A stretch of DNA of 64,000 bases from Halobaculum sp. CBA1158 (GTDB lineage: Archaea > Halobacteriota > Halobacteria > Halobacteriales > Haloferacaceae). A program made the position numbers and the translations under genes. How positions within the stretch are numbered: position 1 is the stretch's first letter; each line of letters opens with the position of its first letter. The stretch lies in assembly GCF_021431925.1 (NCBI RefSeq), contig NZ_CP090371.1, forward strand, positions 1,736,001-1,800,000. The letters are read 5' to 3'. Of the stretch, positions 1 through 64,000 are shown one piece after another. The notes beneath the pieces were generated by a model that was not told the origin of the DNA, ran no database searches, and saw only the letters and a program-made list of their open reading frames with translations.

Positions 1-685
<685 letters not shown>

Positions 686-985
686 GTCTCCCCCAAAGGG
701 GGAGGGTTGGCGGGTCATATCGTGGCGACATCGTGGAACCGACCAGATGTCACCGAACTATCGGGGCTGACATCAGATACCGTCTTGCGGCGGACCGCAG
801 GGGCGGAATCCTCATGGCGTGACGCCGCGCCGACCGCGGCGCGCTTCACATCACATCGGATGGCAGGGGTACGTAAAAGCCCGTCGTCTCGCCGTCGCCG
901 AGTCACGTGTCCACGTGGGGGACGATCTCATCCCCGTTGACTCGGACGGCTTGTCGCGTAGCGTCACAAAGTATTCATCTGCGAG
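686..985 (-). promoter_or_regulatory. rRNA operon leader and probable promoters
   Basis: Untranslated region upstream of the 16S gene, read on the minus strand. A TATA-like TTTTACGT (complement of 871-878) sits after CGACGGGC and before CATCCGATGTGATGTGAAGCG, a layout like known haloarchaeal rrn promoters. A second AT-rich element, GAATACTTT, lies at the complement of 967-975 and may be another promoter. A short hairpin of CTCCC and GGGAG sits at about 689-706, next to the mature 5' end, and could take part in precursor processing. Promoter positions are inferred from sequence only. Confidence 0.6.
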
Positions 986-2641
986 ATGGCTCGATGGGGT
1001 CACGTGTCCCTCCACGGCCGTGTTTGCGATCTCGTTCGATCGGGCCGATCGGCGGTTCGGGCCCGGTTCGGCGTCGATCCTCGGGCCCTCGTAGCGCTCC
1101 GGATATCGCTCGCGACGCTGGTGCTCGCTGATCTGTGCCTACGGGCTCGTTCCCTGCGGTTCTTCTACACCGACTCGGGGGCGCTCCCGCGGTCGCTGCT
1201 GGCGCTCCGGTATCCGCTCACGTCGCAGTTGTCGATTCACACCCTGTTCGGTGGGGCGTGGTGGATCGGACTGTTGTTCGCGCTCGCGGCTCTCGCCGCG
1301 CTGGCGCTGCTGACGGGGTATCGGACGCGACTGGCGGCCGTCTGTTCGTTCCTCCTGCTCGTCTCCCTGCACGCGCGCAACCCGATCGTGTTGAACGGCG
1401 GGGACTCGCTGCTGCGGCGGACGCTCCTGTGGAGTCTGTTTCTCCCGCTCGGAAGCGGGATGACGCTCGCGCGTGAGCCGACAGAGAGCAGCGGCGGCGA
1501 CGACGACCGCGTCCGCGACGGAAATGACGACAATTACGGACGGTATTACCATCCAGCGGCGGTCGGACTACTCGTTCAGCCGATTCTGCTGTACGTCGTG
1601 AACGCGATCATCAAGTTCAGAGGCGACGCGTGGCCGAGCGGCCGGGCGGTCAGGATGGTGTTCAGTATCGACGCGCTCACCGTGTTCCTGGGAGAGGAAC
1701 TGGCCGAGTACCCCACGCTGCTGGAGGTGCTCGGGATCGGTTGGCTCGCATTGCTGTGTGTCTCCCCCCTGCTCGTGCTCGCGACCGGTCGCCGACGGAC
1801 GCTGATCGTCGGAGCGTTCGTGGCCGCACACGTCGGAATGGCGCTGACGCTCGGTATCGGACTGTTCCCGCTCGTCAGCGTCGTCGCGCTGCTTCCGCTT
1901 CTCCCCCCGTCCGTGTGGGACGCTGTGCAACGACGGTGGGATCCTGCGGTCGAACGCGCCTGCGCGCTCGAAGCGGGGATAGCCGCGTCCGCGACCGCGA
2001 CTCGTGTCTGTCACGTGCGATCGCGCGTAGCCAGCGGCGGACCGTTTCCGGCGGTCAACCGCGTCTCGGAGTCGTTCGCCCGTACGTTCGGGCCGGTGTT
2101 CGAGACGGGGTCGTCCGCATGGGCGACCGCGCGCGCGTTCGTCCCGAGCGGGCGAACGGTCGCGGCGGTGCTACTCACCGTCGTACTCCTCTGGAACGGA
2201 GCGGCGTTGGGTGCGGTGTCGCTCCCCCAGAGCGACGAGCTCGGGATCAGCCCGTCTGAGACGCGGTGGGACATGTTCGCACCGTCGCCCCCGACGAACG
2301 ACGTGTGGTACGTCGCCGCTGGGACGCTCGCCTCGGGCGAGCGCGTAGATGTCATCCGCGGCGGCGACGTACGGTGGACTCGGCCGGAGCGGTTGGGTAC
2401 GTCGTACCCGAGCGCCCGATGGCGAAAGTATCTGGAGGAGGTTCGCTGGGGGGACGACGATAGACTCCGAAATCGGTTCGTCTCGGGGCTGTGTACGCGG
2501 TGGAACGCGCGCCACGACGGAGACCGGAGGCTACGCGCGCTCACCCTGTATACGGTCAGCGAGCCGACCCGACTCGACGGCCCCGAACCGAGCAGTCGCG
2601 AAGCCGTAGCGACGCGCGAGTGCGGGGAGCACGGGGCGTGA
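986..2641 (+). CDS. HTTM domain integral membrane protein
   Basis: A 551-residue multi-pass membrane protein. The N-terminal third has the HTTM (horizontally transferred transmembrane) layout related to vitamin-K-dependent gamma-carboxylase: an RISLATLVLADL helix, an FYTDSGALPR motif after it, and several further hydrophobic helices to about residue 310. A charged linker and one more helix (about 385-410) precede a soluble C-terminal domain with WDMFAPSPP near 430-438, typical of haloarchaeal HTTM proteins. The catalytic role in archaea is unknown. A GTG at 1004 is a possible alternative start, because the nearest AT-rich element (about 968-977) suits it better. It converges on orc1. Confidence 0.8.
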   Translation: MARWGHVSLHGRVCDLVRSGRSAVRARFGVDPRALVALRISLATLVLADLCLRARSLRFFYTDSGALPRSLLALRYPLTSQLSIHTLFGGAWWIGLLFALAALAALALLTGYRTRLAAVCSFLLLVSLHARNPIVLNGGDSLLRRTLLWSLFLPLGSGMTLAREPTESSGGDDDRVRDGNDDNYGRYYHPAAVGLLVQPILLYVVNAIIKFRGDAWPSGRAVRMVFSIDALTVFLGEELAEYPTLLEVLGIGWLALLCVSPLLVLATGRRRTLIVGAFVAAHVGMALTLGIGLFPLVSVVALLPLLPPSVWDAVQRRWDPAVERACALEAGIAASATATRVCHVRSRVASGGPFPAVNRVSESFARTFGPVFETGSSAWATARAFVPSGRTVAAVLLTVVLLWNGAALGAVSLPQSDELGISPSETRWDMFAPSPPTNDVWYVAAGTLASGERVDVIRGGDVRWTRPERLGTSYPSARWRKYLEEVRWGDDDRLRNRFVSGLCTRWNARHDGDRRLRALTLYTVSEPTRLDGPEPSSREAVATRECGEHGA

Positions 2642-2704
2642 TCCGACGCGGCGTCGCCGGCGTCGAAGTCGAGCGATCGCGGCGCATCGGCGTTCGACGG
2701 GTCG

Positions 2705-2722
2705 AGCACTCGAAAACTGGTG
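2705..2722 (-). repeat. Origin recognition box, distal copy downstream of orc1
   Basis: This 18-mer matches CACCNNNTTTCGAGTGCT on the minus strand, with AGT as the variable triplet. It is identical to the copies at 4529-4546 and 4772-4789. It lies in the 90-bp gap between the convergent ends of the HTTM gene and orc1, so boxes occur on both sides of orc1. It is a likely Orc1/Cdc6 binding site. Confidence 0.75.
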
Positions 2723-2731
2723 TCGATCGGC

Positions 2732-4021
2732 TCAGGAGTCACCGAGACCGGCATCTCGGAGGATACGGTCGATGTCGAGCGAGACGCCGTCGAGGGGGAG
2801 CTCCGAGTCGTCGATCGCGTCGCGGACCTGTTCGACCGTGAGCGCCTCCGACAGCTCGTAGGTGTTGTACTGGCCGCCGCGGAGCCCCTCGTTGTTCTGA
2901 TAGGAGTGCAGGAATCCAAGCATGTCGAGGCGGGTGAGGTGGTTGTACATCCCCCGCTGGGAGAGGGGGTCGTCGCCGGCGGCCTGCGCGAGTCGACGGT
3001 ACGCCGCGTGGATCGCCTTCGTTCTCACCGGCGTTCGGCCGTCGGCGTCGAGGCGCGAGATCGCCGAGAGGATGAGCTGTTTGTGCTGGTCTTGGTCGGC
3101 GACCGACTCGACCATGTCGCCGTAGTCGAGTTCCTCCTTCGCCGCGTACACGTCGTCCGGTTCGATCGGGACGTGTCCCTCGTTCTCCGCGTGTTCGGCC
3201 GCCTGCTTGAGCAGGTCCATCGCCCGGCGTGCGCTCCCGGAAGAGTTGCGGACGGCGAGGGCGGCACACAGCGACAACACCTCCTTCCCGTAGGTGTCCG
3301 GGTGGAGCGCCCGTTCGGCCCGGGCCTCGATGATCTCCTCCAATTCGGCGGCGGTGTAGGCGGGGAACTTGATCTCCGTCTCACACAGCGTGTCGCGGAC
3401 CTTCGGTGAGAGGTTCGAGCGAAACGTGTAGTCGTTGGAGATTCCGATGAGGCCGATCCGGGTGTTCTCGACGTAGCCGATGTCGCGGGCGCGCGGGAGA
3501 TCGTACAGCAGGGTGTCGGACTCACCGACGCGGTCTACCTCGTCGAGCACGATGAGCACGGTGCCCCCGATGTCCTCGAGTTCGTCGTACAGCATCTCGT
3601 ACACCTCGCGGGCGGCGTAGCCCGTCGAGGAGACGGTCTCGCCGTCGCGAAGTTCGTTCACGAGCGCGATTGCGACCTGGTACGACGAGGCGGTTCCGTC
3701 GGCGGGCGCGAGGTTCTGGCAGTTCACTCGAACGTACGTGAACCCCCGCTCGTCCCCCGGGGCGTCCGCGTTGCGCGCGTCGATATCGGCGTCGAGTTCC
3801 TGGAGGAGATACTTCGTCGCCGCCGTCTTCCCGACGCCGGTGTCGCCGTAGAGGAAGGCGTTGCGCGGGGGTCGACCTTTGTACACCGGCTTTAGCGCGT
3901 TCACGTAGTCCTGCATCACGTCGTCTCGGCAGAGGATCTCCGCGGGTGTGTGTTCCTCCGTGAACAGATCCGCGTTGCGGATGATCTCCACGTCGTCTTC
4001 GAATATCGAACTGGACCCCAT
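2732..4021 (-). CDS. orc1: Orc1/Cdc6 replication initiator
   Basis: Archaeal initiator of the Orc1/Cdc6 AAA+ family, which binds origin recognition boxes and loads MCM. From the chosen ATG at 4021 the protein has 429 residues. The Walker A motif GDTGVGKT is at about 59-66 and Walker B VLIVLDEVD at about 155-163. The later sequence fits the AAA+ lid and a C-terminal winged helix. An in-frame ATG at 4045 would add eight residues. I prefer 4021 because the TATA-like CTTATAC (complement of 4052-4058) is then about 30 nt upstream. Origin boxes flank the gene on both sides, so this is very likely an origin-linked initiator that recognises them. Confidence 0.95.
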   Translation of the reverse strand: MGSSSIFEDDVEIIRNADLFTEEHTPAEILCRDDVMQDYVNALKPVYKGRPPRNAFLYGDTGVGKTAATKYLLQELDADIDARNADAPGDERGFTYVRVNCQNLAPADGTASSYQVAIALVNELRDGETVSSTGYAAREVYEMLYDELEDIGGTVLIVLDEVDRVGESDTLLYDLPRARDIGYVENTRIGLIGISNDYTFRSNLSPKVRDTLCETEIKFPAYTAAELEEIIEARAERALHPDTYGKEVLSLCAALAVRNSSGSARRAMDLLKQAAEHAENEGHVPIEPDDVYAAKEELDYGDMVESVADQDQHKQLILSAISRLDADGRTPVRTKAIHAAYRRLAQAAGDDPLSQRGMYNHLTRLDMLGFLHSYQNNEGLRGGQYNTYELSEALTVEQVRDAIDDSELPLDGVSLDIDRILRDAGLGDS

Positions 4022-4059
4022 TGTCGCACCAGCAGGTGAGTCCACTCCCCGTATAAGAC

Positions 4060-4970
4060 TGTGGAACTGCGAGTGCTTTCGGGTGCTTTCGAGTGTTGAC
4101 CGGGGTGCTTCGAGTGCTCTGCAAGTGTGTGCGCGAGACTGCGAGTGTTTCGTCGTGTTCGGCCGTGTGAACCACCGAATTTCGAGTGCTTCGGAACGAG
4201 ATAGCGTTCAAACACACTCCGAGAAGACACACTCTAAGAGAACACACCGACACGGACACACACCGATTTTCGAGTGCTCTCCCGATCCGAACACGGTCGG
4301 CGACGGCCGAGTCGGCGCGACCCGAATCGCTCGCCGGACCGGCACCGAATTTCGAGTGCTTCGGCCGCGCTCGCGAACGGTATGTTCGCCGGAGCAACTC
4401 CGAACCGCCGAGTATAGCGCCCGAAAGAGGTGAAATCAGACGGTACCGACATCGGTAGCCGAGTCAAAGTCGCGAGGACGAACGTCGGAGTACCCGTAGC
4501 GGTGTCCCGTGACGCGGTCGCCCTCTGACACCAGTTTTCGAGTGCTTTACACACGATCGCGTGGGATTGGGTCTCCTCGGGTGGTCGTCGACCGACGCAA
4601 GAGTATTTAAACGGTGACGTGGATCCCGAGAAGACGAACTCGGCAACCGCTCATCCTCGCGTGAGAAAGCGTTTCAGCCGATCGTTCCTCCTCCTCCTCG
4701 CTAGGATCGATATCGATATATTATACGCGATATCGACCCGAGCGAGTGTCCCACCCCACACCCGCGTCCGAAGCACTCGAAAACTGGTGTGAGGGAGTCC
4801 GCCGAAACTTCCGTATCGTACGGTCGTCGATGGCCACCACACCGCATTGCAAGTGCTTCGCACGTGCCTCCAGCGGTGCGAGTTCGATTCTCACGATCGG
4901 GAGACAACACCATATTTCGAGTGCTCAAGCCGTCTCGAGGGCTGAGGTCGTCTCGAGTGTTCGATCACCA
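4060..4970. other. Chromosomal replication origin (oriC) with six ORB repeats
   Basis: Gene-free region upstream of orc1. It contains six exact matches to CACCNNNTTTCGAGTGCT: plus strand at 4173-4190, 4261-4278, 4343-4360, 4529-4546 and 4908-4925, and minus strand at 4772-4789. A seventh copy lies past the other end of orc1. Degenerate GAGTGCT/GAGTGTT elements are scattered at 4067-4152, 4851-4860 and 4951-4967. The inverted pair at 4529 and 4772 faces an AT-rich element at 4704-4740. Archaeal origins are typically orc1/cdc6-linked with such boxes flanking a duplex-unwinding element. The short open frames here have no coding character. Confidence 0.85.
4704..4740. other. Candidate duplex-unwinding element of oriC
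   Basis: An AT-rich run in a GC-rich genome, built of GATATC/TATCGATA elements around TATATTATA. It has imperfect dyad symmetry (TCGATATCG on the left, CGATATCGA on the right). It lies between the two inward-pointing origin boxes at 4529-4546 and 4772-4789. A second AT-rich spot, GTATTTAAACGG, is at 4602-4613. Melting here is inferred, not shown. Confidence 0.55.
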
Positions 4971-5096
4971 GCAATCGTTCCGATCGGTCGGACGACGGGG
5001 CCACGGCAGGGGTGGAAGTGTACATCGTCAGTAGTACCGATCGTCGGGAACCGAACGAACCGTAACGACCGAGTGTCGCCATCCCGAATAGCGGAC

Positions 5097-5357
5097 GTGC
5101 CGAACCGTTACGTCTGCCCGTACTGCGGAGCCGAGGTGGAGCGCCCTTTTCGGGTCCAGTACGTCATCCGCTCGTGTTTGGAGTGCGACGGTCACGGGCG
5201 ATTCGTCCACGGCGACGTTGCGGCGGCCCTCGACCGTATCGACGAGTCAGCCCTCCCCGATGGCTGGGAGGACGATCCGCTCGACGAACGCCTGCTCGTC
5301 GCCGTTCGCGAGGGGCTACTCGCCGGCGACGAGGCCCGACCGGACACGACGGAGTGA
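5097..5357 (+). CDS. Small zinc-ribbon-like protein at the origin edge
   Basis: An 86-residue acidic protein. From the GTG at 5097 it begins VPNRYVCPYCGAEVERP and has a second cysteine at SCLECDGHGRF, giving a CPYC...CLEC pair typical of a zinc knuckle near the N terminus (about residues 7-33). The rest is acidic and probably helical. The open frame extends upstream into the origin repeats, but that part contains an origin box and has no coding character. Its function is unknown; similar short zinc-finger proteins are common in haloarchaea. It is the first gene on the right side of oriC. Confidence 0.7.
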   Translation: MPNRYVCPYCGAEVERPFRVQYVIRSCLECDGHGRFVHGDVAAALDRIDESALPDGWEDDPLDERLLVAVREGLLAGDEARPDTTE

Positions 5358-5541
5358 GCACCGCCGACGGGGTCACCGCCGCAGCGATTCCGACAGACCT
5401 GCGGCGACTCCAACGGGCAGGCGGCGACCCGATTTATCGTATCTGTCGACCCTCGGTTTCTCGCGCGCTCGCACGCGCACGTGCGCGTCTGGCACACGAC
5501 CGGAAGGAGTTGATGTGCGATGCTGCCGTGAGGTGATACGT

Positions 5542-5748
5542 ATGAGTTCCAGAGCGGACCGCGCTGACGAACTTCGGAAGGTGTTCGAGTCGGTGACCGG
5601 AACGGACCGCGTCGTCGAGGCGCAAGACGAGGAGGCCGCCGGATCCGCCGACGGTGACGCCTCGAACGCGCTCACCGAGCTCCGCATCGACGCGGTCCGC
5701 AACGACGTGCTATCCGACGTCTCGAGCGACTCCGCGTCCTCTGTCTGA
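5542..5748 (+). CDS. Small acidic hypothetical protein
   Basis: A 68-residue protein starting MSSRADRADELRKVFESVTG and ending in a run rich in Ser, Asp and Val. The ATG at 5542 follows GAGGTGA at 5530-5536, an unusually clear ribosome binding site for this genome. The first 25 residues could form an amphipathic helix; no known domain is recognisable. The function is unknown. It stands alone between the zinc-ribbon gene and a tandem repeat. Confidence 0.6.
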   Translation: MSSRADRADELRKVFESVTGTDRVVEAQDEEAAGSADGDASNALTELRIDAVRNDVLSDVSSDSASSV

Positions 5749-5784
5749 GGTACGCCGCTGGAGTCGACGCCGTCGGTCCCGTCG

Positions 5785-5874
5785 CCCCGTCTCATCCCGC
5801 CCCGTCTCATCCCGCCCCGTCTCATCCCGCCCCGTCTCATCCCGACCCGGCTCACCCCGACCCGTCTCATCTCG
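5785..5874. repeat. 15-bp tandem repeat, six copies
   Basis: Six consecutive 15-bp units of CCCCGTCTCATCCCG. The first four are identical (5785-5844) and the last two have one to three changes. The array fills the gap between the small acidic protein gene and the hydrolase gene. The strand bias (pyrimidine-rich on the plus strand) is strong. No function is evident; replication slippage would explain the origin of the units. Confidence 0.85.
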
Positions 5875-5955
5875 TCTCCGACCGGTGCTCGTTCCGTGAC
5901 CACTCGTCGCGACGGCGGGCGCGGTTTCAAGCCGCCGCGGACCGAGTGGACACAC

Positions 5956-6744
5956 ATGCCGAAGGTCACTCTCGTCGACCGCGGTCGCGTTCGGGCGGAT
6001 CGAGGCTACGTCATAGACGGCGCGTCCATGGCGAGCGCGAACGACCCCTCGCCCGAGCACGAGCGGATCGAGTTCGTCGTCTGGAACGCCGTCATCGAGG
6101 CCGGCGGAACGACGTACCTGTGGGATACTGGCGTCCCGAGCGACGCCGCCGACGCCTGGCCGGCACCGCTGTACGGGGCCTTCGAGGCGTACGACGCCGA
6201 CGACCATTCGCTCGAGGGCGACCTCGAAGCCGCGGGCTACGACATCGCGGACGTGGACGCGGTGGTGATGAGCCACCTTCACCTCGACCACGCGGGCAAC
6301 CTCGACGCGTTCGCGGGAACCGGAACGCCGGTGTACGTCCATCGCGAGGAACTCGGGTTCGCGTTCCTCTCTGCGCACACCGACGAGGGGTCCATCGCGT
6401 ACCTCGCGTCGGACTTCGACGGCGACCTGAACTGGAACGTGATCAACCGCCACCGCCACACCCTCGCCGACGGCTTCGAGCTGCTGCACCTCCCCGGCCA
6501 CACTCCGGGCCTGCTCGGCGCACGCGTCGACACCGACGACGGTACCCTCCTGATCGCCGGCGACGAGTGTTACGTCGACGCCAACTACGCTGAGGGCGCG
6601 CCGCTGGGTCCGGGACTCCTGTGGAGCGAACCGGACTGGCGCGAGAGCCTGGAGACGCTTCGAGAGATACAGCGACGGACCGACGCCGAGGTGCTGTACG
6701 GCCACGACCTCGACCGGTTCGAGAGGCTCGCGGACCGATACTGA
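5956..6744 (+). CDS. Metallo-beta-lactamase fold hydrolase (AHL-lactonase-like)
   Basis: A 262-residue metallo-hydrolase. The metal-binding signature SHLHLDHAGN lies at about residues 103-112, with a downstream LPGHTPG (about 181-187), a GDECY aspartate and a YGHD histidine near the C terminus. This matches the two-metal site of the N-acyl-homoserine-lactonase-like branch. The ATG at 5956 starts MPKVTLVDRGRV; the frame stays open upstream but enters the repeat array. The substrate cannot be predicted, because family members open lactones or hydrolyse other esters. It is followed by the biotin operon, which has its own control region. Confidence 0.85.
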   Translation: MPKVTLVDRGRVRADRGYVIDGASMASANDPSPEHERIEFVVWNAVIEAGGTTYLWDTGVPSDAADAWPAPLYGAFEAYDADDHSLEGDLEAAGYDIADVDAVVMSHLHLDHAGNLDAFAGTGTPVYVHREELGFAFLSAHTDEGSIAYLASDFDGDLNWNVINRHRHTLADGFELLHLPGHTPGLLGARVDTDDGTLLIAGDECYVDANYAEGAPLGPGLLWSEPDWRESLETLREIQRRTDAEVLYGHDLDRFERLADRY

Positions 6745-6747
6745 CTC

Positions 6748-6777
6748 CGTAAACCCTAATACTCGATTCGGTTTACG
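6748..6777 (+). promoter_or_regulatory. BirA-type biotin operator overlapping the bioY promoter
   Basis: The half-sites CGTAAACC (6748-6755) and GGTTTACG (6770-6777) are a perfect inverted repeat with a 14-bp spacer. This matches the known biotin repressor (BirA) consensus GTAAACC-N14/15-GGTTTAC. The spacer contains CTAATACTC about 27 nt before the bioY ATG, which is the expected TATA box position for a leaderless transcript. A bound repressor would therefore block the promoter. Confidence 0.85.
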
Positions 6778-6784
6778 AACCGGC

Positions 6785-7366
6785 ATGAGTACGAAGACCG
6801 AGCGTGTCGACCTGGTCGGCGAGGAGATCGTCGGCAACGTCGCGCGGGCGGCGCTGTTCGCGGCGTTGACCGGCGTGTTCGCGTACGTATCGTTCCAGCT
6901 CCCGGTTACGTCCGTCCCGTTCACCCTCCAAGTGCTCGGGGTGTTCCTCGCGGGGCTGTTCCTCGGCCCGGTCTGGGGCGTCGCCTCGATGGCGATCTAC
7001 GTCGTCGCGGGTGCGGTCGGCGCGCCCGTGTTCGCCTACGGGAGCGCCGGCCTCGGATCGCTGTTCGGTCAGTGGGGCGGCTACCTCTGGTCGTACCCCG
7101 TCGCCGCCGGTGTGCTCGGGCTGGCGGTCCACGGCACCGGCGAGCCGACAGACCCCTCCAGCGTCGGGCTTGCACGTCTCGTCGGCGGGATGGTCGCCGC
7201 GACGCTGGTCGTCTACGCGTTCGGGACCGTCGGCTACGCGGTCGTCGGCGACGTGGGGCTCGCGACGGCTGTGCTCGCGGCGGCGGTACCGTTCGTGCCC
7301 GCCGAGGCGATCAAGATGGCCGCCGCGGTCGCGATCGTCCGCAGCGACGCCGTCGTCGCCCGGTGA
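6785..7366 (+). CDS. bioY: BioY, biotin-binding S component of an ECF transporter
   Basis: A 193-residue membrane protein with about six hydrophobic helices. The characteristic BioY region VPFTLQVLGVFLAGLFLGP lies near residues 39-57, followed by the AGAVGAPVFA and GSLFGQWGGYLWSYP motifs. BioY captures biotin at the membrane for the energy-coupling factor module. It is the first gene of a three-gene operon with the ATPase and the transmembrane coupling protein, and a BirA-type operator covers its promoter. Expression is therefore probably shut off when biotin is plentiful. Confidence 0.95.
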   Translation: MSTKTERVDLVGEEIVGNVARAALFAALTGVFAYVSFQLPVTSVPFTLQVLGVFLAGLFLGPVWGVASMAIYVVAGAVGAPVFAYGSAGLGSLFGQWGGYLWSYPVAAGVLGLAVHGTGEPTDPSSVGLARLVGGMVAATLVVYAFGTVGYAVVGDVGLATAVLAAAVPFVPAEAIKMAAAVAIVRSDAVVAR

Positions 7367-7373
7367 GCCGGTC

Positions 7374-8168
7374 GTGATCGAGACGCGGGGGCTGACGCAC
7401 CGCTACGGCGACGACCGCGACGCCGGCACCGCGACCGGCGACGGCGAGGTCCCGACTGACTCGGGGAGCGACGACGCCGCGGGAGGTGAGACTGACGACG
7501 CTCGACCTGCGGCCGTCCGCGACGTGTCGATCACGATCCCCGACGGCGAGTTCATCGTGCTCGCGGGCGCGAACGGCTCCGGCAAGTCGACGCTCGTGCG
7601 CCACTTCAACGGCCTCCTGACGCCCGACGAGGGGACGGTCCGCGTCGACGGTACCCCCGTCGGCGACGACCTCGTGGCGGCCCGCACGCGCGTCGGCATG
7701 GTGTTTCAGGAGCCGCGCGACTGCTTCGTCGCCGCGACCGTCGGCCGCGACGTGGCGTTCGGCCCCGAGAACCTCGGACTCGACCGCGCGGAGATCGACC
7801 GCCGCGTTCGAGAGGCGCTCGCGGCGGTGAACATGGCGGGTCGCGGCGACGAGCGGATCGACCGGCTCTCCGGCGGCGAACAGGAGCGGGTCGCCGTCGC
7901 GGGCGCGCTGGCCATGGAGCCGGCCCACCTCGTGCTCGACGAGCCGTTCACCGGTCTCGACGAGCCCTCGCGGCGGGCCGTGCTCGACCGCCTTCGGGCC
8001 CTCCACAGCGACGGCACCGGCGTCGTCCTCGTCACCCACGACCTCCGGGACGTGCTCGACCCGGCCGACCGGGTCGTCGTCCTCTCGAACGGGTCGGTCG
8101 CCGTCGACGCCCCGCCCGCGGAGGCGCTCGAGGCGCTCGAGGGACTCGCGGTCCGCGCGCCCGACTGA
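7374..8168 (+). CDS. bioM: BioM/EcfA-type ABC transporter ATPase
   Basis: A 264-residue ATPase of the energy-coupling factor class, powering biotin uptake with BioY and the next gene. Motifs are Walker A AGANGSGKST (about 64-73), a Q-loop FQEPRD (about 111-116), the LSGGEQERVA signature (about 165-174), Walker B LVLDEP (about 186-191) and a following TH switch. An acidic insertion of about 30 residues follows GLTHRYGDD, a common haloarchaeal expansion. The GTG at 7374 is only 7 bp after the bioY stop. The open frame upstream is bioY in another frame. Confidence 0.93.
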   Translation: MIETRGLTHRYGDDRDAGTATGDGEVPTDSGSDDAAGGETDDARPAAVRDVSITIPDGEFIVLAGANGSGKSTLVRHFNGLLTPDEGTVRVDGTPVGDDLVAARTRVGMVFQEPRDCFVAATVGRDVAFGPENLGLDRAEIDRRVREALAAVNMAGRGDERIDRLSGGEQERVAVAGALAMEPAHLVLDEPFTGLDEPSRRAVLDRLRALHSDGTGVVLVTHDLRDVLDPADRVVVLSNGSVAVDAPPAEALEALEGLAVRAPD

Positions 8169-8875
8169 TGCTCGCGTACGAACCGGGCGACTCGATCGCC
8201 CACCGGCTCGACGCCCGGAGCAAACTGTTCCTCCAGGCGACGTTCGCGGCCGCGGCGTTCGCGCACACCGACCCCCGAGGGCTCGCGGCCCTGACGCTGT
8301 TCGCGGCCGGCGTGCTCGCGCTGTCGACGACCCCGATCCGTGTCGCGGTCGCGGAGTACCGGGCAGTACTCCCGTTTCTCGCGGCCGCACCCGCGATCGA
8401 GGCGCTCCGGTTCGGCTCACCGTGGGTCGATCCGGCCGCGGCGGTCGGCCCCGCGCTGGCGTCGTACCGGACGCTCCTCCTGTTGGCGCTGGTGACGGCG
8501 TACGTCCGGACGACGCCCGTTCGTGAGTCGGAGGCCGCGGTCGCGCGGGTCGTCCCCGGACGGCCGGGGCGACTGCTGGGGCTGGGCGTCGGACTCGTTT
8601 TTCGATTCCTTCCGGTGATTCAGGCGGATCTCGCGCGGACGCGCGAAGCGACGGCGGCGCGGCTCGGCGACGAGCGTCCGATACACGACCGGATTCAGAT
8701 CGTCGCGACCGCGGGGTTGACCCGCGTGTTCGATCGGACCGACCGGCTGACCGCGGCGCTTCGCGCGCGGTGTCTCTCCTGGACGCCGACGCCGCCACGG
8801 AGCAGGCTCGACCGGAGTGACGCCGTCGCGGTCGCGGTGGCGACCGCGCTCCTCGCGTGGGCTGTCGTCCCGTAG
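8168..8875 (+). CDS. bioN: BioN/EcfT-type transmembrane coupling protein
   Basis: A 235-residue membrane protein of the CbiQ/EcfT family that links the ATPase to the BioY substrate binder. It starts MLAYEPGDSIAHRLDARSK, and LDARSKL is a typical EcfT opening. Four or five hydrophobic segments follow. The coupling-helix region contains the ARTREATAARLGDE motif, a variant of the family A-R-G signatures. Its ATG overlaps the bioM stop codon by one base (TGATG), so translation is probably coupled. Confidence 0.92.
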   Translation: MLAYEPGDSIAHRLDARSKLFLQATFAAAAFAHTDPRGLAALTLFAAGVLALSTTPIRVAVAEYRAVLPFLAAAPAIEALRFGSPWVDPAAAVGPALASYRTLLLLALVTAYVRTTPVRESEAAVARVVPGRPGRLLGLGVGLVFRFLPVIQADLARTREATAARLGDERPIHDRIQIVATAGLTRVFDRTDRLTAALRARCLSWTPTPPRSRLDRSDAVAVAVATALLAWAVVP

Positions 8876-9003
8876 CTAGATCCGAAGCCGACCGGTATCG
8901 TGGCATCGTGACCCGATCCGAAGCCGGCCCGTTACGTGGATCCCCCGATCCGCCGACGAATGCCGATGCGCTTTTACCGGACCGTGGAACACACACCGAT
9001 AGC

Positions 9004-9198
9004 ATGACCGAACGCGAGGCGGAGGACTGGCTGATCCGGTATCTGGTCGTGATGGTCGTGGCCGCGACCGCGCTTCTGCTGCTCATCTACGGGCTCGTGT
9101 TCCAGCCGAGCGTCGCGTTTGTCGCGGTCGCGCTCGTCGCACTCGCGGCCACCGCGGCCGTCGTCACGATCGATCTGCGGTCGTGGCGGATGGTGTAA
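9004..9198 (+). CDS. Small two-helix membrane protein
   Basis: A 64-residue protein. A short charged N terminus (MTEREAEDWLIRYL) leads into two hydrophobic helices, about residues 13-32 and 35-55, ending in DLRSWRMV. The ATG at 9004 is about 28 nt after the TATA-like CTTTTACC at 8971-8978, which supports a leaderless transcript. The function is unknown. The preceding gap holds a near-direct repeat of GATCCGAAGCCG about 45 bp apart. Confidence 0.65.
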   Translation: MTEREAEDWLIRYLVVMVVAATALLLLIYGLVFQPSVAFVAVALVALAATAAVVTIDLRSWRMV

Positions 9199-9234
9199 CG
9201 CGGTCCGGTTCGCTCCGACTGTTCCGTCGCCCTC

Positions 9235-10095
9235 CTACTCCCCGGTCTCGGCGAGTCGGGTTATCTCGGCGTCCGTGAGCGACAGCCCCGCGGCCGCGAC
9301 GTTCTCGCGGAGGTGCTCGACGCTGGAGGTGCCGGGGATCGGGATCGTCACGTCGGAGTGACCGAGCAGCCACGCGAGCGCCACCTGCCGGGGCGTCGCG
9401 TCGTGGGCGTCGGCCACGTCGTCGAGCGCGTCACCGACCCCGTCCAGGTCGCCGGCGGCCAGCGGGTACCACGGGATGAACGCGATCCCGGCGTCCTCGC
9501 AGGCGCGGAGCACGGCCTCGTCCTCGCGGTTGGCGACGTTGTACTGGTTCTGGACGCTCGCGATCGACACCTGCTCGCGCGCCTCGTCGAGCTGCTCGAC
9601 GGTGACGTTCGAGAGGCCGACGTGCCGGACGTGCCCCTCGTCCTTCAGCTCCGCGAACGCCGCCACGCTGTCGGCGAACGGCGTGTCCGGGTCCGGGCGG
9701 TGGAACTGGTAGAGATCGATCGTGTCGACGCCGAGGCGATCCTTGCTCGCGAGCACCTGGTTGCGGATGTAGTCCGGATCGCCGTGAGGGAGCCACTCGC
9801 CGTCGGCGTTCCGAAGTAGGCCCGCCTTGGTCGCGACGACTGCGTCGTCGACGACGCCGGCCTCCCGAAGCAGGCGCTCGGAGGTGCCCGGACCGTAGGA
9901 GTCGGCCGTGTCTACGAAGTCGACGCCGTGGTCGACGGCCGCCCGCGCCACCGAACGAGCGTTCTCCTCGTCGTCGGGCGCGCCGATGATGCCCTCGCCA
10001 CACAGCCGCATCGCGCCGAAGCCCAGTCTGTTCACCGTCGTCTCGCCGTCCAGGTCGAACGTTCCCGCGTCGGCCGCGGTCGGAGTCTCGCTCAT
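9235..10095 (-). CDS. Aldo/keto reductase
   Basis: A 286-residue NAD(P)H-dependent oxidoreductase with the TIM-barrel aldo/keto reductase fold. Visible motifs are GFGAMRL near residue 21, the catalytic region VDFVDTADSYGPGTSE (Asp and Tyr, about 58-73), the lysine in VVATKAGL (about 88-95), DLYQFHRPD (about 127-135, with the His) and a C-terminal IPIPGTSSVEHL cofactor-binding stretch. The physiological substrate is unknown. It is transcribed in the same direction as the PurD-like gene upstream, about 120 bp away, and is probably a separate unit. Confidence 0.92.
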   Translation of the reverse strand: MSETPTAADAGTFDLDGETTVNRLGFGAMRLCGEGIIGAPDDEENARSVARAAVDHGVDFVDTADSYGPGTSERLLREAGVVDDAVVATKAGLLRNADGEWLPHGDPDYIRNQVLASKDRLGVDTIDLYQFHRPDPDTPFADSVAAFAELKDEGHVRHVGLSNVTVEQLDEAREQVSIASVQNQYNVANREDEAVLRACEDAGIAFIPWYPLAAGDLDGVGDALDDVADAHDATPRQVALAWLLGHSDVTIPIPGTSSVEHLRENVAAAGLSLTDAEITRLAETGE

Positions 10096-10216
10096 GTGTT
10101 ACCACCGACGGCCGCCGGGCGGAAAGTCGCCACGGCAGCGGCGGCTGGCGTGTCCCGATCGACGCTGGCACACCGCGACCCGGCCCGAAACCCCCTCACG
10201 TCGGCCCGGAATGTCC

Positions 10217-10417
10217 TCATGCCGGTCCGAGGTATCCCCACGCTTGCAGACGGTCGCCGTCACCGTTGATCCACCGCTCGCCGATGTCGTCGCGGTAGTA
10301 CATGTTGGGCATCACGATGTCGTCGATCCGGTCGTATGCTTGTTCACGTGCGGCGTGCATCGTGTCCCCCTTGCCGGTCACGACGATGGGCATTCCGTTG
10401 TCGCCCGCCGCACGCCA
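10217..10417 (-). pseudogene. Severed C-terminal part of the PurD-like gene
   Basis: The frame of the PurD-like gene continues after its TAG at 10418-10420 for 66 more sense codons, to a TGA at 10217-10219. The translation contains VVTGKGDT, AREQAYD and MYYRDDIGER, which are the conserved C-terminal signatures of phosphoribosylamine-glycine ligases. It has no start of its own. It is made only if the amber codon is read through; otherwise the gene is truncated. Confidence 0.75.
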
Positions 10418-11530
10418 CTAGCCATCAATCTTCTTCGCATCTTCGAGATGGATCCCGGCGCGGCTGTCCGTCTCGAACACCACGGCTGCATTCCGAGAGT
10501 TCTCATCGTACGTCTTCTCGTCGTCGAACGGGAACGGCGGCAGGACGATCCGTACGCCGATCTGGTACCCGTCGTGCACCTCGACTCCTGGGTCATTACC
10601 GTGGGCGAGATCGTAGAAGAACTCACCAGTAGAGGACTCAATGGACTCTTCCTGCAGCGCAATCGTCGGGTACCCGAACCGCGGTGTGAACTCCAGCGGA
10701 TAAATGCCGTTCTCGTTCACGATGCAGTTGATGTCGATGCTCCCAACGTAGCCTTCGTTGGCGAGCCAGCCTTCCAGTTTGCCGAAGGTCTCTTCGAATA
10801 ATCTGTTCTGGCTTGCCCAGAACATCGATGTCCCCATTTCGCCGGTCTGTGGCCCGATGTTTCCCGGGAACAATTTCTTATGTTCGAAATTGAAATTGAC
10901 CTGGTCGATGAACTCGTTGCCGTTGAAGAACCCGCAGATAGCGACTTCGACGCCCTCGACTTTCCGCTGCAGCTGGAACCCCTTCATCCGGTGCCCCCAC
11001 GCCTTCTTGTAGGCTCTCAGCACCTCAACGACGTCACTACCGTCATCCTCGTTCCCGACGTAGAGGAGCCGTTTGACGTTCTGGACCTCGCCGAGCGGCT
11101 TGATCACGTACGGGGCAGGGTTCTCTTGTACGTGCTGTATCCCCGCGTCGAAACTATCGAAGATGTGGTGCTCGACGGTATTCACACCGTGGTCTTCGAG
11201 GATCTCCATCGCATACCCTCGGTCCTCCTCGAGATGGTCGGTGTTGGGCGTCCCACCGACGACGGCTTTCCCCTGCTCTCGGAGTTCCCGCGCGAGTTCG
11301 CCGGTACCGATATCGGAGCCGACCCAGATGTCGTCGAAGACAATCACGTCGGCCCACCCGACCTCCGCGCGCCAGTCGTCCGTCTTCGGGACGAAGCCGT
11401 CGCCGATCTCCCGGTCGTCCTCGGCCTCGATGTAGTACTTCACGTCGTGGCCCTCCCGGTGGACCTGCCACGCGAGGTCCGCGATCAACGCGGCGTCCGC
11501 GGAGACGAACAGGAATCTGTGGGCGTCCAT
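10418..11530 (-). CDS. PurD-like ATP-grasp ligase, ended early by an in-frame TAG
   Basis: A 370-residue ATP-grasp protein related to phosphoribosylamine-glycine ligase, the second enzyme of purine synthesis. An N-terminal Rossmann-like part (RFLFVSADAALIADLAWQ) is followed by an ATP-grasp region with APYVIKPLGEVQN (about 139-151), a metal-site segment YPLEFTPRFGYP and the start of the C-terminal domain. The frame then meets TAG, but homology continues in the same frame for 66 codons; full length would be about 437 residues. A TATA-like GGTATTAG is about 25 nt before the ATG. The gene is visibly less GC-rich than its neighbours, which suggests acquisition by transfer. It could be a secondary PurD-like enzyme rather than the housekeeping one. 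Confidence 0.8.
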   Translation of the reverse strand: MDAHRFLFVSADAALIADLAWQVHREGHDVKYYIEAEDDREIGDGFVPKTDDWRAEVGWADVIVFDDIWVGSDIGTGELARELREQGKAVVGGTPNTDHLEEDRGYAMEILEDHGVNTVEHHIFDSFDAGIQHVQENPAPYVIKPLGEVQNVKRLLYVGNEDDGSDVVEVLRAYKKAWGHRMKGFQLQRKVEGVEVAICGFFNGNEFIDQVNFNFEHKKLFPGNIGPQTGEMGTSMFWASQNRLFEETFGKLEGWLANEGYVGSIDINCIVNENGIYPLEFTPRFGYPTIALQEESIESSTGEFFYDLAHGNDPGVEVHDGYQIGVRIVLPPFPFDDEKTYDENSRNAAVVFETDSRAGIHLEDAKKIDG

Positions 11531-11639
11531 GGTGGGTTGCCGTCGGCGGCGAACTAATACCCGCCGGAGCGAACGGAAGCGGGATCTCCCTCGTCACGTC
11601 AGCACGTGACACGGCGTTCGGAAGCCGATCCGTTTTTGA

Positions 11640-11655
11640 CTGACTGGCCAGTTAG
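11640..11655. promoter_or_regulatory. Probable operator of the TetR regulator
   Basis: A perfect 10-bp palindrome ACTGGCCAGT (11643-11652) inside a 16-bp dyad with one mismatched pair, preceded by TTTTTGACTG. Palindromes of this size upstream of tetR genes are usual autoregulatory sites. It lies about 50 bp before the regulator's ATG and so could control the TetR-MATE operon. Binding is inferred. Confidence 0.6.
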
Positions 11656-11705
11656 CTTTGGTAGACCCAAATTCGGGGCGTTTCACCACCCTCACCTCGT
11701 TCACG

Positions 11706-12419
11706 ATGACCACAGACAAGGACACACGAACGGCGTTCATGGAGGCGACGTACCGCGCGCTGTGTACGCACGGGTACGCCGACCTCACCATGCAGGACAT
11801 CGCCGACCAGACGGACAAAAGCAAGGCGGCCCTCCACTACCACTTCGACGGCAAGGACGAACTCTTTCGCGAGTTCCTCGAATACCTCCACGAGGGATTC
11901 CGCGAGGACATCCGGGATCATCCGGAGGGTACGCCCGCCGAGCGACTGGTCGCGCTCGTTCGTCGGGTGCTCGATCCGATGGACGACGAATCGGACCAGC
12001 AGTTCAACACGGCGTTCATGGAGATCAAAGCCCAAGCGCCGTACCGCGAGGGGTACCGGGAGGTGCTCCGACAGTTCGACGACGACCTCCACGACGAGGT
12101 GTCCACGCTCGTCGCCGAGGCGGTATCGACGGGGCAGTACGACGACGACACAGACCCCGACGAGATAGCCGACCACGTGCTCACCTACATTCACGGCACG
12201 TGGACGCGTGCGGCGGCGATCGGTGCGGACGTGGTGGTGGTGCGCGAACATCTCGTCGAGGACATCCTCGATCTGCTCGTCGAGGAGGCGTCCGTTCCGG
12301 TCTCGGCGGAGACGGTCGATCGGCGGGCCATCGACGACGATCCGACGGAGATGGCGACGGACGACGGCGAGGAGTCGGGTGACCGAGACGACTCCGAGGG
12401 CGGAGGTGTGCCGGTCTGA
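11706..12419 (+). CDS. TetR/AcrR family transcriptional regulator
   Basis: A 237-residue DNA-binding repressor. The N-terminal helix-turn-helix lies at about residues 8-52, with GYADLTMQDIADQTDKSKAA followed by the hallmark LHYHFDGKDEL. The middle is an all-helical ligand-binding domain, and the tail is long, acidic and probably disordered. The ATG at 11706 (MTTDKDTRTAF) matches family starts. Its stop overlaps the start of the MATE transporter gene by one base, so it very likely represses that efflux gene and is induced by a transported compound. Confidence 0.9.
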   Translation: MTTDKDTRTAFMEATYRALCTHGYADLTMQDIADQTDKSKAALHYHFDGKDELFREFLEYLHEGFREDIRDHPEGTPAERLVALVRRVLDPMDDESDQQFNTAFMEIKAQAPYREGYREVLRQFDDDLHDEVSTLVAEAVSTGQYDDDTDPDEIADHVLTYIHGTWTRAAAIGADVVVVREHLVEDILDLLVEEASVPVSAETVDRRAIDDDPTEMATDDGEESGDRDDSEGGGVPV

Positions 12420-13897
12420 TGGGCATCGGAGACACGATCTCGCTGGTGTTCAAGGGGCGAGAGGAGTTCGAACTCACCGAGGGGAACATCGGCAAACCGC
12501 TGTTTTACCTCTCGGTACCCATCGTCGTCACGAATCTGCTGCAGACGGCGTACAACCTCGCGGACACGCTGTGGCTCGGTCGCTACTCCACGGAGGCGCT
12601 CGCGGCCATTTCCTTCGCGTTCCCGATGGTGTTCCTGCTGTTCTCGTTGGGTATGGGGGTCACCGTCGCTGGGTCGGTGCTCGTCGCACAACACGTCGGC
12701 GCGGACGAGGATGCGGAGGCGAAGTACGCCGCCTCACAGACCGTCTCGTTCGCGGTTATCGTCTCGCTGATCCTCGGTGCCGTCGGCTACTTCGTCGTCG
12801 GCGACCTGCTGGGTCTGCTCGGGGCGTCGCCCGACGTGCTCCCGCTGGCGACCGACTACATGCGCGTCATCTCCTCGGGACTGGTGTTCATGTTCGGGTT
12901 CTTCGTGTTTACTGCCCTCATGCGCGGCTACGGCGACACGATCACCCCGATGCTGGTGATGCTGCTGACGGTCGTCGTCAACATCGTCATCGACCCGTTC
13001 CTCATATTCGGGTGGTGGATATTCCCCGAACTCGGCGTCGCGGGCGCGGCCTACGCCACCATCTTCTCGCGGGCGCTGGCGTTCGTCGTCGGGATGGCGA
13101 TCATGCTCCGCGGAACGCGCGGCGTGCAGATCTCCCCACGCGACATGGTACCGAACCTCACCTACGCTCGCAAGATCGTCCGAATCGGGGTTCCGGCGTC
13201 GATCGAGGGCACCGGCCGATCGCTGTCGGTGAACCTGATGCTCGTCATCGTCGGGCTGTTCCCGACGACGGTCGTCGCCGGCTACGGGATCGGCGTCCGG
13301 GTGTTCTCGGTCATCTTCCTGCCGGCGATCGCCGTCGCTCGCGGCGTCGAGACGATGACGGGCCAGAACATCGGCGCTGACAAGCCCGACCGGGCGGCGA
13401 CGGCCGCCGGCCTCGCCGCCAAGACCATGTTCGCGATCCTCGGACTGCTGGGCGTCGTGACGATCCTCGCGGCGCGACCCATCGCCGCCGTGTTCACCGC
13501 CGACCCGGCCGTTGTGACGGTCACGGCCGACTTCCTGCGATGGGTCGCGCCGACGTTCGGATTCATCGGCGTGATGCGCGCGTACACCGGGAGCTTTCGG
13601 GGTGCCGGCAAGACGATGACCGCCGCGGCCATCTCCGTGACGATGCTCGGGGTCATCCGACTCCCGGTCGCGCTGGGGCTCGCGCGTCCGGACATCGCCG
13701 GGCTTCCGATCCCGTCGCTCGGCTCGACCGGGATCTGGATTTCCTTCGCCGTCTCGAACGCCGCCGGCGCGATCATCGCGTACCTCTGGTACCGCCGCGG
13801 GACCTGGCGCGACGCCGACCCTCGCGGACAGACGCCGATCGACGGCGAGGACGGCGACGAGCAGGCGGACTCCGCGGCCGTCCCCACCGACGACTGA
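12419..13897 (+). CDS. MATE family efflux transporter
   Basis: A 492-residue multidrug and toxin extrusion protein with about 12 membrane helices, an antiporter exporting organic compounds with Na+ or H+. The opening LSVPIVVTNLLQTAYNLADTLWLGR (split here for length) is the typical first MATE helix, about residues 31-55. The two halves repeat, and the second begins near ARKIVRIGVPASIEGTGRSL. A hydrophilic acidic tail follows residue 460. It is translationally coupled to the TetR gene (ATG shares a base with its TGA). Confidence 0.93.
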   Translation: MGIGDTISLVFKGREEFELTEGNIGKPLFYLSVPIVVTNLLQTAYNLADTLWLGRYSTEALAAISFAFPMVFLLFSLGMGVTVAGSVLVAQHVGADEDAEAKYAASQTVSFAVIVSLILGAVGYFVVGDLLGLLGASPDVLPLATDYMRVISSGLVFMFGFFVFTALMRGYGDTITPMLVMLLTVVVNIVIDPFLIFGWWIFPELGVAGAAYATIFSRALAFVVGMAIMLRGTRGVQISPRDMVPNLTYARKIVRIGVPASIEGTGRSLSVNLMLVIVGLFPTTVVAGYGIGVRVFSVIFLPAIAVARGVETMTGQNIGADKPDRAATAAGLAAKTMFAILGLLGVVTILAARPIAAVFTADPAVVTVTADFLRWVAPTFGFIGVMRAYTGSFRGAGKTMTAAAISVTMLGVIRLPVALGLARPDIAGLPIPSLGSTGIWISFAVSNAAGAIIAYLWYRRGTWRDADPRGQTPIDGEDGDEQADSAAVPTDD

Positions 13898-14252
13898 GCG
13901 GCCGCTATCGGCCCCATCGCCGTCTACCTGGCTGACAGGCGACGCCCGCTGGGGATCGAACGCGAGCGTCGGCCGTCGGAGAACGCGGCCGGACGCGGTC
14001 GATCCTACCCGCGAGACTGGGCGTCGCACACCCGCGTTCGCCCCGCGGTTACCGTTCCGTGATGTGGGCTCTGGCTCCGGTATCCGTGATAAACTCTCGC
14101 CGGTCGAGAGGACCTCCCGACGGCATCGGTATTGCGTTCACGTGCCCGGAGATGGTCCGACTCTCACGAATACCGTACGGATAGCACGAGAACGGACGGC
14201 TCCGACGCTAACGGTGGAACCGTTTTTCGGCCACCGCACGGAACGTACGGCT
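13898..14252 (+). other. Gene-free spacer
   Basis: About 355 bp between the MATE gene and the next small gene. I see no tRNA, repeat or convincing open frame. The last 50 bp contain CCGTTTTTCGGCC (14219-14231), a likely promoter element for the gene starting at 14253. Confidence 0.5.
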
Positions 14253-14549
14253 ATGAGCGCACGGAGTGGCGACGGGCAAGACGAGGGCGACGAGCGCGTG
14301 TGGCTCGTCGAGCGCACCTACGGCGACGACGAACTGAACCTGATAATCCTCGTGTACGCCACGGCGGACGGCGAGGGATACTTCAGAAAGGAGCGCGCCC
14401 TCACGAGCTTCGACGACGAGCGGGAGACGCCGGTGTCGCTGTCGGTGCCAGCAGACGAGTTGGGTGGGACCGATGACCGTGACCGCGAGCGGTACGCCGC
14501 GGAGGCGACGCGGATGGCCGAGGTCCACGACCCGGACGACACCGTCTGA
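14253..14549 (+). CDS. Conserved haloarchaeal hypothetical protein, 98 residues
   Basis: A small acidic protein starting MSARSGDGQDEGDERVWLVERTYG. A central beta-rich stretch (VWLVERTYGDDELNLIILVYATADGEGYFRKERAL) is followed by a helical C terminus (RYAAEATRMAEVH). The predicted promoter CGTTTTTC at 14220-14227 is about 28 nt upstream of the ATG. No domain is recognised and no function can be assigned. Composition and codon use resemble its neighbours. Confidence 0.6.
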   Translation: MSARSGDGQDEGDERVWLVERTYGDDELNLIILVYATADGEGYFRKERALTSFDDERETPVSLSVPADELGGTDDRDRERYAAEATRMAEVHDPDDTV

Positions 14550-14625
14550 CCGGCGGGTGCCACCGGTTCGCCCTGCATGACCGCTCCCGACGGACTCTTG
14601 CGGCCCCGCCGACTACCGAACGGCG

Positions 14626-15003
14626 ATGACCGACGACGTGGCGGAGCGCGACGACGGCGACAACGATGACGACGGAGGTGTCGGCGGCGGCGACAGCGTG
14701 ACCGGCGGCGACGACCCAGCGATCGACACCTTCGGCGTCGGGATCCACGTCGCCCCCGAGGAGTTCCGGTTCGTCGTCCACGTGCCCTCGGACATCGACT
14801 CCGGATGGCGCGACCCCGAGTCGTTTCAGCGACGGATCGAGCGCGTGACCTGGGAGACGCTCGACCGCGAGGGGACGCTCCGGGCGGTCGCGCGGACGAC
14901 CGACGAGGGCGAGACCGTCACGCTCGGTACGGTGTCGATGCGTCCCGACGGAGAAGTCGTGTCGCGATCGCTGTCGTCGCCGGCGGATCCCGCTGAGGAG
15001 TGA
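14626..15003 (+). CDS. Conserved haloarchaeal hypothetical protein, 125 residues
   Basis: An acidic protein with a disordered, Asp/Gly-rich first 35 residues. A compact region follows: FGVGIHVAPEEFRFVVHVPSD, then TWETLDREGTLRAV and TVTLGTVSMRPDG, which look like alternating strands and a helix. No known family is recognised. It stands in tandem with the preceding hypothetical gene (76-bp gap) and converges on the next one, 28 bp away. Confidence 0.6.
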   Translation: MTDDVAERDDGDNDDDGGVGGGDSVTGGDDPAIDTFGVGIHVAPEEFRFVVHVPSDIDSGWRDPESFQRRIERVTWETLDREGTLRAVARTTDEGETVTLGTVSMRPDGEVVSRSLSSPADPAEE

Positions 15004-15031
15004 CCCCCTCGACCGGACGGGCCGACCCGCG

Positions 15032-15874
15032 TCAGTCCTCGATGTCGTCCAGTACCGCGCCGACGGCGTCGACGAACGCGGGATCGTACTCGGTGAGGTC
15101 GTATCGGGTCGCCGCAACGGTGTCGCCCCAGACGCCGAGCGCGCCGACCGCGACCAGTCCGCGGAGGCTCGCACCGAGCGTCCGCGGCGTCGTCTCGGGG
15201 TCCGGCAGCGCCGCGTGGATCTGCTTGGACTGCGGGTACGTCATTTCGACGGCGGCGAGTCCGCGCCGCGCCTCGCGCCAGTACCGGCGGAGGTAGCCGA
15301 AGTTCGTGGGATCGGTCTCACGGAGGTGCGAGACGAGTCGGTCGGCGAGCGCTCGGTCTGCGGCGGCGTCGGCCGTCGGGAGCCGTCGGAACAGCGCAGC
15401 GACGACCGGACCGTCGCCGGCGACGACGGCGTGGAGTTCGACGCCGAACTCGGCGGCCACGCAGAGGAGGTCGTCGACGACCGCGTCGGGGTCGGCGTCG
15501 GCCGGCAGTAGCACGCCGGGGTCGTCCACGATCACCGACCCGCCGGAGGCGGGATCGACGACCGAGAGCAGGTCGTGAAGGGTCGAGGCGGGGTCGTCGA
15601 CCGGGGCCTCGACGGCCGACAGCATCACGTCGCCGACGCGGCGCGTCGACGGTGCCGTCGAGGCGCTCGCGCCGCGTACGGTGTCGTCGACGCTCACGAG
15701 ACATCGCGTCCCGCCGGGCCCGCTGCCCGCCTCCAGGCGGGCGTGCCACGCGTCGACGGTTCCGTCGGCGACGAACGCGACGTGGTCACCGCCCGCCGTC
15801 GTGGCCGCCGCCGCCAGCGACTCAGCGTCGGCGTGGAGCGCGCCGACCGCGTTCGCCCTCCCCGTTCCGGTCAT
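15032..15874 (-). CDS. Haloarchaeal RecA-fold-like protein with C-terminal winged helix, function unknown
   Basis: A 280-residue protein from the ATG at 15874 (MTGTGRANAVGAL). The first about 170 residues show alternating strands and helices in a RecA/KaiC-like order (HVAFVADGT, TRCLVSVDDTV, SVIVDDPGVLL, ELHAVVAGD), but no Walker A motif is present. The C-terminal part (about 185-275, YLRRYWREARRGLAAVEM through AATRYDLTEYD) looks like a winged helix. This combination occurs in haloarchaeal proteins linked to transcription or signalling; I cannot place it in a named family. The open frame continues far upstream only because the opposite strand carries other genes. Confidence 0.65.
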   Translation of the reverse strand: MTGTGRANAVGALHADAESLAAAATTAGGDHVAFVADGTVDAWHARLEAGSGPGGTRCLVSVDDTVRGASASTAPSTRRVGDVMLSAVEAPVDDPASTLHDLLSVVDPASGGSVIVDDPGVLLPADADPDAVVDDLLCVAAEFGVELHAVVAGDGPVVAALFRRLPTADAAADRALADRLVSHLRETDPTNFGYLRRYWREARRGLAAVEMTYPQSKQIHAALPDPETTPRTLGASLRGLVAVGALGVWGDTVAATRYDLTEYDPAFVDAVGAVLDDIED

Positions 15875-15972
15875 GTACGTAGAAATCAGCACGAACGCAG
15901 GCATAAATTTACTGGAGAGATTATCGGATTCGATTGCGCTTATGCGCCCGGAGGCCGTCGGGGCGACACACG

Positions 15973-16500
15973 ATGGGCGAGCCACCGACCCCGGACGCTC
16001 CCGTCTGGACCGTGCAGACAGCGGCCATCGAGCACGCCCTGACCGTCGGTGAGTCGCCTCGCGCGCTGGCGCTCGCTGGCGCGCTCGACCCGCTCCGCTC
16101 GGGCGTCGCGAGCCGCGACTCCGCCGCGGGCGACCCCGACCGACGCGCTCCGGCGATGACCGCGCTGTCGACGGCGCTTTCGGCGCTGATCGGGATTCAC
16201 GTGCGGGAAGCCGCGGCGGAGTCCACCGACGGGTCAGTCGCCGGCGATCCGGTGTCGGCGTCGAGTCCGCGACCCGAGGTGCCGGAACTCGCGGTCGTCG
16301 ATCCGGACGCCGTTCACCGCGGTCAGGCCGCGACTCGGCGGCCCGCGGTCGTCGGCGCGGCGGTCGCAGTCGAGCGGTTCGGCGTCGCGCCCGAGCGCGC
16401 GGCGACCCTGGCCGAGTGTTCCCGGGACGCCGTCGAGGGGGCAGTCGCCGATCGGTCGGCGACCGCCGATGTCTCGGACGACCCTCAAGACCTCGAGTGA
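15973..16500 (+). CDS. Conserved haloarchaeal hypothetical protein, 175 residues
   Basis: Starts MGEPPTPDAPVWTVQTAAIEHALTVGE. Two helical regions (about 12-75 and 105-160) flank a variable acidic middle. The second resembles a small DNA-binding-like repeat (AVAVERFGVAPERAATLAECSRDAVEGAV), possibly a helix-turn-helix, but no family is recognised. An earlier TTG frame start at 15934 is less likely. It is divergent from the preceding gene; the AT-rich GCATAAATTTA at 15901-15911 probably holds one of the promoters. Confidence 0.55.
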   Translation: MGEPPTPDAPVWTVQTAAIEHALTVGESPRALALAGALDPLRSGVASRDSAAGDPDRRAPAMTALSTALSALIGIHVREAAAESTDGSVAGDPVSASSPRPEVPELAVVDPDAVHRGQAATRRPAVVGAAVAVERFGVAPERAATLAECSRDAVEGAVADRSATADVSDDPQDLE

Positions 16501-16532
16501 CCGCGTTGCGGCGGCCGCGGAGACACCCGGCT

Positions 16533-16553
16533 TTATAAACCGTCGGTTTATAA
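16533..16553. promoter_or_regulatory. Palindromic double TATA box upstream of tbp
   Basis: A perfect inverted repeat with arms TTATAAACCG and CGGTTTATAA around a single T. Each arm contains a canonical archaeal TATA box. The right-hand box is about 26 nt before the tbp ATG, the correct spacing for a leaderless start. The symmetry could allow TBP to bind in both orientations, or mark a repressor site on the core promoter; autoregulation by TBP is an inference. Confidence 0.75.
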
Positions 16554-16576
16554 GTGGGGACGAGGAACGACGACGC

Positions 16577-17137
16577 ATGACGGACCCGGCAGAATCCATC
16601 GAGATTCAGAACGTTGTAGCATCGACGGGGATCGGGCAGGAGCTCGATCTCGAAGCGCTGGCGGAGGACCTTCCGGGGGCGGACTTCAACCCGGACAACT
16701 TCCCGGGGCTGGTCTACCGGACCCAAGAGCCCAAGGCGGCGGCGCTGATCTTCCGCTCGGGCAAGATCGTGTGCACGGGTGCCAAGAGCATCGACGACGT
16801 GCACGAGGCCCTCGGGATCATCTTCGAGAAGCTCCGCGGACTGAAGATTCCGGTCGAGGACGATCCGGACATCACCGTCCAGAACATCGTCTCGTCGGCC
16901 GATCTCGGTCACCAGCTCAACCTCAACGCGCTGGCCATCGGGCTGGGGCTGGAGGACGTTGAGTACGAGCCCGAGCAGTTCCCCGGCCTCGTCTATCGGA
17001 TGGACGAGCCGGACGTGGTGATCCTCCTGTTCGGCTCGGGGAAGATCGTCATCACGGGCGGGAAGCGTACCGACGACGCCGAGGAAGCGGTCGAGGAGAT
17101 CGTCGACCGAATCGAGGCGCTCGGCCTGCTCGGCTAG
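16577..17137 (+). CDS. tbp: TATA-binding protein (general transcription factor)
   Basis: A 186-residue TBP that binds the TATA box and recruits TFB and RNA polymerase. It has the typical two-fold repeat, about residues 8-93 and 97-184, each with an NVV/NIV start, FPGLVYR and an FxSGKIVxTG signature (FRSGKIVCTG and FGSGKIVITG). The C-terminal tail is short. The size is normal for archaea. The ATG at 16577 is supported by a TATA box about 26 nt upstream, part of a perfect palindrome. Haloarchaea often have several TBPs; the regular sequence here fits the main chromosomal one. Confidence 0.97.
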   Translation: MTDPAESIEIQNVVASTGIGQELDLEALAEDLPGADFNPDNFPGLVYRTQEPKAAALIFRSGKIVCTGAKSIDDVHEALGIIFEKLRGLKIPVEDDPDITVQNIVSSADLGHQLNLNALAIGLGLEDVEYEPEQFPGLVYRMDEPDVVILLFGSGKIVITGGKRTDDAEEAVEEIVDRIEALGLLG

Positions 17138-17188
17138 GCTGAAATCGGGGAAATCGGTATATATCAGGAACCCGCATACGGCGACATA

Positions 17189-17821
17189 GTGGCTTCCCGA
17201 CAGGGCGCCGCCGACGCCGCGGACTCGTCGGCGCACACCGGTCGCGGCGGCTCGTCCACGAACACCCGGGCGCGCGCCCGCTCGCCCAGTCTCCCCGAAC
17301 GGGGGCGAGACGTCTCTGCCCCTCCCGATCGCGACCCGTCGCGGTACGCGCAGACGGACCACTTCAGACGCCGGCTGCGTCAGCAGGGTCGCTACATCAC
17401 CCTCCCGACCGCCGGCGACGCGATCAGAAACGGCCAGCTTCGCTGGAACTCCACGGACGGCTGGCGCTTCGCCGTCGTCCGCGACGGCGTCCGGTTCGTC
17501 GTCGTCGTCGGCGACACCGACACGCCCTCCCCGGTGCTCGTGACCGGGTGGACCGAGATCGCCGACTGGGACGAAGCGCTCGCCTCCGACCGCTGGAGCG
17601 AGTGCGACGTGCACACGATCCGGCTCAGGGCGGCGCTGTCCGAACACAAGGGCAGACAGATCCCCGGTCGGATCCGCCCCCGCATCGTCACCCGCCCGTT
17701 CGAGGTGAGCGGCCACCGCGTCGTCACCGCCGCCGGCGACGGCCACGTCGAGTGCGACGACTGCGGCGCGCGGTTCCGCTCGAAGCGGGAGCTGTGTGAA
17801 CTCCCCTGCGACCGTCGGTAG
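17189..17821 (+). CDS. Haloarchaeal protein with C-terminal zinc knuckle, function unknown
   Basis: A 210-residue protein starting at GTG 17189. The start is supported by a TATA box (GTATATATC at 17157-17165) about 27 nt upstream. The first 50 residues are low-complexity. A conserved-looking core runs through HFRRRLRQQGRYITLPTAGDAI, WRFAVVRDGVRFVVVVGDTD and ITRPFEVSGHRVV-like segments. The C terminus has HVECDDCGARFRSKRELCELPC, a CxxC...C...C zinc-binding pattern. No named family is recognised. It follows tbp at a 50-bp distance but has its own promoter. Confidence 0.65.
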   Translation: MASRQGAADAADSSAHTGRGGSSTNTRARARSPSLPERGRDVSAPPDRDPSRYAQTDHFRRRLRQQGRYITLPTAGDAIRNGQLRWNSTDGWRFAVVRDGVRFVVVVGDTDTPSPVLVTGWTEIADWDEALASDRWSECDVHTIRLRAALSEHKGRQIPGRIRPRIVTRPFEVSGHRVVTAAGDGHVECDDCGARFRSKRELCELPCDRR

Positions 17822-17896
17822 CCGCGGCGCGCGCTCCCCGGTGTGCGCCCCGGCGGAACGCGGCGCATTTACGCGCCGGCGACGTATCGGCCGGCG

Positions 17897-19792
17897 ATGA
17901 CGGACGATCCGGGAGCCGACGGCGACGACGGCAGCGGGGGACCCGTCGGCGACGCGCGAGACCCCGACGGCGACGTGCAGACCCCTGACGGCGACTTCAC
18001 GATCGACGCCTTCTACGACGCCGTCGAGGCCGCGGAACGTCCCGTCCTCACCGCCTCGCGGGTCGCCCGGGAGACCGATCGCAGCCAGGCGGCTGCCCGC
18101 GAGGCGCTGGACGCGCTCGCGACCGAGGGGGCCGTCGAGCGCGTCGACGTCGAGAGCGATCCGGTGATCTACTACCCGAGTACCTGGGGCGACCTCGCCG
18201 CCCGCGAGCGGGTCGTCATGTTTCCGACGCGACGACAGATCGTCGTCGACCAGCCGACGCAGTACACTCGGGCGATGCTGGCCGACTTCGCGCACCTCCT
18301 GGACTCGACCGGGACCGACCCCGGTACGCGAGGGTACCTCTATGAGATCCGCCAGGAGGACGTCTGGGCGGCCCCGTTCGACGACTGCTCGGAGCTGATC
18401 GCGCGGATGCGCTCGGTGCTCCCGCGGCGCTCCCCCCACCTGGAGGAGTGGGTCGAGAACCAATGGAAGCGCGCTCGGCAGTTCCGCCTGCGGACCCACG
18501 AGGACGGCTACGTCGTGCTCTCGGCCGATCGCGAGGAGCTGATGGGCAACGTCGCCCGACAGAAGCTCGACGAATCCGTGTTGCAGGCGGACCTCTCGGA
18601 CACCGAGTCGTGGGTGAACGACGAGGCGATCGGTCGCGTGAAGCGCGTGCTGTACGAGGCGGGCTATCCCGTCGTCGACGACCGCGACCTCGAGTCGGGC
18701 GAGCCCCTGGAGGTGACGCTGGAGGCCGACCTCCGGGCGTACCAGACCGACTGGGTCGAGCGCTTCCTCGACCAGCGCGCGGGCGTGTTCGTCGCGCCGC
18801 CCGGGTCGGGCAAGACCGTCGCGGCGATCGGCGCGCTGACGGCGGTCGGCGGGGAGACGCTGATTCTCGTCCCCTCGCGGGAACTCGCTGCCCAATGGCG
18901 CACGGAACTGCTGGCCCACACCGACCTCGACGACGAGGATATCGGAGAGTACCACGGCGGTGAAAAAGAGATCGCGCCGGTGACGATCGCCACCTACCAG
19001 ACGGCCGGAATGGACCGCCATCGGTCCCTGTTCGACTCCAGGGAGTGGGGGCTGATCGTGTACGACGAGGTTCAACACGTGCCGGCCGACGTGTACCGAC
19101 GGTCGGCGGACCTCCAGAGCAAACACAGGCTCGGGCTGTCGGCGACCCCCATCCGCGAGGACGACCGCGAGGAGGAGATCTTCACCCTCATCGGCCCGCC
19201 CATCGGCACCGACTGGGGCGCGCTGTTCGACGCCGGCTTCGTTCAGGAGCCGGAGGTGGAGATCCGGTACGTCCCGTGGCGCGACGAGGCGGCGCAAAAC
19301 GAGTGGGCCAGCGCCGACGGCCGCCAGCGCCACATCGCGGCCGCGCGCAACCCCGCGAAGATCGACGAGATCCGTCGCCTGCGCGAGCGCCACGGCGACC
19401 TGAGGGCGCTCGTGTTCGCGGACTACCTCGACCAGGGCGAGCGGATCGCAGACGCGCTCGGCGTCCCGTTCGTCTCCGGAGAGACCCGCCACCACGTCCG
19501 CCAGCGCCTGTTCGAGGAGTTCCGCCAGGGCGAGCGCCGGACGCTCGTCGTCTCGCGGATCGCCGACGAGGGGATCGACCTGCCGAACGCCGAACTCGCG
19601 ATCGTCGCCTCCGGACTCGGCGGGAGCCGGAGACAGGGCGCACAGCGGGCCGGTCGGACGATGCGCCCCGCCGGATCGGCGCTGGTGTACGTCCTCGCGA
19701 CGCGGGGGACCAGCGAGGAGGACTTCGCCCAGCGGCGGATGAACCACCTCGCCGAGAAGGGCGTCCGGATCACCGAGCGAACGGTGGAGTGA
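17897..19792 (+). CDS. XPB/Rad25-like superfamily 2 helicase
   Basis: A 631-residue DNA helicase related to archaeal and eukaryotic XPB, which opens DNA in repair or transcription. An acidic tail (1-30) and a winged-helix-like domain (about 35-90, SRVARETDRSQAAAREALD) precede the motor. Helicase motifs are I PPGSGKT (about 301-307), II DEVQH (about 390-394), III GLSATP (about 413-418) and a C-terminal lobe with RIADEGIDLPNA and QRAGRTMRP. Motif II is DEVQH rather than the DEVHH I recall for typical XPB. The ATG at 17897 is preferred over an upstream GTG frame. It converges on the cupin gene. Confidence 0.92.
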   Translation: MTDDPGADGDDGSGGPVGDARDPDGDVQTPDGDFTIDAFYDAVEAAERPVLTASRVARETDRSQAAAREALDALATEGAVERVDVESDPVIYYPSTWGDLAARERVVMFPTRRQIVVDQPTQYTRAMLADFAHLLDSTGTDPGTRGYLYEIRQEDVWAAPFDDCSELIARMRSVLPRRSPHLEEWVENQWKRARQFRLRTHEDGYVVLSADREELMGNVARQKLDESVLQADLSDTESWVNDEAIGRVKRVLYEAGYPVVDDRDLESGEPLEVTLEADLRAYQTDWVERFLDQRAGVFVAPPGSGKTVAAIGALTAVGGETLILVPSRELAAQWRTELLAHTDLDDEDIGEYHGGEKEIAPVTIATYQTAGMDRHRSLFDSREWGLIVYDEVQHVPADVYRRSADLQSKHRLGLSATPIREDDREEEIFTLIGPPIGTDWGALFDAGFVQEPEVEIRYVPWRDEAAQNEWASADGRQRHIAAARNPAKIDEIRRLRERHGDLRALVFADYLDQGERIADALGVPFVSGETRHHVRQRLFEEFRQGERRTLVVSRIADEGIDLPNAELAIVASGLGGSRRQGAQRAGRTMRPAGSALVYVLATRGTSEEDFAQRRMNHLAEKGVRITERTVE

Positions 19793-19833
19793 GCCGGGCG
19801 CGTCGCCGGCGACGGAGTCTCGCGGCGGTGGAG

Positions 19834-20388
19834 TCAGCCGTCGAGCGGTGCGTCCGCGAACACCGATCCGCAGTCCTCGCACGCGACGATCGGGTCGTTC
19901 TCGTCGTCGGTCGCGAACCCCAGGTCGTCGCTCCCGCAGTCGGGACACGGCGCGGGCGTGTGCTCAGACCCGCAGTCGAGACACGAGAATCGAGGATCGT
20001 TCCCCTCCGTGTCGAGGCGGAGGCCGTCGTCGCCGCAGTCGGGGCAGGTCACCGGGACCCGGACGTCGTCGCTGTCGCGGGGCGCGCCGAGCGCGAGCGC
20101 GACGAGGTCGCCGTCGCCGGCGTTGCTACCGGACTGGTACTCGCCCGGCGCGAACCGGACAGCCTCGCCGGCCTCGACGCGGACACCGCCCTCGAGCGTC
20201 TCGAACCGCGCCGCGCCCGCGACGACGACGAACACCTCCTCCTGGTCGGCGTGCGCGTGGAGGCCGCCGGGGAACCCACCGCCGGGTTCGATCCGGTATC
20301 GGTTGACGGCGACGTGTTCGGTTCCGAGTTCGCCACCGAGGCGGACGGTCTCGGTCGCGTCGTCGAACGCGACGCGATCCACGTTCAC
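19834..20388 (-). CDS. Cupin domain protein fused to two zinc ribbons
   Basis: A 184-residue protein. The N-terminal cupin barrel (about 10-105) has LHAHADQEEVFVVVAGAARFE and VRFAPGEYQSGSN, matching the two cupin motifs with His and Glu metal ligands. The C-terminal part holds four CxxC knuckles (CPDCGDD, CLDCGSE, CPDCGSD, CEDCGSV), enough for two zinc ribbons. Cupin plus double zinc ribbon is an uncommon combination. The GTG at 20388 overlaps the stop of the upstream gene (GTGA), so the two are co-translated. The function is unknown; substrate sensing with nucleic-acid or protein binding is possible. Confidence 0.75.
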   Translation of the reverse strand: MNVDRVAFDDATETVRLGGELGTEHVAVNRYRIEPGGGFPGGLHAHADQEEVFVVVAGAARFETLEGGVRVEAGEAVRFAPGEYQSGSNAGDGDLVALALGAPRDSDDVRVPVTCPDCGDDGLRLDTEGNDPRFSCLDCGSEHTPAPCPDCGSDDLGFATDDENDPIVACEDCGSVFADAPLDG

Positions 20389-21176
20389 TCGCCTCCGGAC
20401 TCCTTGTCGTCCGCGAACTCGGGTTCCCCCCACCTGTCGTCCGGATCGACGGGGTCGACCGCGTGGTCGATCTGTTCCTCGGAGAAGTCGGCCTCGTGGA
20501 CCAGCATGTTCAGTCGCTGCCAGCGCGCGCTCTGCTCGTCCTCGCCCTCGGGGCCGACGCGCGCGCCGTGGGTCTTGAAGAACTCGCCGTCGCGACCCAG
20601 ACGGCTCCCCTCGCCGGTGTGTTTGTCGAAGGCGACGTCGTACTCCCCGCCCGGTTCGAACTCGCCGACGGGGAAGTCGACGGCCGGTTTGTCGTCGGAA
20701 TCGCGAGCCTGCACGCGGGCGTCGGCGGCGTTGCGGAAGAACTCGTCGGCGTTGGGGGACTCCCGCGAGGAGGCGGCACGGGCACACGCGAGCGCGGCGT
20801 GAACGGCGCAGATCCGGCCGCGCCACTCGCCGGGCTCCCAGCGCTCGGTCGCGAGTTCCTCGTAGCGCTCCACGAGCAGCGCCACGTCCTGGCCGGCGCG
20901 CAGGTCCTCGACGACGTACAGGTGGAGGCGGTCCCAGAGGTTCCAGGCGAACCCCGACCGGGCCAGTTCCCACGCGGCCCACGCCGCCGCCTCCTCGTCG
21001 GAGCGGCGGACGGCCTTCTGGAGCAGGCTCGACACCGCATAGCGGCTGTAGCCGCCGTCGGTCTCGTCGGCCGCCTTCGGCTCGCCGAAGTCGTTGGTTC
21101 CGTCGGCGTCGGGGTCGCGGTCGGACAGTTCGCCGTCCGCGCCGAACGTCGCCTGTCGGTGCTCGTCTTCGGCCAT
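20385..21176 (-). CDS. Protein resembling the C-terminal domain of RarA/MgsA clamp-associated ATPases
   Basis: A 263-residue acidic protein with no ATPase motifs. The central region RYAVSSLLQKAVRRSDEEAAAWAAWELARSG followed by LWDRLHLYVVEDLR resembles the helical C-terminal domain of RarA/MgsA, where a K-x-x-R-x-S-D-x-x-A-A motif is typical. Later segments (ALACARAASSRESPNADEFF, FDKHTGEGSRLGRDGEFFKTHGARV) also fit that family's C terminus. Only this domain is present. It is translationally coupled to the cupin-zinc-ribbon gene. A role near replication repair is suggested by homology alone. Confidence 0.65.
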   Translation of the reverse strand: MAEDEHRQATFGADGELSDRDPDADGTNDFGEPKAADETDGGYSRYAVSSLLQKAVRRSDEEAAAWAAWELARSGFAWNLWDRLHLYVVEDLRAGQDVALLVERYEELATERWEPGEWRGRICAVHAALACARAASSRESPNADEFFRNAADARVQARDSDDKPAVDFPVGEFEPGGEYDVAFDKHTGEGSRLGRDGEFFKTHGARVGPEGEDEQSARWQRLNMLVHEADFSEEQIDHAVDPVDPDDRWGEPEFADDKESGGE

Positions 21177-21292
21177 ACTCGCGGGTGTTCGTCGCGGGCG
21201 ATAAACCCCGCGACGGGACCGTGGTTTCGCGTGACGAACCGGGATCGAATGGGAACCCTTAAGTCCGAATCGGCGGGTATTCGATACTGTAT

Positions 21293-21366
21293 CCGGGTTT
21301 AGCTCAGCCTGGTAGAGCAGCCGACTGTAGATCGGCTTGCCCCCCGTTCAAATCGGGGAACCCGGA
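21293..21366 (+). tRNA. tRNA-Tyr (anticodon GTA)
   Basis: A complete cloverleaf of 74 nt without the CCA. The acceptor arms CCGGGTT (21293-21299) and AACCCGG (21359-21365) pair fully and are followed by discriminator A. The anticodon loop CTGTAGA carries GTA, and the T arm is CCCCG-TTCAAAT-CGGGG. A TATA-like CTTAAG at about 21258-21263 lies some 35 nt upstream. No intron is present. Confidence 0.95.
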
Positions 21367-21551
21367 CGTTCTGTCGCCGTCACAGCGAGGGAGCGGAGCG
21401 ACCGAGCCGACGGCGACGAGGCCAATCCGTGACCGATTTGAGCACGGAAGACGCGCGCAGCGGAGCGAGCACGTCTTCAGGAGTTCAAATCGGGGAACCC
21501 GGACTTTTCGCGGCACATCGCGAGCGAACGGAGTGAGCGAGCCGTGCCGCG
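21346..21551 (+). repeat. Duplicated tRNA-Tyr 3' end and three REP-like hairpins
   Basis: The last 21 nt of tRNA-Tyr plus one following base (21346-21367) are repeated exactly at 21483-21504. Three hairpins lie between and after the copies: GTCGCCGTC/GACGGCGAC (21373-21417), GAAGACG/CGTCTTC (21447-21478) and CGCGGCAC/GTGCCGCG (21509-21551). Their loops share a GAGCG..GGAGYGA.CGAG theme. Inverted pieces of the tRNA T arm (CGATTTGA) occur at 21434 and near 21569. The arrangement resembles repeated duplication at the tRNA end. It could be an att-site footprint or a transcript-end structure. Confidence 0.75.
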
Positions 21552-21711
21552 TGAACCCCTTCGTGAGTCGATTTGAACAGACGAGTCGCATCGCACCGTC
21601 GATCGGCGACCCGCCCGCCCGGAGCGAACCGAATATATAACCGTTTTCCCGAGTTGTCGAGTCGACAGGTTCCTGTAGCAGTTGATACGTGTCGGTACTG
21701 ATCCCCTAGCC

Positions 21712-22545
21712 GTGAGCGACAAACTCACGCGTCGCCGCGTTCTCGCCGGCGGCGCAACGGCCCTCCTGGCATCGGTAGCCGGCTGTAGCGGCGCGACGCC
21801 GTTCGTCGGCAAGCGGACCGAACGAACCGAAACGATCGCCGTCGACGGCGCGTCCTCGCTCGCCGTGCGCACCGATCTCGGCGACGTGAGCATTCAGACC
21901 GCCGACCGCGACGACATCGACGTACGGATCGTGAAGCAGGCGAGTTCGGTCACGGCCGACCTCTCGGACCTCTCCTTTCGCGTCGACCGCGCGGGAGAAG
22001 AGCTCCTCCTCTCCTCGGAGTTCACCGGGGACACCGAGTTCTTCGGCGGGCAGCCGTCGATGTCGCTCGACGTGACTCTTCCGGAGTCGCTTCAGGTCTC
22101 GTCGATCCGCAGCAGGGTCGGCGACGTGACCGCCGAGGGCGTCGCCGGCGACCTCGACGCCGAAACCGACACCGGCGACCTCCGCCTCCGAGGGGTCTCG
22201 GGGGCCGTCCGCGCGACGGCGTCGGTCGGCGACGTGGTCGTTGAGCGTCCGGACGCGATCGAGCGCGTGACGGCGAGAACCGGCGACGTGACCGTCGACG
22301 TGCCGACGGTCGACGCCGACACGACGATCAGCTCGCGGACGGGCGACGTGTCGGCCGCCGTGACTCCGGAGGCCGACGCCGACCTCACCGCGCGAACGGA
22401 CACCGGCGACGTGTCGGTCGACGGACTCCCGCTGTCGGATTCGACCCGCACGGACGAACTCGTGACCGGTACGCTCGGCTCGGGCGGTCCCTCCCTCGAC
22501 ATCGAGACCCGAACCGGCGACGTATCGGTGTCCCCGCTGAACTGA
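21712..22545 (+). CDS. Tat-exported lipoprotein with DUF4097-type beta-strand repeats
   Basis: A 277-residue secreted protein. The GTG at 21712 starts MSDKLTRRRVLAGGATALLASVAGC, which has a twin-arginine signal (TRRRVLAGG) and a lipobox ending in SVAGC, so it should be exported folded and lipid-anchored. The rest is a regular series of short strands with recurring (T/V)GDV motifs (DLGDVSIQT, RVGDVTAEG, DTGDLRLRG, RTGDVTVDV, RTGDVSAAV, DTGDVSVDG, RTGDVSVSP), a beta-helix-like DUF4097 pattern. The function is unknown; related proteins sit on cell surfaces. It is a single gene after the tRNA region. Confidence 0.85.
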   Translation: MSDKLTRRRVLAGGATALLASVAGCSGATPFVGKRTERTETIAVDGASSLAVRTDLGDVSIQTADRDDIDVRIVKQASSVTADLSDLSFRVDRAGEELLLSSEFTGDTEFFGGQPSMSLDVTLPESLQVSSIRSRVGDVTAEGVAGDLDAETDTGDLRLRGVSGAVRATASVGDVVVERPDAIERVTARTGDVTVDVPTVDADTTISSRTGDVSAAVTPEADADLTARTDTGDVSVDGLPLSDSTRTDELVTGTLGSGGPSLDIETRTGDVSVSPLN

Positions 22546-22908
22546 GCGACAGCTCCCCCGCTTCGGCCCTCCCCCTCTCCGGTCGCTCTCCCGCGTCCGC
22601 TCGTCCTCTCGCTTTCCCTCGCTTTGCCTCGGCCCGTCCCCCGCATCCTGCTCTCGCCGGTCCGTGGTCGATCGTCGACGTACGGCCAGCGACGCGGCCC
22701 GTCTAGTCGACGGTCGTCATCCTCGAGAAGTCTCCGCCCGACGACAGTTGGGCGACGGAAGCGGCGAAGAGGCCGCGAGGTGACGGCGAAGAGGCACGAG
22801 GAAGCGGCGAAGAAGTAACCAAGGATCGCGAGAAACCGCGATCGGGGGGAGGGCCGATGGTCCGCGGGGGAGGGCTCGGGGATCGCGCGACCCCGGTGTG
22901 TCGGGTGC
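22546..22908 (+). other. Gene-free region with purine/pyrimidine skew
   Basis: About 360 bp. The first 100 bp are strongly pyrimidine-rich (CCCTCC, CTCTCC runs). From about 22752 to 22820 there is a purine-rich stretch with imperfect repeats of GAAGCGGCGAAGA and GGTGACGGCGAAGA. A 64-codon open frame on the plus strand is almost entirely Arg and Ser and is unlikely to be a gene. I see no RNA gene here. Confidence 0.5.
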
Positions 22909-23568
22909 TCAGGGATCCGTCGTGGCGTCGTGGTCGTCGGCCGCCCGGCCGTCGGCGAGCGTCGCCGTGACGACGGCCGAGACGCGGCCGAGGAGGTTCG
23001 CGGCGTACAGCGTGAGCAGTCCCACGACGACGCCGACGCCGGCGGCGGCGAGCGCGCGTGCGAGCGTGTCGATCCGGTAGACGCCGAGCCGGTAGTCGAT
23101 CCGGAGGAACTCGCCGTACGCCAGCGGCGCGGCGAGCAGGCCCCAGGTGAGCGAGAACCCTGTCGACAACACGACGAGGGCGACGATGCCCAGCGCCATG
23201 CGCCAACAGAGGTACAGCAGTCCCGTCCACGTCTCGCGGGCGAACACGAGTTGCTTGCAGAACTCCGCGACGCCGAGTTCCCGAGAGGGGAACCACGGCG
23301 ACACCTCGACGCCGAGCAGGCGGCCCGTCAGCGTCGCGTCCGCCCAGACGACCGCGACCGCCAGTAACAGCGTGGCCACCACAGCGACCGGCGCGAGGAT
23401 CGTGACGCTCAGCCCCAGCGACAGCGAGCCGGCGATCGGGAACACGACCAGGTAGCCGATCCCGATCGGGACTGCCAGCAGGAGGTACAGGAGGCTTCGG
23501 TACGTGCGGGGGTCGAGGGGCGCGCTGGCGAACGAGGCCGTCGAGCCCGGAGGGTCGGTTGTCGTCAT
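22909..23568 (-). CDS. Sensor-domain membrane protein without a kinase
   Basis: A 219-residue protein of the Sensor family (PF13796 type), with about four membrane helices. Typical elements are DPRTYRSLLYLLLAVPIGIGYLVVF near the N terminus (about 18-42) and the central FARETWTGLLYLCWRMALGI. In many bacteria this domain is the input of a histidine kinase; here no kinase part follows. It ends a cluster with a helix-turn-helix regulator and two small membrane proteins, and has a paralogue on the other side of that regulator (24807-25583). It probably senses or modulates membrane state, but no ligand is known. Confidence 0.75.
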   Translation of the reverse strand: MTTTDPPGSTASFASAPLDPRTYRSLLYLLLAVPIGIGYLVVFPIAGSLSLGLSVTILAPVAVVATLLLAVAVVWADATLTGRLLGVEVSPWFPSRELGVAEFCKQLVFARETWTGLLYLCWRMALGIVALVVLSTGFSLTWGLLAAPLAYGEFLRIDYRLGVYRIDTLARALAAAGVGVVVGLLTLYAANLLGRVSAVVTATLADGRAADDHDATTDP

Positions 23569-23671
23569 GCGGCGATCGCGGCCTCGGTCCGAACGACCGT
23601 ATACCCGGAGCGCCGCCTGTTCGTCCGACGGACCGTCGAAGGATATTAATACGAGATCGATCCGGTCCGGG

Positions 23672-23956
23672 TCAGGTGCCGTCCAGCGAGTAGATCAGCG
23701 CGAGCAGGCCGACGACGTTCGCACAGAGCACCGCGAGCAGCGTCGTCGCGTCGTCGAGGCCGGCGAGCGGCGCGAGGCCGTAGCTGATGCAGAAGGGAGC
23801 GACGGCGACGAACGCGATGCCGACGGCGAGGTAGCGCATCGTCGCGCTGTCGTGCCGGCGGTATCCCCGGTAGGCGACGGCGGTGACGGCTGTCCCGGCC
23901 AGCGCCGTCGCCGCGGCCGTCGCGAACAGCACCGTCGCGGCGTCAACGGCGGTCAT
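23672..23956 (-). CDS. Small three-helix membrane protein (DUF7521-like)
   Basis: A 94-residue protein with three hydrophobic helices (about 6-28, 40-62 and 68-90) and an RGYRRHDSATMRYLAVGIAF loop typical of haloarchaeal DUF7521 proteins. It overlaps the preceding gene by 14 bp in another frame, so the two are translated together. Its relation to the next gene upstream (same family pattern Y-x-G/D-Y-R) suggests tandem duplication. The function is unknown; such genes commonly follow small winged-helix regulators in haloarchaea. Confidence 0.7.
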   Translation of the reverse strand: MTAVDAATVLFATAAATALAGTAVTAVAYRGYRRHDSATMRYLAVGIAFVAVAPFCISYGLAPLAGLDDATTLLAVLCANVVGLLALIYSLDGT

Positions 23957-24299
23957 AGATCACCCCCAACACGAGCAGGAGCCCGATCAGTTGACAGCCG
24001 GTCACCGCCAGCGAGCGGAGCGTCGGGTCCGTCTCCGGGAGGTTCGACAGCACGAGCCTGAGCAGGATCGGCACCGTCGTCACGAGCACGAGGCCGACAC
24101 CGAGCAGGAGCCTGCGTCGGCCGCCGGTGTCCCGGTAGCCGTCGTACAGCCTGCGCGCGAGATACAGCGAGAGCACCGTCGCGACGAACAGCGCGGCGAA
24201 CACCAGAAGCACGACAGTCGGCGACCCGCCGGTGGCGGCCTGGATCGGGGTCGCGAACGCGGCGGGCGCGGGGAGTTCGGTGGAGAGCAGTCCTGTCAT
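23943..24299 (-). CDS. Small membrane protein, second DUF7521-like copy
   Basis: A 118-residue protein with three hydrophobic helices after a short exported-looking N terminus (MTGLLSTELPAPAAFATP). The central loop RRLYDGYRDTGGRRRLLLGVGL matches the family pattern of its neighbour. Its ATG overlaps the regulator's stop (ATGA, 4 bp), and its own 3' end overlaps the next gene, so regulator and both membrane proteins form one tightly packed operon. The function is unknown. Confidence 0.7.
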   Translation of the reverse strand: MTGLLSTELPAPAAFATPIQAATGGSPTVVLLVFAALFVATVLSLYLARRLYDGYRDTGGRRRLLLGVGLVLVTTVPILLRLVLSNLPETDPTLRSLAVTGCQLIGLLLVLGVIYDRR

Positions 24300-24640
24300 T
24301 TGAACCCCTCGTAGAGCCTGGTGAAGCGGTCGGCGGCGTCCTGCTCGGGCCGGTCGACCGTGATCTCGAAGCCGGTCTCTGACAGCTCGAGGTGGACCGC
24401 CCGGACGCTGGCGCGGTAGGTCTTGTAGTGGTGGCCGTCCGGGTCGAGTTGCTGTTCGTCCTCCAGGAGGCCCGCGTCCTGGAGGCGCTGTACCCTGCGG
24501 TACACGGTCGAGGAGTCGGCGTCACACGCCTCGCTCAGCGTCTCGACCGACTTCGTGTCGCCGTAGGTCTCCCGGAGGATCGTCCGCGCGTACTCGTCGC
24601 CGAGGAGGTCGACGATCCCGTCGCCGTCGTCCTCGGCCAT
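24296..24640 (-). CDS. ArsR-like winged-helix transcriptional regulator
   Basis: A 114-residue regulator. The ATG at 24640 gives MAEDDGDGIVDLLGDEYARTILRE, then a helix-turn-helix at about 30-70 with LSEACDADSSTVYRRVQRLQDAGLLEDEQ, and a beta-wing (HHYKTYRASVRAVHLEL). This is the common haloarchaeal ArsR/HTH_20-type regulator. An upstream ATG at 24736 would add 32 residues of poor quality. It leads the operon with two DUF7521-like membrane proteins, and faces a divergent Sensor-domain gene whose promoter lies in the 166-bp gap, so it may control both directions. Confidence 0.85.
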   Translation of the reverse strand: MAEDDGDGIVDLLGDEYARTILRETYGDTKSVETLSEACDADSSTVYRRVQRLQDAGLLEDEQQLDPDGHHYKTYRASVRAVHLELSETGFEITVDRPEQDAADRFTRLYEGFK

Positions 24641-24806
24641 CGTCACAGGTGTCTCGATGACCCACGAAAAGCGTCCCGAATCGGCTGTCGGTAGCGACAC
24701 ATCGCCTGCGACTTCCCGGTGGATTCGGGTAAACACGGGGCCGCGGTTGCAGGCTGGCCGGATCGACCCGAACGTTTATGATCGGTGCTCGGACAGCTTC
24801 GATCGC

Positions 24807-25583
24807 ATGTCGCGAAGCGCGAGCGTCCGACTACGACGCGGGGTCAGGTCGTTTCTCGCGTCGCCGTTGCGCCCGCAGACGTATCTCAATCTGCTGTACC
24901 TCTCGCTTGCGGTCCCGCTGGGATTCGCGTACTTCATGCTACTGGCGATCGGGGTTCCGATCGGTCTCGGGCTGGCGGTCGTCGTCGTCGGGATCCCGCT
25001 GCTCGTGCTGGTGATCGCGGTCTCGCTCGGCCTCGCGACCGTCGAACGACGCCTCGCGACGTTCCTCCTCGGCGTCGACATGGATCGTGACACCGGTCGG
25101 CTCGACGCCGACTCCCGGCGCGAACGGATCGTCGCGGTCGCCACCGACCGGGATACCTGGACGGCGCTCGTGTACTTGCCGAGCAAACTCCTCCTCGGGG
25201 TGGCGTCGTTCACCGTCATCACTACCGTGGTGACGACCGGTGCTAGCCTCCTGTTGGTTCCGCTGTACTACGATCAGCCCGGCCTGTACGTCGGCGTCGT
25301 CACCGATCGCCCGGTCGAACTCCACCCCGCGCTGTACTTCGGTTGGAACCGACTGCTGGTCGGCTACGAGACGGTGTTCCGGGTGGAGGCCTGGCGAGTC
25401 ACGACCCTCGGCGAGGCGCTCGCGGTCGCCGCGGTCGGCGCGTTCGTCGTGCTGGCCGGCCTGCAACTGCTGAACTGGCTCGCACGGCTGTCGGGATGGT
25501 ACACCCGAGTCATGCTCGGGGACACCTACGACGTGATCGGCGCGACCCGTCGCGCGCTCGACCGCGGGACCCGCGGCGCGTAG
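24807..25583 (+). CDS. Sensor-domain membrane protein, paralogue of 22909-23568
   Basis: A 258-residue protein with about five membrane helices. It shares with the other copy the opening LRPQTYLNLLYLSLAVPLGFAYF and the central ATDRDTWTALVYLPSKLLLGV. The extra length is a middle segment (LLGVDMDRDTGRLDADSRRERIV) and a C-terminal helix followed by ARLSGWYTRVMLGDTYDVIG. No kinase domain is attached. The ATG at 24807 lies about 28 nt after AACGTTTATGATC (24770-24782), a likely TATA region. It is divergent from the winged-helix regulator. Confidence 0.75.
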   Translation: MSRSASVRLRRGVRSFLASPLRPQTYLNLLYLSLAVPLGFAYFMLLAIGVPIGLGLAVVVVGIPLLVLVIAVSLGLATVERRLATFLLGVDMDRDTGRLDADSRRERIVAVATDRDTWTALVYLPSKLLLGVASFTVITTVVTTGASLLLVPLYYDQPGLYVGVVTDRPVELHPALYFGWNRLLVGYETVFRVEAWRVTTLGEALAVAAVGAFVVLAGLQLLNWLARLSGWYTRVMLGDTYDVIGATRRALDRGTRGA

Positions 25584-25615
25584 GAACGGCGAGACACGCC
25601 ATCACGAGATCACCG

Positions 25616-26038
25616 CTACTCGCGACCGCCCCAGATCCGTTTGTCCTCGACGATGGAGACAGTCATCGGCTCGCTGACCTCGATCTGACACGAGAGTCGC
25701 GGGTACCCGAACCGCTCCGCCAGGCGGTCGTGCCAGTGATCGGAGCCGGGCCCCTCGAGCACGCGGACGCCGCACGTGGCACACAGTCCGCGTCCGCCGC
25801 AGTTCGCTCGGGCCGTCACGGCCGCGTACGGAGAGCAGTCGACCCCCGTCCCCGTCTCCGCGTCGGCCGCGAGGAGCGCGTCCCGGAGGATCGTTCCGCG
25901 CTCGACTCGCACCGTTGCCTCGCCGTCGGCGTGTCGGACGCGGATCGGTACCCGGTCGGCCGCCGAGTCCGTTCCGTCCGCCCCGTCGACCGGCTCTGTC
26001 GCATCGGCTTCACCGGCCTTATCGGTCGCGTCAGTCAC
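25616..26038 (-). CDS. 2Fe-2S ferredoxin-like protein
   Basis: A 140-residue electron carrier from the GTG at 26038. After an acidic leader (about 1-30) comes the beta-grasp ferredoxin domain. Cysteine ligands lie in DCSPYAAVTARANCGGRGLCATCGV and later in RLSCQIEVSEP; the CGGxGLCxTC pattern is characteristic of the 2Fe-2S family. The C terminus contains VEDKRIWGG. The frame stays open upstream only because queC lies opposite. It is divergent from queC with a 99-bp gap. The redox partner is unknown. Confidence 0.8.
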   Translation of the reverse strand: MTDATDKAGEADATEPVDGADGTDSAADRVPIRVRHADGEATVRVERGTILRDALLAADAETGTGVDCSPYAAVTARANCGGRGLCATCGVRVLEGPGSDHWHDRLAERFGYPRLSCQIEVSEPMTVSIVEDKRIWGGRE

Positions 26039-26137
26039 ACCGGATACACGGTTCGAGGGGGCATAGAGGCGACGACGGCGACCGATCGAGATCGCCGATC
26101 GGACAGACACTTCTCCTCGCCGCCGGATCACGCGGGT

Positions 26138-26980
26138 ATGACCGAACGGGAACTCGACGGGTCCGACTCCGGGTCGGCGTCTGAACGTGCGACGAACGGA
26201 TCCGACGCACCGGCCGCGGTCGTCCTCGTCTCCGGCGGCATGGACTCGGCGACGACCGCGTACGAGGCACGCGAGCGCGGGCACGATCTCCACTTCCTGC
26301 ACACCTCCTACGGACAGAACACCGAGTCCCGGGAGCGCGAGTGCGCGGAGGCGCTCCGTGCGGAGATGGGGGTCCCTGACGACCGCTATCTCCACATCGA
26401 GACGGATCACCTCGCACGCATCGGCGCGTCGTCGCTCACCGACGACGCGCTGGCGGTCGAGGACGCCGATCTCCGGAGGGGCGACGATACCGAGGAGGCC
26501 GACGGCGACGAGGACGGCGACGCCGACGAGATCCCCTCGTCGTACGTTCCGTTCCGCAACGCGAACCTCCTCTCGATGGCCGTCTCCTACGCGGAAGCCA
26601 CCGACTGCGAGGCCGTCTTCGTCGGCGCACACTCGGAGGACTACTCCGGATATCCCGACTGTCGACCCGAGTTCTTCGACGCCTTCGAGACCATGGTCGA
26701 CACCGGAACCAGGCCCGAGACGAGCATCGACATCGTCGTCCCGTTCGTCGAGAACTCGAAGACCGACATCGCGAGACGAGGCACGGACCTCGGCGTCCCC
26801 TACGAGTCGACGTGGAGTTGCTACCGCGAGGCGGCCCCCGCCTGCGGCACCTGCGACGCGTGCGCGTATCGCCTCCAGGCGTTCCAGCGTCTCGGGATCG
26901 ACGACCCGATTGAGTACGAGGAGCGCCCGGACTACACCGTCGCCGACGCGGGAACCGAACGCGATTCCGGTACCGAGTGA
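26138..26980 (+). CDS. queC: 7-cyano-7-deazaguanine synthase QueC
   Basis: A 280-residue PP-loop ATPase that makes preQ0, the precursor of archaeosine in tRNA. The SGGMDS ATP-binding motif is at 32-37. The C-terminal zinc site CYREAAPACGTCDAC has four Cys in C-x8-C-x2-C-x2-C spacing at about 227-241. YVPFRN and FVGAHSEDYSGYPDCRPEFF are family signatures. An acidic insertion (about 100-127, DDTEEADGDEDGDADE) is haloarchaeal. The ATG at 26138 (MTERELDG) starts the acidic leader. The other genes of the pathway are not in the window. Confidence 0.95.
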   Translation: MTERELDGSDSGSASERATNGSDAPAAVVLVSGGMDSATTAYEARERGHDLHFLHTSYGQNTESRERECAEALRAEMGVPDDRYLHIETDHLARIGASSLTDDALAVEDADLRRGDDTEEADGDEDGDADEIPSSYVPFRNANLLSMAVSYAEATDCEAVFVGAHSEDYSGYPDCRPEFFDAFETMVDTGTRPETSIDIVVPFVENSKTDIARRGTDLGVPYESTWSCYREAAPACGTCDACAYRLQAFQRLGIDDPIEYEERPDYTVADAGTERDSGTE

Positions 26981-27244
26981 GTCCGTCGAGGCGATCGGTC
27001 GCCTCGGGCGACCCTCGACCGCCGAATCTTCTTGTGTGATGACGGGGCCACAGTCGCCGTGACCTGACTCACGACCCGCGGGCGGTCAGCGGTCGAGCGA
27101 CGACCCGCCCGCGTTCACGGCCGTCTGACCGGTTCGCCGCCGCCGGCCCGACGGGCCTCGTCCGTCGCCAGTTCGCCAGTCGCCGCTCGCACCGCCGCGA
27201 CCGAGAACCGCAAGCGATACCCGGCGACCGCCGTAGCCTCAGCC

Positions 27245-28168
27245 GTGCCGACGCTCGCCGCCATCGACGCGCTGGAGGAGCGCGTTCCGCCGCTCGCCGG
27301 ACTCGGCGTCGCCGTCGCCGCCGTCTCCACGAGCGCGATCCTCGTCGAGTGGAGCGGCGCGCCCAGCCTGGTCAAGGCGCTGTACCGGGTCGTGTTCACG
27401 GTCGCGCTGTTGCTCCCAGTAGCGCTCGCGCGGCCGAGCGACCGCGCCGCCTTCCGTCGGCTTCGCGGCCGCGATCTCCTGCTCGCGGTCGCCTCCGGCG
27501 TCGCGCTCGCGGTCCACTTCGCATCCTGGTTCGAGAGCCTGCGCTGGACGAGCGTCGCCGCCAGCGTGACCCTCGTCCAGGCGCAGCCGCTGTTCGTCGT
27601 CGCCGGCGCGTGGGCCGTGCTCGACGAGCGCGTCGGACCCCGGACCGTCGCCGGCATCGGGGTCGCGCTCGCGGGGATGGCCGTCATGAGCGTCGGCGAC
27701 GCGCTACTGGGAGCGGCTCCGGCCGTCACGGGACCGGACCCGCTGTACGGCAACGCGCTGGCCGTGCTCGGCGCGGCCACCGCGGCCGCGTACGTCCTGC
27801 TCGGGCGCTCGCTGCGCCAGCGGCTCCCGCTGTTACCGTACGTCGTCGTGGTGTACGTCACCTGCGCGCTCGCGCTGCTGGCGGCGACGCTGGCGCGGGG
27901 GCACCCCCTCGTCGGCTACGGCACCGACGAGTGGCTGCTGTTCCTCGCGATGGCCGCCGGCCCGGGCGTGTTCGGCCACACAGTAATTAACTGGGCCCTC
28001 GCGCACGTCGAGTCGAGCGTCGTCTCCGTCTCGCTGCTTGGCGAGCCCGTCGGCAGCACGCTCCTCGCGGTGCTGCTGCTCGCGGAGTATCCCTCGCCGG
28101 TCACGCTGGTCGGCGGCGCGGTCGTCCTCGCCGGCGTCCTCGCCACCGCTCGTGCGCGGGGGTCGTGA
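27245..28168 (+). CDS. DMT superfamily permease (EamA type)
   Basis: A 307-residue integral membrane protein with ten predicted helices in two EamA repeats, about 17-140 and 155-300. The motifs LVQAQPLFVVAGAWAVLDERV in the first half and SVVSVSLLGEPVGSTLLAVLLLAEY in the second are typical of drug/metabolite exporters. The start is GTG at 27245. The substrate cannot be predicted. About 260 bp upstream carry no gene; a short hairpin (GGTCGCCTCGGGCGACC) at about 26998-27014 could mark the end of queC transcription. Confidence 0.88.
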   Translation: MPTLAAIDALEERVPPLAGLGVAVAAVSTSAILVEWSGAPSLVKALYRVVFTVALLLPVALARPSDRAAFRRLRGRDLLLAVASGVALAVHFASWFESLRWTSVAASVTLVQAQPLFVVAGAWAVLDERVGPRTVAGIGVALAGMAVMSVGDALLGAAPAVTGPDPLYGNALAVLGAATAAAYVLLGRSLRQRLPLLPYVVVVYVTCALALLAATLARGHPLVGYGTDEWLLFLAMAAGPGVFGHTVINWALAHVESSVVSVSLLGEPVGSTLLAVLLLAEYPSPVTLVGGAVVLAGVLATARARGS

Positions 28169-28240
28169 GCGGCCGCGCCGTCACGGGTCACCCCGGCACA
28201 GCTCACCCCGGTACGGCCGTGCCGATAGGGGTCAGGTCGA

Positions 28241-28726
28241 CTACTCCAGTAACTCTCTGGTCCGGCGGTGCCTGTACCGGAACATCGGCTCGAACCCGAT
28301 CCATCCGAGCGGCGAGACCGCGCGACCGACCGGTCCGCCCGGCAGTTCGTACCGGACCTCGTCGTCGACGACCGTCTGGTCGCCGCTCTCGTAGAACCGG
28401 TGGGTGTGTTGCCACGTCGGGAACGGGCCCTCGGTCATCGTGTCGACGAACGTCGCCCGTCCGGCGTCGAGGTCCGCCTCCCGCTCCTCGATGCGTGACA
28501 CCCACCGCTGCCGGGGGGCGACGCCGAACGGACGCATGCTCATCTCGATCGTCGTCCCGGTCGCGAGCACCTCCGGGTCCGGCTCGCCGTCCGACCCCGT
28601 GACGCGGTCGACTCGGAGGTTCATGAACCCGGGCGTAAGCGCCTCGAGTCCCTCGATTCGGGAGTGAAACTTCCAGACCTCATCGAGCGGCGCGTCGACG
28701 CGGACGCGACGGCGGTAAGTCGACAT
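28241..28726 (-). CDS. SRPBCC (START-like) family protein
   Basis: A 161-residue protein from the ATG at 28726 (MSTYRRRVRVDAPLDEVWKFHS). The opening V-x-V-D-A-P-L-x-x-V-W-x-F-H is diagnostic of the SRPBCC ligand-binding fold. FVDTMTEGPFPTWQHTHRF and VDDEVRYELPGGPVGR follow, as in the YtjC/cyclase-dehydrase-like branch. The fold binds hydrophobic ligands; no ligand is known here. It converges on the DMT permease. Confidence 0.85.
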   Translation of the reverse strand: MSTYRRRVRVDAPLDEVWKFHSRIEGLEALTPGFMNLRVDRVTGSDGEPDPEVLATGTTIEMSMRPFGVAPRQRWVSRIEEREADLDAGRATFVDTMTEGPFPTWQHTHRFYESGDQTVVDDEVRYELPGGPVGRAVSPLGWIGFEPMFRYRHRRTRELLE

Positions 28727-28853
28727 GGTCGAACGTGGGGCCACACGTTCAAACACGCATCGGCGGCGGAGAGAGGAGGGTCGCCTCGGCGTCGGACGGG
28801 CAGCAGTAGTTTCGGTGGTCAAAAGCGGCAGTCGTCTCGGCGGCGACGATCGG

Positions 28854-29030
28854 TCACCGAGCGACGGCGACCGCGACGGCACCGACGAACGCGCCCACGA
28901 GAAGGGCGGGTTCGGCGAGCGCGAACAGCGTCAGCGGGACCGCGGCCGCGACGGCGACGGCGACCGACAGCGTCGTCGGCGGGTGATACGTGTCGTCGTG
29001 CCGGCCGTTCGCCGGCGATCGGGGATACAT
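28854..29030 (-). CDS. Small two-helix membrane protein (tentative)
   Basis: A 58-residue frame from an ATG at 29030: MYPRSPANGRHDDTYHPPTT, then about 36 residues of hydrophobic sequence (LSVAVAVAAAVPLTLFALAEPALLVG...) forming one or two helices. The N terminus is polar. Composition fits the many small haloarchaeal membrane proteins, and no gene lies on the other strand. No clear promoter is seen, so the call is tentative. An ATG at 29090 would add 20 residues. Confidence 0.45.
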   Translation of the reverse strand: MYPRSPANGRHDDTYHPPTTLSVAVAVAAAVPLTLFALAEPALLVGAFVGAVAVAVAR

Positions 29031-29205
29031 CGTCCTGTGTTGGAGGGTCGGTCGTCGGTCGATCCGGGGGCGCATCGCCCCTCGACTCACGCATCAGCCG
29101 AGTCACACTTGAACGTGAGCCAGCCGTGTCAACACACCCCGCGCCTTCCGGCGACACACGGCCGTATCGGTGGCTTTTACGACCGCTCCCTCCGAGGCGT
29201 CGCGT

Positions 29206-30630
29206 ATGAGCGAGGACACCGACGAGAGCCAGGAGTTCCGCACCGAGTCCGACAGCCTCGGCGAGATGCAGGTGCCGGCGGACGCCTACTGGGGCGCACA
29301 GACCCAGCGCGCCCTCGAGAACTTTCCCATCAGCGGCGTCAGCTTCGGCCGCCGGTTCGTCCGCGCGCTGGGCGTGGTGAAGAAGGCGGCCGCACAGGCC
29401 AACCGCGACCTCGGCCACCTCGACGGGGACACCGCCGCGGCGATCGTCGAAGCCGCCGACGAGGTCATCGCCGGCGAGCACGACGACCAGTTCCCGGTGG
29501 ACGTGTTCCAGACCGGCTCGGGCACCTCCTCGAACATGAACGCCAACGAGGTCATCGCCAACCGAGCGGCGGAGATCATGGGCGCGGCGGTCGGCGACCG
29601 CGTCGTCCACCCGAACGACCACGTCAACTTCGGCCAGTCGAGCAACGACGTGATCCCGACGGCGATGCACGTCGCGGCGCTGGAGGCCGTCGAGAAGGAC
29701 CTCGTTCCCGCGCTCGAGGAGCTGCACGCCGCGCTGGAGGAGAAGGAAGCGGAGTTCGACGGCGTCGTCAAGACCGGGCGCACCCACCTCCAGGACGCCA
29801 CGCCCATCCGCCTGGGCCAGGAGTTCGGCGGCTACCGAACGCAGGTCCAGAAGGGGATCAAGCGCGTCGGCGACACCCGCTATCACCTCCGCGAGCTGGC
29901 GCTCGGTGGAACCGCAGTCGGGACGGGTCTCAACACGGATCCGGAGTTCCCCGAGCTCGCGGCCGAGTATATCTCCGAGGAGACGAACACGCAGTTCCGC
30001 GAGGCGGACAACCACTTCGAGGCGCAGGCGGCCCACGACGCCATGTCGGAGGCGCACGGCGCGCTCCGCACGGTCGCCGGGAGCCTCAACAAGATCGCCA
30101 ACGACCTCCGGCTGCTGGCCTCGGGCCCCCGTAACGGTCTCGGCGAGATCGAACAGCCGGAGAATCAGCCCGGCTCGTCGATCATGCCCGGGAAGATCAA
30201 CCCGGTCGTCGCCGAGGCGGTGAACCAGGTCCACAAGCAGGTCGTTGGCAACGACGCCGCGGTCTCGGCCGGCGCGGCCGAGGGCCAGATCGACTTGAAC
30301 CTCTACAAGCCGGTGCTGGCCCACAACTTCCTTCAGTCGGCCGAGTTGCTCGCGAACGCGAGTTCGGTGTTCGGCGAGCGCTTCGTCGCCAAGCTGGAGG
30401 CGAACGAGGAGTACGCCGCCGAGCGCGTCGAGCAGTCGATGGCGCTGGCGACGGCGCTCAACCCCGCCATCGGCTACGACAAGGCAAGCGAGGTCGCCAA
30501 GACCGCCCTGAAAGAGGACAAGACCGTCCGCGAGGTGGTGCTGGAGAAGGGGTACCTCACCGAAGAGGAGGCCGACGAGGTGCTCGACCCCGAGTCGATG
30601 ACCCACCGCGGCATTCTCGGCGAGGAGTAG
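29206..30630 (+). CDS. fumC: Class II fumarate hydratase
   Basis: A 474-residue fumarase of the tricarboxylic acid cycle, converting fumarate to malate. The class II signature GSSIMPGKINPV is at about 322-333, with the catalytic-site segments TGSGTSSNMNANEV (about 103-116), QSSNDVIPTAMH (about 146-157) and KTGRTHLQDATPI (about 188-200). Length is normal for the family. The ATG at 29206 follows the TATA-like CTTTTACG (29174-29181) by about 26 nt. It appears to be transcribed alone. Confidence 0.96.
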   Translation: MSEDTDESQEFRTESDSLGEMQVPADAYWGAQTQRALENFPISGVSFGRRFVRALGVVKKAAAQANRDLGHLDGDTAAAIVEAADEVIAGEHDDQFPVDVFQTGSGTSSNMNANEVIANRAAEIMGAAVGDRVVHPNDHVNFGQSSNDVIPTAMHVAALEAVEKDLVPALEELHAALEEKEAEFDGVVKTGRTHLQDATPIRLGQEFGGYRTQVQKGIKRVGDTRYHLRELALGGTAVGTGLNTDPEFPELAAEYISEETNTQFREADNHFEAQAAHDAMSEAHGALRTVAGSLNKIANDLRLLASGPRNGLGEIEQPENQPGSSIMPGKINPVVAEAVNQVHKQVVGNDAAVSAGAAEGQIDLNLYKPVLAHNFLQSAELLANASSVFGERFVAKLEANEEYAAERVEQSMALATALNPAIGYDKASEVAKTALKEDKTVREVVLEKGYLTEEEADEVLDPESMTHRGILGEE

Positions 30631-30695
30631 CGCTCGCTCCGCGACGCCGGATCGATCCGTCCGCTCGTTCCGGGCGATCCCTCTTTTCGGTCGTA

Positions 30696-31289
30696 TCAGT
30701 CCGCGTCCTCCTCCAGCCGTTCGTATCGGTCCGTGTAGCGCGCCTCACAGGTGGGACAACAGAAGTGGTGAAGCGACCCGCCGACGCGAGTGGCGACGCC
30801 CTCGTCGGTGACGTTGTTGCCGCACTCGTCGCACGTCAGCGCGAAGTCGGTCGCGGCGACGCTGGGCGTCCAGTCGGCGTCGTGGACGAGTTCGACCGAG
30901 TAGTCGTCGATCGCGTCGACGCCGACCGCGGTCTCGACCCACTCGCGGACGCTGTCGTCGGCGACCCGGAGGAACGCTATCACGTCGCCGTCGGCGGTCA
31001 CGAACACGTGTTCGACGGCGTCGCTCTCGCGGACCCGGTCGGCGACCGCGTCGACGCCGCCGGGCGGGACCGAGAGGCGGACCAACACGGGCGTCCCGTC
31101 ACGCAGGGTCGACCGGTCGACGTCGATCGTGAACCGTCGGATGACGCCCGATTCGCGCAGTCGCGAGACGCGGTCGGAGACGGCCGGCGGCGACAGGTCG
31201 ACCGCCTCGCCGATCTCGCTGTACGAACGGCGGCCGTCCTCGGCCAGCAGTCGGAGGATCCGCGCGTCGGTGTCGTCGAGGTCGCGCAT
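30696..31289 (-). CDS. Lrp/AsnC-type regulator with C-terminal TRASH metal-binding domain
   Basis: A 197-residue transcription factor. The N-terminal helix-turn-helix (about 4-50: LDDTDARILRLLAEDGRRSYSEIGEAVDLSPPAVSDRV, split by position) is Lrp-type, followed by an RAM-like domain to about 140. The C terminus has CDECGNNVTDEGVATRVGG...HFCCPTCEARYTDRYERL, a TRASH zinc/copper-binding motif. The same architecture is known in the Halobacterium copper-response regulator VNG1179C, so a copper- or metal-responsive role is likely. The ATG at 31289 is preferred over one at 31316. No copper ATPase gene lies nearby. Confidence 0.85.
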   Translation of the reverse strand: MRDLDDTDARILRLLAEDGRRSYSEIGEAVDLSPPAVSDRVSRLRESGVIRRFTIDVDRSTLRDGTPVLVRLSVPPGGVDAVADRVRESDAVEHVFVTADGDVIAFLRVADDSVREWVETAVGVDAIDDYSVELVHDADWTPSVAATDFALTCDECGNNVTDEGVATRVGGSLHHFCCPTCEARYTDRYERLEEDAD

Positions 31290-31488
31290 CGGCGGCGATA
31301 CGATCCCGATGGTCAAGAATCCGGGCGACTGTCTCCCCCGCGTGCGTCACCGGGATCGACGGGCTGCGGCGGTCCCGTCAGCTTCCATCCCCGCCACGTC
31401 CGGGAGTTCGAACCGGGACGCTCGCGATCGGCGACTCGAGCCGCGACGGACCGGTACGTTCAATTCCTCGCGAGGTGACGTGGGAGGT

Positions 31489-31656
31489 ATGCAGCAGCTC
31501 TCAGCACGAGCCACCGGTCGGGATCTCCTCCGGTGTCGCCGATGCGGGTCGGAGTTTCCGGAGGGACGAGCGACCGAGGACGGGTGGCACTACACCTGTC
31601 CGGAAGACGGGTGCGACGCCGCCGGGATCGGCGAGGGGCTGAAGCGCCTCGAGTAG
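31489..31656 (+). CDS. Small zinc-finger protein, 55 residues
   Basis: Starts MQQLSARATGRDLLRCRRCGSEFPEGRATEDGWHYTCPEDGCDAAGIGEGLKRLE (four cysteines as CxxC and CPEDGC), a compact zinc-binding microprotein of a type common in haloarchaea. A GGGAGGT element at 31482-31488 directly precedes the ATG. Such one- or two-knuckle proteins often act in stress or biofilm responses, but no specific role can be given. Confidence 0.7.
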   Translation: MQQLSARATGRDLLRCRRCGSEFPEGRATEDGWHYTCPEDGCDAAGIGEGLKRLE

Positions 31657-31736
31657 GGACGACCGCCGGATCACTCGCGGCGTCGTCGCGACCCGACTCA
31701 CACCATTTTTCTCCCCGGCCGCCGCAGGTTCGCGCA

Positions 31737-33611
31737 ATGACCGATCGCTCCTTCGATCCCGAGGATCTCGGCCTCGTGGCTGGACTCGAGATCCACCAGC
31801 AACTGGACACGGCGACGAAGCTCTTCTGCGACTCGCCGACGACGCTCCGCGACCCGGGAGAAGCCGAGCGCACCATAACTCGCTACCTCCACCCCACTAA
31901 GTCCGAGTTGGGCGAGATCGACGAGGCGGCCCTCGAGGAGTCGCAGGTGGACCGCACCTTCGAGTACCTCGCGTACGACTCGACCTGCCTCGTCGAGGAG
32001 GACGACGAACCGCCACACGAGATCGACGGGGAGGCGCTGGAGGTGGCGATGCAGATCGCCGACCTGCTCGACATGAGCGTCGTCGACCAGGCGCACGTCA
32101 TGCGGAAGATCGTCATCGACGGGTCGAACACCTCCGGCTTCCAGCGCTCGACCCTGCTCGCGCGCGAGGGGGAGATCGAGACGAGCGAAGGTCCCGTCGG
32201 CGTCGAGGACCTCATGCTCGAGGAGGAGTCGGCAAAGCGCGTCGAGGAGACCGACGACGGCGTCCGCTACTCGCTGGACAGGCTGGGGATTCCGCTGGTC
32301 GAGATCGGCACGAAGCCCGACATCTCCACGCCCGAACAGGCCCGCGAGGCCGCACAGCGCATCGGAATGTTGCTGCGCTCGACGGGGACGGTCAAGCGCG
32401 GGCTGGGCACCATCCGCCAGGACGTGAACGTCTCCATCGCGGAGGGCGCGCGCGTCGAGATCAAGGGCGTGCAGGCGCTCGACCAGATCGACGAGATCGT
32501 CGAGACGGAGGTCCGTCGCCAGAAGGAACTGGTCGACATCGCGGCCGAACTCGACGACCGGAACGCCGCAGTCGGCGACCCGGTGGACGTGACCGACACC
32601 TTCGAGGGGACCGACTCGGGGGTCATCGCCGGCGCGCTCGATGCCGGCGGGGTCGTCCGCGCGGTTCGGCTGTCGGGCTTCGACGGGCTCGTCGGCCGCG
32701 AGATCGCCCCCGACCGCCGACTGGGAACCGAGCTGTCGGACCACGCGAAGCGCCACGGCGCGGGCGGCGTGTTCCACACCGACGAACTGCCCGCGTACGG
32801 CGTCACCGGGGACGAGGTCGAGGCGCTGCGGGAGGCCGTCGACGCCGACGCCGACGACGCGGTGGTGCTGGTCGCCGACGACCCCGAAACCGCGGACCTG
32901 GCCATCGACGCGGCGGCCGAGCGCGCCGAGACGGCGATCGAGGGCGTCCCCGAGGAGACGCGCGGCGCGAACGACGACGGGACGACCCGGTACATGCGCC
33001 CCCTGCCGGGCGCGGCGCGGCTCTACCCCGAGACGGACGTGCCGCCCGTGGAGCCGGACCCCAGCGACGTCGAGACGCCCGAACTCCTGACCGAGAAGGT
33101 CGAGCGGTATCAGTCGGAGTTCGGGCTCGGGGCCGGCCTCGCAGAGCAGGTCGCGTACGGCCGCCGGATGCCGCTGTTCGAGGCGGTCGTCGCCGACGGC
33201 GTCGACCCGACGTTCGCGGCGACGACGCTGGAGTCGACCGTGACGGAACTGCGTCGCCACGACGTGCCCGTCGAGGCGCTGACCGACGACCACCTGCGGG
33301 GGGTCCTCATGCTGGTCGAGGACGGCGACCTCGCGAAGGAGGGCGTCGGCGATGTGCTCACGGTGCTGGCGGAGGAGCCGTCGCTGTCGCCCGAGGCGGC
33401 CGTCGAGGAGGCGGGGCTCTCCGGCGTCGACGAAGAGGCGGTGCGCGAGGCGGTCGCCGAGGTCGTCGAGCGCAACGCAGAGCAGGTCGAGACCGAGGGG
33501 ATGGGCGCGTTCTCCGGGCTGATGGGCGAGGCGATGGGCGCGCTCCGCGGGAAGGCCGACGGAGAGGTCGTCAGCGACGTGCTCCGCGAGGAGATCCAAA
33601 AGCGGGCGTAG
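31737..33611 (+). CDS. gatE: Glu-tRNA(Gln) amidotransferase subunit E
   Basis: A 624-residue subunit of the archaeal GatDE enzyme, which converts Glu-tRNA(Gln) to Gln-tRNA(Gln). The N-terminal GatB-like cradle starts LVAGLEIHQQLDT and includes RTITRYLHPTKSELGEID and IRQDVNVSI (about 227-235). A GAD (AspRS-like) insertion is present around 280-410, and the helical tail domain is at the C terminus. The ATG at 31737 lies about 27 nt after the TATA-like CATTTTTC at 31704-31711. The partner gatD is not in the window. Confidence 0.95.
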   Translation: MTDRSFDPEDLGLVAGLEIHQQLDTATKLFCDSPTTLRDPGEAERTITRYLHPTKSELGEIDEAALEESQVDRTFEYLAYDSTCLVEEDDEPPHEIDGEALEVAMQIADLLDMSVVDQAHVMRKIVIDGSNTSGFQRSTLLAREGEIETSEGPVGVEDLMLEEESAKRVEETDDGVRYSLDRLGIPLVEIGTKPDISTPEQAREAAQRIGMLLRSTGTVKRGLGTIRQDVNVSIAEGARVEIKGVQALDQIDEIVETEVRRQKELVDIAAELDDRNAAVGDPVDVTDTFEGTDSGVIAGALDAGGVVRAVRLSGFDGLVGREIAPDRRLGTELSDHAKRHGAGGVFHTDELPAYGVTGDEVEALREAVDADADDAVVLVADDPETADLAIDAAAERAETAIEGVPEETRGANDDGTTRYMRPLPGAARLYPETDVPPVEPDPSDVETPELLTEKVERYQSEFGLGAGLAEQVAYGRRMPLFEAVVADGVDPTFAATTLESTVTELRRHDVPVEALTDDHLRGVLMLVEDGDLAKEGVGDVLTVLAEEPSLSPEAAVEEAGLSGVDEEAVREAVAEVVERNAEQVETEGMGAFSGLMGEAMGALRGKADGEVVSDVLREEIQKRA

Positions 33612-33775
33612 GACAGTCTGATCTGCGGGGACGATCCGTCCCGTCCTGTCGCGTCCCGGTCCGGCGATCGACGGTCGCGGTGGTGGCGGCGGCACAGTCA
33701 TCGTCGCGACGGAGTCACGGGACCCGAAGTCCCTCACCCACACCGTTAAGCGGCACAACCGACCACGTCCGAGTA

Positions 33776-34408
33776 GTGCCGCATCAGGAGGAGCTCTCGA
33801 ACCCCTACGGGATGGACACCGACTGCCAGCACTGCCCCGCCCTGGTCGAGTGCCGCGAGCGCGTCGTCCACGGCTACGGCGACGCCGAGGCGGAAGTGCT
33901 CGTCCTCGGTGAGTCGCCGACGGCGGGCGCTGAGCGCACGGGCGTCCCCTTCACCGGCGACGAGCGAGGTCGGCGGATCCAGCGCGTGCTCGGCGAGTTG
34001 GGCCTGTCGCACTCGCCGCCCGACGCCGACGAGCCGGACCTCCAGAACGTGTACACGACCTACCTCACGCGGTGTCGCCACCCCGAACGGTCGCCGACCG
34101 ACGAGGAAGTGCTGAACTGCGACGCCTTCCTCACCGCCGAGATCCGGATGATCAACCCCGAGCTCATCGTCCCCGTGGGACAGCGCGTGCTGGAGGCGCT
34201 GGCCATCGAGTACACCACCCGCGCGCCCGACTCCTTCGACGCCGACGCCGAGCACGCGACGACGGTCCGCGGCCGCGGGTTCGAACTCCTTCCGATGAGA
34301 GACCTCGAGGACCTCTCTGCCGGCGACGCCGATCGCTTCGTCGAACACGTCAGGGAGAACGTCTTCTCGCGCGACTACCGCCAGACGAAGGGGCGGCGGA
34401 GCCGCTAA
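33776..34408 (+). CDS. Uracil-DNA glycosylase superfamily protein, divergent
   Basis: A 210-residue protein with the iron-sulfur layout of family 4/5-like glycosylases: CQHC near the N terminus (C17, C20 region) and CRHPERSPTDEEVLNC (C-x14-C) in the middle. The phosphate-binding motif GESPTAGAERTGVPFTG resembles GEAPG..GxPFVG. The usual C-terminal HPS-type motif is replaced by LLPMRDLED, so uracil excision is not certain. The GTG start at 33776 follows the TATA-like CCGTTAAGC (33743-33751) at about 28 nt. Confidence 0.8.
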   Translation: MPHQEELSNPYGMDTDCQHCPALVECRERVVHGYGDAEAEVLVLGESPTAGAERTGVPFTGDERGRRIQRVLGELGLSHSPPDADEPDLQNVYTTYLTRCRHPERSPTDEEVLNCDAFLTAEIRMINPELIVPVGQRVLEALAIEYTTRAPDSFDADAEHATTVRGRGFELLPMRDLEDLSAGDADRFVEHVRENVFSRDYRQTKGRRSR

Positions 34409-34526
34409 GGAGACCGCTGAGACTGAGCCGTCGAGCGCGGCCGCCGGAGAGAGCCGCTCCAGGGCAACCACTCCGGCGAGGACGTGCCGGGAATCGTCTC
34501 ACCAGTAGGATGCGCCGGGCACCTTC

Positions 34527-34745
34527 TCACCAGTAAGGCGTCTCCCTGCGTGCGAGCGCGGTCCCGCGACCCCACGCGACCGCGACCGCCGTGGCGACGA
34601 CGAGCAGACCGAGGGTGGCGAACAGCCCGAGCGTCGGGACGCCGTCCGCGCCGGCACCAGTCGCAAGCAGGAACGAGCCCGCGGCGGCGACCGTGAGCAC
34701 CGACAGCAGCGAGCCGATCCGAACCAGCGTGGCGAGGAACTCCAT
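34527..34745 (-). CDS. Small membrane protein, 72 residues
   Basis: From the ATG at 34745: MEFLATLVRIGSLLSVLTVAAAG, a first hydrophobic helix (about 4-28), a short glycine-rich turn, then a second helix (about 38-60, LGLFATLGLLVVATAVAVAW), ending RREETPYW-like. The function is unknown. It is divergent from the following gene, whose start is 61 bp away. Nearby copies of CACCAGTA (34500-34535) are short and unexplained. Confidence 0.65.
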   Translation of the reverse strand: MEFLATLVRIGSLLSVLTVAAAGSFLLATGAGADGVPTLGLFATLGLLVVATAVAVAWGRGTALARRETPYW

Positions 34746-34805
34746 GGCCGTCTTCCGGCGCGGCGTTTGATAAACCCCTTTGCCCGGGGGGACCGTGGAT
34801 CGGGT

Positions 34806-35552
34806 ATGACCGTCGTCGCCGTCCTCGCGGACCCGCCCCGTCCCGGACTCGCCCTGCCCGACATCGCGGAGTCGACGCCGCTGTCGGCGACCGACACCGC
34901 CGACCTGTACGCGGCGACGCTGAAGGACACGCTTCGGGCCGTCGAGCGCTCCGGCGGCGACCTGCTCGTGAACTACCGCCCGGACGACCTCCTCTCCGAC
35001 GAGCACGTGACCGACACGTCGAGCGAGGCGGAACTGCGCGCGCTCGCCGGCGAGGCGCTGGAGGACGTGACCGACGCGCGCTTCGAACAGCAGGTCGGCT
35101 CGACGCACTCGGCGCGGGCGGGGAACACAGCGACCCACCTGCTTCGCGAAGAGGGCGTCGACTCGGTCGCTGTGACCCGAGGGACCACCCCGCTGCTCAC
35201 CCGCACGGTCATCGACTCGGCAGCGATGAAGCTCCGCGGCAACCAGACCGTCCTCGGCCCGTCGACGCGCGGGCGGACCTACTACGCAGGCTTCACGGCC
35301 CCGATCGACTACGAGGCCGCCTTCGAGGGACCGGAACTGGAGACGCTCGTCGACCGCGCGGGCGACGCGGGCCACCGCGTCGAGTTCCTCCCGACCCACG
35401 TCGGCGTCGAGACGGCGGCTGACCTGCGCGACCTCCTCCCGGTGCTGTGGAGTCGGATCGCCGCCGAGCGCGTCGTCCCCGAACGCACCGCCACGTTCGT
35501 CCACGAGCACGGCCTCCGCGTCCGCGACGGCGACGTGGTCGTCGACGACTGA
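34806..35552 (+). CDS. DUF2064-like glycosyl/nucleotidyl-transferase-fold protein
   Basis: A 248-residue protein starting MTVVAVLADPPRPGLALPDI. The N-terminal V-V-A-V-L-A-D-P-P-R-P-G-L, in place of the usual K-x-P-x-x-G-x-x-K-T-R-L, and helices with ELYRAALxD-like ADLYAATLKDTL recall DUF2064 nucleotidyltransferase-fold proteins. The later NQTVLGPSTRGRTYYAGFTAPIDYEAAF matches the D-x-x-G-P-x-x-x-G-G-Y-x-L signature in degenerate form. Catalytic residues are poorly conserved, so the activity is uncertain. The ATG at 34806 is preceded by a GGATCGGGT region. Confidence 0.65.
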   Translation: MTVVAVLADPPRPGLALPDIAESTPLSATDTADLYAATLKDTLRAVERSGGDLLVNYRPDDLLSDEHVTDTSSEAELRALAGEALEDVTDARFEQQVGSTHSARAGNTATHLLREEGVDSVAVTRGTTPLLTRTVIDSAAMKLRGNQTVLGPSTRGRTYYAGFTAPIDYEAAFEGPELETLVDRAGDAGHRVEFLPTHVGVETAADLRDLLPVLWSRIAAERVVPERTATFVHEHGLRVRDGDVVVDD

Positions 35553-35612
35553 CCGGCGGCGGGCGAACGCGACCGGTAGGTCTTAGACGACGAGGTCGCA
35601 AGTGGGAGTCGC

Positions 35613-35694
35613 GGTGGGGTGGCAGAGTGGCCTATTGCGTCTGCCTTGAAAGCAGATGGCGCAAGCCTCCTGGGTTCGAATCCCAGCCCCACCG
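35613..35694 (+). tRNA. tRNA-Ser (anticodon TGA)
   Basis: An 82-nt type II tRNA. Acceptor arms are GGTGGGG (35613-35619) and CCCCACC (35687-35693), with discriminator G as in serine tRNAs. The anticodon loop CTTGAAA carries TGA, a long variable arm GGCGCAAGCC is present, and the T arm is CTGGG-TTCGAAT-CCCAG. The AT-rich TCTTAGAC at 35581-35588 is a possible promoter element. Confidence 0.95.
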
Positions 35695-35741
35695 AACTTC
35701 TCGAAGAAGCGCGACGCGTGAGCGACCGCAGCGTCCTCCCC

Positions 35742-36176
35742 CTACAGGAACTGCCCGGCGACGTACCGCCACACCGCGAGCGACACCGACCCGACCACGA
35801 GCATCACGACCGCGAAGGTGACCGCGACGCCGCCGTCGACGAGGGGCGTCGCGCGGAGGATCAGTCCGACCGCGGCCGCGGGAATCCACGACCGGACGGC
35901 GAGCGGCACCGACGCCTTCGCCGACTCGGCCGCGCCCGCGGAGTACGCCCCCACGAGCGGCGCGGCGACGACCCACCCCAGCAGGAACGGCGCGGCGACC
36001 GCGAGCAGCGCGACCGCGTCCCCCGCACCGGCGAGCGGGAAGGGAACGGTTCCGTGCTGGATCGTGCCGGCGTAGATGAACGCCACGATGACGAGTAGGT
36101 CGCCGACCGCGAGCGGGAGCGCGGCCCTGTCGACCCGGTTCGCGAGGAACGAGTTCGAACCCGAATCCGTAGCCAT
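35742..36176 (-). CDS. DUF3054 membrane protein
   Basis: A 144-residue protein with four membrane helices. The N terminus reads ALPLAVGDLLVIVAFIYAGTIQHGT, where GDLLVI..FIxxGxxxHG is the DUF3054 hallmark (about 24-43). LLGWVVAAPLVGAYSA and SWIPAAAVGLILRATPL follow as in the family. The function is unknown, though the family is widespread in haloarchaea and actinobacteria. It starts at 36176, close to the methyltransferase end at 36201, in the same orientation, so a common transcript is likely. Confidence 0.88.
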   Translation of the reverse strand: MATDSGSNSFLANRVDRAALPLAVGDLLVIVAFIYAGTIQHGTVPFPLAGAGDAVALLAVAAPFLLGWVVAAPLVGAYSAGAAESAKASVPLAVRSWIPAAAVGLILRATPLVDGGVAVTFAVVMLVVGSVSLAVWRYVAGQFL

Positions 36177-36200
36177 GTCCGGACGTTCGTCGCCCCCGGC

Positions 36201-36854
36201 TTAACGGCCGCGTTCCGCGTCGGCGTCGCCGGCGACCTCGTCGGTCGCGTCGGTCGCGTCGGGTGCGTCGGTCGGCTTCACCCCGACGACCGTGTACCCG
36301 AACCCCGGATCGACGACGTGGCTCCGAAGCCCCGCGTCGTCGAGCGTCGCCGTCACCGACTCCGGCGAGAGAAACCGCGAGTTCATCCCCGCGATCGACT
36401 CCGTCCGGGCCAGCGCCCGGCCACGGCGCGTCCCGGGGTCGAACTCACGGACGACCACGACGCCGCCGGGAGCGAGCGCGCGGGCGGCTTCCCCGAGCGC
36501 GGCCTCCGGGTCGGGGAAGTGATGGAGCGCGTCGGCGACGACGACCGCGTCGACGCCGCCGTCGGAGACCGGCAGTCGGGCCGCGTCGCCGCGGACGACC
36601 GGGAAGCCGTCGGCGGCCGCCCGCCGGAGCATACCACGCGAGTAGTCGACGACGGTCGCCTCGACGCCGACCCGACCGAGCGCCCGGGCGACCCGGCCCG
36701 TGCCGCCGCCCAGGTCGACGACGCGTTCGACCGGCCGGTGCGCGAACGCCAGCCCGGCGCGCAGATCCGCCGGGCTCGCGGGGGGCATGACCGCGTCGTA
36801 CAGCGGGGCGATCCGGTCGAAGAAGCCCACGTCGCCGTGCCCGAGTCCGAACAT
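36201..36854 (-). CDS. Class I SAM-dependent methyltransferase
   Basis: A 217-residue methyltransferase. The start MFGLGHGDVGFFDRIAPLYDAVMPP is typical of UbiE/menaquinone-like enzymes. Motif I VVDLGGGTGRVARAL is at about 44-58, motif II VVDYSRGML near 69-77, and VVVADALHHFPDPEAAL gives the post-II acidic region. The acceptor substrate is unknown. The ATG at 36854 is chosen because the upstream extension is shadow sequence. It is divergent from the acetyltransferase gene with 66 bp between, and upstream of the DUF3054 gene. Confidence 0.88.
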   Translation of the reverse strand: MFGLGHGDVGFFDRIAPLYDAVMPPASPADLRAGLAFAHRPVERVVDLGGGTGRVARALGRVGVEATVVDYSRGMLRRAAADGFPVVRGDAARLPVSDGGVDAVVVADALHHFPDPEAALGEAARALAPGGVVVVREFDPGTRRGRALARTESIAGMNSRFLSPESVTATLDDAGLRSHVVDPGFGYTVVGVKPTDAPDATDATDEVAGDADAERGR

Positions 36855-36920
36855 GGACGGGACGACGGGACGCGGCGGGTTAGCCGTGGCGCTGAAGCCC
36901 CGTCGCCGCGAACGTCGACC

Positions 36921-37613
36921 GTGGAGTTCCGCCTGCTCGGGTGGCCCGCGGACGACGTGCTCGTCCGCCTCGACCACCGCGCGTACGCCTACGCCGGCAA
37001 GTTCGCCATGTCGAGCACGGGGAAGGCCGTCGCGCTCGAGGAGGCCGGCGACGACGATTCGAGACGCGACCCGGACCACGCGAACCACGCGGGCGACGCG
37101 GACCGCGCCGGCGAGACGGACCGCGAGCGCGTCGCCGTCGACGACGCGGAGACGTTCGCGATCCCCGACGATCCCAAGCAGGAGTACGTCGCGCCCGCGG
37201 GGATCGTCGCGTTCAGCGAGGACCGGACCGACCCCGAGACGCTGTGGCTGCGGTACGTGAGCGTCCGCCGCGAGCGTCGCGGCGAGGGGATCGGCCCGCG
37301 CCTTTGCTCGTTCGTCGTCGACCGCGCGGCCGAGCGCGGCTACGACCGGGTCCGCATCGCCGTCAACAACGCATACAGCTTCGAGGCGCTCTACAAGGTC
37401 GGGTTCGCGTGGACCGGTCGCGAGACGGGGATCGCCGAGTTGGTGCTCGAGCGGCCGGCGGCCGAGCCCGCCGCCGTCGACCCGGACGCCTACCGCGCAG
37501 GCCTCGCGACTATCGCAGCCCGCGACGACGTGGGCGAGGACGAGCGCGCGTTCGTCGAACGGAAGCGCGAGCGTGGGCCGCCGGCGGTCGAAGACGGGTC
37601 GCGATCGGAGTGA
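36921..37613 (+). CDS. GNAT family acetyltransferase
   Basis: A 230-residue protein from the GTG at 36921 (MEFRLLGWPADD). The central LWLRYVSVRRERRGEGIGPRLCSFVVDRAAERGY contains the acetyl-CoA-binding R/Q-x-x-G-x-G/A motif (RRGEGIG, about 116-122), and VRIAVNNAYSFEALYKVGFAWTG is the usual motif B. A charged insertion with repeated DPDHANHAGDADRAGETDRE precedes the core. The substrate is unknown. The C-terminal extension, ERKRERGPP, is basic and probably disordered. Confidence 0.85.
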   Translation: MEFRLLGWPADDVLVRLDHRAYAYAGKFAMSSTGKAVALEEAGDDDSRRDPDHANHAGDADRAGETDRERVAVDDAETFAIPDDPKQEYVAPAGIVAFSEDRTDPETLWLRYVSVRRERRGEGIGPRLCSFVVDRAAERGYDRVRIAVNNAYSFEALYKVGFAWTGRETGIAELVLERPAAEPAAVDPDAYRAGLATIAARDDVGEDERAFVERKRERGPPAVEDGSRSE

Positions 37614-37673
37614 CTCCCCCCGCACCCGTCCGGACTCGGGAGCTTCAAACCCCGCCGACCCCATGGTCCGATA

Positions 37674-38651
37674 ATGGGAAACGCGGATCTCCGTGACATC
37701 GCGCACATCGAGGACGTCGCCTTCGGGGAGGTCTCCGGCGTCGTCGCGGTCGACGCGCACAACTGGCTGTACCGCTACCTCACGACGACGGTGAAGTTCA
37801 CGAGCGACCGCCGCTACACCACGGAGGCCGGCGAAGAGGTCGCCAACCTCATCGGCATCGTGCAGGGGCTGCCGAAGTTCCTCGAGAACGACCTCACGCC
37901 CGTCTTCGTCTTCGACGGCGGCGTCACCGACATGAAAGACGACGAGGTGGCCAAGCGGCGCGAGGCCCGGGAGCGGGCCGAGGAGCGCCGACAGGAGGCC
38001 CAAGAGCGCGGCGACTCCGTCGAGGCCGCACGGCTGGAGGCGCGCACCCAGCGTCTCACCGACACCATCCACGAGACCTCCCGCGAACTGCTCCGCCTGC
38101 TCGACGTGCCCGTCGTCGAGGCTCCGGCGGAGGGCGAAGCGCAGTGTGCACACATGAACCGCGTCGGCGACGCCGACTACTCGGGCAGCGAGGACTACGA
38201 CACGCTGCTGTTCGGCGGGCCGCGAACGCTCCGACAGCTCACCTCCAAGGGCGACCCGGAGCTGATGGACCTGGAGGCGACCCTCGCGGACCACGACATC
38301 ACCCGCGAGCAGCTCGTCGACGCCGCGATGCTGTGCGGGACGGACTTCAACGAGGGCGTCCGCGGCATCGGGCCGAAGACCGCCCTCGCTGCGGTGAAGG
38401 AGCACGGCGACCTGTTCGCGGTGCTGGAGGCCCGCGACGCGGAGATCCCGAACGCCGAGCGCGTCCGGGAGTTCTTCCACTCGCCGCCGGTCACCGACGA
38501 CTACGACCTCGACACGTCGATCACCCCCGACGTCGACGCCGCCCGCGCGTACGTCGTCGAGGAGTGGGAGGTCGACCCTCAGGAGGTCGAGCGCGGCCTC
38601 GAACGCATCGACGAGGCGCTGACGCAGACCGGGCTCGACGACTGGGCGTAG
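37674..38651 (+). CDS. fen: Flap endonuclease 1
   Basis: A 325-residue structure-specific nuclease that removes 5' flaps in lagging-strand synthesis and repair. The metal-binding acidic residues are visible in [14 protein letters not shown] (about 22-35), VFVFDGG (about 77-83), [10 protein letters not shown] (about 148-157), [12 protein letters not shown] (about 170-181) and CGTDFN (about 220-225). The helix-hairpin-helix is [18 protein letters not shown]. The C terminus QTGLDDWA is a PCNA-interacting (PIP) box. The ATG at 37674 has no competing start. Confidence 0.96.
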
Positions 38652-38745
38652 GCGGCGCGGACGCGGTCGGTCAGGCACCGACGATGCCCGCGCCCCCGGT
38701 CGGATCCGATGGGATTAACACGCCCCGACCGGAACCTACGACCGC

Positions 38746-38820
38746 GCTCGGTTGGTGTAGTCCGGCCAATCATGTTGGCCTTTCGAGCCGACGACCAGGG
38801 TTCAAATCCCTGACCGAGCA
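38746..38820 (+). tRNA. tRNA-Glu (anticodon TTC)
   Basis: A 75-nt tRNA. The acceptor arms GCTCGGT (38746-38752) and ACCGAGC (38813-38819) pair, with discriminator A. The anticodon arm reads GTTGGC-CTTTCGA-GCCGAC region with TTC as anticodon, and the T arm is CAGGG-TTCAAAT-CCCTG. The AT-rich GGATTAACA at 38712-38720 is a likely promoter element. Confidence 0.95.
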
Positions 38821-38888
38821 CTACAGCGAGCGTCGGGGACGCGAGCATGGTTCTTGGAACGGCGTGGGAGACACGAGCAGGGAGCTGA

Positions 38889-39005
38889 ATCCATCCGCGA
38901 CCGCGTCGCTACCGCTCGGCGACCGTCGAGTGGCCCGAGGGCGTGTACGCGGCCTACCGCGAGGACGCCGAGCCCGTCGACCCAGAGCGCCTCGGTGACC
39001 CGTAG
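38889..39005 (+). pseudogene. Possible 3' remnant of a protein gene after tRNA-Glu
   Basis: An open stretch of 38 codons, bounded by TGA at 38886-38888 and TAG at 39003-39005, has protein-like composition: RRYRSATVEWPEGVYAAYRE and then DAEPVDPERLGDP. It has no start codon or promoter. It looks like the C-terminal end of a truncated gene left beside the tRNA, a usual integration site, but I cannot name the parent. The evidence is composition only. Confidence 0.35.
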
Positions 39006-39021
39006 TCGGGTATCGCGGGCG

Positions 39022-40452
39022 CTACACCTCGATCATCGGCTCGGGATAGTCGATCCCCAACTCGACGCCGTACTCCACCCGTTCGGCGTCGCTCAGCGTC
39101 CACGGCTCGTGGACCGCCGACGGCGGCACGTCGGACAGCTCCGGCACCCAGCGCGTCACGTACTCGCCGTCGGCGTCGTACCGCCTCGCCTGGCTCACCA
39201 CGTCGAACGAGCGGTCGCGACTGTCGTTGCCGACGCCGGCGATGTACGCCCAGTTGCCGTAGTTCGACGCCGGGTCGTGATCGACCAGCCGCGTCTCGAA
39301 GTACGCCGCCCCCCTGCGCCAGTCGATCCGGAGGTCGTTCGCGAGGAACGAGGCCGCGTTCTGACGGGCGCGGTTGCTCTGATACCCCGTCGCGTTCAGC
39401 TCCCGCATCGCGGCGTCGACGAACGGGATCCCCGTCTCGCCGTCGGCCCACCGCCGGAACGCCGCGTCGTCGTCGCGCCAGTCGATGTCGTCGCGGTCGC
39501 GGATGCCGCCCGACCGGAAGAAGTCGCTGCCGTGTTTGGCGAACTGGAACTGGAAGAAGTCCCGCCAGATCAGCTCGAACAGCAGCCAGTACGTCGAGTC
39601 GTTGGCGACGCGCTCGCGCTCGTAGCGCCGGACCGCCCGTTCGACATGCCGCGGCGAGAGGCAGCCCTCGTTGAGCCACGCCGACAGCTTCGAGGAGAAC
39701 CCCTGCCCGACGAGGCCGTTTCGCGTCTCCTTGTACTCGCGGAGCCGGTCCTCTTCGAAGAGGTATCGGTCGACCCGCGTCAGCGCCGCGGACTCGCCGC
39801 CCTCGAACGCCAGGGCCGCCCTGTCGTCGTACGCGGCCTCGTCCAGGCCGAGGTCGCCGTTGGAGGGGATCGACCCCGCCCCCACGGCGTCGACGGGCGC
39901 GACCGGGAGCTCCGGCTCTGGGAGCGGATCTCGAACCGTCGACCGGTTCTCGACGGACTTCCGGAAGCTCGTGTACGTGTCCGAGATGTCGGTGTACGCC
40001 GTCGGCAGGTCGTTCAGGTGATACAGCGTGTGCGTCCACTGGCGCGAGGGCGTCACGTCCTGCCCGCGCAGACGCCGGCGAACCGCGTTCTCGACGCCCA
40101 TCTCCTCGGGTGTCGGAAGCGTCTGGAAGTGGACCGCGTCGGCGTCGACCGCCGTCGCGACCGCCGGGATCACTTTCTCCGGTCGATCGTGGCGAACGAC
40201 CAGACCCGACCCCCGCTCGCGAAGCCGTTCGCGCAGGTCCGCGACCGACTCGCGTCTGAATCGCGTCCGGTACCGCCCCGTCTTCTCGAAGCGGAAGGAG
40301 TCGGGACCGCCGAACTCTCGCTCGCCGTACTCGCGGGGGTCGAACGCGTACACCGGCAGTAGCTCGTCGGCGTCGGCCGCCTCGAACAGCGCTTCGTTGT
40401 CGTGGACGCGGAGGTCGCGTCGGAACCAGACGACGGCGGTGTCGGCTGCCAT
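39022..40452 (-). CDS. CRY-DASH type cryptochrome/photolyase
   Basis: A 476-residue FAD protein. The N-terminal photolyase domain begins MAADTAVVWFRRDLRVHDNEAL; the FAD-binding domain contains LIWRDFFQFQFAKHG, TGIPFVDAAMRELNATGYQSNR and NYGNWAYIAGVGND, which are DASH-type signatures. DASH proteins bind FAD and usually a folate cofactor; they repair pyrimidine dimers in single-stranded DNA and some act as light sensors. Length fits the group. The gene is monocistronic, between tRNA-Glu and the SpoVR operon. Confidence 0.93.
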   Translation of the reverse strand: MAADTAVVWFRRDLRVHDNEALFEAADADELLPVYAFDPREYGEREFGGPDSFRFEKTGRYRTRFRRESVADLRERLRERGSGLVVRHDRPEKVIPAVATAVDADAVHFQTLPTPEEMGVENAVRRRLRGQDVTPSRQWTHTLYHLNDLPTAYTDISDTYTSFRKSVENRSTVRDPLPEPELPVAPVDAVGAGSIPSNGDLGLDEAAYDDRAALAFEGGESAALTRVDRYLFEEDRLREYKETRNGLVGQGFSSKLSAWLNEGCLSPRHVERAVRRYERERVANDSTYWLLFELIWRDFFQFQFAKHGSDFFRSGGIRDRDDIDWRDDDAAFRRWADGETGIPFVDAAMRELNATGYQSNRARQNAASFLANDLRIDWRRGAAYFETRLVDHDPASNYGNWAYIAGVGNDSRDRSFDVVSQARRYDADGEYVTRWVPELSDVPPSAVHEPWTLSDAERVEYGVELGIDYPEPMIEV

Positions 40453-40546
40453 CGGATCGATTACGGGCGCGAGCGACTTGAAGGCGTCCGCCGCGGTCAG
40501 CGATGGCGGACGAAGCGGCGACTACGGCGGGCCGAGCGGCGGCGAC

Positions 40547-42538
40547 TCACGCCAGCCACTCCTCGGGCGTGGTGTCGTAGTCCACGTCGGCGGCGGCGAT
40601 CTGCTCTGCGATCTCGGGCTCCAGGGCGTGGCGCTCGATCTCGTCGCCGTCGTAGCGCAGTCGGATCGGGACCTCCTCGCCGGTCGGCTCGCGGCCGCGA
40701 CGGCGGGCGACCTCCAGTTCGTGGTCGTCGTACTCGGTGACGATCGTCGCGAGGTTCACCGGCCGACCCCACAGCTCGAAGACGCGTTCGAGCGTCCGTT
40801 TCGCCTGTCCGATGTCGAGCGCGACGCCGTTGTACCGGTGGCCGAGGAGGAGCTCTCCGCGGTTGTCGTAGTTGCCGTCGTACACGGCGATCGTCGGCTT
40901 CCCGAAGTTCGTGAACTGCAGCAGGAGCTTCCGTTTCACGTCCTCCGGGTCGGTGGATGCGACCCGGTACCCCTCCGCCCCGCGGGAGTACTCGTAGGTG
41001 AAGTAGTTGCCCTCGGCGACGAACTCCTCGGTGAGGAACTCGTCGATGAACGTCACGTCGTTGTGGCTCTCGCGCACCTCGCGCATGCGCTCCCAGCCCG
41101 CGCCGTAGTCTACGTCCCCCAGCGCGGTCTCGACGTCCGGGTACGCTTCGTCGTCGAACATGTACCGCGCGACGCGCTCCAGTTCCGAGCGGCCGATCCG
41201 CTCGAGGAAGCCCCGGTTCGCCGGCTTGGCCAGCGAGAAGTGCCGCTCGCACAGCCCCTCGTAGGTGAGCACGGCCCACGGGTACGCGTCGGCGTCGAGG
41301 TCGCCCTCGCGGGCCCGGGCCAGCGCGTCGGCGTCGACGCGGGGGTCGTCGGGATCGAGGGCGTCCAGCGTGTCGGCCGTGACGCCCGCGATCGCCGGAT
41401 CGGGCTCCAGCAGGTCCGCGATCTCCTCGAAGTCGAGCACGTCGTGGAAGTTGCGCCAGGTGACGCCCTCGACCCGGAGCAGCTTGTCGACGACCTCCCG
41501 GCGGTTCGCCCGGTTCTCGACGTACCGCCAGATCTCGAAGCCGAGCTTGTAGGGATTCAGCCCCGGCGACCCGAGCACGCGGGCCATGTGGTCGGCGTAG
41601 GTGACGAACTCGTCGTCGCCGGCGAAGCGCTCGTCGCCCATCATCAGCGACTCCCAGTACGTGGCCCACCCCTCGTTGAGCACCTTCGTGAGCCGCTGTG
41701 GCGCGAAGTAGTACGCCTCCCGGCGAAGGATCTCGATCACCTCGTCCATCCACGGCTCGCGGTCGACGGCTTTCTCCGCCTCGTCGTCGTATCGCCTGCC
41801 GTGCTCGCGGAGGTACGCGAGCACGTCCGGGCGCGGCTCCGAGAGGTGGTCCTCGCCGCGCTGGGCGTCGACCCAGTCGGCGTCGAACACCTGATCGCGC
41901 ACCTCCGGGGAGAGGCCGAGGCGGTCGAGGCGCTCCTCGATGTCGACGAGGTCCTCCTCCGACTCCGAGTCCTCGCCGCGCTCGGCCGCCAGCGCGCGGT
42001 GCTGGTCGATCGTGTCCTCGATACAGAGCACGGCGTCGATGAGGCGCTCGACGTCCTCGCGGTCGATCTCGGGGTCGTTCACGTGCCCCGCGATCGCCTC
42101 GGCGTGGCGCTCCAGCATCGCCGCGGCGTCGGGGTCCTCCCGCTCGCCGGCGAAGCGGCCGAACCACTCGTTGTTGCGGAAGAAGTCCGCGTGCGCCTCG
42201 ACGTGGGTGATCACGGCCTTCTGGTCGGCCAGCGTGTTCGACTCCTGGAGGAACGCGTGACAGGGGTTGTCGTTGTTGACGATCTCGAACGCCTTCCCCA
42301 TGCCGAAGGTGTCCTGCTTGCGCTGGCGGTCGTACTTCATTCCCCACCGCCAGTGCGGGTACCGCGTCTGGAACCCGTCGTAGGCGATGAGCTCGTTCAT
42401 CTCGTCGTGGGTCACGACCCAGTAGTTCACCGGATACGGACGGAGGCCCAGCTTTCGGGCGAGTTCCCTCGCCTTCTCGGCCGGCTCCTCCAGCCCGGCG
42501 GCGACGCGGCGGGTCGCGACTCTGTCGTCGTGGATCAT
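40547..42538 (-). CDS. SpoVR family protein
   Basis: A 663-residue cytosolic protein of the SpoVR/YcgB family. The N-terminal ARKLGLRPYPVNYWVVTHDEMNELIAYDGFQTRYPHWRWGMKY segment (about 32-75) and the LKYEx-like WGWGMKY, HNEWFGRF-like and ENRGEL motifs are conserved. In bacteria it is co-expressed with the PrkA kinase (YeaG) and YeaH under stress or sporulation. Here it is last in the same order of genes, four bp after the DUF444 gene, so a joint function is likely. Biochemical activity is unknown. Confidence 0.92.
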   Translation of the reverse strand: MIHDDRVATRRVAAGLEEPAEKARELARKLGLRPYPVNYWVVTHDEMNELIAYDGFQTRYPHWRWGMKYDRQRKQDTFGMGKAFEIVNNDNPCHAFLQESNTLADQKAVITHVEAHADFFRNNEWFGRFAGEREDPDAAAMLERHAEAIAGHVNDPEIDREDVERLIDAVLCIEDTIDQHRALAAERGEDSESEEDLVDIEERLDRLGLSPEVRDQVFDADWVDAQRGEDHLSEPRPDVLAYLREHGRRYDDEAEKAVDREPWMDEVIEILRREAYYFAPQRLTKVLNEGWATYWESLMMGDERFAGDDEFVTYADHMARVLGSPGLNPYKLGFEIWRYVENRANRREVVDKLLRVEGVTWRNFHDVLDFEEIADLLEPDPAIAGVTADTLDALDPDDPRVDADALARAREGDLDADAYPWAVLTYEGLCERHFSLAKPANRGFLERIGRSELERVARYMFDDEAYPDVETALGDVDYGAGWERMREVRESHNDVTFIDEFLTEEFVAEGNYFTYEYSRGAEGYRVASTDPEDVKRKLLLQFTNFGKPTIAVYDGNYDNRGELLLGHRYNGVALDIGQAKRTLERVFELWGRPVNLATIVTEYDDHELEVARRRGREPTGEEVPIRLRYDGDEIERHALEPEIAEQIAAADVDYDTTPEEWLA

Positions 42539-42542
42539 GGAA

Positions 42543-43880
42543 TCAGTCCTCCGTCCCCTCCGTCGAGAGGATCGTTCGGATCGCCTCGGGCACGTCCTCG
42601 GGACCGGAGACGCGCGCGACCACGACGTTGTCGCGGTCGGCGAGCTCCGTCTCGACCTCCTCGGCGTGCGTCGCGTTGATCGTGTTGCCGCCGGGCTGCG
42701 TCTCCACGTACGCGTGGAGGTTCGCCGGAAGGTCGCGCATCAGCGGCACGACGTTCTCGACGGTGTCGTTGCTGGAGTTCTCGGAGTCGCCGGCGGCGAA
42801 CACGTAGCGGTTCCACTCGCTCCAGGGATACTCCTCGAGGATCTCCGCGGCGAGCTCGTAGGCGCTGGAGATGCGGGTCCCGCCCCCCGAGCGGATGCCG
42901 AAGAACTCCCCGCGCTCGACCTCCCAGGCGTCGGCGTCGTGGGCGACGTAGCGGAACTCCGCCTCGTCGTACTTCCCCGTGAGATACCAGTCCAGCGGCG
43001 TGAAGGTGCGCTCGACGAGCTCGCGTTTCGTCTGGCGCATCGACCCAGACACGTCCCGGATGTTGACGACGACGACGTTCTTCTGCTTCTTCTCGATCAC
43101 CTCGGGCTGGCGGTAGCGCTCGTCCTCGCGGCGGAACGGCACCTCCCGCAGTCCGTCGCGGCGGATCCGCGCGGCGATCGGGTCGCGCTCGACGCGCGCC
43201 GCGAAGTCGTCGAAGTCGTCGTACTCGTCGAGGCTTGTCCCCTCGTCCTCCAGGTCGGCGAACGCCTCGCGGATCCACGCCAGCGAGACGAGCACGTTCT
43301 CCGCGCGACAGAACTCGAACACGTCGCGGGCGTCCGCGCCGGCGACCCGACACGCCTCCCGGACGTACGACTTGTCGAAGTCGGTGGCGAGCTTGCGCTT
43401 GAGGCCGCGCTTGAACAGCTGCTCGAAGTCGAGCGTGGAGTTGGGGCCGGCTCGCGTCAGCTCCGTGAAGTCGCCCTCGACCTCCTCGACGACGCGCTTG
43501 CCTTTCGGCTCCAGGTTCAGTCCGAGTTCCTCGTCGAGTTCGCGGGCGAACTCCTCGGGGTCCATCTCGTAGTAGCCGTGCTCGCCGCCCTCCTCGCCGG
43601 GCTCGCCGTCTTCTCCCTCCTCGTCGCCGTCGGCGTCGCCGGGGTCTCCGGGCACGTCGACGGGCTGGCCGGGCTGTGGCGTGCCGCCGTCGCCCTGGCC
43701 GACGCCGCCCGTCTCGCGGCGGTCGTACTCGAAGGAGGGGAGGTCGACCAGCTTCACCGGGATCCGGACGGTGTCGTCCGACGACCCCGAGAGGTCGCCC
43801 TCGCGGATGAACTCCGACAGGTCCGGCCGGCGCTGGTCGCCGATCTCGCGGAACCGCTCCAGGTCCTCTCTCAGTCCCAT
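42543..43880 (-). CDS. DUF444 (YeaH/YhbH) family protein
   Basis: A 445-residue protein with a C-terminal von Willebrand A-like domain: [24 protein letters not shown] contains the metal-ion DxSxS site (about 258-281). The start [14 protein letters not shown] at 43880 is chosen because the upstream part lies within the kinase gene. The middle has an acidic, low-complexity spacer ([19 protein letters not shown]) and [20 protein letters not shown]. It overlaps the preceding kinase gene by 10 bp. YeaH-type proteins work with PrkA kinases, probably as their partner or substrate. Confidence 0.9.
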
Positions 43881-46171
43881 CGGCCCGTCACCTCGCGCAT
43901 CACGTGTCTGCTGGCCAGTTCGGCCGACGCCTCGCTGTACCCCTGTTCTTTCGTCATGTGTTCGATCGTGCGTGCCTTCACGCGCGCCGTCTCCGTGTCC
44001 GCCGGCGGGTCGTCCCACTGGGCGGGGTCGAGGTCCTCGTGGATGCGTCGGACGTCCTCCCAGGAGTGAGCCGCCAGCACGGCGCGGATGACGGGCACCG
44101 CCGAGAGGTCGACGTCGGCGATCGCGAACTCGTCGTCCCGGTGCTCCCAGGCGTAGCGGTTCAGCGCCGTGATCACGGTCTCGCCGCGGAACTCCTCGAC
44201 CGCCTCGCTCGGCTCGTTGCCGGCGTAGTCGTCCTCGTCGAACCGGCCCAGGTGCTCGGTCTCGAACACCTTCATCAGCAGGGGGTCGGGGTCGACCGAG
44301 CCCCGGTCGGTGTCGACCTGCTCGTCGGCCTCGGCGGCGAACACGTGCTCGACGTACTCGGCGACGGTCTCCTCGGGGACTCCCTTGTCCGCGAGCACGG
44401 CGTCGAGCACGTCCGCCTCCTGTAGCTCGAAGGCGTGCTCCTTCACGGTCGCCAGCCGGCTCTCGTACTCGGCGATTTCCGCGCGAGAGAACACCGGCGC
44501 GTCCGACAGCCCGTCCGCCATCGCGTTGAGCACGTCCTCGGGCGTGATCACGTCCTCGACGGGGAGATCGGGGTGGACGCGGTCGGACTCCTCGTGGAGG
44601 AGGTCGGCGATCGTGTCTCGGGTGTAGGTGACGGGGATCCCGTGGGCCCCGTCCTCGCCGTCGAAGTCGAACTCCTCGGCGTCGACGCGCTCGTCGCCCT
44701 CGCGGATCGACCCGCGGTCGAACAGCAGCGCCTTGTCGACGAGCCCGATCCCGCTGGGGAGGTCCTCGGCGTCGAGTCGACTGACGACGGCGTACGTCGC
44801 CGCCGCCTCCAGGGCGTGGGGGGCGAGCTCGCGCTCGCGCTCGCGACCCCGCCCGTCGCGCAGCCGCACCGACAGCGGCGCGGCCACGCGCTCCGCGAGG
44901 GCGTCACGGACGGCCTCCGGGTCGTCGGCGTCGACCGCGTCGGCATCGACCGACTCCGCCCAGACGCTCGTCTCGTCGGTCAGCTCCCGGTGGATCAGCT
45001 CCGTCTCGAGCGAGACGCTCGTGAGGTATCGGAACTCGTGGCGGTCGAGCCGGCGCTTGAGCGCCTTCAGCGGGTCGCGGTCGTTGCGGTCGGCGTACTG
45101 CTCCAGTTCGGCGTCGAGGTCGGGGTTCGAGATGACGACGAGCTGGGTGTCGAGGTCCATCCCGATCCCCTTGTCCAGCTTCACCCGCTTCTCGTCGGGG
45201 ACGTTCAGCAGCTTGCGGAGCAGGTCGGCGTGCTGGCTGGCGTCCTCGACGACGGTGAGCAGGCCGTTCCCCTGCGAGAGCACGCCGTCGTAGCTGAACG
45301 CTCGGGGGTCCTTTCGTCCCCGGCTGTCCAGCTCTCGGAGTATTCCGGGCATCCACGAGCCGACGAGTCGCTCCTTGGGACTGCCGTCGTCCTCGGCGTG
45401 GAGCACGCCGATCCCCGAGCCCACGTCGACGACGTAGTTCTTCACCCGAAGGTGGCGCTCGTCGGTGACCGCCGAGAACAGGTCGCGTCGACCGGCGCGG
45501 CGGTAGCGGTCCTCCAGGCGGTCGAACGCCTCACGGCTGAACGGGTCCAGTTCGGTGTCCGCGCGGATCGGGACGCCGCCGTCGCGGACGCGGTTCAGTT
45601 CGGCCACGAGGTCGGCGCGCACCTCGTCGGGGAACACCGACAGCGGGTTCGCCCGCACCGGCGACTCGTACCAGTCGTCCTCGGCGTCGTCGCCGGCGGC
45701 GTAGCTCAGCCCCCGGTCGTCGCCGGTGGCGGCGATGTTCCACTCGATCGTGTAGCGGCGGCCCGCCTCCGTCTTCGAGTAGGCGCGCAGGCCGTTGATC
45801 AGACACCGCTTCAGCTCGGACTTCCCGGTCGCCGTGGGGCCGTCGAACCAGTGGATCTTCTCGTCTTTCCCGCGGCCGGCGGCGACCGTGCGGAGGTCGT
45901 CGACGAAGGCGTTCAGGACGGCTGTGTTGCCGAGGACGGCGTGTTCGCCGTCGTTGTGCGGGTCGTCGAAAAAGCGGTAGCGCTCGCGCTCGACGCCCTC
46001 CTCGACCACGGTCCGAGTGCCCATCGACTCGACGGCCGACAGGAGGTACCGTGCGGCGTGGCTCGCGACGGCGGGGCGCTCGAGGGCCAGGTCGACGAAC
46101 GCCGACAGCGAGCGCGGCGGCTCGTAGGCCCCCTCCAGCGCGTCGTCGGCGCGCGCGAGGTAGTCGGTCAT
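43871..46171 (-). CDS. PrkA-type serine kinase, second copy
   Basis: A 766-residue protein of the PrkA (AAA-PrkA plus kinase) family, with P-loop GPTATGKS at about 111-118. It is more diverged than the copy upstream: the start is [20 protein letters not shown], and the extra charged loops ([32 protein letters not shown]) are its own. [43 protein letters not shown] corresponds to the conserved AAA core. The ATG at 46171 is 1 bp after the upstream gene's stop, and its end overlaps DUF444, giving one operon. The kinase activity of PrkA is known in bacteria and is inferred here. Confidence 0.88.
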
Positions 46172-46172
46172 C

Positions 46173-48287
46173 TCAGTCCTCGAGTTCGCTCTTGGCGACC
46201 TCCGCGCCGGCGAACTCCAGCACCTCGCGGGCCCCTCCTTCGGAGTAGCCCTGCTCCTCGAGGGCGTCGACCCAGGCCGCGCGCTCGTCGTCGTCGAGCT
46301 CCCCGGCCGACACCAGCGCGGAGAAGTTGATGTTGTGCTTCTTGTCCTCCCACAGCTTCCGTTCGAGGGCGCGCCGGAGCCGGTCGTTCTCCTGGGGGTC
46401 GAAGCTCGACCCCTCGCGGGCGCGGCGACTCACCCAGTTGGCGACCTCCTGGCGGAAGTCGTCCTTGCGGTCGCTGGGCACTTCCAGCTTCTCCTCGACC
46501 GACCGGAGGAACGTCTCGTCGGGCTCCTGCTCGCGCCCGGTGAGGTCGTCCTCGACGGTCGTGTCGTCGATGTACGCCATGACGTGGTCCATGTACTTCT
46601 CCCCCTGTCGACGGATCTCGTCGAGGTCGTACGCCAGCGCGTGGCGCACGTCCTCGATGGCGCGCTCCTTGTACTCCTCGCGCACGAGCTCGAGGTAGCG
46701 GTGGTAGGTGTCGAGCTTCTCCTCGGGGATCGAGCCGTGGTTCTCGAGGTTGTGCTCGAAGTGCTTGAACACCGCAAGCGGCGAGAGGTACCCCCGGTCC
46801 CTGTGTCGGGAGTCCATGATCGCCTCGGCGATCTCGTCGCCGATGAACCGGGCGGAGACGCCCTCCATTCCCTCGGCGATGTCGGCGGTCTGGTCGCCCG
46901 TCTCGCGGAGCTTTCGCTCGTCGATCTCGTCGGTCTCGTCGATCTCGCCGTTGTATGCCTTCGCCTTCTGGACGAGCGAGATGCTCTCGTCGGTCGGCTC
47001 TTCGACCCGGGTGAGCACGCCGAAGAGCCCCGCCATCTCCATCGCGTGCGGCTCGATGTGGATGTCGGGCACGTCGGCGTTGCGGAGCATCTTCCGGTAT
47101 ATCTCCGCCTCCTCGGTGTACTCGAGGACGTACGGGTAGTCGATCCGCTTCGTCCTGTCGTTGAACGCCTCCATCTTCTCGTCGCCCTTCTTGTCCCGGT
47201 ACTCGGGCATGTTCGTCCGGCCGACGATCACCTGGTCGATGTCGATCCGGGGGTTGTTGCGCGGCTTGATCGTCTGCTCCTGGCTGGCGTGCAGGAAGTC
47301 GTACAGGAACTCCCGCTGGAGCTTCAACAGCTCCTCGCCCGAGAAGATGCCGCGGTTGGCGTTGCAGAACGCCCCGGCGTAGTCGAACGCCCGGGGGTCG
47401 TTCTCGCCGTACACCGCGAGCTTCGAGTAGTTCACGTCGCCGGTGAGCTCCGTCTCGTCCTGGTTCTTCTTGTCCTTCGGCTCGAACGTCTCGATGCACC
47501 GGCGCTGGTTCTCGTCGGCGACGAGGCGGACGACCTCAACGTGATTCGCCAGCACCGCCTGCAGGTCGTCCTCGTAGTGCGCGAGCAGTTCGTCCATGTA
47601 GAAGCCCGACGCGGGGTCGAGGCTCTGCTCGTTGCGGATCGTGTACGGGGCGTCGAGGTGTTCGTTCAGGTCGGCGATCACCTCGTCGCGCTGCTCCTGC
47701 GGGAGCAACACGAGCGGGTCCTGGTTCATCGCCGACCGGACGGTGTCGTCGGCGGGGTCCTGGTCCTCGATGACCGAGCAGAGGTCGGTCCACCGGAACG
47801 TGTACATCCGCCCGTCGTCGCTGCGGGTGTAGTCCTCGAAGTAGCGCCGCATCAGCCAGTCGAAGTGGCTCTTGCCCGAGCCGACCGGCCCGAGCAGGAG
47901 CTTGATCCGCTTTTCCGGCCCCAGTCCGCGCGCGCCGGATTTCACCTTGTTGACGAACTCGTGGATCGACTCGTGGACCTCCCGGCCGTAGAAGGTGTTC
48001 TCCCCGTCGTGGATCGGGTCCTCGGAGGCGAGGAGGTACTCGACCACGCCCGCGTCCTCGTCGTAGCGCGTGCCGTAGTGGTCGAACATGTCGGCGACGC
48101 GCTGGTGGGCGTTGCGTGCGATTCGTGGGTCCGCCACGACCTCGTCGAGATACCACTCGAACGGCTTCGCCTCCCGGAGGTCCGCCGGTACCGATCGCTT
48201 GTACTGGCGGCTCAGCTCCGCGAGCGAGCGGCCGTTCGACGGTTCCCCTGTCGCGCTCGGGTCCGCGTTGTCGGTCTGGTCACTCAT
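46173..48287 (-). CDS. PrkA-type serine kinase, first copy
   Basis: A 704-residue PrkA family protein, first of a four-gene operon with a second PrkA, DUF444 and SpoVR. The P-loop GPVGSGKS is at 133-140. The start MSDQTDNADPSATGEPSNGRSLAEL (ATG 48287) gives an acidic leader; an open frame continues to 48383 but is Arg-rich and unlike the rest. YEEDAGVVEYLLASEDPIHDGENTFYGRE and LLKLQREFLYDFLHASQEQTIKP are PrkA core sequences. In bacteria, PrkA (YeaG) responds to nitrogen or carbon stress and stationary phase. Confidence 0.93.
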   Translation of the reverse strand: MSDQTDNADPSATGEPSNGRSLAELSRQYKRSVPADLREAKPFEWYLDEVVADPRIARNAHQRVADMFDHYGTRYDEDAGVVEYLLASEDPIHDGENTFYGREVHESIHEFVNKVKSGARGLGPEKRIKLLLGPVGSGKSHFDWLMRRYFEDYTRSDDGRMYTFRWTDLCSVIEDQDPADDTVRSAMNQDPLVLLPQEQRDEVIADLNEHLDAPYTIRNEQSLDPASGFYMDELLAHYEDDLQAVLANHVEVVRLVADENQRRCIETFEPKDKKNQDETELTGDVNYSKLAVYGENDPRAFDYAGAFCNANRGIFSGEELLKLQREFLYDFLHASQEQTIKPRNNPRIDIDQVIVGRTNMPEYRDKKGDEKMEAFNDRTKRIDYPYVLEYTEEAEIYRKMLRNADVPDIHIEPHAMEMAGLFGVLTRVEEPTDESISLVQKAKAYNGEIDETDEIDERKLRETGDQTADIAEGMEGVSARFIGDEIAEAIMDSRHRDRGYLSPLAVFKHFEHNLENHGSIPEEKLDTYHRYLELVREEYKERAIEDVRHALAYDLDEIRRQGEKYMDHVMAYIDDTTVEDDLTGREQEPDETFLRSVEEKLEVPSDRKDDFRQEVANWVSRRAREGSSFDPQENDRLRRALERKLWEDKKHNINFSALVSAGELDDDERAAWVDALEEQGYSEGGAREVLEFAGAEVAKSELED

Positions 48288-48506
48288 GTGTGGGCCACGT
48301 GTGCGGGGACGACCGCGAACGGTCCCGCGCCGTGAGCGTGCGGCCCGATCCCGACGCCCGCCCCGTCGGGAGCCGATCCGCACGCCGCCGGACCGTCATG
48401 ACTACGCATACCACACGACCGCTGACGACCGACGCTGACTCGTCTCCAACAGAACACGTCGCGAGGGCGGTCGGTGGGGGTCGTTGCCTCCGTCCCGTGG
48501 TCGGAC

Positions 48507-48560
48507 CGAGACTATATCTATTGGTGGGTGTTAACACATATAACGCTTTCGCGGAGCGCG
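48507..48560 (-). promoter_or_regulatory. AT-rich control region with GTGTTAACAC palindrome upstream of the PrkA operon
   Basis: The palindrome GTGTTAACAC (48528-48537) is flanked by ATATCTATT on one side and ATATAACG on the other, in an otherwise GC-rich gap of about 395 bp between the divergent PrkA and DUF5820-like genes. TATA-like elements occur on both strands. If it serves the PrkA operon, the 5' leader would be about 220 nt, long for a haloarchaeal mRNA. Function is inferred. Confidence 0.45.
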
Positions 48561-48682
48561 ATCGCCTCCGCGGCTCCCTCGCGCGATACGCCGCGTTGAC
48601 CGGAGGTACGGGTGTCGCCCCTCGCTGGACCGGCCGCGACGACGAGCGTGTCGCCTAAGCCGCCGGGGGACGGACTTCGGCC

Positions 48683-49174
48683 ATGATCGACGACGAGACC
48701 GACACGCCCCGCGGAGAGGGCGACGACGGCATCGGCGACGCGCCCGCCGGCGACAACGGCATCGGGGACGACCCCGCCGGCGACGACGGCATCGGCGAGG
48801 AGTCGCTGGCGGACGGCTGGACGGTGTGGACCGAAGAGTCCGGCGGGCGCGCGATCGTCGTCTACCGCCCGGACGTGTTCGACGCCGACCGGTTTCCCGC
48901 GCCGTGTCTCCCGACGGCCTACCTCACGAACGGCTCCCGCCGCGCGCGTCCCGGCGCGGGCCAGCGGGAGACCGACGAGTGGCACGTCACGCTGTTTCTG
49001 GAGCCGGAGGTGGAGGCGACCTCCCGGCGGTACGACGACCGCGCGGCCGCGTTGGCCGGGCTTCGGGAGGTGACGCGCCGCTTCGCGACCGGAGAGATCG
49101 ACTACCGCGGGGCCTACCAGGTGCCGCGAGAGGCGTACCTCAACGAACTCGACGCGCTGATCGGCGGGGAGTAG
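48683..49174 (+). CDS. DUF5820-like haloarchaeal protein
   Basis: A 163-residue protein. The N terminus is an acidic repeat, DDGIGDAPAGD occurring three times with small changes (residues about 13-40). The conserved core is LADGWTVWTEESGGRAIVVYRPDVFDADRFPAPCLPTAYLT and ETDEWHVTLFLEPEVEATSRRYDDRAAAL. I believe this matches the haloarchaeal DUF5820 family, but I cannot check it. The function is unknown. It is followed 57 bp later by the UPF0179 gene, probably as a separate unit. Confidence 0.7.
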   Translation: MIDDETDTPRGEGDDGIGDAPAGDNGIGDDPAGDDGIGEESLADGWTVWTEESGGRAIVVYRPDVFDADRFPAPCLPTAYLTNGSRRARPGAGQRETDEWHVTLFLEPEVEATSRRYDDRAAALAGLREVTRRFATGEIDYRGAYQVPREAYLNELDALIGGE

Positions 49175-49231
49175 TCCGTCCGCGACCGCGACGGCGACGG
49201 CGTTAACATCGCGCCGCCGGAACGACGAGAC

Positions 49232-49684
49232 ATGACCACCGTCACGCTCGTCGGAACCGCGCTCGCGACGGAGGGAACCGAGTTCGTGTACGGGGGCGAG
49301 GCGAGCGCCTGCGAGGGGTGTCCCTACCGCGACCAGTGCCTCAACCTCGTCGAGGGGCGGCGCTACCGGGTGACGGCCGTTCGCGACGGGACGCAGACGC
49401 TCGACTGCGCGGTCCACGCGGACGCGAGCGTCCGCGCCGTCGAGGTCGAACCGGCGACGATCAAAGCGAACGTCGCCTCCCGCAGGGCGTACGCGGGATC
49501 GGGCGTCAGCCTCGAGGGGCCGTGCCCCCACGTCGACTGCCCGAGCCACGAGCTATGCGAACCCCTCGGAGCCGACTTCGACGAGCAGTACCGCATCGCC
49601 TCAGTCGACGGCGACCCGCCACACGAGACGTGTCACCTCGACCGCGACCTGACGACGGTGACGTTCGAACCCTCCGACGGCTGA
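49232..49684 (+). CDS. UPF0179 family protein
   Basis: A 150-residue archaeal protein with eight cysteines in two clusters: CEGCPYRDQC (about 29-38) and CPHVDCPSHELC (about 98-109), plus a single C near 65 and a C near 134. The arrangement suggests a metal or iron-sulfur site. MTTVTLVGTALATEGTEFVYGG and IKANVASRRAYAGSGV are family segments. The role is unknown; the family is restricted to archaea. The ATG at 49232 lies about 27 nt after the TATA-like GCGTTAACATC (49200-49210). Confidence 0.88.
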   Translation: MTTVTLVGTALATEGTEFVYGGEASACEGCPYRDQCLNLVEGRRYRVTAVRDGTQTLDCAVHADASVRAVEVEPATIKANVASRRAYAGSGVSLEGPCPHVDCPSHELCEPLGADFDEQYRIASVDGDPPHETCHLDRDLTTVTFEPSDG

Positions 49685-49692
49685 CCGACCGG

Positions 49693-49790
49693 GTCGCCGG
49701 CGCGGTACCGTCGCGTCGCCGGCGCGGTGCCGTCGCGTCACCGGCGCGGTACCGTCGCGTCACCGGCGCGGTGCCGTCGCGTCACCGGCG
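49693..49790. repeat. 22-bp tandem repeat, four and a half copies
   Basis: Units of 22 bp, GTCRCCGGCGCGGTRCCGTCGC (R is A or G, shown as a pattern), at 49693-49714, 49715-49736, 49737-49758 and 49759-49780, with a half copy to 49790. Two positions vary in a regular way: the 14th-15th base alternates A, G, A, G, and the fourth base is G in the first two units and A in the last three. It lies directly downstream of the UPF0179 gene, before the lipoprotein gene. No function is evident. Confidence 0.85.
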
Positions 49791-49826
49791 GAACACTCAT
49801 TGTCGTCTCGCAAATATTTCGGCGTG

Positions 49827-50642
49827 ATGCGCTCCGGGCCCACGCTGCTCGTGTGTCTGTGTGTCGTTCTCGCCGGATGCGGGACGACCTCGACGGGGGG
49901 CGGCGCTCGAACCGTGAACCCCGCCCTCGCCGACACGCCGACCGCGTCGCCGACGCCGGAGCCGTGGAGCGGTCCACCCGGAGTGACCCAGTCGTCGGTC
50001 GACGTTCGGGAACTCGCGAGCGCCCACGGCCAGGCGCTGGCGAACCGGTCGGTGACCGTGGAGCTGACCACCCGGCGGACGTGGAGCAACGGGACCACGC
50101 TGTCGGCCGGTACCCAGCGGTCCTACGCCGACGGGGAGCGCCAGTTCTACCGGTGGAACGCCAGCGCGGTCCCCTACAGGATAGCGGGCGACCGGACGGC
50201 CGACGTCGCGTACTGGCAGAACGACACCGTCGCAGTCCGCCGGTGGGGGCTGGAGAACGGCTCCGCCGAGTACGAGGTGTACGACGACCGACCGCTCGAC
50301 GGACTCGCGGTCCGCTTCGATCCGACCGGCGAGCAGACGGTCCTCGCCCTCCTCGAGCCACACGACCTCTCGTACGACGGGACCGTCACTAACGGGGAGG
50401 AGACGCTGTACCGCCTCGTCGCGACCGGCTCCGACCGTTCGACGTCCTCGCAGCGGTCGGACGTGAACGTCCGGGTGCTCGTCACGGAAGCGGGGATCAT
50501 ACGCTCGATCGGCGTCAGATACCAGATCACGGTGAACGGTCAGCCCGTCCTCGTCGGTGTGCAGTTCGTCGTCTCGGACCTCTCCGACACCACGGTCCCG
50601 CGGCCGCCGTGGGTGAACGAGACGCTCGCGAACGCGGACTGA
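49827..50642 (+). CDS. Haloarchaeal lipoprotein (DUF7537-like)
   Basis: A 271-residue secreted protein. The start MRSGPTLLVCLCVVLAGCGTTST has a hydrophobic signal and an LAGC lipobox, so it is probably membrane-anchored outside the cell after Sec export. A Thr/Pro-rich linker follows. The rest, with repeated strand patterns (VTVELTTRRTWSNGTTLSAG, RQFYRWNASAVPYRIAG, LSYDGTVTNGEETLYRLVATGS), matches haloarchaeal lipoprotein families of unknown function. The ATG at 49827 is favoured; a TTG at 49800 and a GTG at 49824 are possible. AAATATTTC at 49812-49820 is a likely promoter element, so the true start could be slightly downstream. Confidence 0.75.
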   Translation: MRSGPTLLVCLCVVLAGCGTTSTGGGARTVNPALADTPTASPTPEPWSGPPGVTQSSVDVRELASAHGQALANRSVTVELTTRRTWSNGTTLSAGTQRSYADGERQFYRWNASAVPYRIAGDRTADVAYWQNDTVAVRRWGLENGSAEYEVYDDRPLDGLAVRFDPTGEQTVLALLEPHDLSYDGTVTNGEETLYRLVATGSDRSTSSQRSDVNVRVLVTEAGIIRSIGVRYQITVNGQPVLVGVQFVVSDLSDTTVPRPPWVNETLANAD

Positions 50643-50671
50643 GGCGGCGGGCGTCTCGCTCCGGCCGAGGG

Positions 50672-51373
50672 CTACTCGCCGTCGCCGGGCGTTCGCGTGC
50701 CGCTGGCGTTGACCGCCGCGAGCTCCTCGGAATCGAGTTCGCGCATCGGATCCGGGAGGTGTTCGGCGGCCGCGTCGAGGTCGGCCATCGCCCGGCGGAC
50801 CGCGTCCGACTGCGGGCCGTCGCCGAGGTTGAGCTGTCGGAGGTATCCCCGGGCGAGGGCGGTGTACACGCCTGCCTCGGCGAGGTACGAGCAGCCGAGC
50901 ATGTTGGCCCAGACGTGCCCGGGCCGGTTCACGGTCCGGTGGAACGCGTACGGCTCGCCGAGTTCGCCCTCGATGGCATCGACCGCGAGCGACGACAGTC
51001 GCGACTTCGCCTCGACCCACGTGTCGAGTCGGTCGCCCCAGTAGCCCCGGAGCCGCTCGGCGTCGTAGGCCGTGTCCACGTCGAAGGACGCCTCGTCGAC
51101 GCCTCGGGCCGACAGCGCCCCGGCCGCGTCCGCGCCGGCGACCGCCGGGTCGACGCCGTCGTCGACGGCGCAGACGACCCGGAGTGTCGGCACCTCGTAG
51201 CGACCGGCGGCGTCCCAGAAGGAGTGGAACCACAGCGAGACCGCGCCCTCTGCCGTGGCCGCCCGCATCGCGGGGGCCACCGTCCGCGTGAGCACGCGGT
51301 GTTTGCCGGCGAGCGAGCCGTCGGCGTCGGCCGCGAGCTCGCGCCACCGCACGGCGACCGCGAGGTAGTTCAT
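50672..51373 (-). CDS. Conserved haloarchaeal hypothetical protein, 233 residues
   Basis: From the ATG at 51373: MNYLAVAVRWRELAADADGSLAGKHRVLTRTV. The sequence looks like an alpha-beta protein with a VSLWFHSFWDAAGRYEVPTLRVVCAVD stretch and a helical C-terminal half (VKSRLSSL, VWANMLGCSYLAEAGVYTALARGYL). No known family is recognised. It is on the minus strand facing the lipoprotein gene (30 bp apart), and divergent from the histidine kinase gene. An upstream start at 51406 is less likely. Confidence 0.55.
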   Translation of the reverse strand: MNYLAVAVRWRELAADADGSLAGKHRVLTRTVAPAMRAATAEGAVSLWFHSFWDAAGRYEVPTLRVVCAVDDGVDPAVAGADAAGALSARGVDEASFDVDTAYDAERLRGYWGDRLDTWVEAKSRLSSLAVDAIEGELGEPYAFHRTVNRPGHVWANMLGCSYLAEAGVYTALARGYLRQLNLGDGPQSDAVRRAMADLDAAAEHLPDPMRELDSEELAAVNASGTRTPGDGE

Positions 51374-51533
51374 ACCCGTCCGTTCGATCGCTCGGGCGAT
51401 AAACACCGGTGTGGCAGAGCCGAGCGAACTCCCGCGGGTCCGGTGTCGCCGTCGACGCGACCGTCGAACCGCGGGGACGGCCGAGGCGGTAGTGTTTTGC
51501 TCGGGAACGCCGTGCCCCTATCACGCGTGTTCG

Positions 51534-52592
51534 ATGACTGACTCGGGAGACTCGGACGACGGGAGGGGGCAACGCGAGCGAGACCTACGGCTGTACGAGA
51601 CCGTGCTGGAATCGCTGAACGACGCGGTGTACGCCATCGAACCCGATGGGACGATCGTCTACGTCAACCAGCGGTACGCCGAGATGAAGGGCGTCGACAG
51701 AGAGGCGCTGATCGGCAGCGACATCTACGACTGGGTCACCGAGGAGACGGCCGAGCGCGCCCGAAACGCACGAGAGGAGATGGCCGACGGCGACGCCGAC
51801 GTCGGGGTGATCGAGTACGAGTTTCTCACGGCCGACGGCGAGCGCTTCCCCGTCGAGATGCGGTTCAACCGGATCGCCGAGGGCGACGACGAGTCCGGTC
51901 GGGTGGGCGTCATCCGCGACGTCTCGAAGCGCAAGCGGCGCGAGGAGGCGCTCCGGCGCAAGAACGAGCGGCTGGAGTCGTTCGCCAGCATCGTCTCACA
52001 CGACCTCAGAAACCCCCTGAACGTCCTCTCCGGGTCGCTGGAGTTGGCCCGAGAGTCCGACGATCCCGAGCATCTCGACCGCGCCGAGCGGGCCGTCGAA
52101 GACATGGAGACGTTGGTCGAGGACCTGCTGATGCTCGCCCGCGAGGGCGACGTGATCGACGGTCTCGAGCCGGTCGCGCTCGCGGCGTCGGCCGAGTCGG
52201 CCTGGGAGACGGCCACCGAGGGGCGTGACGCGAGCGCGACCGCGTCGATCGAGGCGGAACGCCGGATCGTGGCCGACCCCGATCGTCTCGAACAGCTCCT
52301 CGAGAACCTCTTTCGCAACGCGATCGACCACGGCGGCGGCGACGTGCACGTCGTCGTCGCCGACCTCGACGACGGATTCCGCGTCGACGACGACGGCCCC
52401 GGAATTCCGGACGGAGAGCGCGAGAACGTGTTCGAACGGGGGCGCACGACCGACCCCGACGGGACCGGGGTCGGGCTCTCGATCGTCGAGTCGATCGCGG
52501 ACGCCCACGGCTGGAGCGTCGCGATCGACGACGCCGACATCGGCGGGGCGTCGTTCGCGGTCCGGGGGGTCGAGCGCCCGCCGCCGGAGTGA
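51534..52592 (+). CDS. PAS-domain sensor histidine kinase
   Basis: A 352-residue cytosolic kinase without membrane segments. The PAS domain (about 15-130, ETVLESLNDAVYAIEPDGTIVYVNQRYAEMKG) is followed by the H box SHDLRNPLNVLSGSLELA with the phosphorylated His (about 158-175). The ATPase has an N box FRNAIDHGGGDV, G1 DDGPGIPDG and G2 GTGVGLSI. No response regulator is adjacent, which is usual in haloarchaea. The ATG at 51534 has the TATA-like CCCTATCAC about 20 nt upstream. The stimulus is unknown. Confidence 0.93.
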   Translation: MTDSGDSDDGRGQRERDLRLYETVLESLNDAVYAIEPDGTIVYVNQRYAEMKGVDREALIGSDIYDWVTEETAERARNAREEMADGDADVGVIEYEFLTADGERFPVEMRFNRIAEGDDESGRVGVIRDVSKRKRREEALRRKNERLESFASIVSHDLRNPLNVLSGSLELARESDDPEHLDRAERAVEDMETLVEDLLMLAREGDVIDGLEPVALAASAESAWETATEGRDASATASIEAERRIVADPDRLEQLLENLFRNAIDHGGGDVHVVVADLDDGFRVDDDGPGIPDGERENVFERGRTTDPDGTGVGLSIVESIADAHGWSVAIDDADIGGASFAVRGVERPPPE

Positions 52593-52715
52593 ATCGCCGC
52601 TGGAGTAAGTCGACGGCGGCCCGCGGCGAGCGCGCGACAGATCGAACCGCACCCCGGCCCGACCAGACCCGGCCCGGCCGGGCCCGTCGATCGGATCGGT
52701 CGGTGGACCAGGGAG

Positions 52716-54599
52716 TCAGTCGTGCGGGTGGAACCGATCGACTGCCTCTTCGACGGCGTCGGAGTCGCCGAGGAAGGTGACCCGGTCTCCGTACTCGATG
52801 ACCTCGTCGGCCTCCGGGACGTGTGCGTCGTCGCCGCGGCCGATCTCCGCGATGAGACAGCCGCCCGGGATCTCGTCGTTCAGTTCCCTGATCGACTTGC
52901 CGGCGACGTGTCGGGCCGTCACTCGCACCTCCAAAATGTCGTGGTTGTCCCCGAGGTCGGTCATCCACCGTGACAGCGACGGTCGCTCGATCTGGTTGTC
53001 GAGGGCGTACGCCGCCGCCCGCGAGTCGTCGACCGCGTCGACTCCGAGCGCCTCGAACTTGTCGACGTTCTCCGGCACGTTGACCCGCGCGTACACGTCG
53101 TCGACGTCGAACTTCGTCATGACCGTCTGACAGACGAGGAGGTTGATGTCGTCGTCCGAGGTCGCCGCGACGACGGCCTTCGCGTCGTCGATCCCGGCCC
53201 TGCGGAGCGCCTCCGTCTCGGTCCCGTCGCCGGCGACGACCCTGAACCCCGCCTCGCGCGCTCGCTCACACTGTTCGTCGTCCACGTCGACGATGACGAC
53301 GAACTCGTCCCTGTTCTCCAGTTGCTCGGCGAGCGACCGGCCGACCCGACCGCCGCCGACGATTATCGTGCGCATTGGTGTGACTCCGAGTGCGTCGCCG
53401 ATCTGTCGCGCGAACCCCGCTTCGATCGCGTCCGTGGCGAAGATGACCACGAACACGGCACCGAGCAGCGTTCCGGCCCCCGCGGTGTCGCCGGCGGCCG
53501 CCAGTTCGATCGCGAACAGCGTCGCCACGCTCGCGGGGATGATCCCCCGCGGCCCGACCGCGGACAGGAACAGCCGTTCCGAGCGGGTGAACTGTTCGAT
53601 GCCCGCGGTCGACACGAGCGCGACGAGCGGCCGAATGACCAGCATGACGACGGCGACGAGCGCCACGCCGGCGAGTCCGAGGTTCAACACGGCGTCCACG
53701 TCGACCAGCGCCGCGAGCGAGACGAACACGAACCCGAGCAGCAGGAGCGTCACGTCCCCGGTGAACTCCGTTATCGTCTCGCGGTGCGGAATGTCGAGGT
53801 TGCTGAGGACGAGACCGGCGGTCGCGGCCGCTGCGACGCCCGCCTCCGCGGAGACCGTGTCCGCGACGCCGTAGGAGCCGACCGCGGCCAACAGCACGAC
53901 GAACCTCGCCGACCGCGGCGTCCCCCCCGGGAGTCGATCGTCGTGCAGCAGGTAGGAGGCGATCCCGGCCGCGGCGACCCCGGCCGCGATCCCCACGCCG
54001 AGTCGCTCGGCGAACGCCACCACCGTGTTCGGTCCGAACTCCTCGAGCAACAGCACCTCCTCGAAGATGACGACTGCCAGGATCGCTGCCGTCACGTCGT
54101 TGACGATGCCCTCGGTCTCCAGCGCCGCGGAGACGTGCTCGCGGAGGTACACGACGTTGACGATGGGGGTGATGACGGTCGGGCCGGTCGCGATCAGGAG
54201 CGCCCCGACGAGGAACGAGAGGTCCCACGCCGCTCCAGTCAACACGCGGACCGCGACCGCGGTCCCGACGAGGGTCATCGCCGCGCCGACCGTCACCAGC
54301 CGCAGGGAGGCGGTCTCCGCCTCGCGGATCCGCTCGAGTCGCAGGGCGAACGCCCCGTCGAACACGATGACGGCGACGCTGATCCCGACGACCGTCGTGA
54401 GCCCGTCGCCGAACGTCTCGAGACTGACCAGTCCGATCCCGACCTCCCCGAGCAGCAGACCGCCGACGAGATAAAAGACGACGCTCGGTACCCGAAACCG
54501 CCCGGACAGCGCCTGACCGGCGATGCCGACCGCGAGGATGGCGACCGCCGTCAACAGCAGGCTCTCGGCCACGCTGTCCCCCACCGACGATAGCACCAT
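52716..54599 (-). CDS. Cation:proton antiporter with TrkA regulatory domain
   Basis: A 627-residue transporter with about 12 membrane helices (residues about 10-400) of the CPA1 NhaP type, exchanging Na+ or K+ for H+. ALLIATGPTVITPIVNVVYL and VFDGAFALRLER fit the conserved ion-binding helices. The cytosolic part starts MRTIIVGGGRVGRSLAEQL near 408, a Rossmann TrkA-N (RCK) domain binding NAD or c-di-nucleotides, followed by a TrkA-C domain with LEVRVTARHVAGKSIRELND. Such fusions couple exchange to cytosolic signals. Its start is only 11 bp from the frame of the divergent Dna2 gene. Confidence 0.9.
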   Translation of the reverse strand: MVLSSVGDSVAESLLLTAVAILAVGIAGQALSGRFRVPSVVFYLVGGLLLGEVGIGLVSLETFGDGLTTVVGISVAVIVFDGAFALRLERIREAETASLRLVTVGAAMTLVGTAVAVRVLTGAAWDLSFLVGALLIATGPTVITPIVNVVYLREHVSAALETEGIVNDVTAAILAVVIFEEVLLLEEFGPNTVVAFAERLGVGIAAGVAAAGIASYLLHDDRLPGGTPRSARFVVLLAAVGSYGVADTVSAEAGVAAAATAGLVLSNLDIPHRETITEFTGDVTLLLLGFVFVSLAALVDVDAVLNLGLAGVALVAVVMLVIRPLVALVSTAGIEQFTRSERLFLSAVGPRGIIPASVATLFAIELAAAGDTAGAGTLLGAVFVVIFATDAIEAGFARQIGDALGVTPMRTIIVGGGRVGRSLAEQLENRDEFVVIVDVDDEQCERAREAGFRVVAGDGTETEALRRAGIDDAKAVVAATSDDDINLLVCQTVMTKFDVDDVYARVNVPENVDKFEALGVDAVDDSRAAAYALDNQIERPSLSRWMTDLGDNHDILEVRVTARHVAGKSIRELNDEIPGGCLIAEIGRGDDAHVPEADEVIEYGDRVTFLGDSDAVEEAVDRFHPHD

Positions 54600-54775
54600 A
54601 ACTGTCGACCGTGGCGGCGTCTCGAGGGGGTACCGCCTCCCCCGATTTCCAGGCCCTCTTGGGAGAGATCTGTCGCCGGTACGACGGGCATCGGTTCAGG
54701 CCGGGCGCACCGCCGGCGGACGCGAGACACCCGGTGACCGACACCGTTTTTCCCGAGCGCCCGTCCCCTCCGGTA

Positions 54776-57586
54776 GTGAACGTCCGCGGTTCCATCCTGG
54801 AGGTCGGCGAGGTTCGACAGGTGAGCACCCGCTACGGCGAGCGCGACCTCGCGGAGTTGACCGTCCGACCGGACGGCGGGGCCAGCGAGGGCGAGGGAAC
54901 CGAGCCGGTCACGGTCACCCTCTGGGGGAAGTGGACCCGCACGGCCGAGCACGCCGAGCCGGGGATGGAACTGCTCGTCACCGACGCCGAGCGCGACGAC
55001 TACGGCGACCGCGAGGGGTACACGACAGCCTCGGAGTCGTACGTCGTGCTCGAACCGGACTTCCTCGTCGACGTGACCGACGTGCGTTCGTGGGTGCAGT
55101 GCCCGCGGATGTACTACCTGAACAAGCTCTCGGGGATCCCGCTGAACTACCCCGTGGTCAAGGGGACCGTGGTCCACGAGGTGTTCGGCGACCTCCTCCG
55201 CGGCGTCGACCTGGAGGAGTCGATCGAGGACCGTGTCGCGGAGGCCGGCCTCGAACTCGGACTGCTCGGGCGGGAGCGCGAGGAAGTCGCCGACGAGGTG
55301 CGCCGGAACGCGGCTGCGATCGAGGGGTGGCTCAGCCAGGGTCGCCTCGCCGCGGGCGACGACGGCGACGCCGACCGCGACGATGACGGCGACCGCGACG
55401 GCGACAGCGACGATATCGGCGACGGCAACGGCGACGCGTCGGCCTCCGAGTGGGACGGCGGGCCCGACGACTCGGAGTGGCGCTCGGAGTACACGCTCAT
55501 CTCGCCCACGTTCGGCATCAAGGGCCGCGCGGACGCCCTCCGCCGGGGGCAGCCGGTCGAACTCAAGACGGGGAAGAACACGAACCGCGAGCCGCGCTTC
55601 CAGGACAAGATCCAGGCGGCCTGCTACGCGCTCCTCCTGCGCGAGCGCGGCGTCGACGCCGACACCGGCACGCTGCTGTACACGAAGAACACGGCGGTCG
55701 ACCGCGGCGAGGAGTCGGGCGACCTCTCGCCGGCCAAGGAGTTCTCCGTCGGAAAGGGGCTGCTCGATTTCGTCGTCCGCCAGCGAAACGAGATCGCGGC
55801 GACGGAGTTCGACATGACCGTCCCGACGGGGTACGAGGCCGACGCGAAATGCGAGTACTGTTTCGAGCAGGACACCTGCATGGTCGTCTCCGGACGCCTC
55901 GATCAGGAGTCGAAGGCCGGCCAGATCGGCAGCGCCCTCCCGGAGGAGGAGCGCGAGTACTTCGACGCCACCTACCGCGCGCTGGAGGAGGAGCGCCGCG
56001 AGACCCACGCCGAGTACCGGAAGCTCTGGGAGCAGACCGCCGAGGAGCGCGCGGACGACGACCGCGCGCTGATCGACCTGACGCTCGTCTCACAGGAGCC
56101 GCTGGGCGACGGTCGCTGGCGGCTGACCGCCCGCAAGGAGTCGGACGCGGTCTCGAAGCTCCGCGAGGGCGACGTGGCGCTCGCCTCCGACGGGGACCCG
56201 GCGTCGGGCCACTCCGAGTTGGGCCGGATCCAGAAACTGGGCGACGAGGTCGTCGTCGAGACGGACGAGCCGGTCGAACTCCGCCGGCTCGACGTCTACC
56301 CCTCGGAGCTGTCGGTGTCGCGGATGCACACCGCCGTCCACGACTTCGTGCTGAAGGGCGACCCCGACCGCAAGGACGTGCTGTTCGGACGGCGCGAGCC
56401 CGCCTTCCGCGACCCGGGCGAAGGCGGAAGCAGCGACGGGGACGGGGGCAAGGAGCCGTTCATCGACAACAACGACGCGCAGAACGCCGCCGTCGAACGC
56501 GCGGTCGCCGCCGAGGACTTCGCGCTCGTCCACGGGCCGCCCGGCACGGGGAAGACGTACACCATCGCCCGGATCGTCCGCGCGCTCGTCGAGCGAGGCG
56601 ACCGCGTGCTGCTGTCGGCGTTCACGAACCGCGCGGTAGACAACGCCCTCGAGGCGCTCCAGGAACAGGGCTTCGACGACGCCCTCCGCGTCGGCACGGA
56701 GACGGGCGTTCGCGGCGACATGCAGGACAGCCGCCTGGTCACCCGCGGCGAGCCGAACGACCGCGCGGCGACGCTGAACTCAGCGCCGGTCGTCGCCGCC
56801 ACCACCTCCTCGTGCGGCTCGCGGACGATGCGCGAGCAGGAGTTCGACGTGGCGCTCGTCGACGAGGCGTCACAGCTCACGGAGCCTGGGACCCTCGCCG
56901 CGATCAACCGCGCCGACCGGTTCGTGCTCGTCGGCGACCACGAACAGCTCCCGCCGGTGGTGCGCGCCGAGAACCGCCTCCGGGAGTCGCTGTTCCAGCG
57001 GCTCATCGAGGATCACCCCGACGCGGGCGTGATGCTCGACCGGCAGTACCGCATGAGCCAGCGCATCCAGGCGTTCTCCTCGCGGGAGTTCTACGACGGG
57101 AAGCTCCGACCCGCCACGCCGGCGGTCGCCGGCCAGACGCTCGCGGACCTCGGCGTCGACGCGGCGGATCTCCCGTCGGAACTGCGCGACGCCGTCTCGT
57201 TCGTCGACCCCGACGGCACCCGCGAGGGCAACGCGAACCCGACGGAGGCCGAGCGCGTCGCGGCGATCGTCGAGGCGTACGTCGCCGCCGGCGTCGACCC
57301 CGACGACATCGGCGTCATCGCGCCGTTCCGCGCGCAGGTGGCGGAGATCGGCCGCCGGACCGACGCGACCGTCGACACGGTCGACCGCTTCCAGGGGTCG
57401 AGCGAGGAGGTGATCGTCGTCTCGTTCGTCGCCACCGGCGACCTCGACGGCCCGATATTCGAGGACCACCGCCGCGTCAACGTCGCGCTCACCCGGGCGA
57501 AGAAGGCGTTGTGTCTCGTCGGCGACGCCGAGGCGCTCGGCTCCGAGCCGTTCTACGCTCGGATGCTCGAGTGGGCGCGGCGGTGA
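54776..57586 (+). CDS. dna2: Dna2-like helicase/nuclease
   Basis: From GTG 54776 the protein has 936 residues. An OB-like N-terminal part (VRGSILEVGEVRQVSTRYGERDLAEL) precedes a RecB-like nuclease with Cys ligands: VQCPRMYY near 109 and CEYCFEQDTC near 358-367, as in Dna2 iron-sulfur nucleases; VELKTGKN holds the catalytic lysine. The superfamily 1B helicase has GPPGTGKT near 587-594, DEASQ, and a C-terminal RVNVALTRAKKALCLVG. An acidic spacer (DGDADRDDDGDRDGD) splits the nuclease. An in-frame GTG at 54611 would add 55 residues, but that start is almost on top of the divergent antiporter gene; the promoter-like CCGTTTTTCCC (54744-54754) supports 54776. It acts in flap processing and recombination. 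Confidence 0.92.
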   Translation: MNVRGSILEVGEVRQVSTRYGERDLAELTVRPDGGASEGEGTEPVTVTLWGKWTRTAEHAEPGMELLVTDAERDDYGDREGYTTASESYVVLEPDFLVDVTDVRSWVQCPRMYYLNKLSGIPLNYPVVKGTVVHEVFGDLLRGVDLEESIEDRVAEAGLELGLLGREREEVADEVRRNAAAIEGWLSQGRLAAGDDGDADRDDDGDRDGDSDDIGDGNGDASASEWDGGPDDSEWRSEYTLISPTFGIKGRADALRRGQPVELKTGKNTNREPRFQDKIQAACYALLLRERGVDADTGTLLYTKNTAVDRGEESGDLSPAKEFSVGKGLLDFVVRQRNEIAATEFDMTVPTGYEADAKCEYCFEQDTCMVVSGRLDQESKAGQIGSALPEEEREYFDATYRALEEERRETHAEYRKLWEQTAEERADDDRALIDLTLVSQEPLGDGRWRLTARKESDAVSKLREGDVALASDGDPASGHSELGRIQKLGDEVVVETDEPVELRRLDVYPSELSVSRMHTAVHDFVLKGDPDRKDVLFGRREPAFRDPGEGGSSDGDGGKEPFIDNNDAQNAAVERAVAAEDFALVHGPPGTGKTYTIARIVRALVERGDRVLLSAFTNRAVDNALEALQEQGFDDALRVGTETGVRGDMQDSRLVTRGEPNDRAATLNSAPVVAATTSSCGSRTMREQEFDVALVDEASQLTEPGTLAAINRADRFVLVGDHEQLPPVVRAENRLRESLFQRLIEDHPDAGVMLDRQYRMSQRIQAFSSREFYDGKLRPATPAVAGQTLADLGVDAADLPSELRDAVSFVDPDGTREGNANPTEAERVAAIVEAYVAAGVDPDDIGVIAPFRAQVAEIGRRTDATVDTVDRFQGSSEEVIVVSFVATGDLDGPIFEDHRRVNVALTRAKKALCLVGDAEALGSEPFYARMLEWARR

Positions 57587-57650
57587 GACGACTCGGCGGA
57601 ACGAACGCCGAAGCGGGAGCGCTTTGGTCCTCGGGCGTCCGATCGATCGC

Positions 57651-58874
57651 GTGACTTCCGATACGTACGACCTCCCGCTGGGCGAGGGGACCGTCACCGC
57701 GTCGCTGTCGGGGTGTTCAGTCGACGTGGCGGTGCCGCCCGGCGGCGACCCGGTCGACCCTCACAGCGCCGCAGCGGCGGCGCTCGACGACCCGCACGGC
57801 CCCCCGCTGTCGGCGGTCGTCGATCCCGGCGACGAGGTCTGTCTCGTCGTGACGGACGTGACCCGCGCGACGCCCGACGAGGCGCTCGTCGGGGCGATGC
57901 TCGACCGACTCCCCGTCGGCCGTTCGGCCGTGACGATCGTGCTCGGCCTCGGACTGCACCGGCCGATGACTGACGCCGAGATCGCCGACGGCCTGGGGGA
58001 GTACGCCGACCTGGCGGTGAACCACGACCCCGACGCCGCCGTCGAGGTCGGGCGCGTCGACGGCGTTCCCGTCGAGGTGCACCCCGCGGTCGCCGACGCC
58101 GACGCCGTGCTCGCTACCGGCATGGTCGAGCCCCACCAGTACGCGGGCTTCTCCGGCGGCGCGAAGACCGTCGTCGTCGGGGCCGGCGGCGCGCCGCTCA
58201 TCAGGCACACCCACGGGCCGGAACTGCTCGGTCAACCGGGGACGCGGCTCGGTCGCGTCGAGGACAACCCCTTCCGGTCGTTCCTCGACCGCGCCGGCGA
58301 CCTCGCGGGACCGGACTTCTGCGTCAACGTCACCCACGGTCCGGCCGGGATCCTGGCCGCGGCCGCGGGGGCCCCGCGAGCCGTCGTGCGCGACTTGGCC
58401 GACGCGGCCCGCGAGGCGCTTTCGGTCCGCGTCGACGGGACGTACGACGCCGTGATCGCGGGCGTCGGCGCGCCGAAGGACGCGAACCTCTATCAGACGA
58501 GTCGGGCGGCGACGTACCTGGCGCTGGGGGCACACAACCCCGTCACCGAGGGCGGTCGGATCGTGATCCCCGCGTCGCTCCCCGAGGGCGCGGGCGAGGG
58601 GACCGGCGAGCGACGCTTCCGCCGCCGCCTCGCCGACGCCGCGTCCGCCGACGGCCTCTACCGGGAGATGCGCGAGGGGTACGAGCCCGGGGCACAGCGG
58701 GCGTTCGTGCTCGCGCGGGTGCTGCGCGACCACGAGGTGTGGGTGACCGACAGCGAACACCCCGACCTGGTGGACTCCTGTCTCATGCACGCGGCCGACA
58801 CCGTCGACGACGCCGTCGAGCCGGGGAGTCGCGTGCTCGTCGTCCCGGACGCCCTGAACACGCTCGTCGTCTGA
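57651..58874 (+). CDS. Lactate racemase-like protein (DUF2088/LarA family)
   Basis: A 407-residue protein related to LarA, the nickel-pincer lactate racemase. VCLVVTDVTRATPDEAL and VLGLGLHRPMTDAEI (with the conserved His) correspond to the N-terminal domain, and ATGMVEPHQYAGFSGGAKTVVVG to the conserved P-H-x-x-A-G-x-S-G-G-x-K motif around 155-178. The C-terminal domain has the usual IVIPASLPEG. Cofactor-making genes (larB, C, E) are not nearby. The start is GTG at 57651, which lies about 27 nt after CGCTTTGG (57619-57626). Activity on lactate is not proven. Confidence 0.85.
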   Translation: MTSDTYDLPLGEGTVTASLSGCSVDVAVPPGGDPVDPHSAAAAALDDPHGPPLSAVVDPGDEVCLVVTDVTRATPDEALVGAMLDRLPVGRSAVTIVLGLGLHRPMTDAEIADGLGEYADLAVNHDPDAAVEVGRVDGVPVEVHPAVADADAVLATGMVEPHQYAGFSGGAKTVVVGAGGAPLIRHTHGPELLGQPGTRLGRVEDNPFRSFLDRAGDLAGPDFCVNVTHGPAGILAAAAGAPRAVVRDLADAAREALSVRVDGTYDAVIAGVGAPKDANLYQTSRAATYLALGAHNPVTEGGRIVIPASLPEGAGEGTGERRFRRRLADAASADGLYREMREGYEPGAQRAFVLARVLRDHEVWVTDSEHPDLVDSCLMHAADTVDDAVEPGSRVLVVPDALNTLVV

Positions 58875-58950
58875 TCCGGCTGGCGGAACGCTCCCGGAAG
58901 CCGGCCGACGCGACCCGCGGCGACGGCCCGGGCGGCGACGCCCGTCGCCG

Positions 58951-60795
58951 TCACTCCTCGGTCTTCGACCCGCCGGCCGGGCCGCGGCCGTCTCTCTCCC
59001 CGGGATCGACCTCGCTCTGACCGGGGCGGTCGCCCTCGGCGAAACGTTCGGTGTCGCCGTCGCCGTCGCCGCCGTCGCCGCCGCCGTCGCCGTCGTCGCT
59101 CTCGCGGTCGTCCCGCAGCCGGCGTCGTTCCGCGAGATCCGCCTGCAGGCGGTCGAGCAGTTCGTCGCGCAGGTCGCCGGCGGCGTCGGCGTCCGCGTCG
59201 TGCGCGACGGCGTCGCCCCCGAGCACGCCCGAGGAGGAGGCGGTGTCGGCGACGACGGACGCGAGGTCGCGGCGGCGCTGGAAGGGGCTCCGGGAGACGA
59301 ACACCGTCTGGAGCCGGAAGTACGGCACCAGCCGCGTGTGTCGCCGGATCGTCCCCGTCCGCGCGACGAAGCCGTCGTCGACCGTCGCGTGCCCGCGATT
59401 GGCCCACGTGAGATGCCCCGCGAGCGGCGCGAGCGCGACGCCCGCGAACGCGAGCGCCACGAGCGGGTCCGGGAGTGCGTACGCGAGGCGGTCGACGCCG
59501 AAGACGACGCCGGCGACCGCCAGCGCCGCGAACACGTACCGCACGACGTAGCGGTTGCGCGCGCGACCCGGCGGGCGCTCCACGGCGTCGGTCCCGAAGG
59601 CGTCCGCCCGCGGGGCCTCGCTCCCGGACCCGGCGCGGGGACGCCGATCCAGTTCCTCGCGCACGTCGTCCGCGAGCGCGACGACGCGCTCGCGGGTGTC
59701 CAGCGGGACCGCCGTCTCGATACCGCCGTCGTCGCCGTTGCCTCCCGGCGCGTAGCCGGCGGTGTCGACCGCGAGGCTGGCGTACCCGAGCCGGCGCATC
59801 GCGATGTTCTCCGAGACGGTGATCGTCTGCACCTTCGACAGCGGGGCCGTACCGCTGTAGCGACCCAGCAGGCCGCGCTCGTACCGGAGTTCGTCGCCGA
59901 CGCGCTCGAGCCGGAAGCCGTAGTAGCGGACGAAGGTGATCGCCGCGCTCACCACCCAGACGACGAGGAGGAACGCGACGACCGCCAGCGCCGAGAACCA
60001 CAGGAACTCCGCGGTTCCGAGCGAGGGGACGTCGCCCGGACCCACGTCCACCTCGACGACGCCGAGCCTGACGAGCAGTTGCCCGATGTCGAACAGCACG
60101 TCGTCGAAGAGGCTCGCGCCCACGAACGGCGCGATGACCGCGCTGGGGCGGAACGATATCGCACACAGCGTGGCGAAGCGCAGACCCGTGAGCTCGTACA
60201 GCGTCTCGGCGTCCCCGGCGGACGCCGCGGCGGTCGGCGTCGCGCCCGCGCTGGCGACGCCGCCGGCCGGTGCGCCGCCCTCGTCGCCGGCGCGGTCAGT
60301 CGTCGCTCCCGCGGGGTCGGCCTCGCCGCCGAAGTCGCCGCTGTCTCGCGCGCGCCGCCCGCGCTGGCTCAGTTCCTCCCGGAGGCGTCGCGCGTCCTCG
60401 AGCGAGACGGCGTCGAGCGTCGCCTCGGTGGAGCCGCCGCCGGCGGTCTCGACGGCGACGGTCGCGAGCCCGAACGCCCGCTGGAGGACGGACCGCGAGA
60501 GGTCGACGTTCTGGACGCGCCGCAGCGGGATCTCCCGCTCCTGGCGGGCGAGCACGCCCGACCGCACGAGCAGGTGCTCCGGGAGCACCTCGTACTCGAA
60601 GCGGTACCAGCGCGCCAGCGACGCGCCCGCACCGACCAGGAAGGCCGCCGGCACGAGCGCCCCCGCCGCCGCGAGGCCGACCGGGCCGTCGCCCATGCCG
60701 GCGAAGGCCGTGCTCACGAACACGGCAAACAGCGCGAGGCGGCCGCCGGCGAACGCCGCCTGGATCGCCGCCGAGTACGGGTGGAGGCGGACCAT
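58951..60795 (-). CDS. PH-domain membrane protein (YdbT type)
   Basis: A 614-residue protein with several bacterial-type PH (bPH2/DUF304) domains alternating with pairs of membrane helices. Each PH copy has a characteristic strand pair such as YEVLPEHLLVRSGVLARQEREIPLRRVQNVDLSR and GFRLERVGDELRYERGLLGRYSGTAPLSKVQTITVSE, with FVARTGTIRRHTRLVPYFRLQTV as the third. Two acidic low-complexity segments are inserted (around 155-190 and at the C terminus). The start overlaps the preceding smaller gene's stop (TGATG). YdbS-YdbT pairs in bacteria help resistance to membrane-active toxins. Confidence 0.85.
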   Translation of the reverse strand: MVRLHPYSAAIQAAFAGGRLALFAVFVSTAFAGMGDGPVGLAAAGALVPAAFLVGAGASLARWYRFEYEVLPEHLLVRSGVLARQEREIPLRRVQNVDLSRSVLQRAFGLATVAVETAGGGSTEATLDAVSLEDARRLREELSQRGRRARDSGDFGGEADPAGATTDRAGDEGGAPAGGVASAGATPTAAASAGDAETLYELTGLRFATLCAISFRPSAVIAPFVGASLFDDVLFDIGQLLVRLGVVEVDVGPGDVPSLGTAEFLWFSALAVVAFLLVVWVVSAAITFVRYYGFRLERVGDELRYERGLLGRYSGTAPLSKVQTITVSENIAMRRLGYASLAVDTAGYAPGGNGDDGGIETAVPLDTRERVVALADDVREELDRRPRAGSGSEAPRADAFGTDAVERPPGRARNRYVVRYVFAALAVAGVVFGVDRLAYALPDPLVALAFAGVALAPLAGHLTWANRGHATVDDGFVARTGTIRRHTRLVPYFRLQTVFVSRSPFQRRRDLASVVADTASSSGVLGGDAVAHDADADAAGDLRDELLDRLQADLAERRRLRDDRESDDGDGGGDGGDGDGDTERFAEGDRPGQSEVDPGERDGRGPAGGSKTEE

Positions 60796-61253
60796 CAGAC
60801 GGCGTCGAACTCCGACTCGGTGGCCAGGTCGCGGAGCTGCTCGCGGAGCCGGCCCGCCCGGTCCGGCGTCAGTCCGGGGATGGTGATGTCAGCGCCCCGC
60901 GAGCCGGCCGTGTAGACGACGACGGAGGCGAGCCCCAGCGCTCGCTCGACGGGGCCCCGGCGCGTGTCGACGTGCTGGACCCGGACGTACGGGACGGAGG
61001 TGTCGATGCGGGTGAACACGCCGCGCACGAGGTACAGCGAGTCCTCGCGCACCTCGAAGCGCCAGATTCGGTACCGGAAGACGGCGGCGACGACGCCGAG
61101 CACGACGACGACGCCCGCGAGGGCGACCGCGGCCGCCTCCGACACCGGCGCGCCGAACCGGGCGGCCGCGACCCCGACGACCGCGAGCACGGCCGCGGGC
61201 ACCAACGAGCCGACGACCCACGCGAGGCGAACCCGGGGATCGAGTGATTCCAT
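60795..61253 (-). CDS. PH-domain membrane protein (YdbS type)
   Basis: A 152-residue protein: two membrane helices (about 9-55) followed by a single bPH2/DUF304 domain, FRYRIWRFEVREDSLYLVRGVFTRIDTSVPYVRVQHVDTRRGPVERALGLASVVVYTAGS (shown as landmarks; the R-V-Q-H-V-D motif is diagnostic). The ATG at 61253 is chosen because the longer frame from 61361 runs over the tail region of the helicase gene side. Its stop overlaps the start of the longer partner, so the two form a ydbS-ydbT-like operon. Confidence 0.85.
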   Translation of the reverse strand: MESLDPRVRLAWVVGSLVPAAVLAVVGVAAARFGAPVSEAAAVALAGVVVVLGVVAAVFRYRIWRFEVREDSLYLVRGVFTRIDTSVPYVRVQHVDTRRGPVERALGLASVVVYTAGSRGADITIPGLTPDRAGRLREQLRDLATESEFDAV

Positions 61254-61290
61254 ACCCGGCGTTGGGTCGCCGGGTGTAAACCGTATGGGG

Positions 61291-64000
61291 TCAGCCGTCG
61301 GCGTCGCCTCCGGCGTCCGCGGCGGAGCCCGGTTCGCCGGCGTCGCCAACGCCACCGGCATCGCCGACGTCGCCGGCGTCGCCCTCGGCGAGCACGCCCC
61401 CGCTCGCGTCGTCGCCGACCTCCTCCATCACGCGGGCGTGGAACTCCCGGAGCGCGGCCGCCTCGTCCTCCGCGAGGACGGTGTCGCTGGCCATCAGCGT
61501 CGCCAGTCCGAACGCCAGCGGCGACGGCGTCTCGACCTCGTGGCGGACGACGCGCACGTCCCCCGACTGGACCGCCCCGAGCACTTCGCGGATCCCGGCG
61601 AGGTTCAGCCGGTCCTCTGCGATCTCGCGGTACGTCTCCTCCAGCACCGCGAAGGAGTCGAGGTCCTCGGCGAAGGAGACGAGCATCTCGGCGGACACCT
61701 GCTGTTGGGCGGCCGACTTCTCGTGGCCCTTGTAGCGCTTCAGGATCATCAGCGAGCGCGTCGCGTTGATCCGGAAGTACCGCTTCAGGAGGTCGGTGTC
61801 GGTGAGCGCCTCCCGGAGGTCCCCGAACACGTCCTCGGGGGCGATCGACTCGATCACGTCGGCCACGTCGACCTTGCGGTTCAGCGGCATCGACACGGTG
61901 AAGCCGGTGTCGGCGACGGCCAACTGGACGTTCGCGTTCGCCCGCCCGGCACAGCGGTGCGCGACCAGCCGGGAGAGACCGTCGTTGAACTCCCGGCCGT
62001 AGCCGCTGTGGACGTAGTAGCGCCGCCGGTACTCCGCCCGGTCGAGCTCCTCTTCGACGACGATCCGGTCCGTCGTCGCGACGCCGCGCGCGCCGAGGAA
62101 GCGCCGCTGCTCGTCGAACATTCGGACGATCGCGCGGACGGTGTTCTCGTCGACGGGAAAGCGTCGGAGCCACGTCCGGGCGGCCGCGCGACCGCCGTCC
62201 GCCAGCCGGTCGTTCAGCTCCCCCTGGAAGTCGAGCACCTCCCGACCCAGGTCGTAGCTCAGCGGCAGGCGCTCGGAGAACCACGATGGGACGGTCGGCC
62301 GCTGGCCGGATGGGTCGACGTACACCTTCGACCCGCGCCGGTAGCCGAACTGGTAGGTCGACCCGCCCAACTGGAACACGTCGCCGGGCTCCAGCGTGTC
62401 GAGGTACTCCTCGTCGAGTTGGCCGACCCACTCGTCGCCCCCGCGGAGGTAGACGTCGATCGTGAACGAGTCGGGGATCGTCCCGAGGTTCGTCATGTAG
62501 ATGACGCGCGCCAGCCGCCCGCGCTTGCCGATCAGCTGCTCGCCGACGGGGAACTCCTCGTAGTGGTACTCGCCCTCGGGCGGGTCGTTCGTGTCGCGCC
62601 ACACCTTCGCGTAGACGTTCTTCTCCTCCATCCCGGGGTAATCGGCCGTCAGGTAGCGCATGAGCTGCTCCCAGTCGGCGTCGCCGTACGCCCGGTACGG
62701 GTACGCGGCCCGGAGCGTGTCGAGCACGTCGACCTCGCGTTTCACGCCGTTGATCGCCATGCCGTACACCTGCTGGGCGGCCACGTCCTGGGCCTCCTCG
62801 GGGACGAACACGCGGTCGACGAACCCCCGCTCGGCCCGCCGGGCCATCACGGCACACTCGACCAGTTCGTCGCGGTCGAGCGCGATCACTCGGCCCTCGA
62901 CCGTCTCGCCGAGGCTGTGGCCCGCCCGGCCGACGCGCTGGAGCAGGGAGGCGACCGACTTGGGCGACCCCACCTGGACGACGAGGTCGAGGTGGGGCAT
63001 GTCGATCCCCAACTCCAGGGAGGTGGACGTGGTGACCACGTCGAGATCGCCCGACTTCAGGCCCTCCTCGACGGCCTCACGGTGGCCCTTCGACATCGAG
63101 CCGTGGTGACAGCCCGAGTCGTCCTCGTCGTAGTCGTACCGCTCGCGCAGGGTCGCGAGCACGCGCTCGGCTCCCGAGCGAGTGTTCGTGAACACGAGCG
63201 TGTTCTCGTGACCCTCGATCAGCTCGTGGAGCCGGTCGTGAAAGCGCTCGGTCACGGCGTCCCGCGGCGTGTCGATCAGGTCGTCGGTCGGACACTCCAC
63301 CCGGAGGTCGAACTCGCGGACGAACCGGGTGTCGACGATCTCGTACTCGCGCGGCGTCCATCCGGTCGACGACTCGCCGTCCGGGCCGCGGTCGGCTCCG
63401 TCTCCCTCCGCTCCACCGCCGGGGTCGCCCCCGACGAGGAACTCCGCCATCGTCGTCAGCGGCTCGACGGTCGCAGAGCAGCCGACCCGCGTCGGCGACG
63501 ACTCGCACATGCGCTCGAGCCGCTCCAGCGACACAGCGAGGTGGGTGCCGCGCTTCGAGTCGGCGAGCGAGTGTATCTCGTCGACGACGACGTACTCGAC
63601 GCTGCGGAGCGTCTCCTTGAACTTCGGGGAGTTCAGCAGGATCGCCAGCGTCTCCGGCGTCGTGTTCAGCACGTGCGGCGGCGACTCCAGCATCGCGCGG
63701 CGCTCGCTGTCGGGTGTGTCGCCGTGACGGATCGCCTGCCGGATCTCGGTGTCGTGACCGCGGTCGGCCAGGTTCTCCGCGATCCCGTCGATGGGCTCTG
63801 CGAGGTTACGGGTGATGTCGTTCGCGAGCGACTTCAGCGGCGACACGTACAGACAGCGGACGCCGTCGTCGAGGCCGCCGTCGAGCTCGCGCTCCCGGCG
63901 GAACAGGTCGTTGAGCACCGCGGTGAAGCTCGCGAGGGTCTTGCCCGACCCCGTCGGCGACGCGACCAGACAGTTCTCCCCCTCGTCGATGAGCGGGATC
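61291..64000 (-). CDS. lhr: Lhr-type DEAD/DEAH helicase, 5' end missing
   Basis: Large superfamily 2 helicase; the N-terminal start lies past the right edge, so about 900 residues are seen. Walker A SPTGSGKTLASF is encoded at about 63935-63970, motif II DEIHSLADSKRG and motif III GCSATVEPL follow, and the second lobe has VTTSTSLELGIDMPHLD and VGRAGHSLGE. The Lhr core domain (winged helix and beta-barrel, ERLPLSYDLGREVLDFQ, GREFNDGLSRLVAHR) occupies the rest. It ends with a Gly/Asp/Ala-rich tail (GDAGDVGDAGGVGDAG). Lhr helicases act in DNA repair. Confidence 0.95.
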   Translation of the reverse strand, partial: IPLIDEGENCLVASPTGSGKTLASFTAVLNDLFRRERELDGGLDDGVRCLYVSPLKSLANDITRNLAEPIDGIAENLADRGHDTEIRQAIRHGDTPDSERRAMLESPPHVLNTTPETLAILLNSPKFKETLRSVEYVVVDEIHSLADSKRGTHLAVSLERLERMCESSPTRVGCSATVEPLTTMAEFLVGGDPGGGAEGDGADRGPDGESSTGWTPREYEIVDTRFVREFDLRVECPTDDLIDTPRDAVTERFHDRLHELIEGHENTLVFTNTRSGAERVLATLRERYDYDEDDSGCHHGSMSKGHREAVEEGLKSGDLDVVTTSTSLELGIDMPHLDLVVQVGSPKSVASLLQRVGRAGHSLGETVEGRVIALDRDELVECAVMARRAERGFVDRVFVPEEAQDVAAQQVYGMAINGVKREVDVLDTLRAAYPYRAYGDADWEQLMRYLTADYPGMEEKNVYAKVWRDTNDPPEGEYHYEEFPVGEQLIGKRGRLARVIYMTNLGTIPDSFTIDVYLRGGDEWVGQLDEEYLDTLEPGDVFQLGGSTYQFGYRRGSKVYVDPSGQRPTVPSWFSERLPLSYDLGREVLDFQGELNDRLADGGRAAARTWLRRFPVDENTVRAIVRMFDEQRRFLGARGVATTDRIVVEEELDRAEYRRRYYVHSGYGREFNDGLSRLVAHRCAGRANANVQLAVADTGFTVSMPLNRKVDVADVIESIAPEDVFGDLREALTDTDLLKRYFRINATRSLMILKRYKGHEKSAAQQQVSAEMLVSFAEDLDSFAVLEETYREIAEDRLNLAGIREVLGAVQSGDVRVVRHEVETPSPLAFGLATLMASDTVLAEDEAAALREFHARVMEEVGDDASGGVLAEGDAGDVGDAGGVGDAGEPGSAADAGGDADG

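Follow-up and report, generated by a model that had tools for sequence, protein, structure and literature searches.

A gene cluster of Halobaculum sp. CBA1158 that encodes a winged-helix regulator, two small membrane proteins of the DUF7521 type, two Sensor (PF13796) proteins and a DUF4097 (Toastrack) protein is a real, conserved module for which no prior description was found as far as the literature searches reach. These searches retrieved no literature on DUF7521, and the accessible portions of PMC9239133 and PMC5847659 contain no description of a cluster combining these components. The favored reading, to which a probability of about 55% is assigned, is that this is a conserved kinase-free transmembrane module in which the regulator would serve as the output, the DUF7521-type proteins as membrane partners that hold or license it, and the Sensor pair together with the Toastrack protein as the part that senses the envelope and is itself partly controlled by the regulator.

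Gene content and protein architecture

The coordinates below are positions in the window, i.e., the entire 64,000-nt stretch analysed (NZ_CP090371.1, 1,736,001–1,800,000), and gene starts are estimates. The regulator (R, 24296–24640, minus strand) is a protein of 114 amino acids with an HTH_20/ArsR-type winged helix (HTH_20, 35.1 bits, Pfam cut-off 27) and the C-terminal motif DRFTRLYEGFK; its start follows the family alignments, the ORF caller having placed it at 24736. Downstream of R are D1 (23943–24299, minus strand), which overlaps R by 4 bp (ATGA), and D2 (23672–23956, minus strand), which overlaps D1 by 14 bp, followed on the same strand by the Sensor gene S2 (22909–23568, minus strand; 67 bits to PF13796, cut-off 28.2). 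The other Sensor gene, S1 (24807–25583, plus strand; 103 bits, same cut-off), is divergent from R, and here too the family alignments favor a start that differs from that of the ORF caller (24657). S1 and S2 are the only PF13796 genes found in this genome and, according to the tree, are old paralogues, each keeping its position. The earlier note had described a five-gene cluster at 22909–25583 with a regulator overlapping two small membrane proteins and Sensor proteins on both sides, and open reading frames and Pfam matches place all five genes where it had put them; it missed, however, the regulatory elements discussed below and the DUF4097 gene (21712–22545, plus strand; 48.1 bits to Toastrack, cut-off 22.9), the GTG start of which is kept in 7 genomes of the same genus (ORF caller start, 21682). 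On the other side, a 2Fe-2S-ferredoxin-like ORF recognized by eye (25616–26000, minus strand) converges on S1, with its end at a distance of about 30 bp from the S1 stop codon, and does not look like a part of the module.

D2 is a member of DUF7521 (PF24365, 46.7 bits, cut-off 27). D1 alone yields no Pfam match above the cut-off, DUF7521 included, but an HHalign comparison of the D1 family profile with the D2 profile detects similarity with the probability of 98% (E 1e-13), and DUF7521 is matched by 4 of 11 D1 family members in Pfam. Both proteins contain three hydrophobic segments, the first and second of which are joined by a strongly basic loop (YRGYRR in D2). Basic loops face the cytoplasm under the positive-inside rule, so that this loop is predicted to be cytoplasmic. 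The structural model of S1 (pLDDT 89.4) consists of an N-terminal helix and four long, presumably membrane-spanning helices, with a small beta element (residues 170–193) between TM3 and TM4, which is expected to lie outside if the N-terminus is inside; a Foldseek search of the PDB with this model gives no match at E≤0.001. In the model of R (pLDDT 84, lower at the C-terminus), the winged helix leads into additional strands and a C-terminal helix. The fold closest to that of R is found in Phr, the Pyrococcus heat-shock regulator (2p4w, E 1.5e-5), which is larger (about 200 amino acids) and for which we know of no membrane partner. Twin-arginine (Tat) and lipobox motifs mark exported lipoproteins, and the DUF4097 proteins open with both in 33 of 33 genes by regular expression; the product of this gene, for which a phmmer search of the PDB returns nothing meaningful, is accordingly predicted to be a Tat-exported lipoprotein.

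Conservation of the cluster and spread of the R-D dyad

PF13796 was surveyed in 60 related genomes, Halobaculum sp. CBA1158 being one of them, and was detected at E≤0.001 in 30 and above the cut-off in 25. Among 29 Sensor-bearing loci (L036–L064, with the weakest Sensor matches, L027–L031, left out), R and D adjoin the Sensor gene in 20, and 14 of these 20 also contain a DUF4097 gene; R is missing from the other nine (L044, L047, L048, L050, L055, L058, L060, L062 and L064). In L055 (4681–6800), the Sensor gene is found beside genes for a CBS-domain protein and a ZIP zinc transporter. At the level of whole genomes, Sensor (25 carriers) and DUF4097 (23 carriers) occur together in 19 of the 60 (Fisher p 4e-7). 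The loci, in this set and in the next, share descent, so that their counts are not independent.

A second set was anchored on R alone, by a search of GTDB genomes in which R loci were located with two peptide patterns, one of them the R C-terminal motif. In the best 80 of the 99 confirmed haloarchaeal loci, D is the next gene after R in all 80, and in 55 of them the overlap is exactly 4 bp. Within 6 kb of R, a Sensor gene is found in 41 loci; both Sensor and DUF4097 genes are near R in 31, and the remaining 39 have no Sensor within 6 kb, so that R-D does not require one. Of the 41 Sensor-linked R loci, 33 carry the C-terminal motif in the form RFTRL[YFWHL]E, compared with 2 of the 39 others; the use of the motif as a search pattern biases the absolute counts and, to a lesser degree, the contrast between the groups. 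This contrast suggests a Sensor-specific contact, although it could also stem from common descent within an R subfamily.

The linkage of Sensor, R and DUF4097 genes recurs in differing order and orientation and with different flanks across many genera and families, and the Sensor and DUF4097 reading frames overlap in some loci (e.g., L049 and L126). Since the arrangement recurs over many genera whereas the outer neighbors of the module vary between genera, the cluster is more than a product of chance, and a chance neighborhood is rejected with either R or Sensor as the anchor. The earlier note had proposed neighborhood conservation across haloarchaea as a check, to be failed if the regulator and Sensor genes parted in relatives; the counts from both sets show that they are conserved together, and further indicate that the DUF4097 gene belongs to the cluster as well. 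No gene fusions link the R, D and S parts, and fusion was therefore dropped as evidence of contact.

The pair of R and D extends beyond this cluster. Among the matches listed, 58 of the 59 genomes sampled from the order carry DUF7521, often with several copies each; Haloferax volcanii, as a control match, also has it. Forty DUF7521 genes were picked by hand at steps through these matches, a sample that leans to strong matches because the listed ones stop before the weaker, and an R-type winged-helix gene lies upstream on the same strand in 33 of them, with a 4-bp overlap in 22 of the 33 pairs and larger gaps in two (L186 and L188). In Halobaculum sp. CBA1158, all four DUF7521 loci adjoin an R-type regulator. 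The genes thus form one conserved unit, and the regulator is tightly tied to the DUF7521 membrane proteins, which supports the interpretation of the earlier note in part; its membrane-stress relay, in which the small proteins would signal to the regulator, is a hypothesis.

Where a dyad lacks a Sensor gene, R frequently has a different membrane or export gene beside it. One family, divergent from R-D1-D2 in nine loci (L102, L111–L115, L118, L122 and L125), matches the CAAX-protease-like model Rce1 (Pfam on three of the nine members), and in most of these loci the palindrome described below lies between R and the Rce1-like gene. Other dyads are divergent from ABC exporter genes (L103, 4749–7738; L119, 4430–7709), with an ABC ATPase in both loci and a MacB_PCD/FtsX permease in L103. 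A multi-TM family of about 260–313 amino acids adjoins Sensor-less dyads in L124, L130, L135, L145, L147 and L148; the members tried have no Pfam match at E≤1e-5.

Promoter elements and the likely course of signalling

Promoters were compared in 79 R loci, 40 with and 39 without a Sensor gene (L134, the R of which was lost in gene picking, was excluded). In 21 of the 39 Sensor-less loci (0.6 in shuffled sequences), the region upstream of R contains a palindrome similar to TTCCGNNNCGGAA (also written TTCYGNNNCRGAA) with at most one mismatch, mostly about 50–60 bp from the estimated R start; its presence points to autoregulation and a divergent target. The same type of palindrome occurs in 4 of the 40 Sensor-linked loci (0.7 in shuffles), a group in which the search for a symmetric operator was negative, the top dyads reaching only 4 of 40. 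In 11 of these 40 loci, a different sequence, CCGAACGTTTAT, covers the S1 TATA region with at most one mismatch (none in shuffles). The corresponding element of the window (24754–24785, minus strand) is by far the best site, with 31.6 bits compared to 11.7 for the next best; no palindrome was found at this element, and all 7 of 7 genomes of the same genus share its block CATAAACGTTCGGG without change.

A 32-bp matrix built from 14 sites of the S1 element (L088 was excluded from training) ranks the DUF4097 promoter first among the tested promoters in 18 of 31 loci, where 3 are expected; column-permuted matrices (100 of each kind) reach at most 9 loci, or 12 when the TATA columns are kept in place. 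Removal of the TATA columns from the matrix abolishes the effect (4 of 31), and Toastrack genes of Halorubrum-type loci are present without the element at their promoters. The site at the TATA region of the DUF4097 promoter of the window (21631–21662, plus strand) is weak, ranking 10 of 127938 positions, or 6 when the two Halobaculum-group sites are taken out of the matrix. The element is sense-oriented at most of the matching DUF4097 promoters and antisense at S1, an arrangement more in keeping with an operator than with a simple core promoter. The evidence for a related element at many Toastrack promoters is suggestive only.

The best reading of these observations is that the Sensor and Toastrack proteins supply a signal to R, form its regulon, or both, and that D couples R to the membrane. 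R would be the DNA-binding output, and D1 and D2, as translationally coupled membrane partners, may hold or license R at the membrane through a presumed R-D contact. The two Sensors, together with the exported Toastrack lipoprotein, would sense the cell envelope, the presumed source of the stimulus, and would be controlled by R at least in part. An envelope change could then alter the Sensor/Toastrack assembly, which would pass the signal on to D1/D2; these would change the availability of R, probably via the R C-terminal helix and the basic cytoplasmic loop of D, and R would act on the S1 promoter, probably on the Toastrack promoter and possibly on its own. That R is the protein that binds the elements, and that the signal runs in this direction and with a given sign, are what we infer from this arrangement.

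A less probable alternative is that R and D are self-contained, with D sensing the membrane directly, and that the Sensor and Toastrack genes are only targets encoding envelope effectors that send no signal to R. The many dyads without a Sensor gene, which then lie beside CAAX-protease-like or MacB/ABC genes, are in line with this possibility, as are the conserved elements at the S1 promoter and, less clearly, at the Toastrack promoter. Against it, the R C-terminal motif occurs mainly where a Sensor gene is present, a pattern that descent of an R subfamily would also produce, and PF13796 in bacteria accompanies kinases as their input region (PMC10663231, accessible text). A loose collection of membrane genes without joint function, in which R and D alone form a unit, is very improbable: Sensor or DUF4097 genes do stand alone or far apart in some genomes (e.g., G001, G018 and G040), but the linkage recurs in varied arrangements over many genera and families, some Sensor and DUF4097 frames overlap, and promoter elements are shared.

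A two-component system split between loci, in which the Sensors would work with a histidine kinase encoded elsewhere and R-D would merely regulate the Sensor genes, is quite improbable. Its appeal derives from the HisKA_3 kinases with which bacterial PF13796 occurs according to the same source, and from Halosimplex, where three loci have a histidine-kinase-like gene downstream of the Sensor gene and in the same orientation, namely a HisKA/HATPase gene recognized by Pfam in L097 (10167–12203, plus strand) and ORFs found by regular expression in L098 and L101. However, MutS takes the place of the kinase gene in the fourth Halosimplex locus (L099), and the regular-expression scan of 113 loci lists only nine kinase-like ORFs, in eight loci. 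In the window cluster (L036), Pfam identifies no kinase domain in S1 or S2 and no histidine kinase or receiver domain in any of the cluster proteins, and no kinase-like or HATPase-like ORF was found by regular expression in the surrounding 13 kb; a two-component system in this cluster is thus rejected. The earlier description of the Sensors as kinase-less holds for the two proteins and for these 13 kb, whereas the three Halosimplex loci have the kinase-like neighbor.

Relation to known systems and implications

The module is a variant of the kinase-free systems that combine a regulator with a membrane partner, built from haloarchaeal families. According to the accessible part of PMC6193735, the LytTR regulatory systems (HdrRM and BrsRM) are likewise kinase-free small operons with the regulator gene upstream of that for a membrane inhibitor, are autoregulated, have repeats upstream of the promoter and, in some cases, ABC-transporter neighbors; HdrM contains DUF2154, a domain that has been unified with Toastrack (PMC11237479, accessible part). 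Here, too, the regulator gene precedes the membrane gene, in all of the 80 R loci kept as the best of 99. Compared with the LytTR systems as presented there, the module differs in the regulator, a winged helix rather than LytTR, and in the membrane partner, DUF7521 rather than DUF3021 or DUF2154. R matches HTH_20 and other winged-helix models in Pfam but no LytTR model at E≤1, and membership in these systems is rejected for want of the LytTR domain.

The HAAS-PadR-like winged-helix dyads, proposed as an alternative to two-component systems, are also pairs of a winged-helix protein and a partner, and the accessible part of PMC11237479 names Toastrack and MacB/FtsX proteins among their neighbors, as seen around the R-D dyads. 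Unlike the regulators of these dyads, R scores above the cut-off with HTH_20 and only 22.2 bits with PadR (cut-off 27); D, unlike their partner, is a three-segment membrane protein without a HAAS/DUF1700 match. No HAAS domain (DUF1700, DUF1129 or DUF1048) is detected by Pfam in the cluster proteins at E≤1, and with the defining HAAS and PadR domains absent, assignment to this class is rejected as well.

S1 and S2 share the full-length PF13796 domain with actinobacterial Sensor histidine kinases, as far as these are covered in the accessible part of PMC10663231, and differ from them in having no kinase domain and in their pairing with a winged-helix–DUF7521 dyad. Among the six cluster proteins, Pfam finds no PspA, PspC or LiaI-LiaF-TM match that would indicate a phage-shock (Psp/Lia) system. 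In the Methanosarcina pair MM2440-MM2441, the regulator comes second, judging from the accessible text of PMC3510493. CsmR of Haloferax was considered as a possible link, and none was found in the available portion of PMC13286277.

A broader proposal, tentative and at slightly under even odds, is that winged-helix–DUF7521 dyads constitute a general, unrecognized class of kinase-free haloarchaeal signalling systems, each coupled to its own kind of membrane or export module. The locus described here would then be the form that senses the envelope, with the Sensors and an exported Toastrack lipoprotein conveying the state of the surface to R. In our judgement, little is known of how haloarchaea relay envelope signals to transcription other than by two-component systems. 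With a dyad in almost all genomes sampled from the order, an operator-like palindrome and few genes per module, such systems are testable in a genetically tractable group, H. volcanii itself being a carrier of DUF7521. A Toastrack protein with an export signal also bears on the published view of Toastrack as an intracellular platform, which is argued in the accessible part of PMC11237479. Taken together, a predicted exported lipoprotein, two Sensors, a pair of small membrane proteins and a regulator expected to bind DNA look like a kinase-free route for signals from the cell surface to the DNA.
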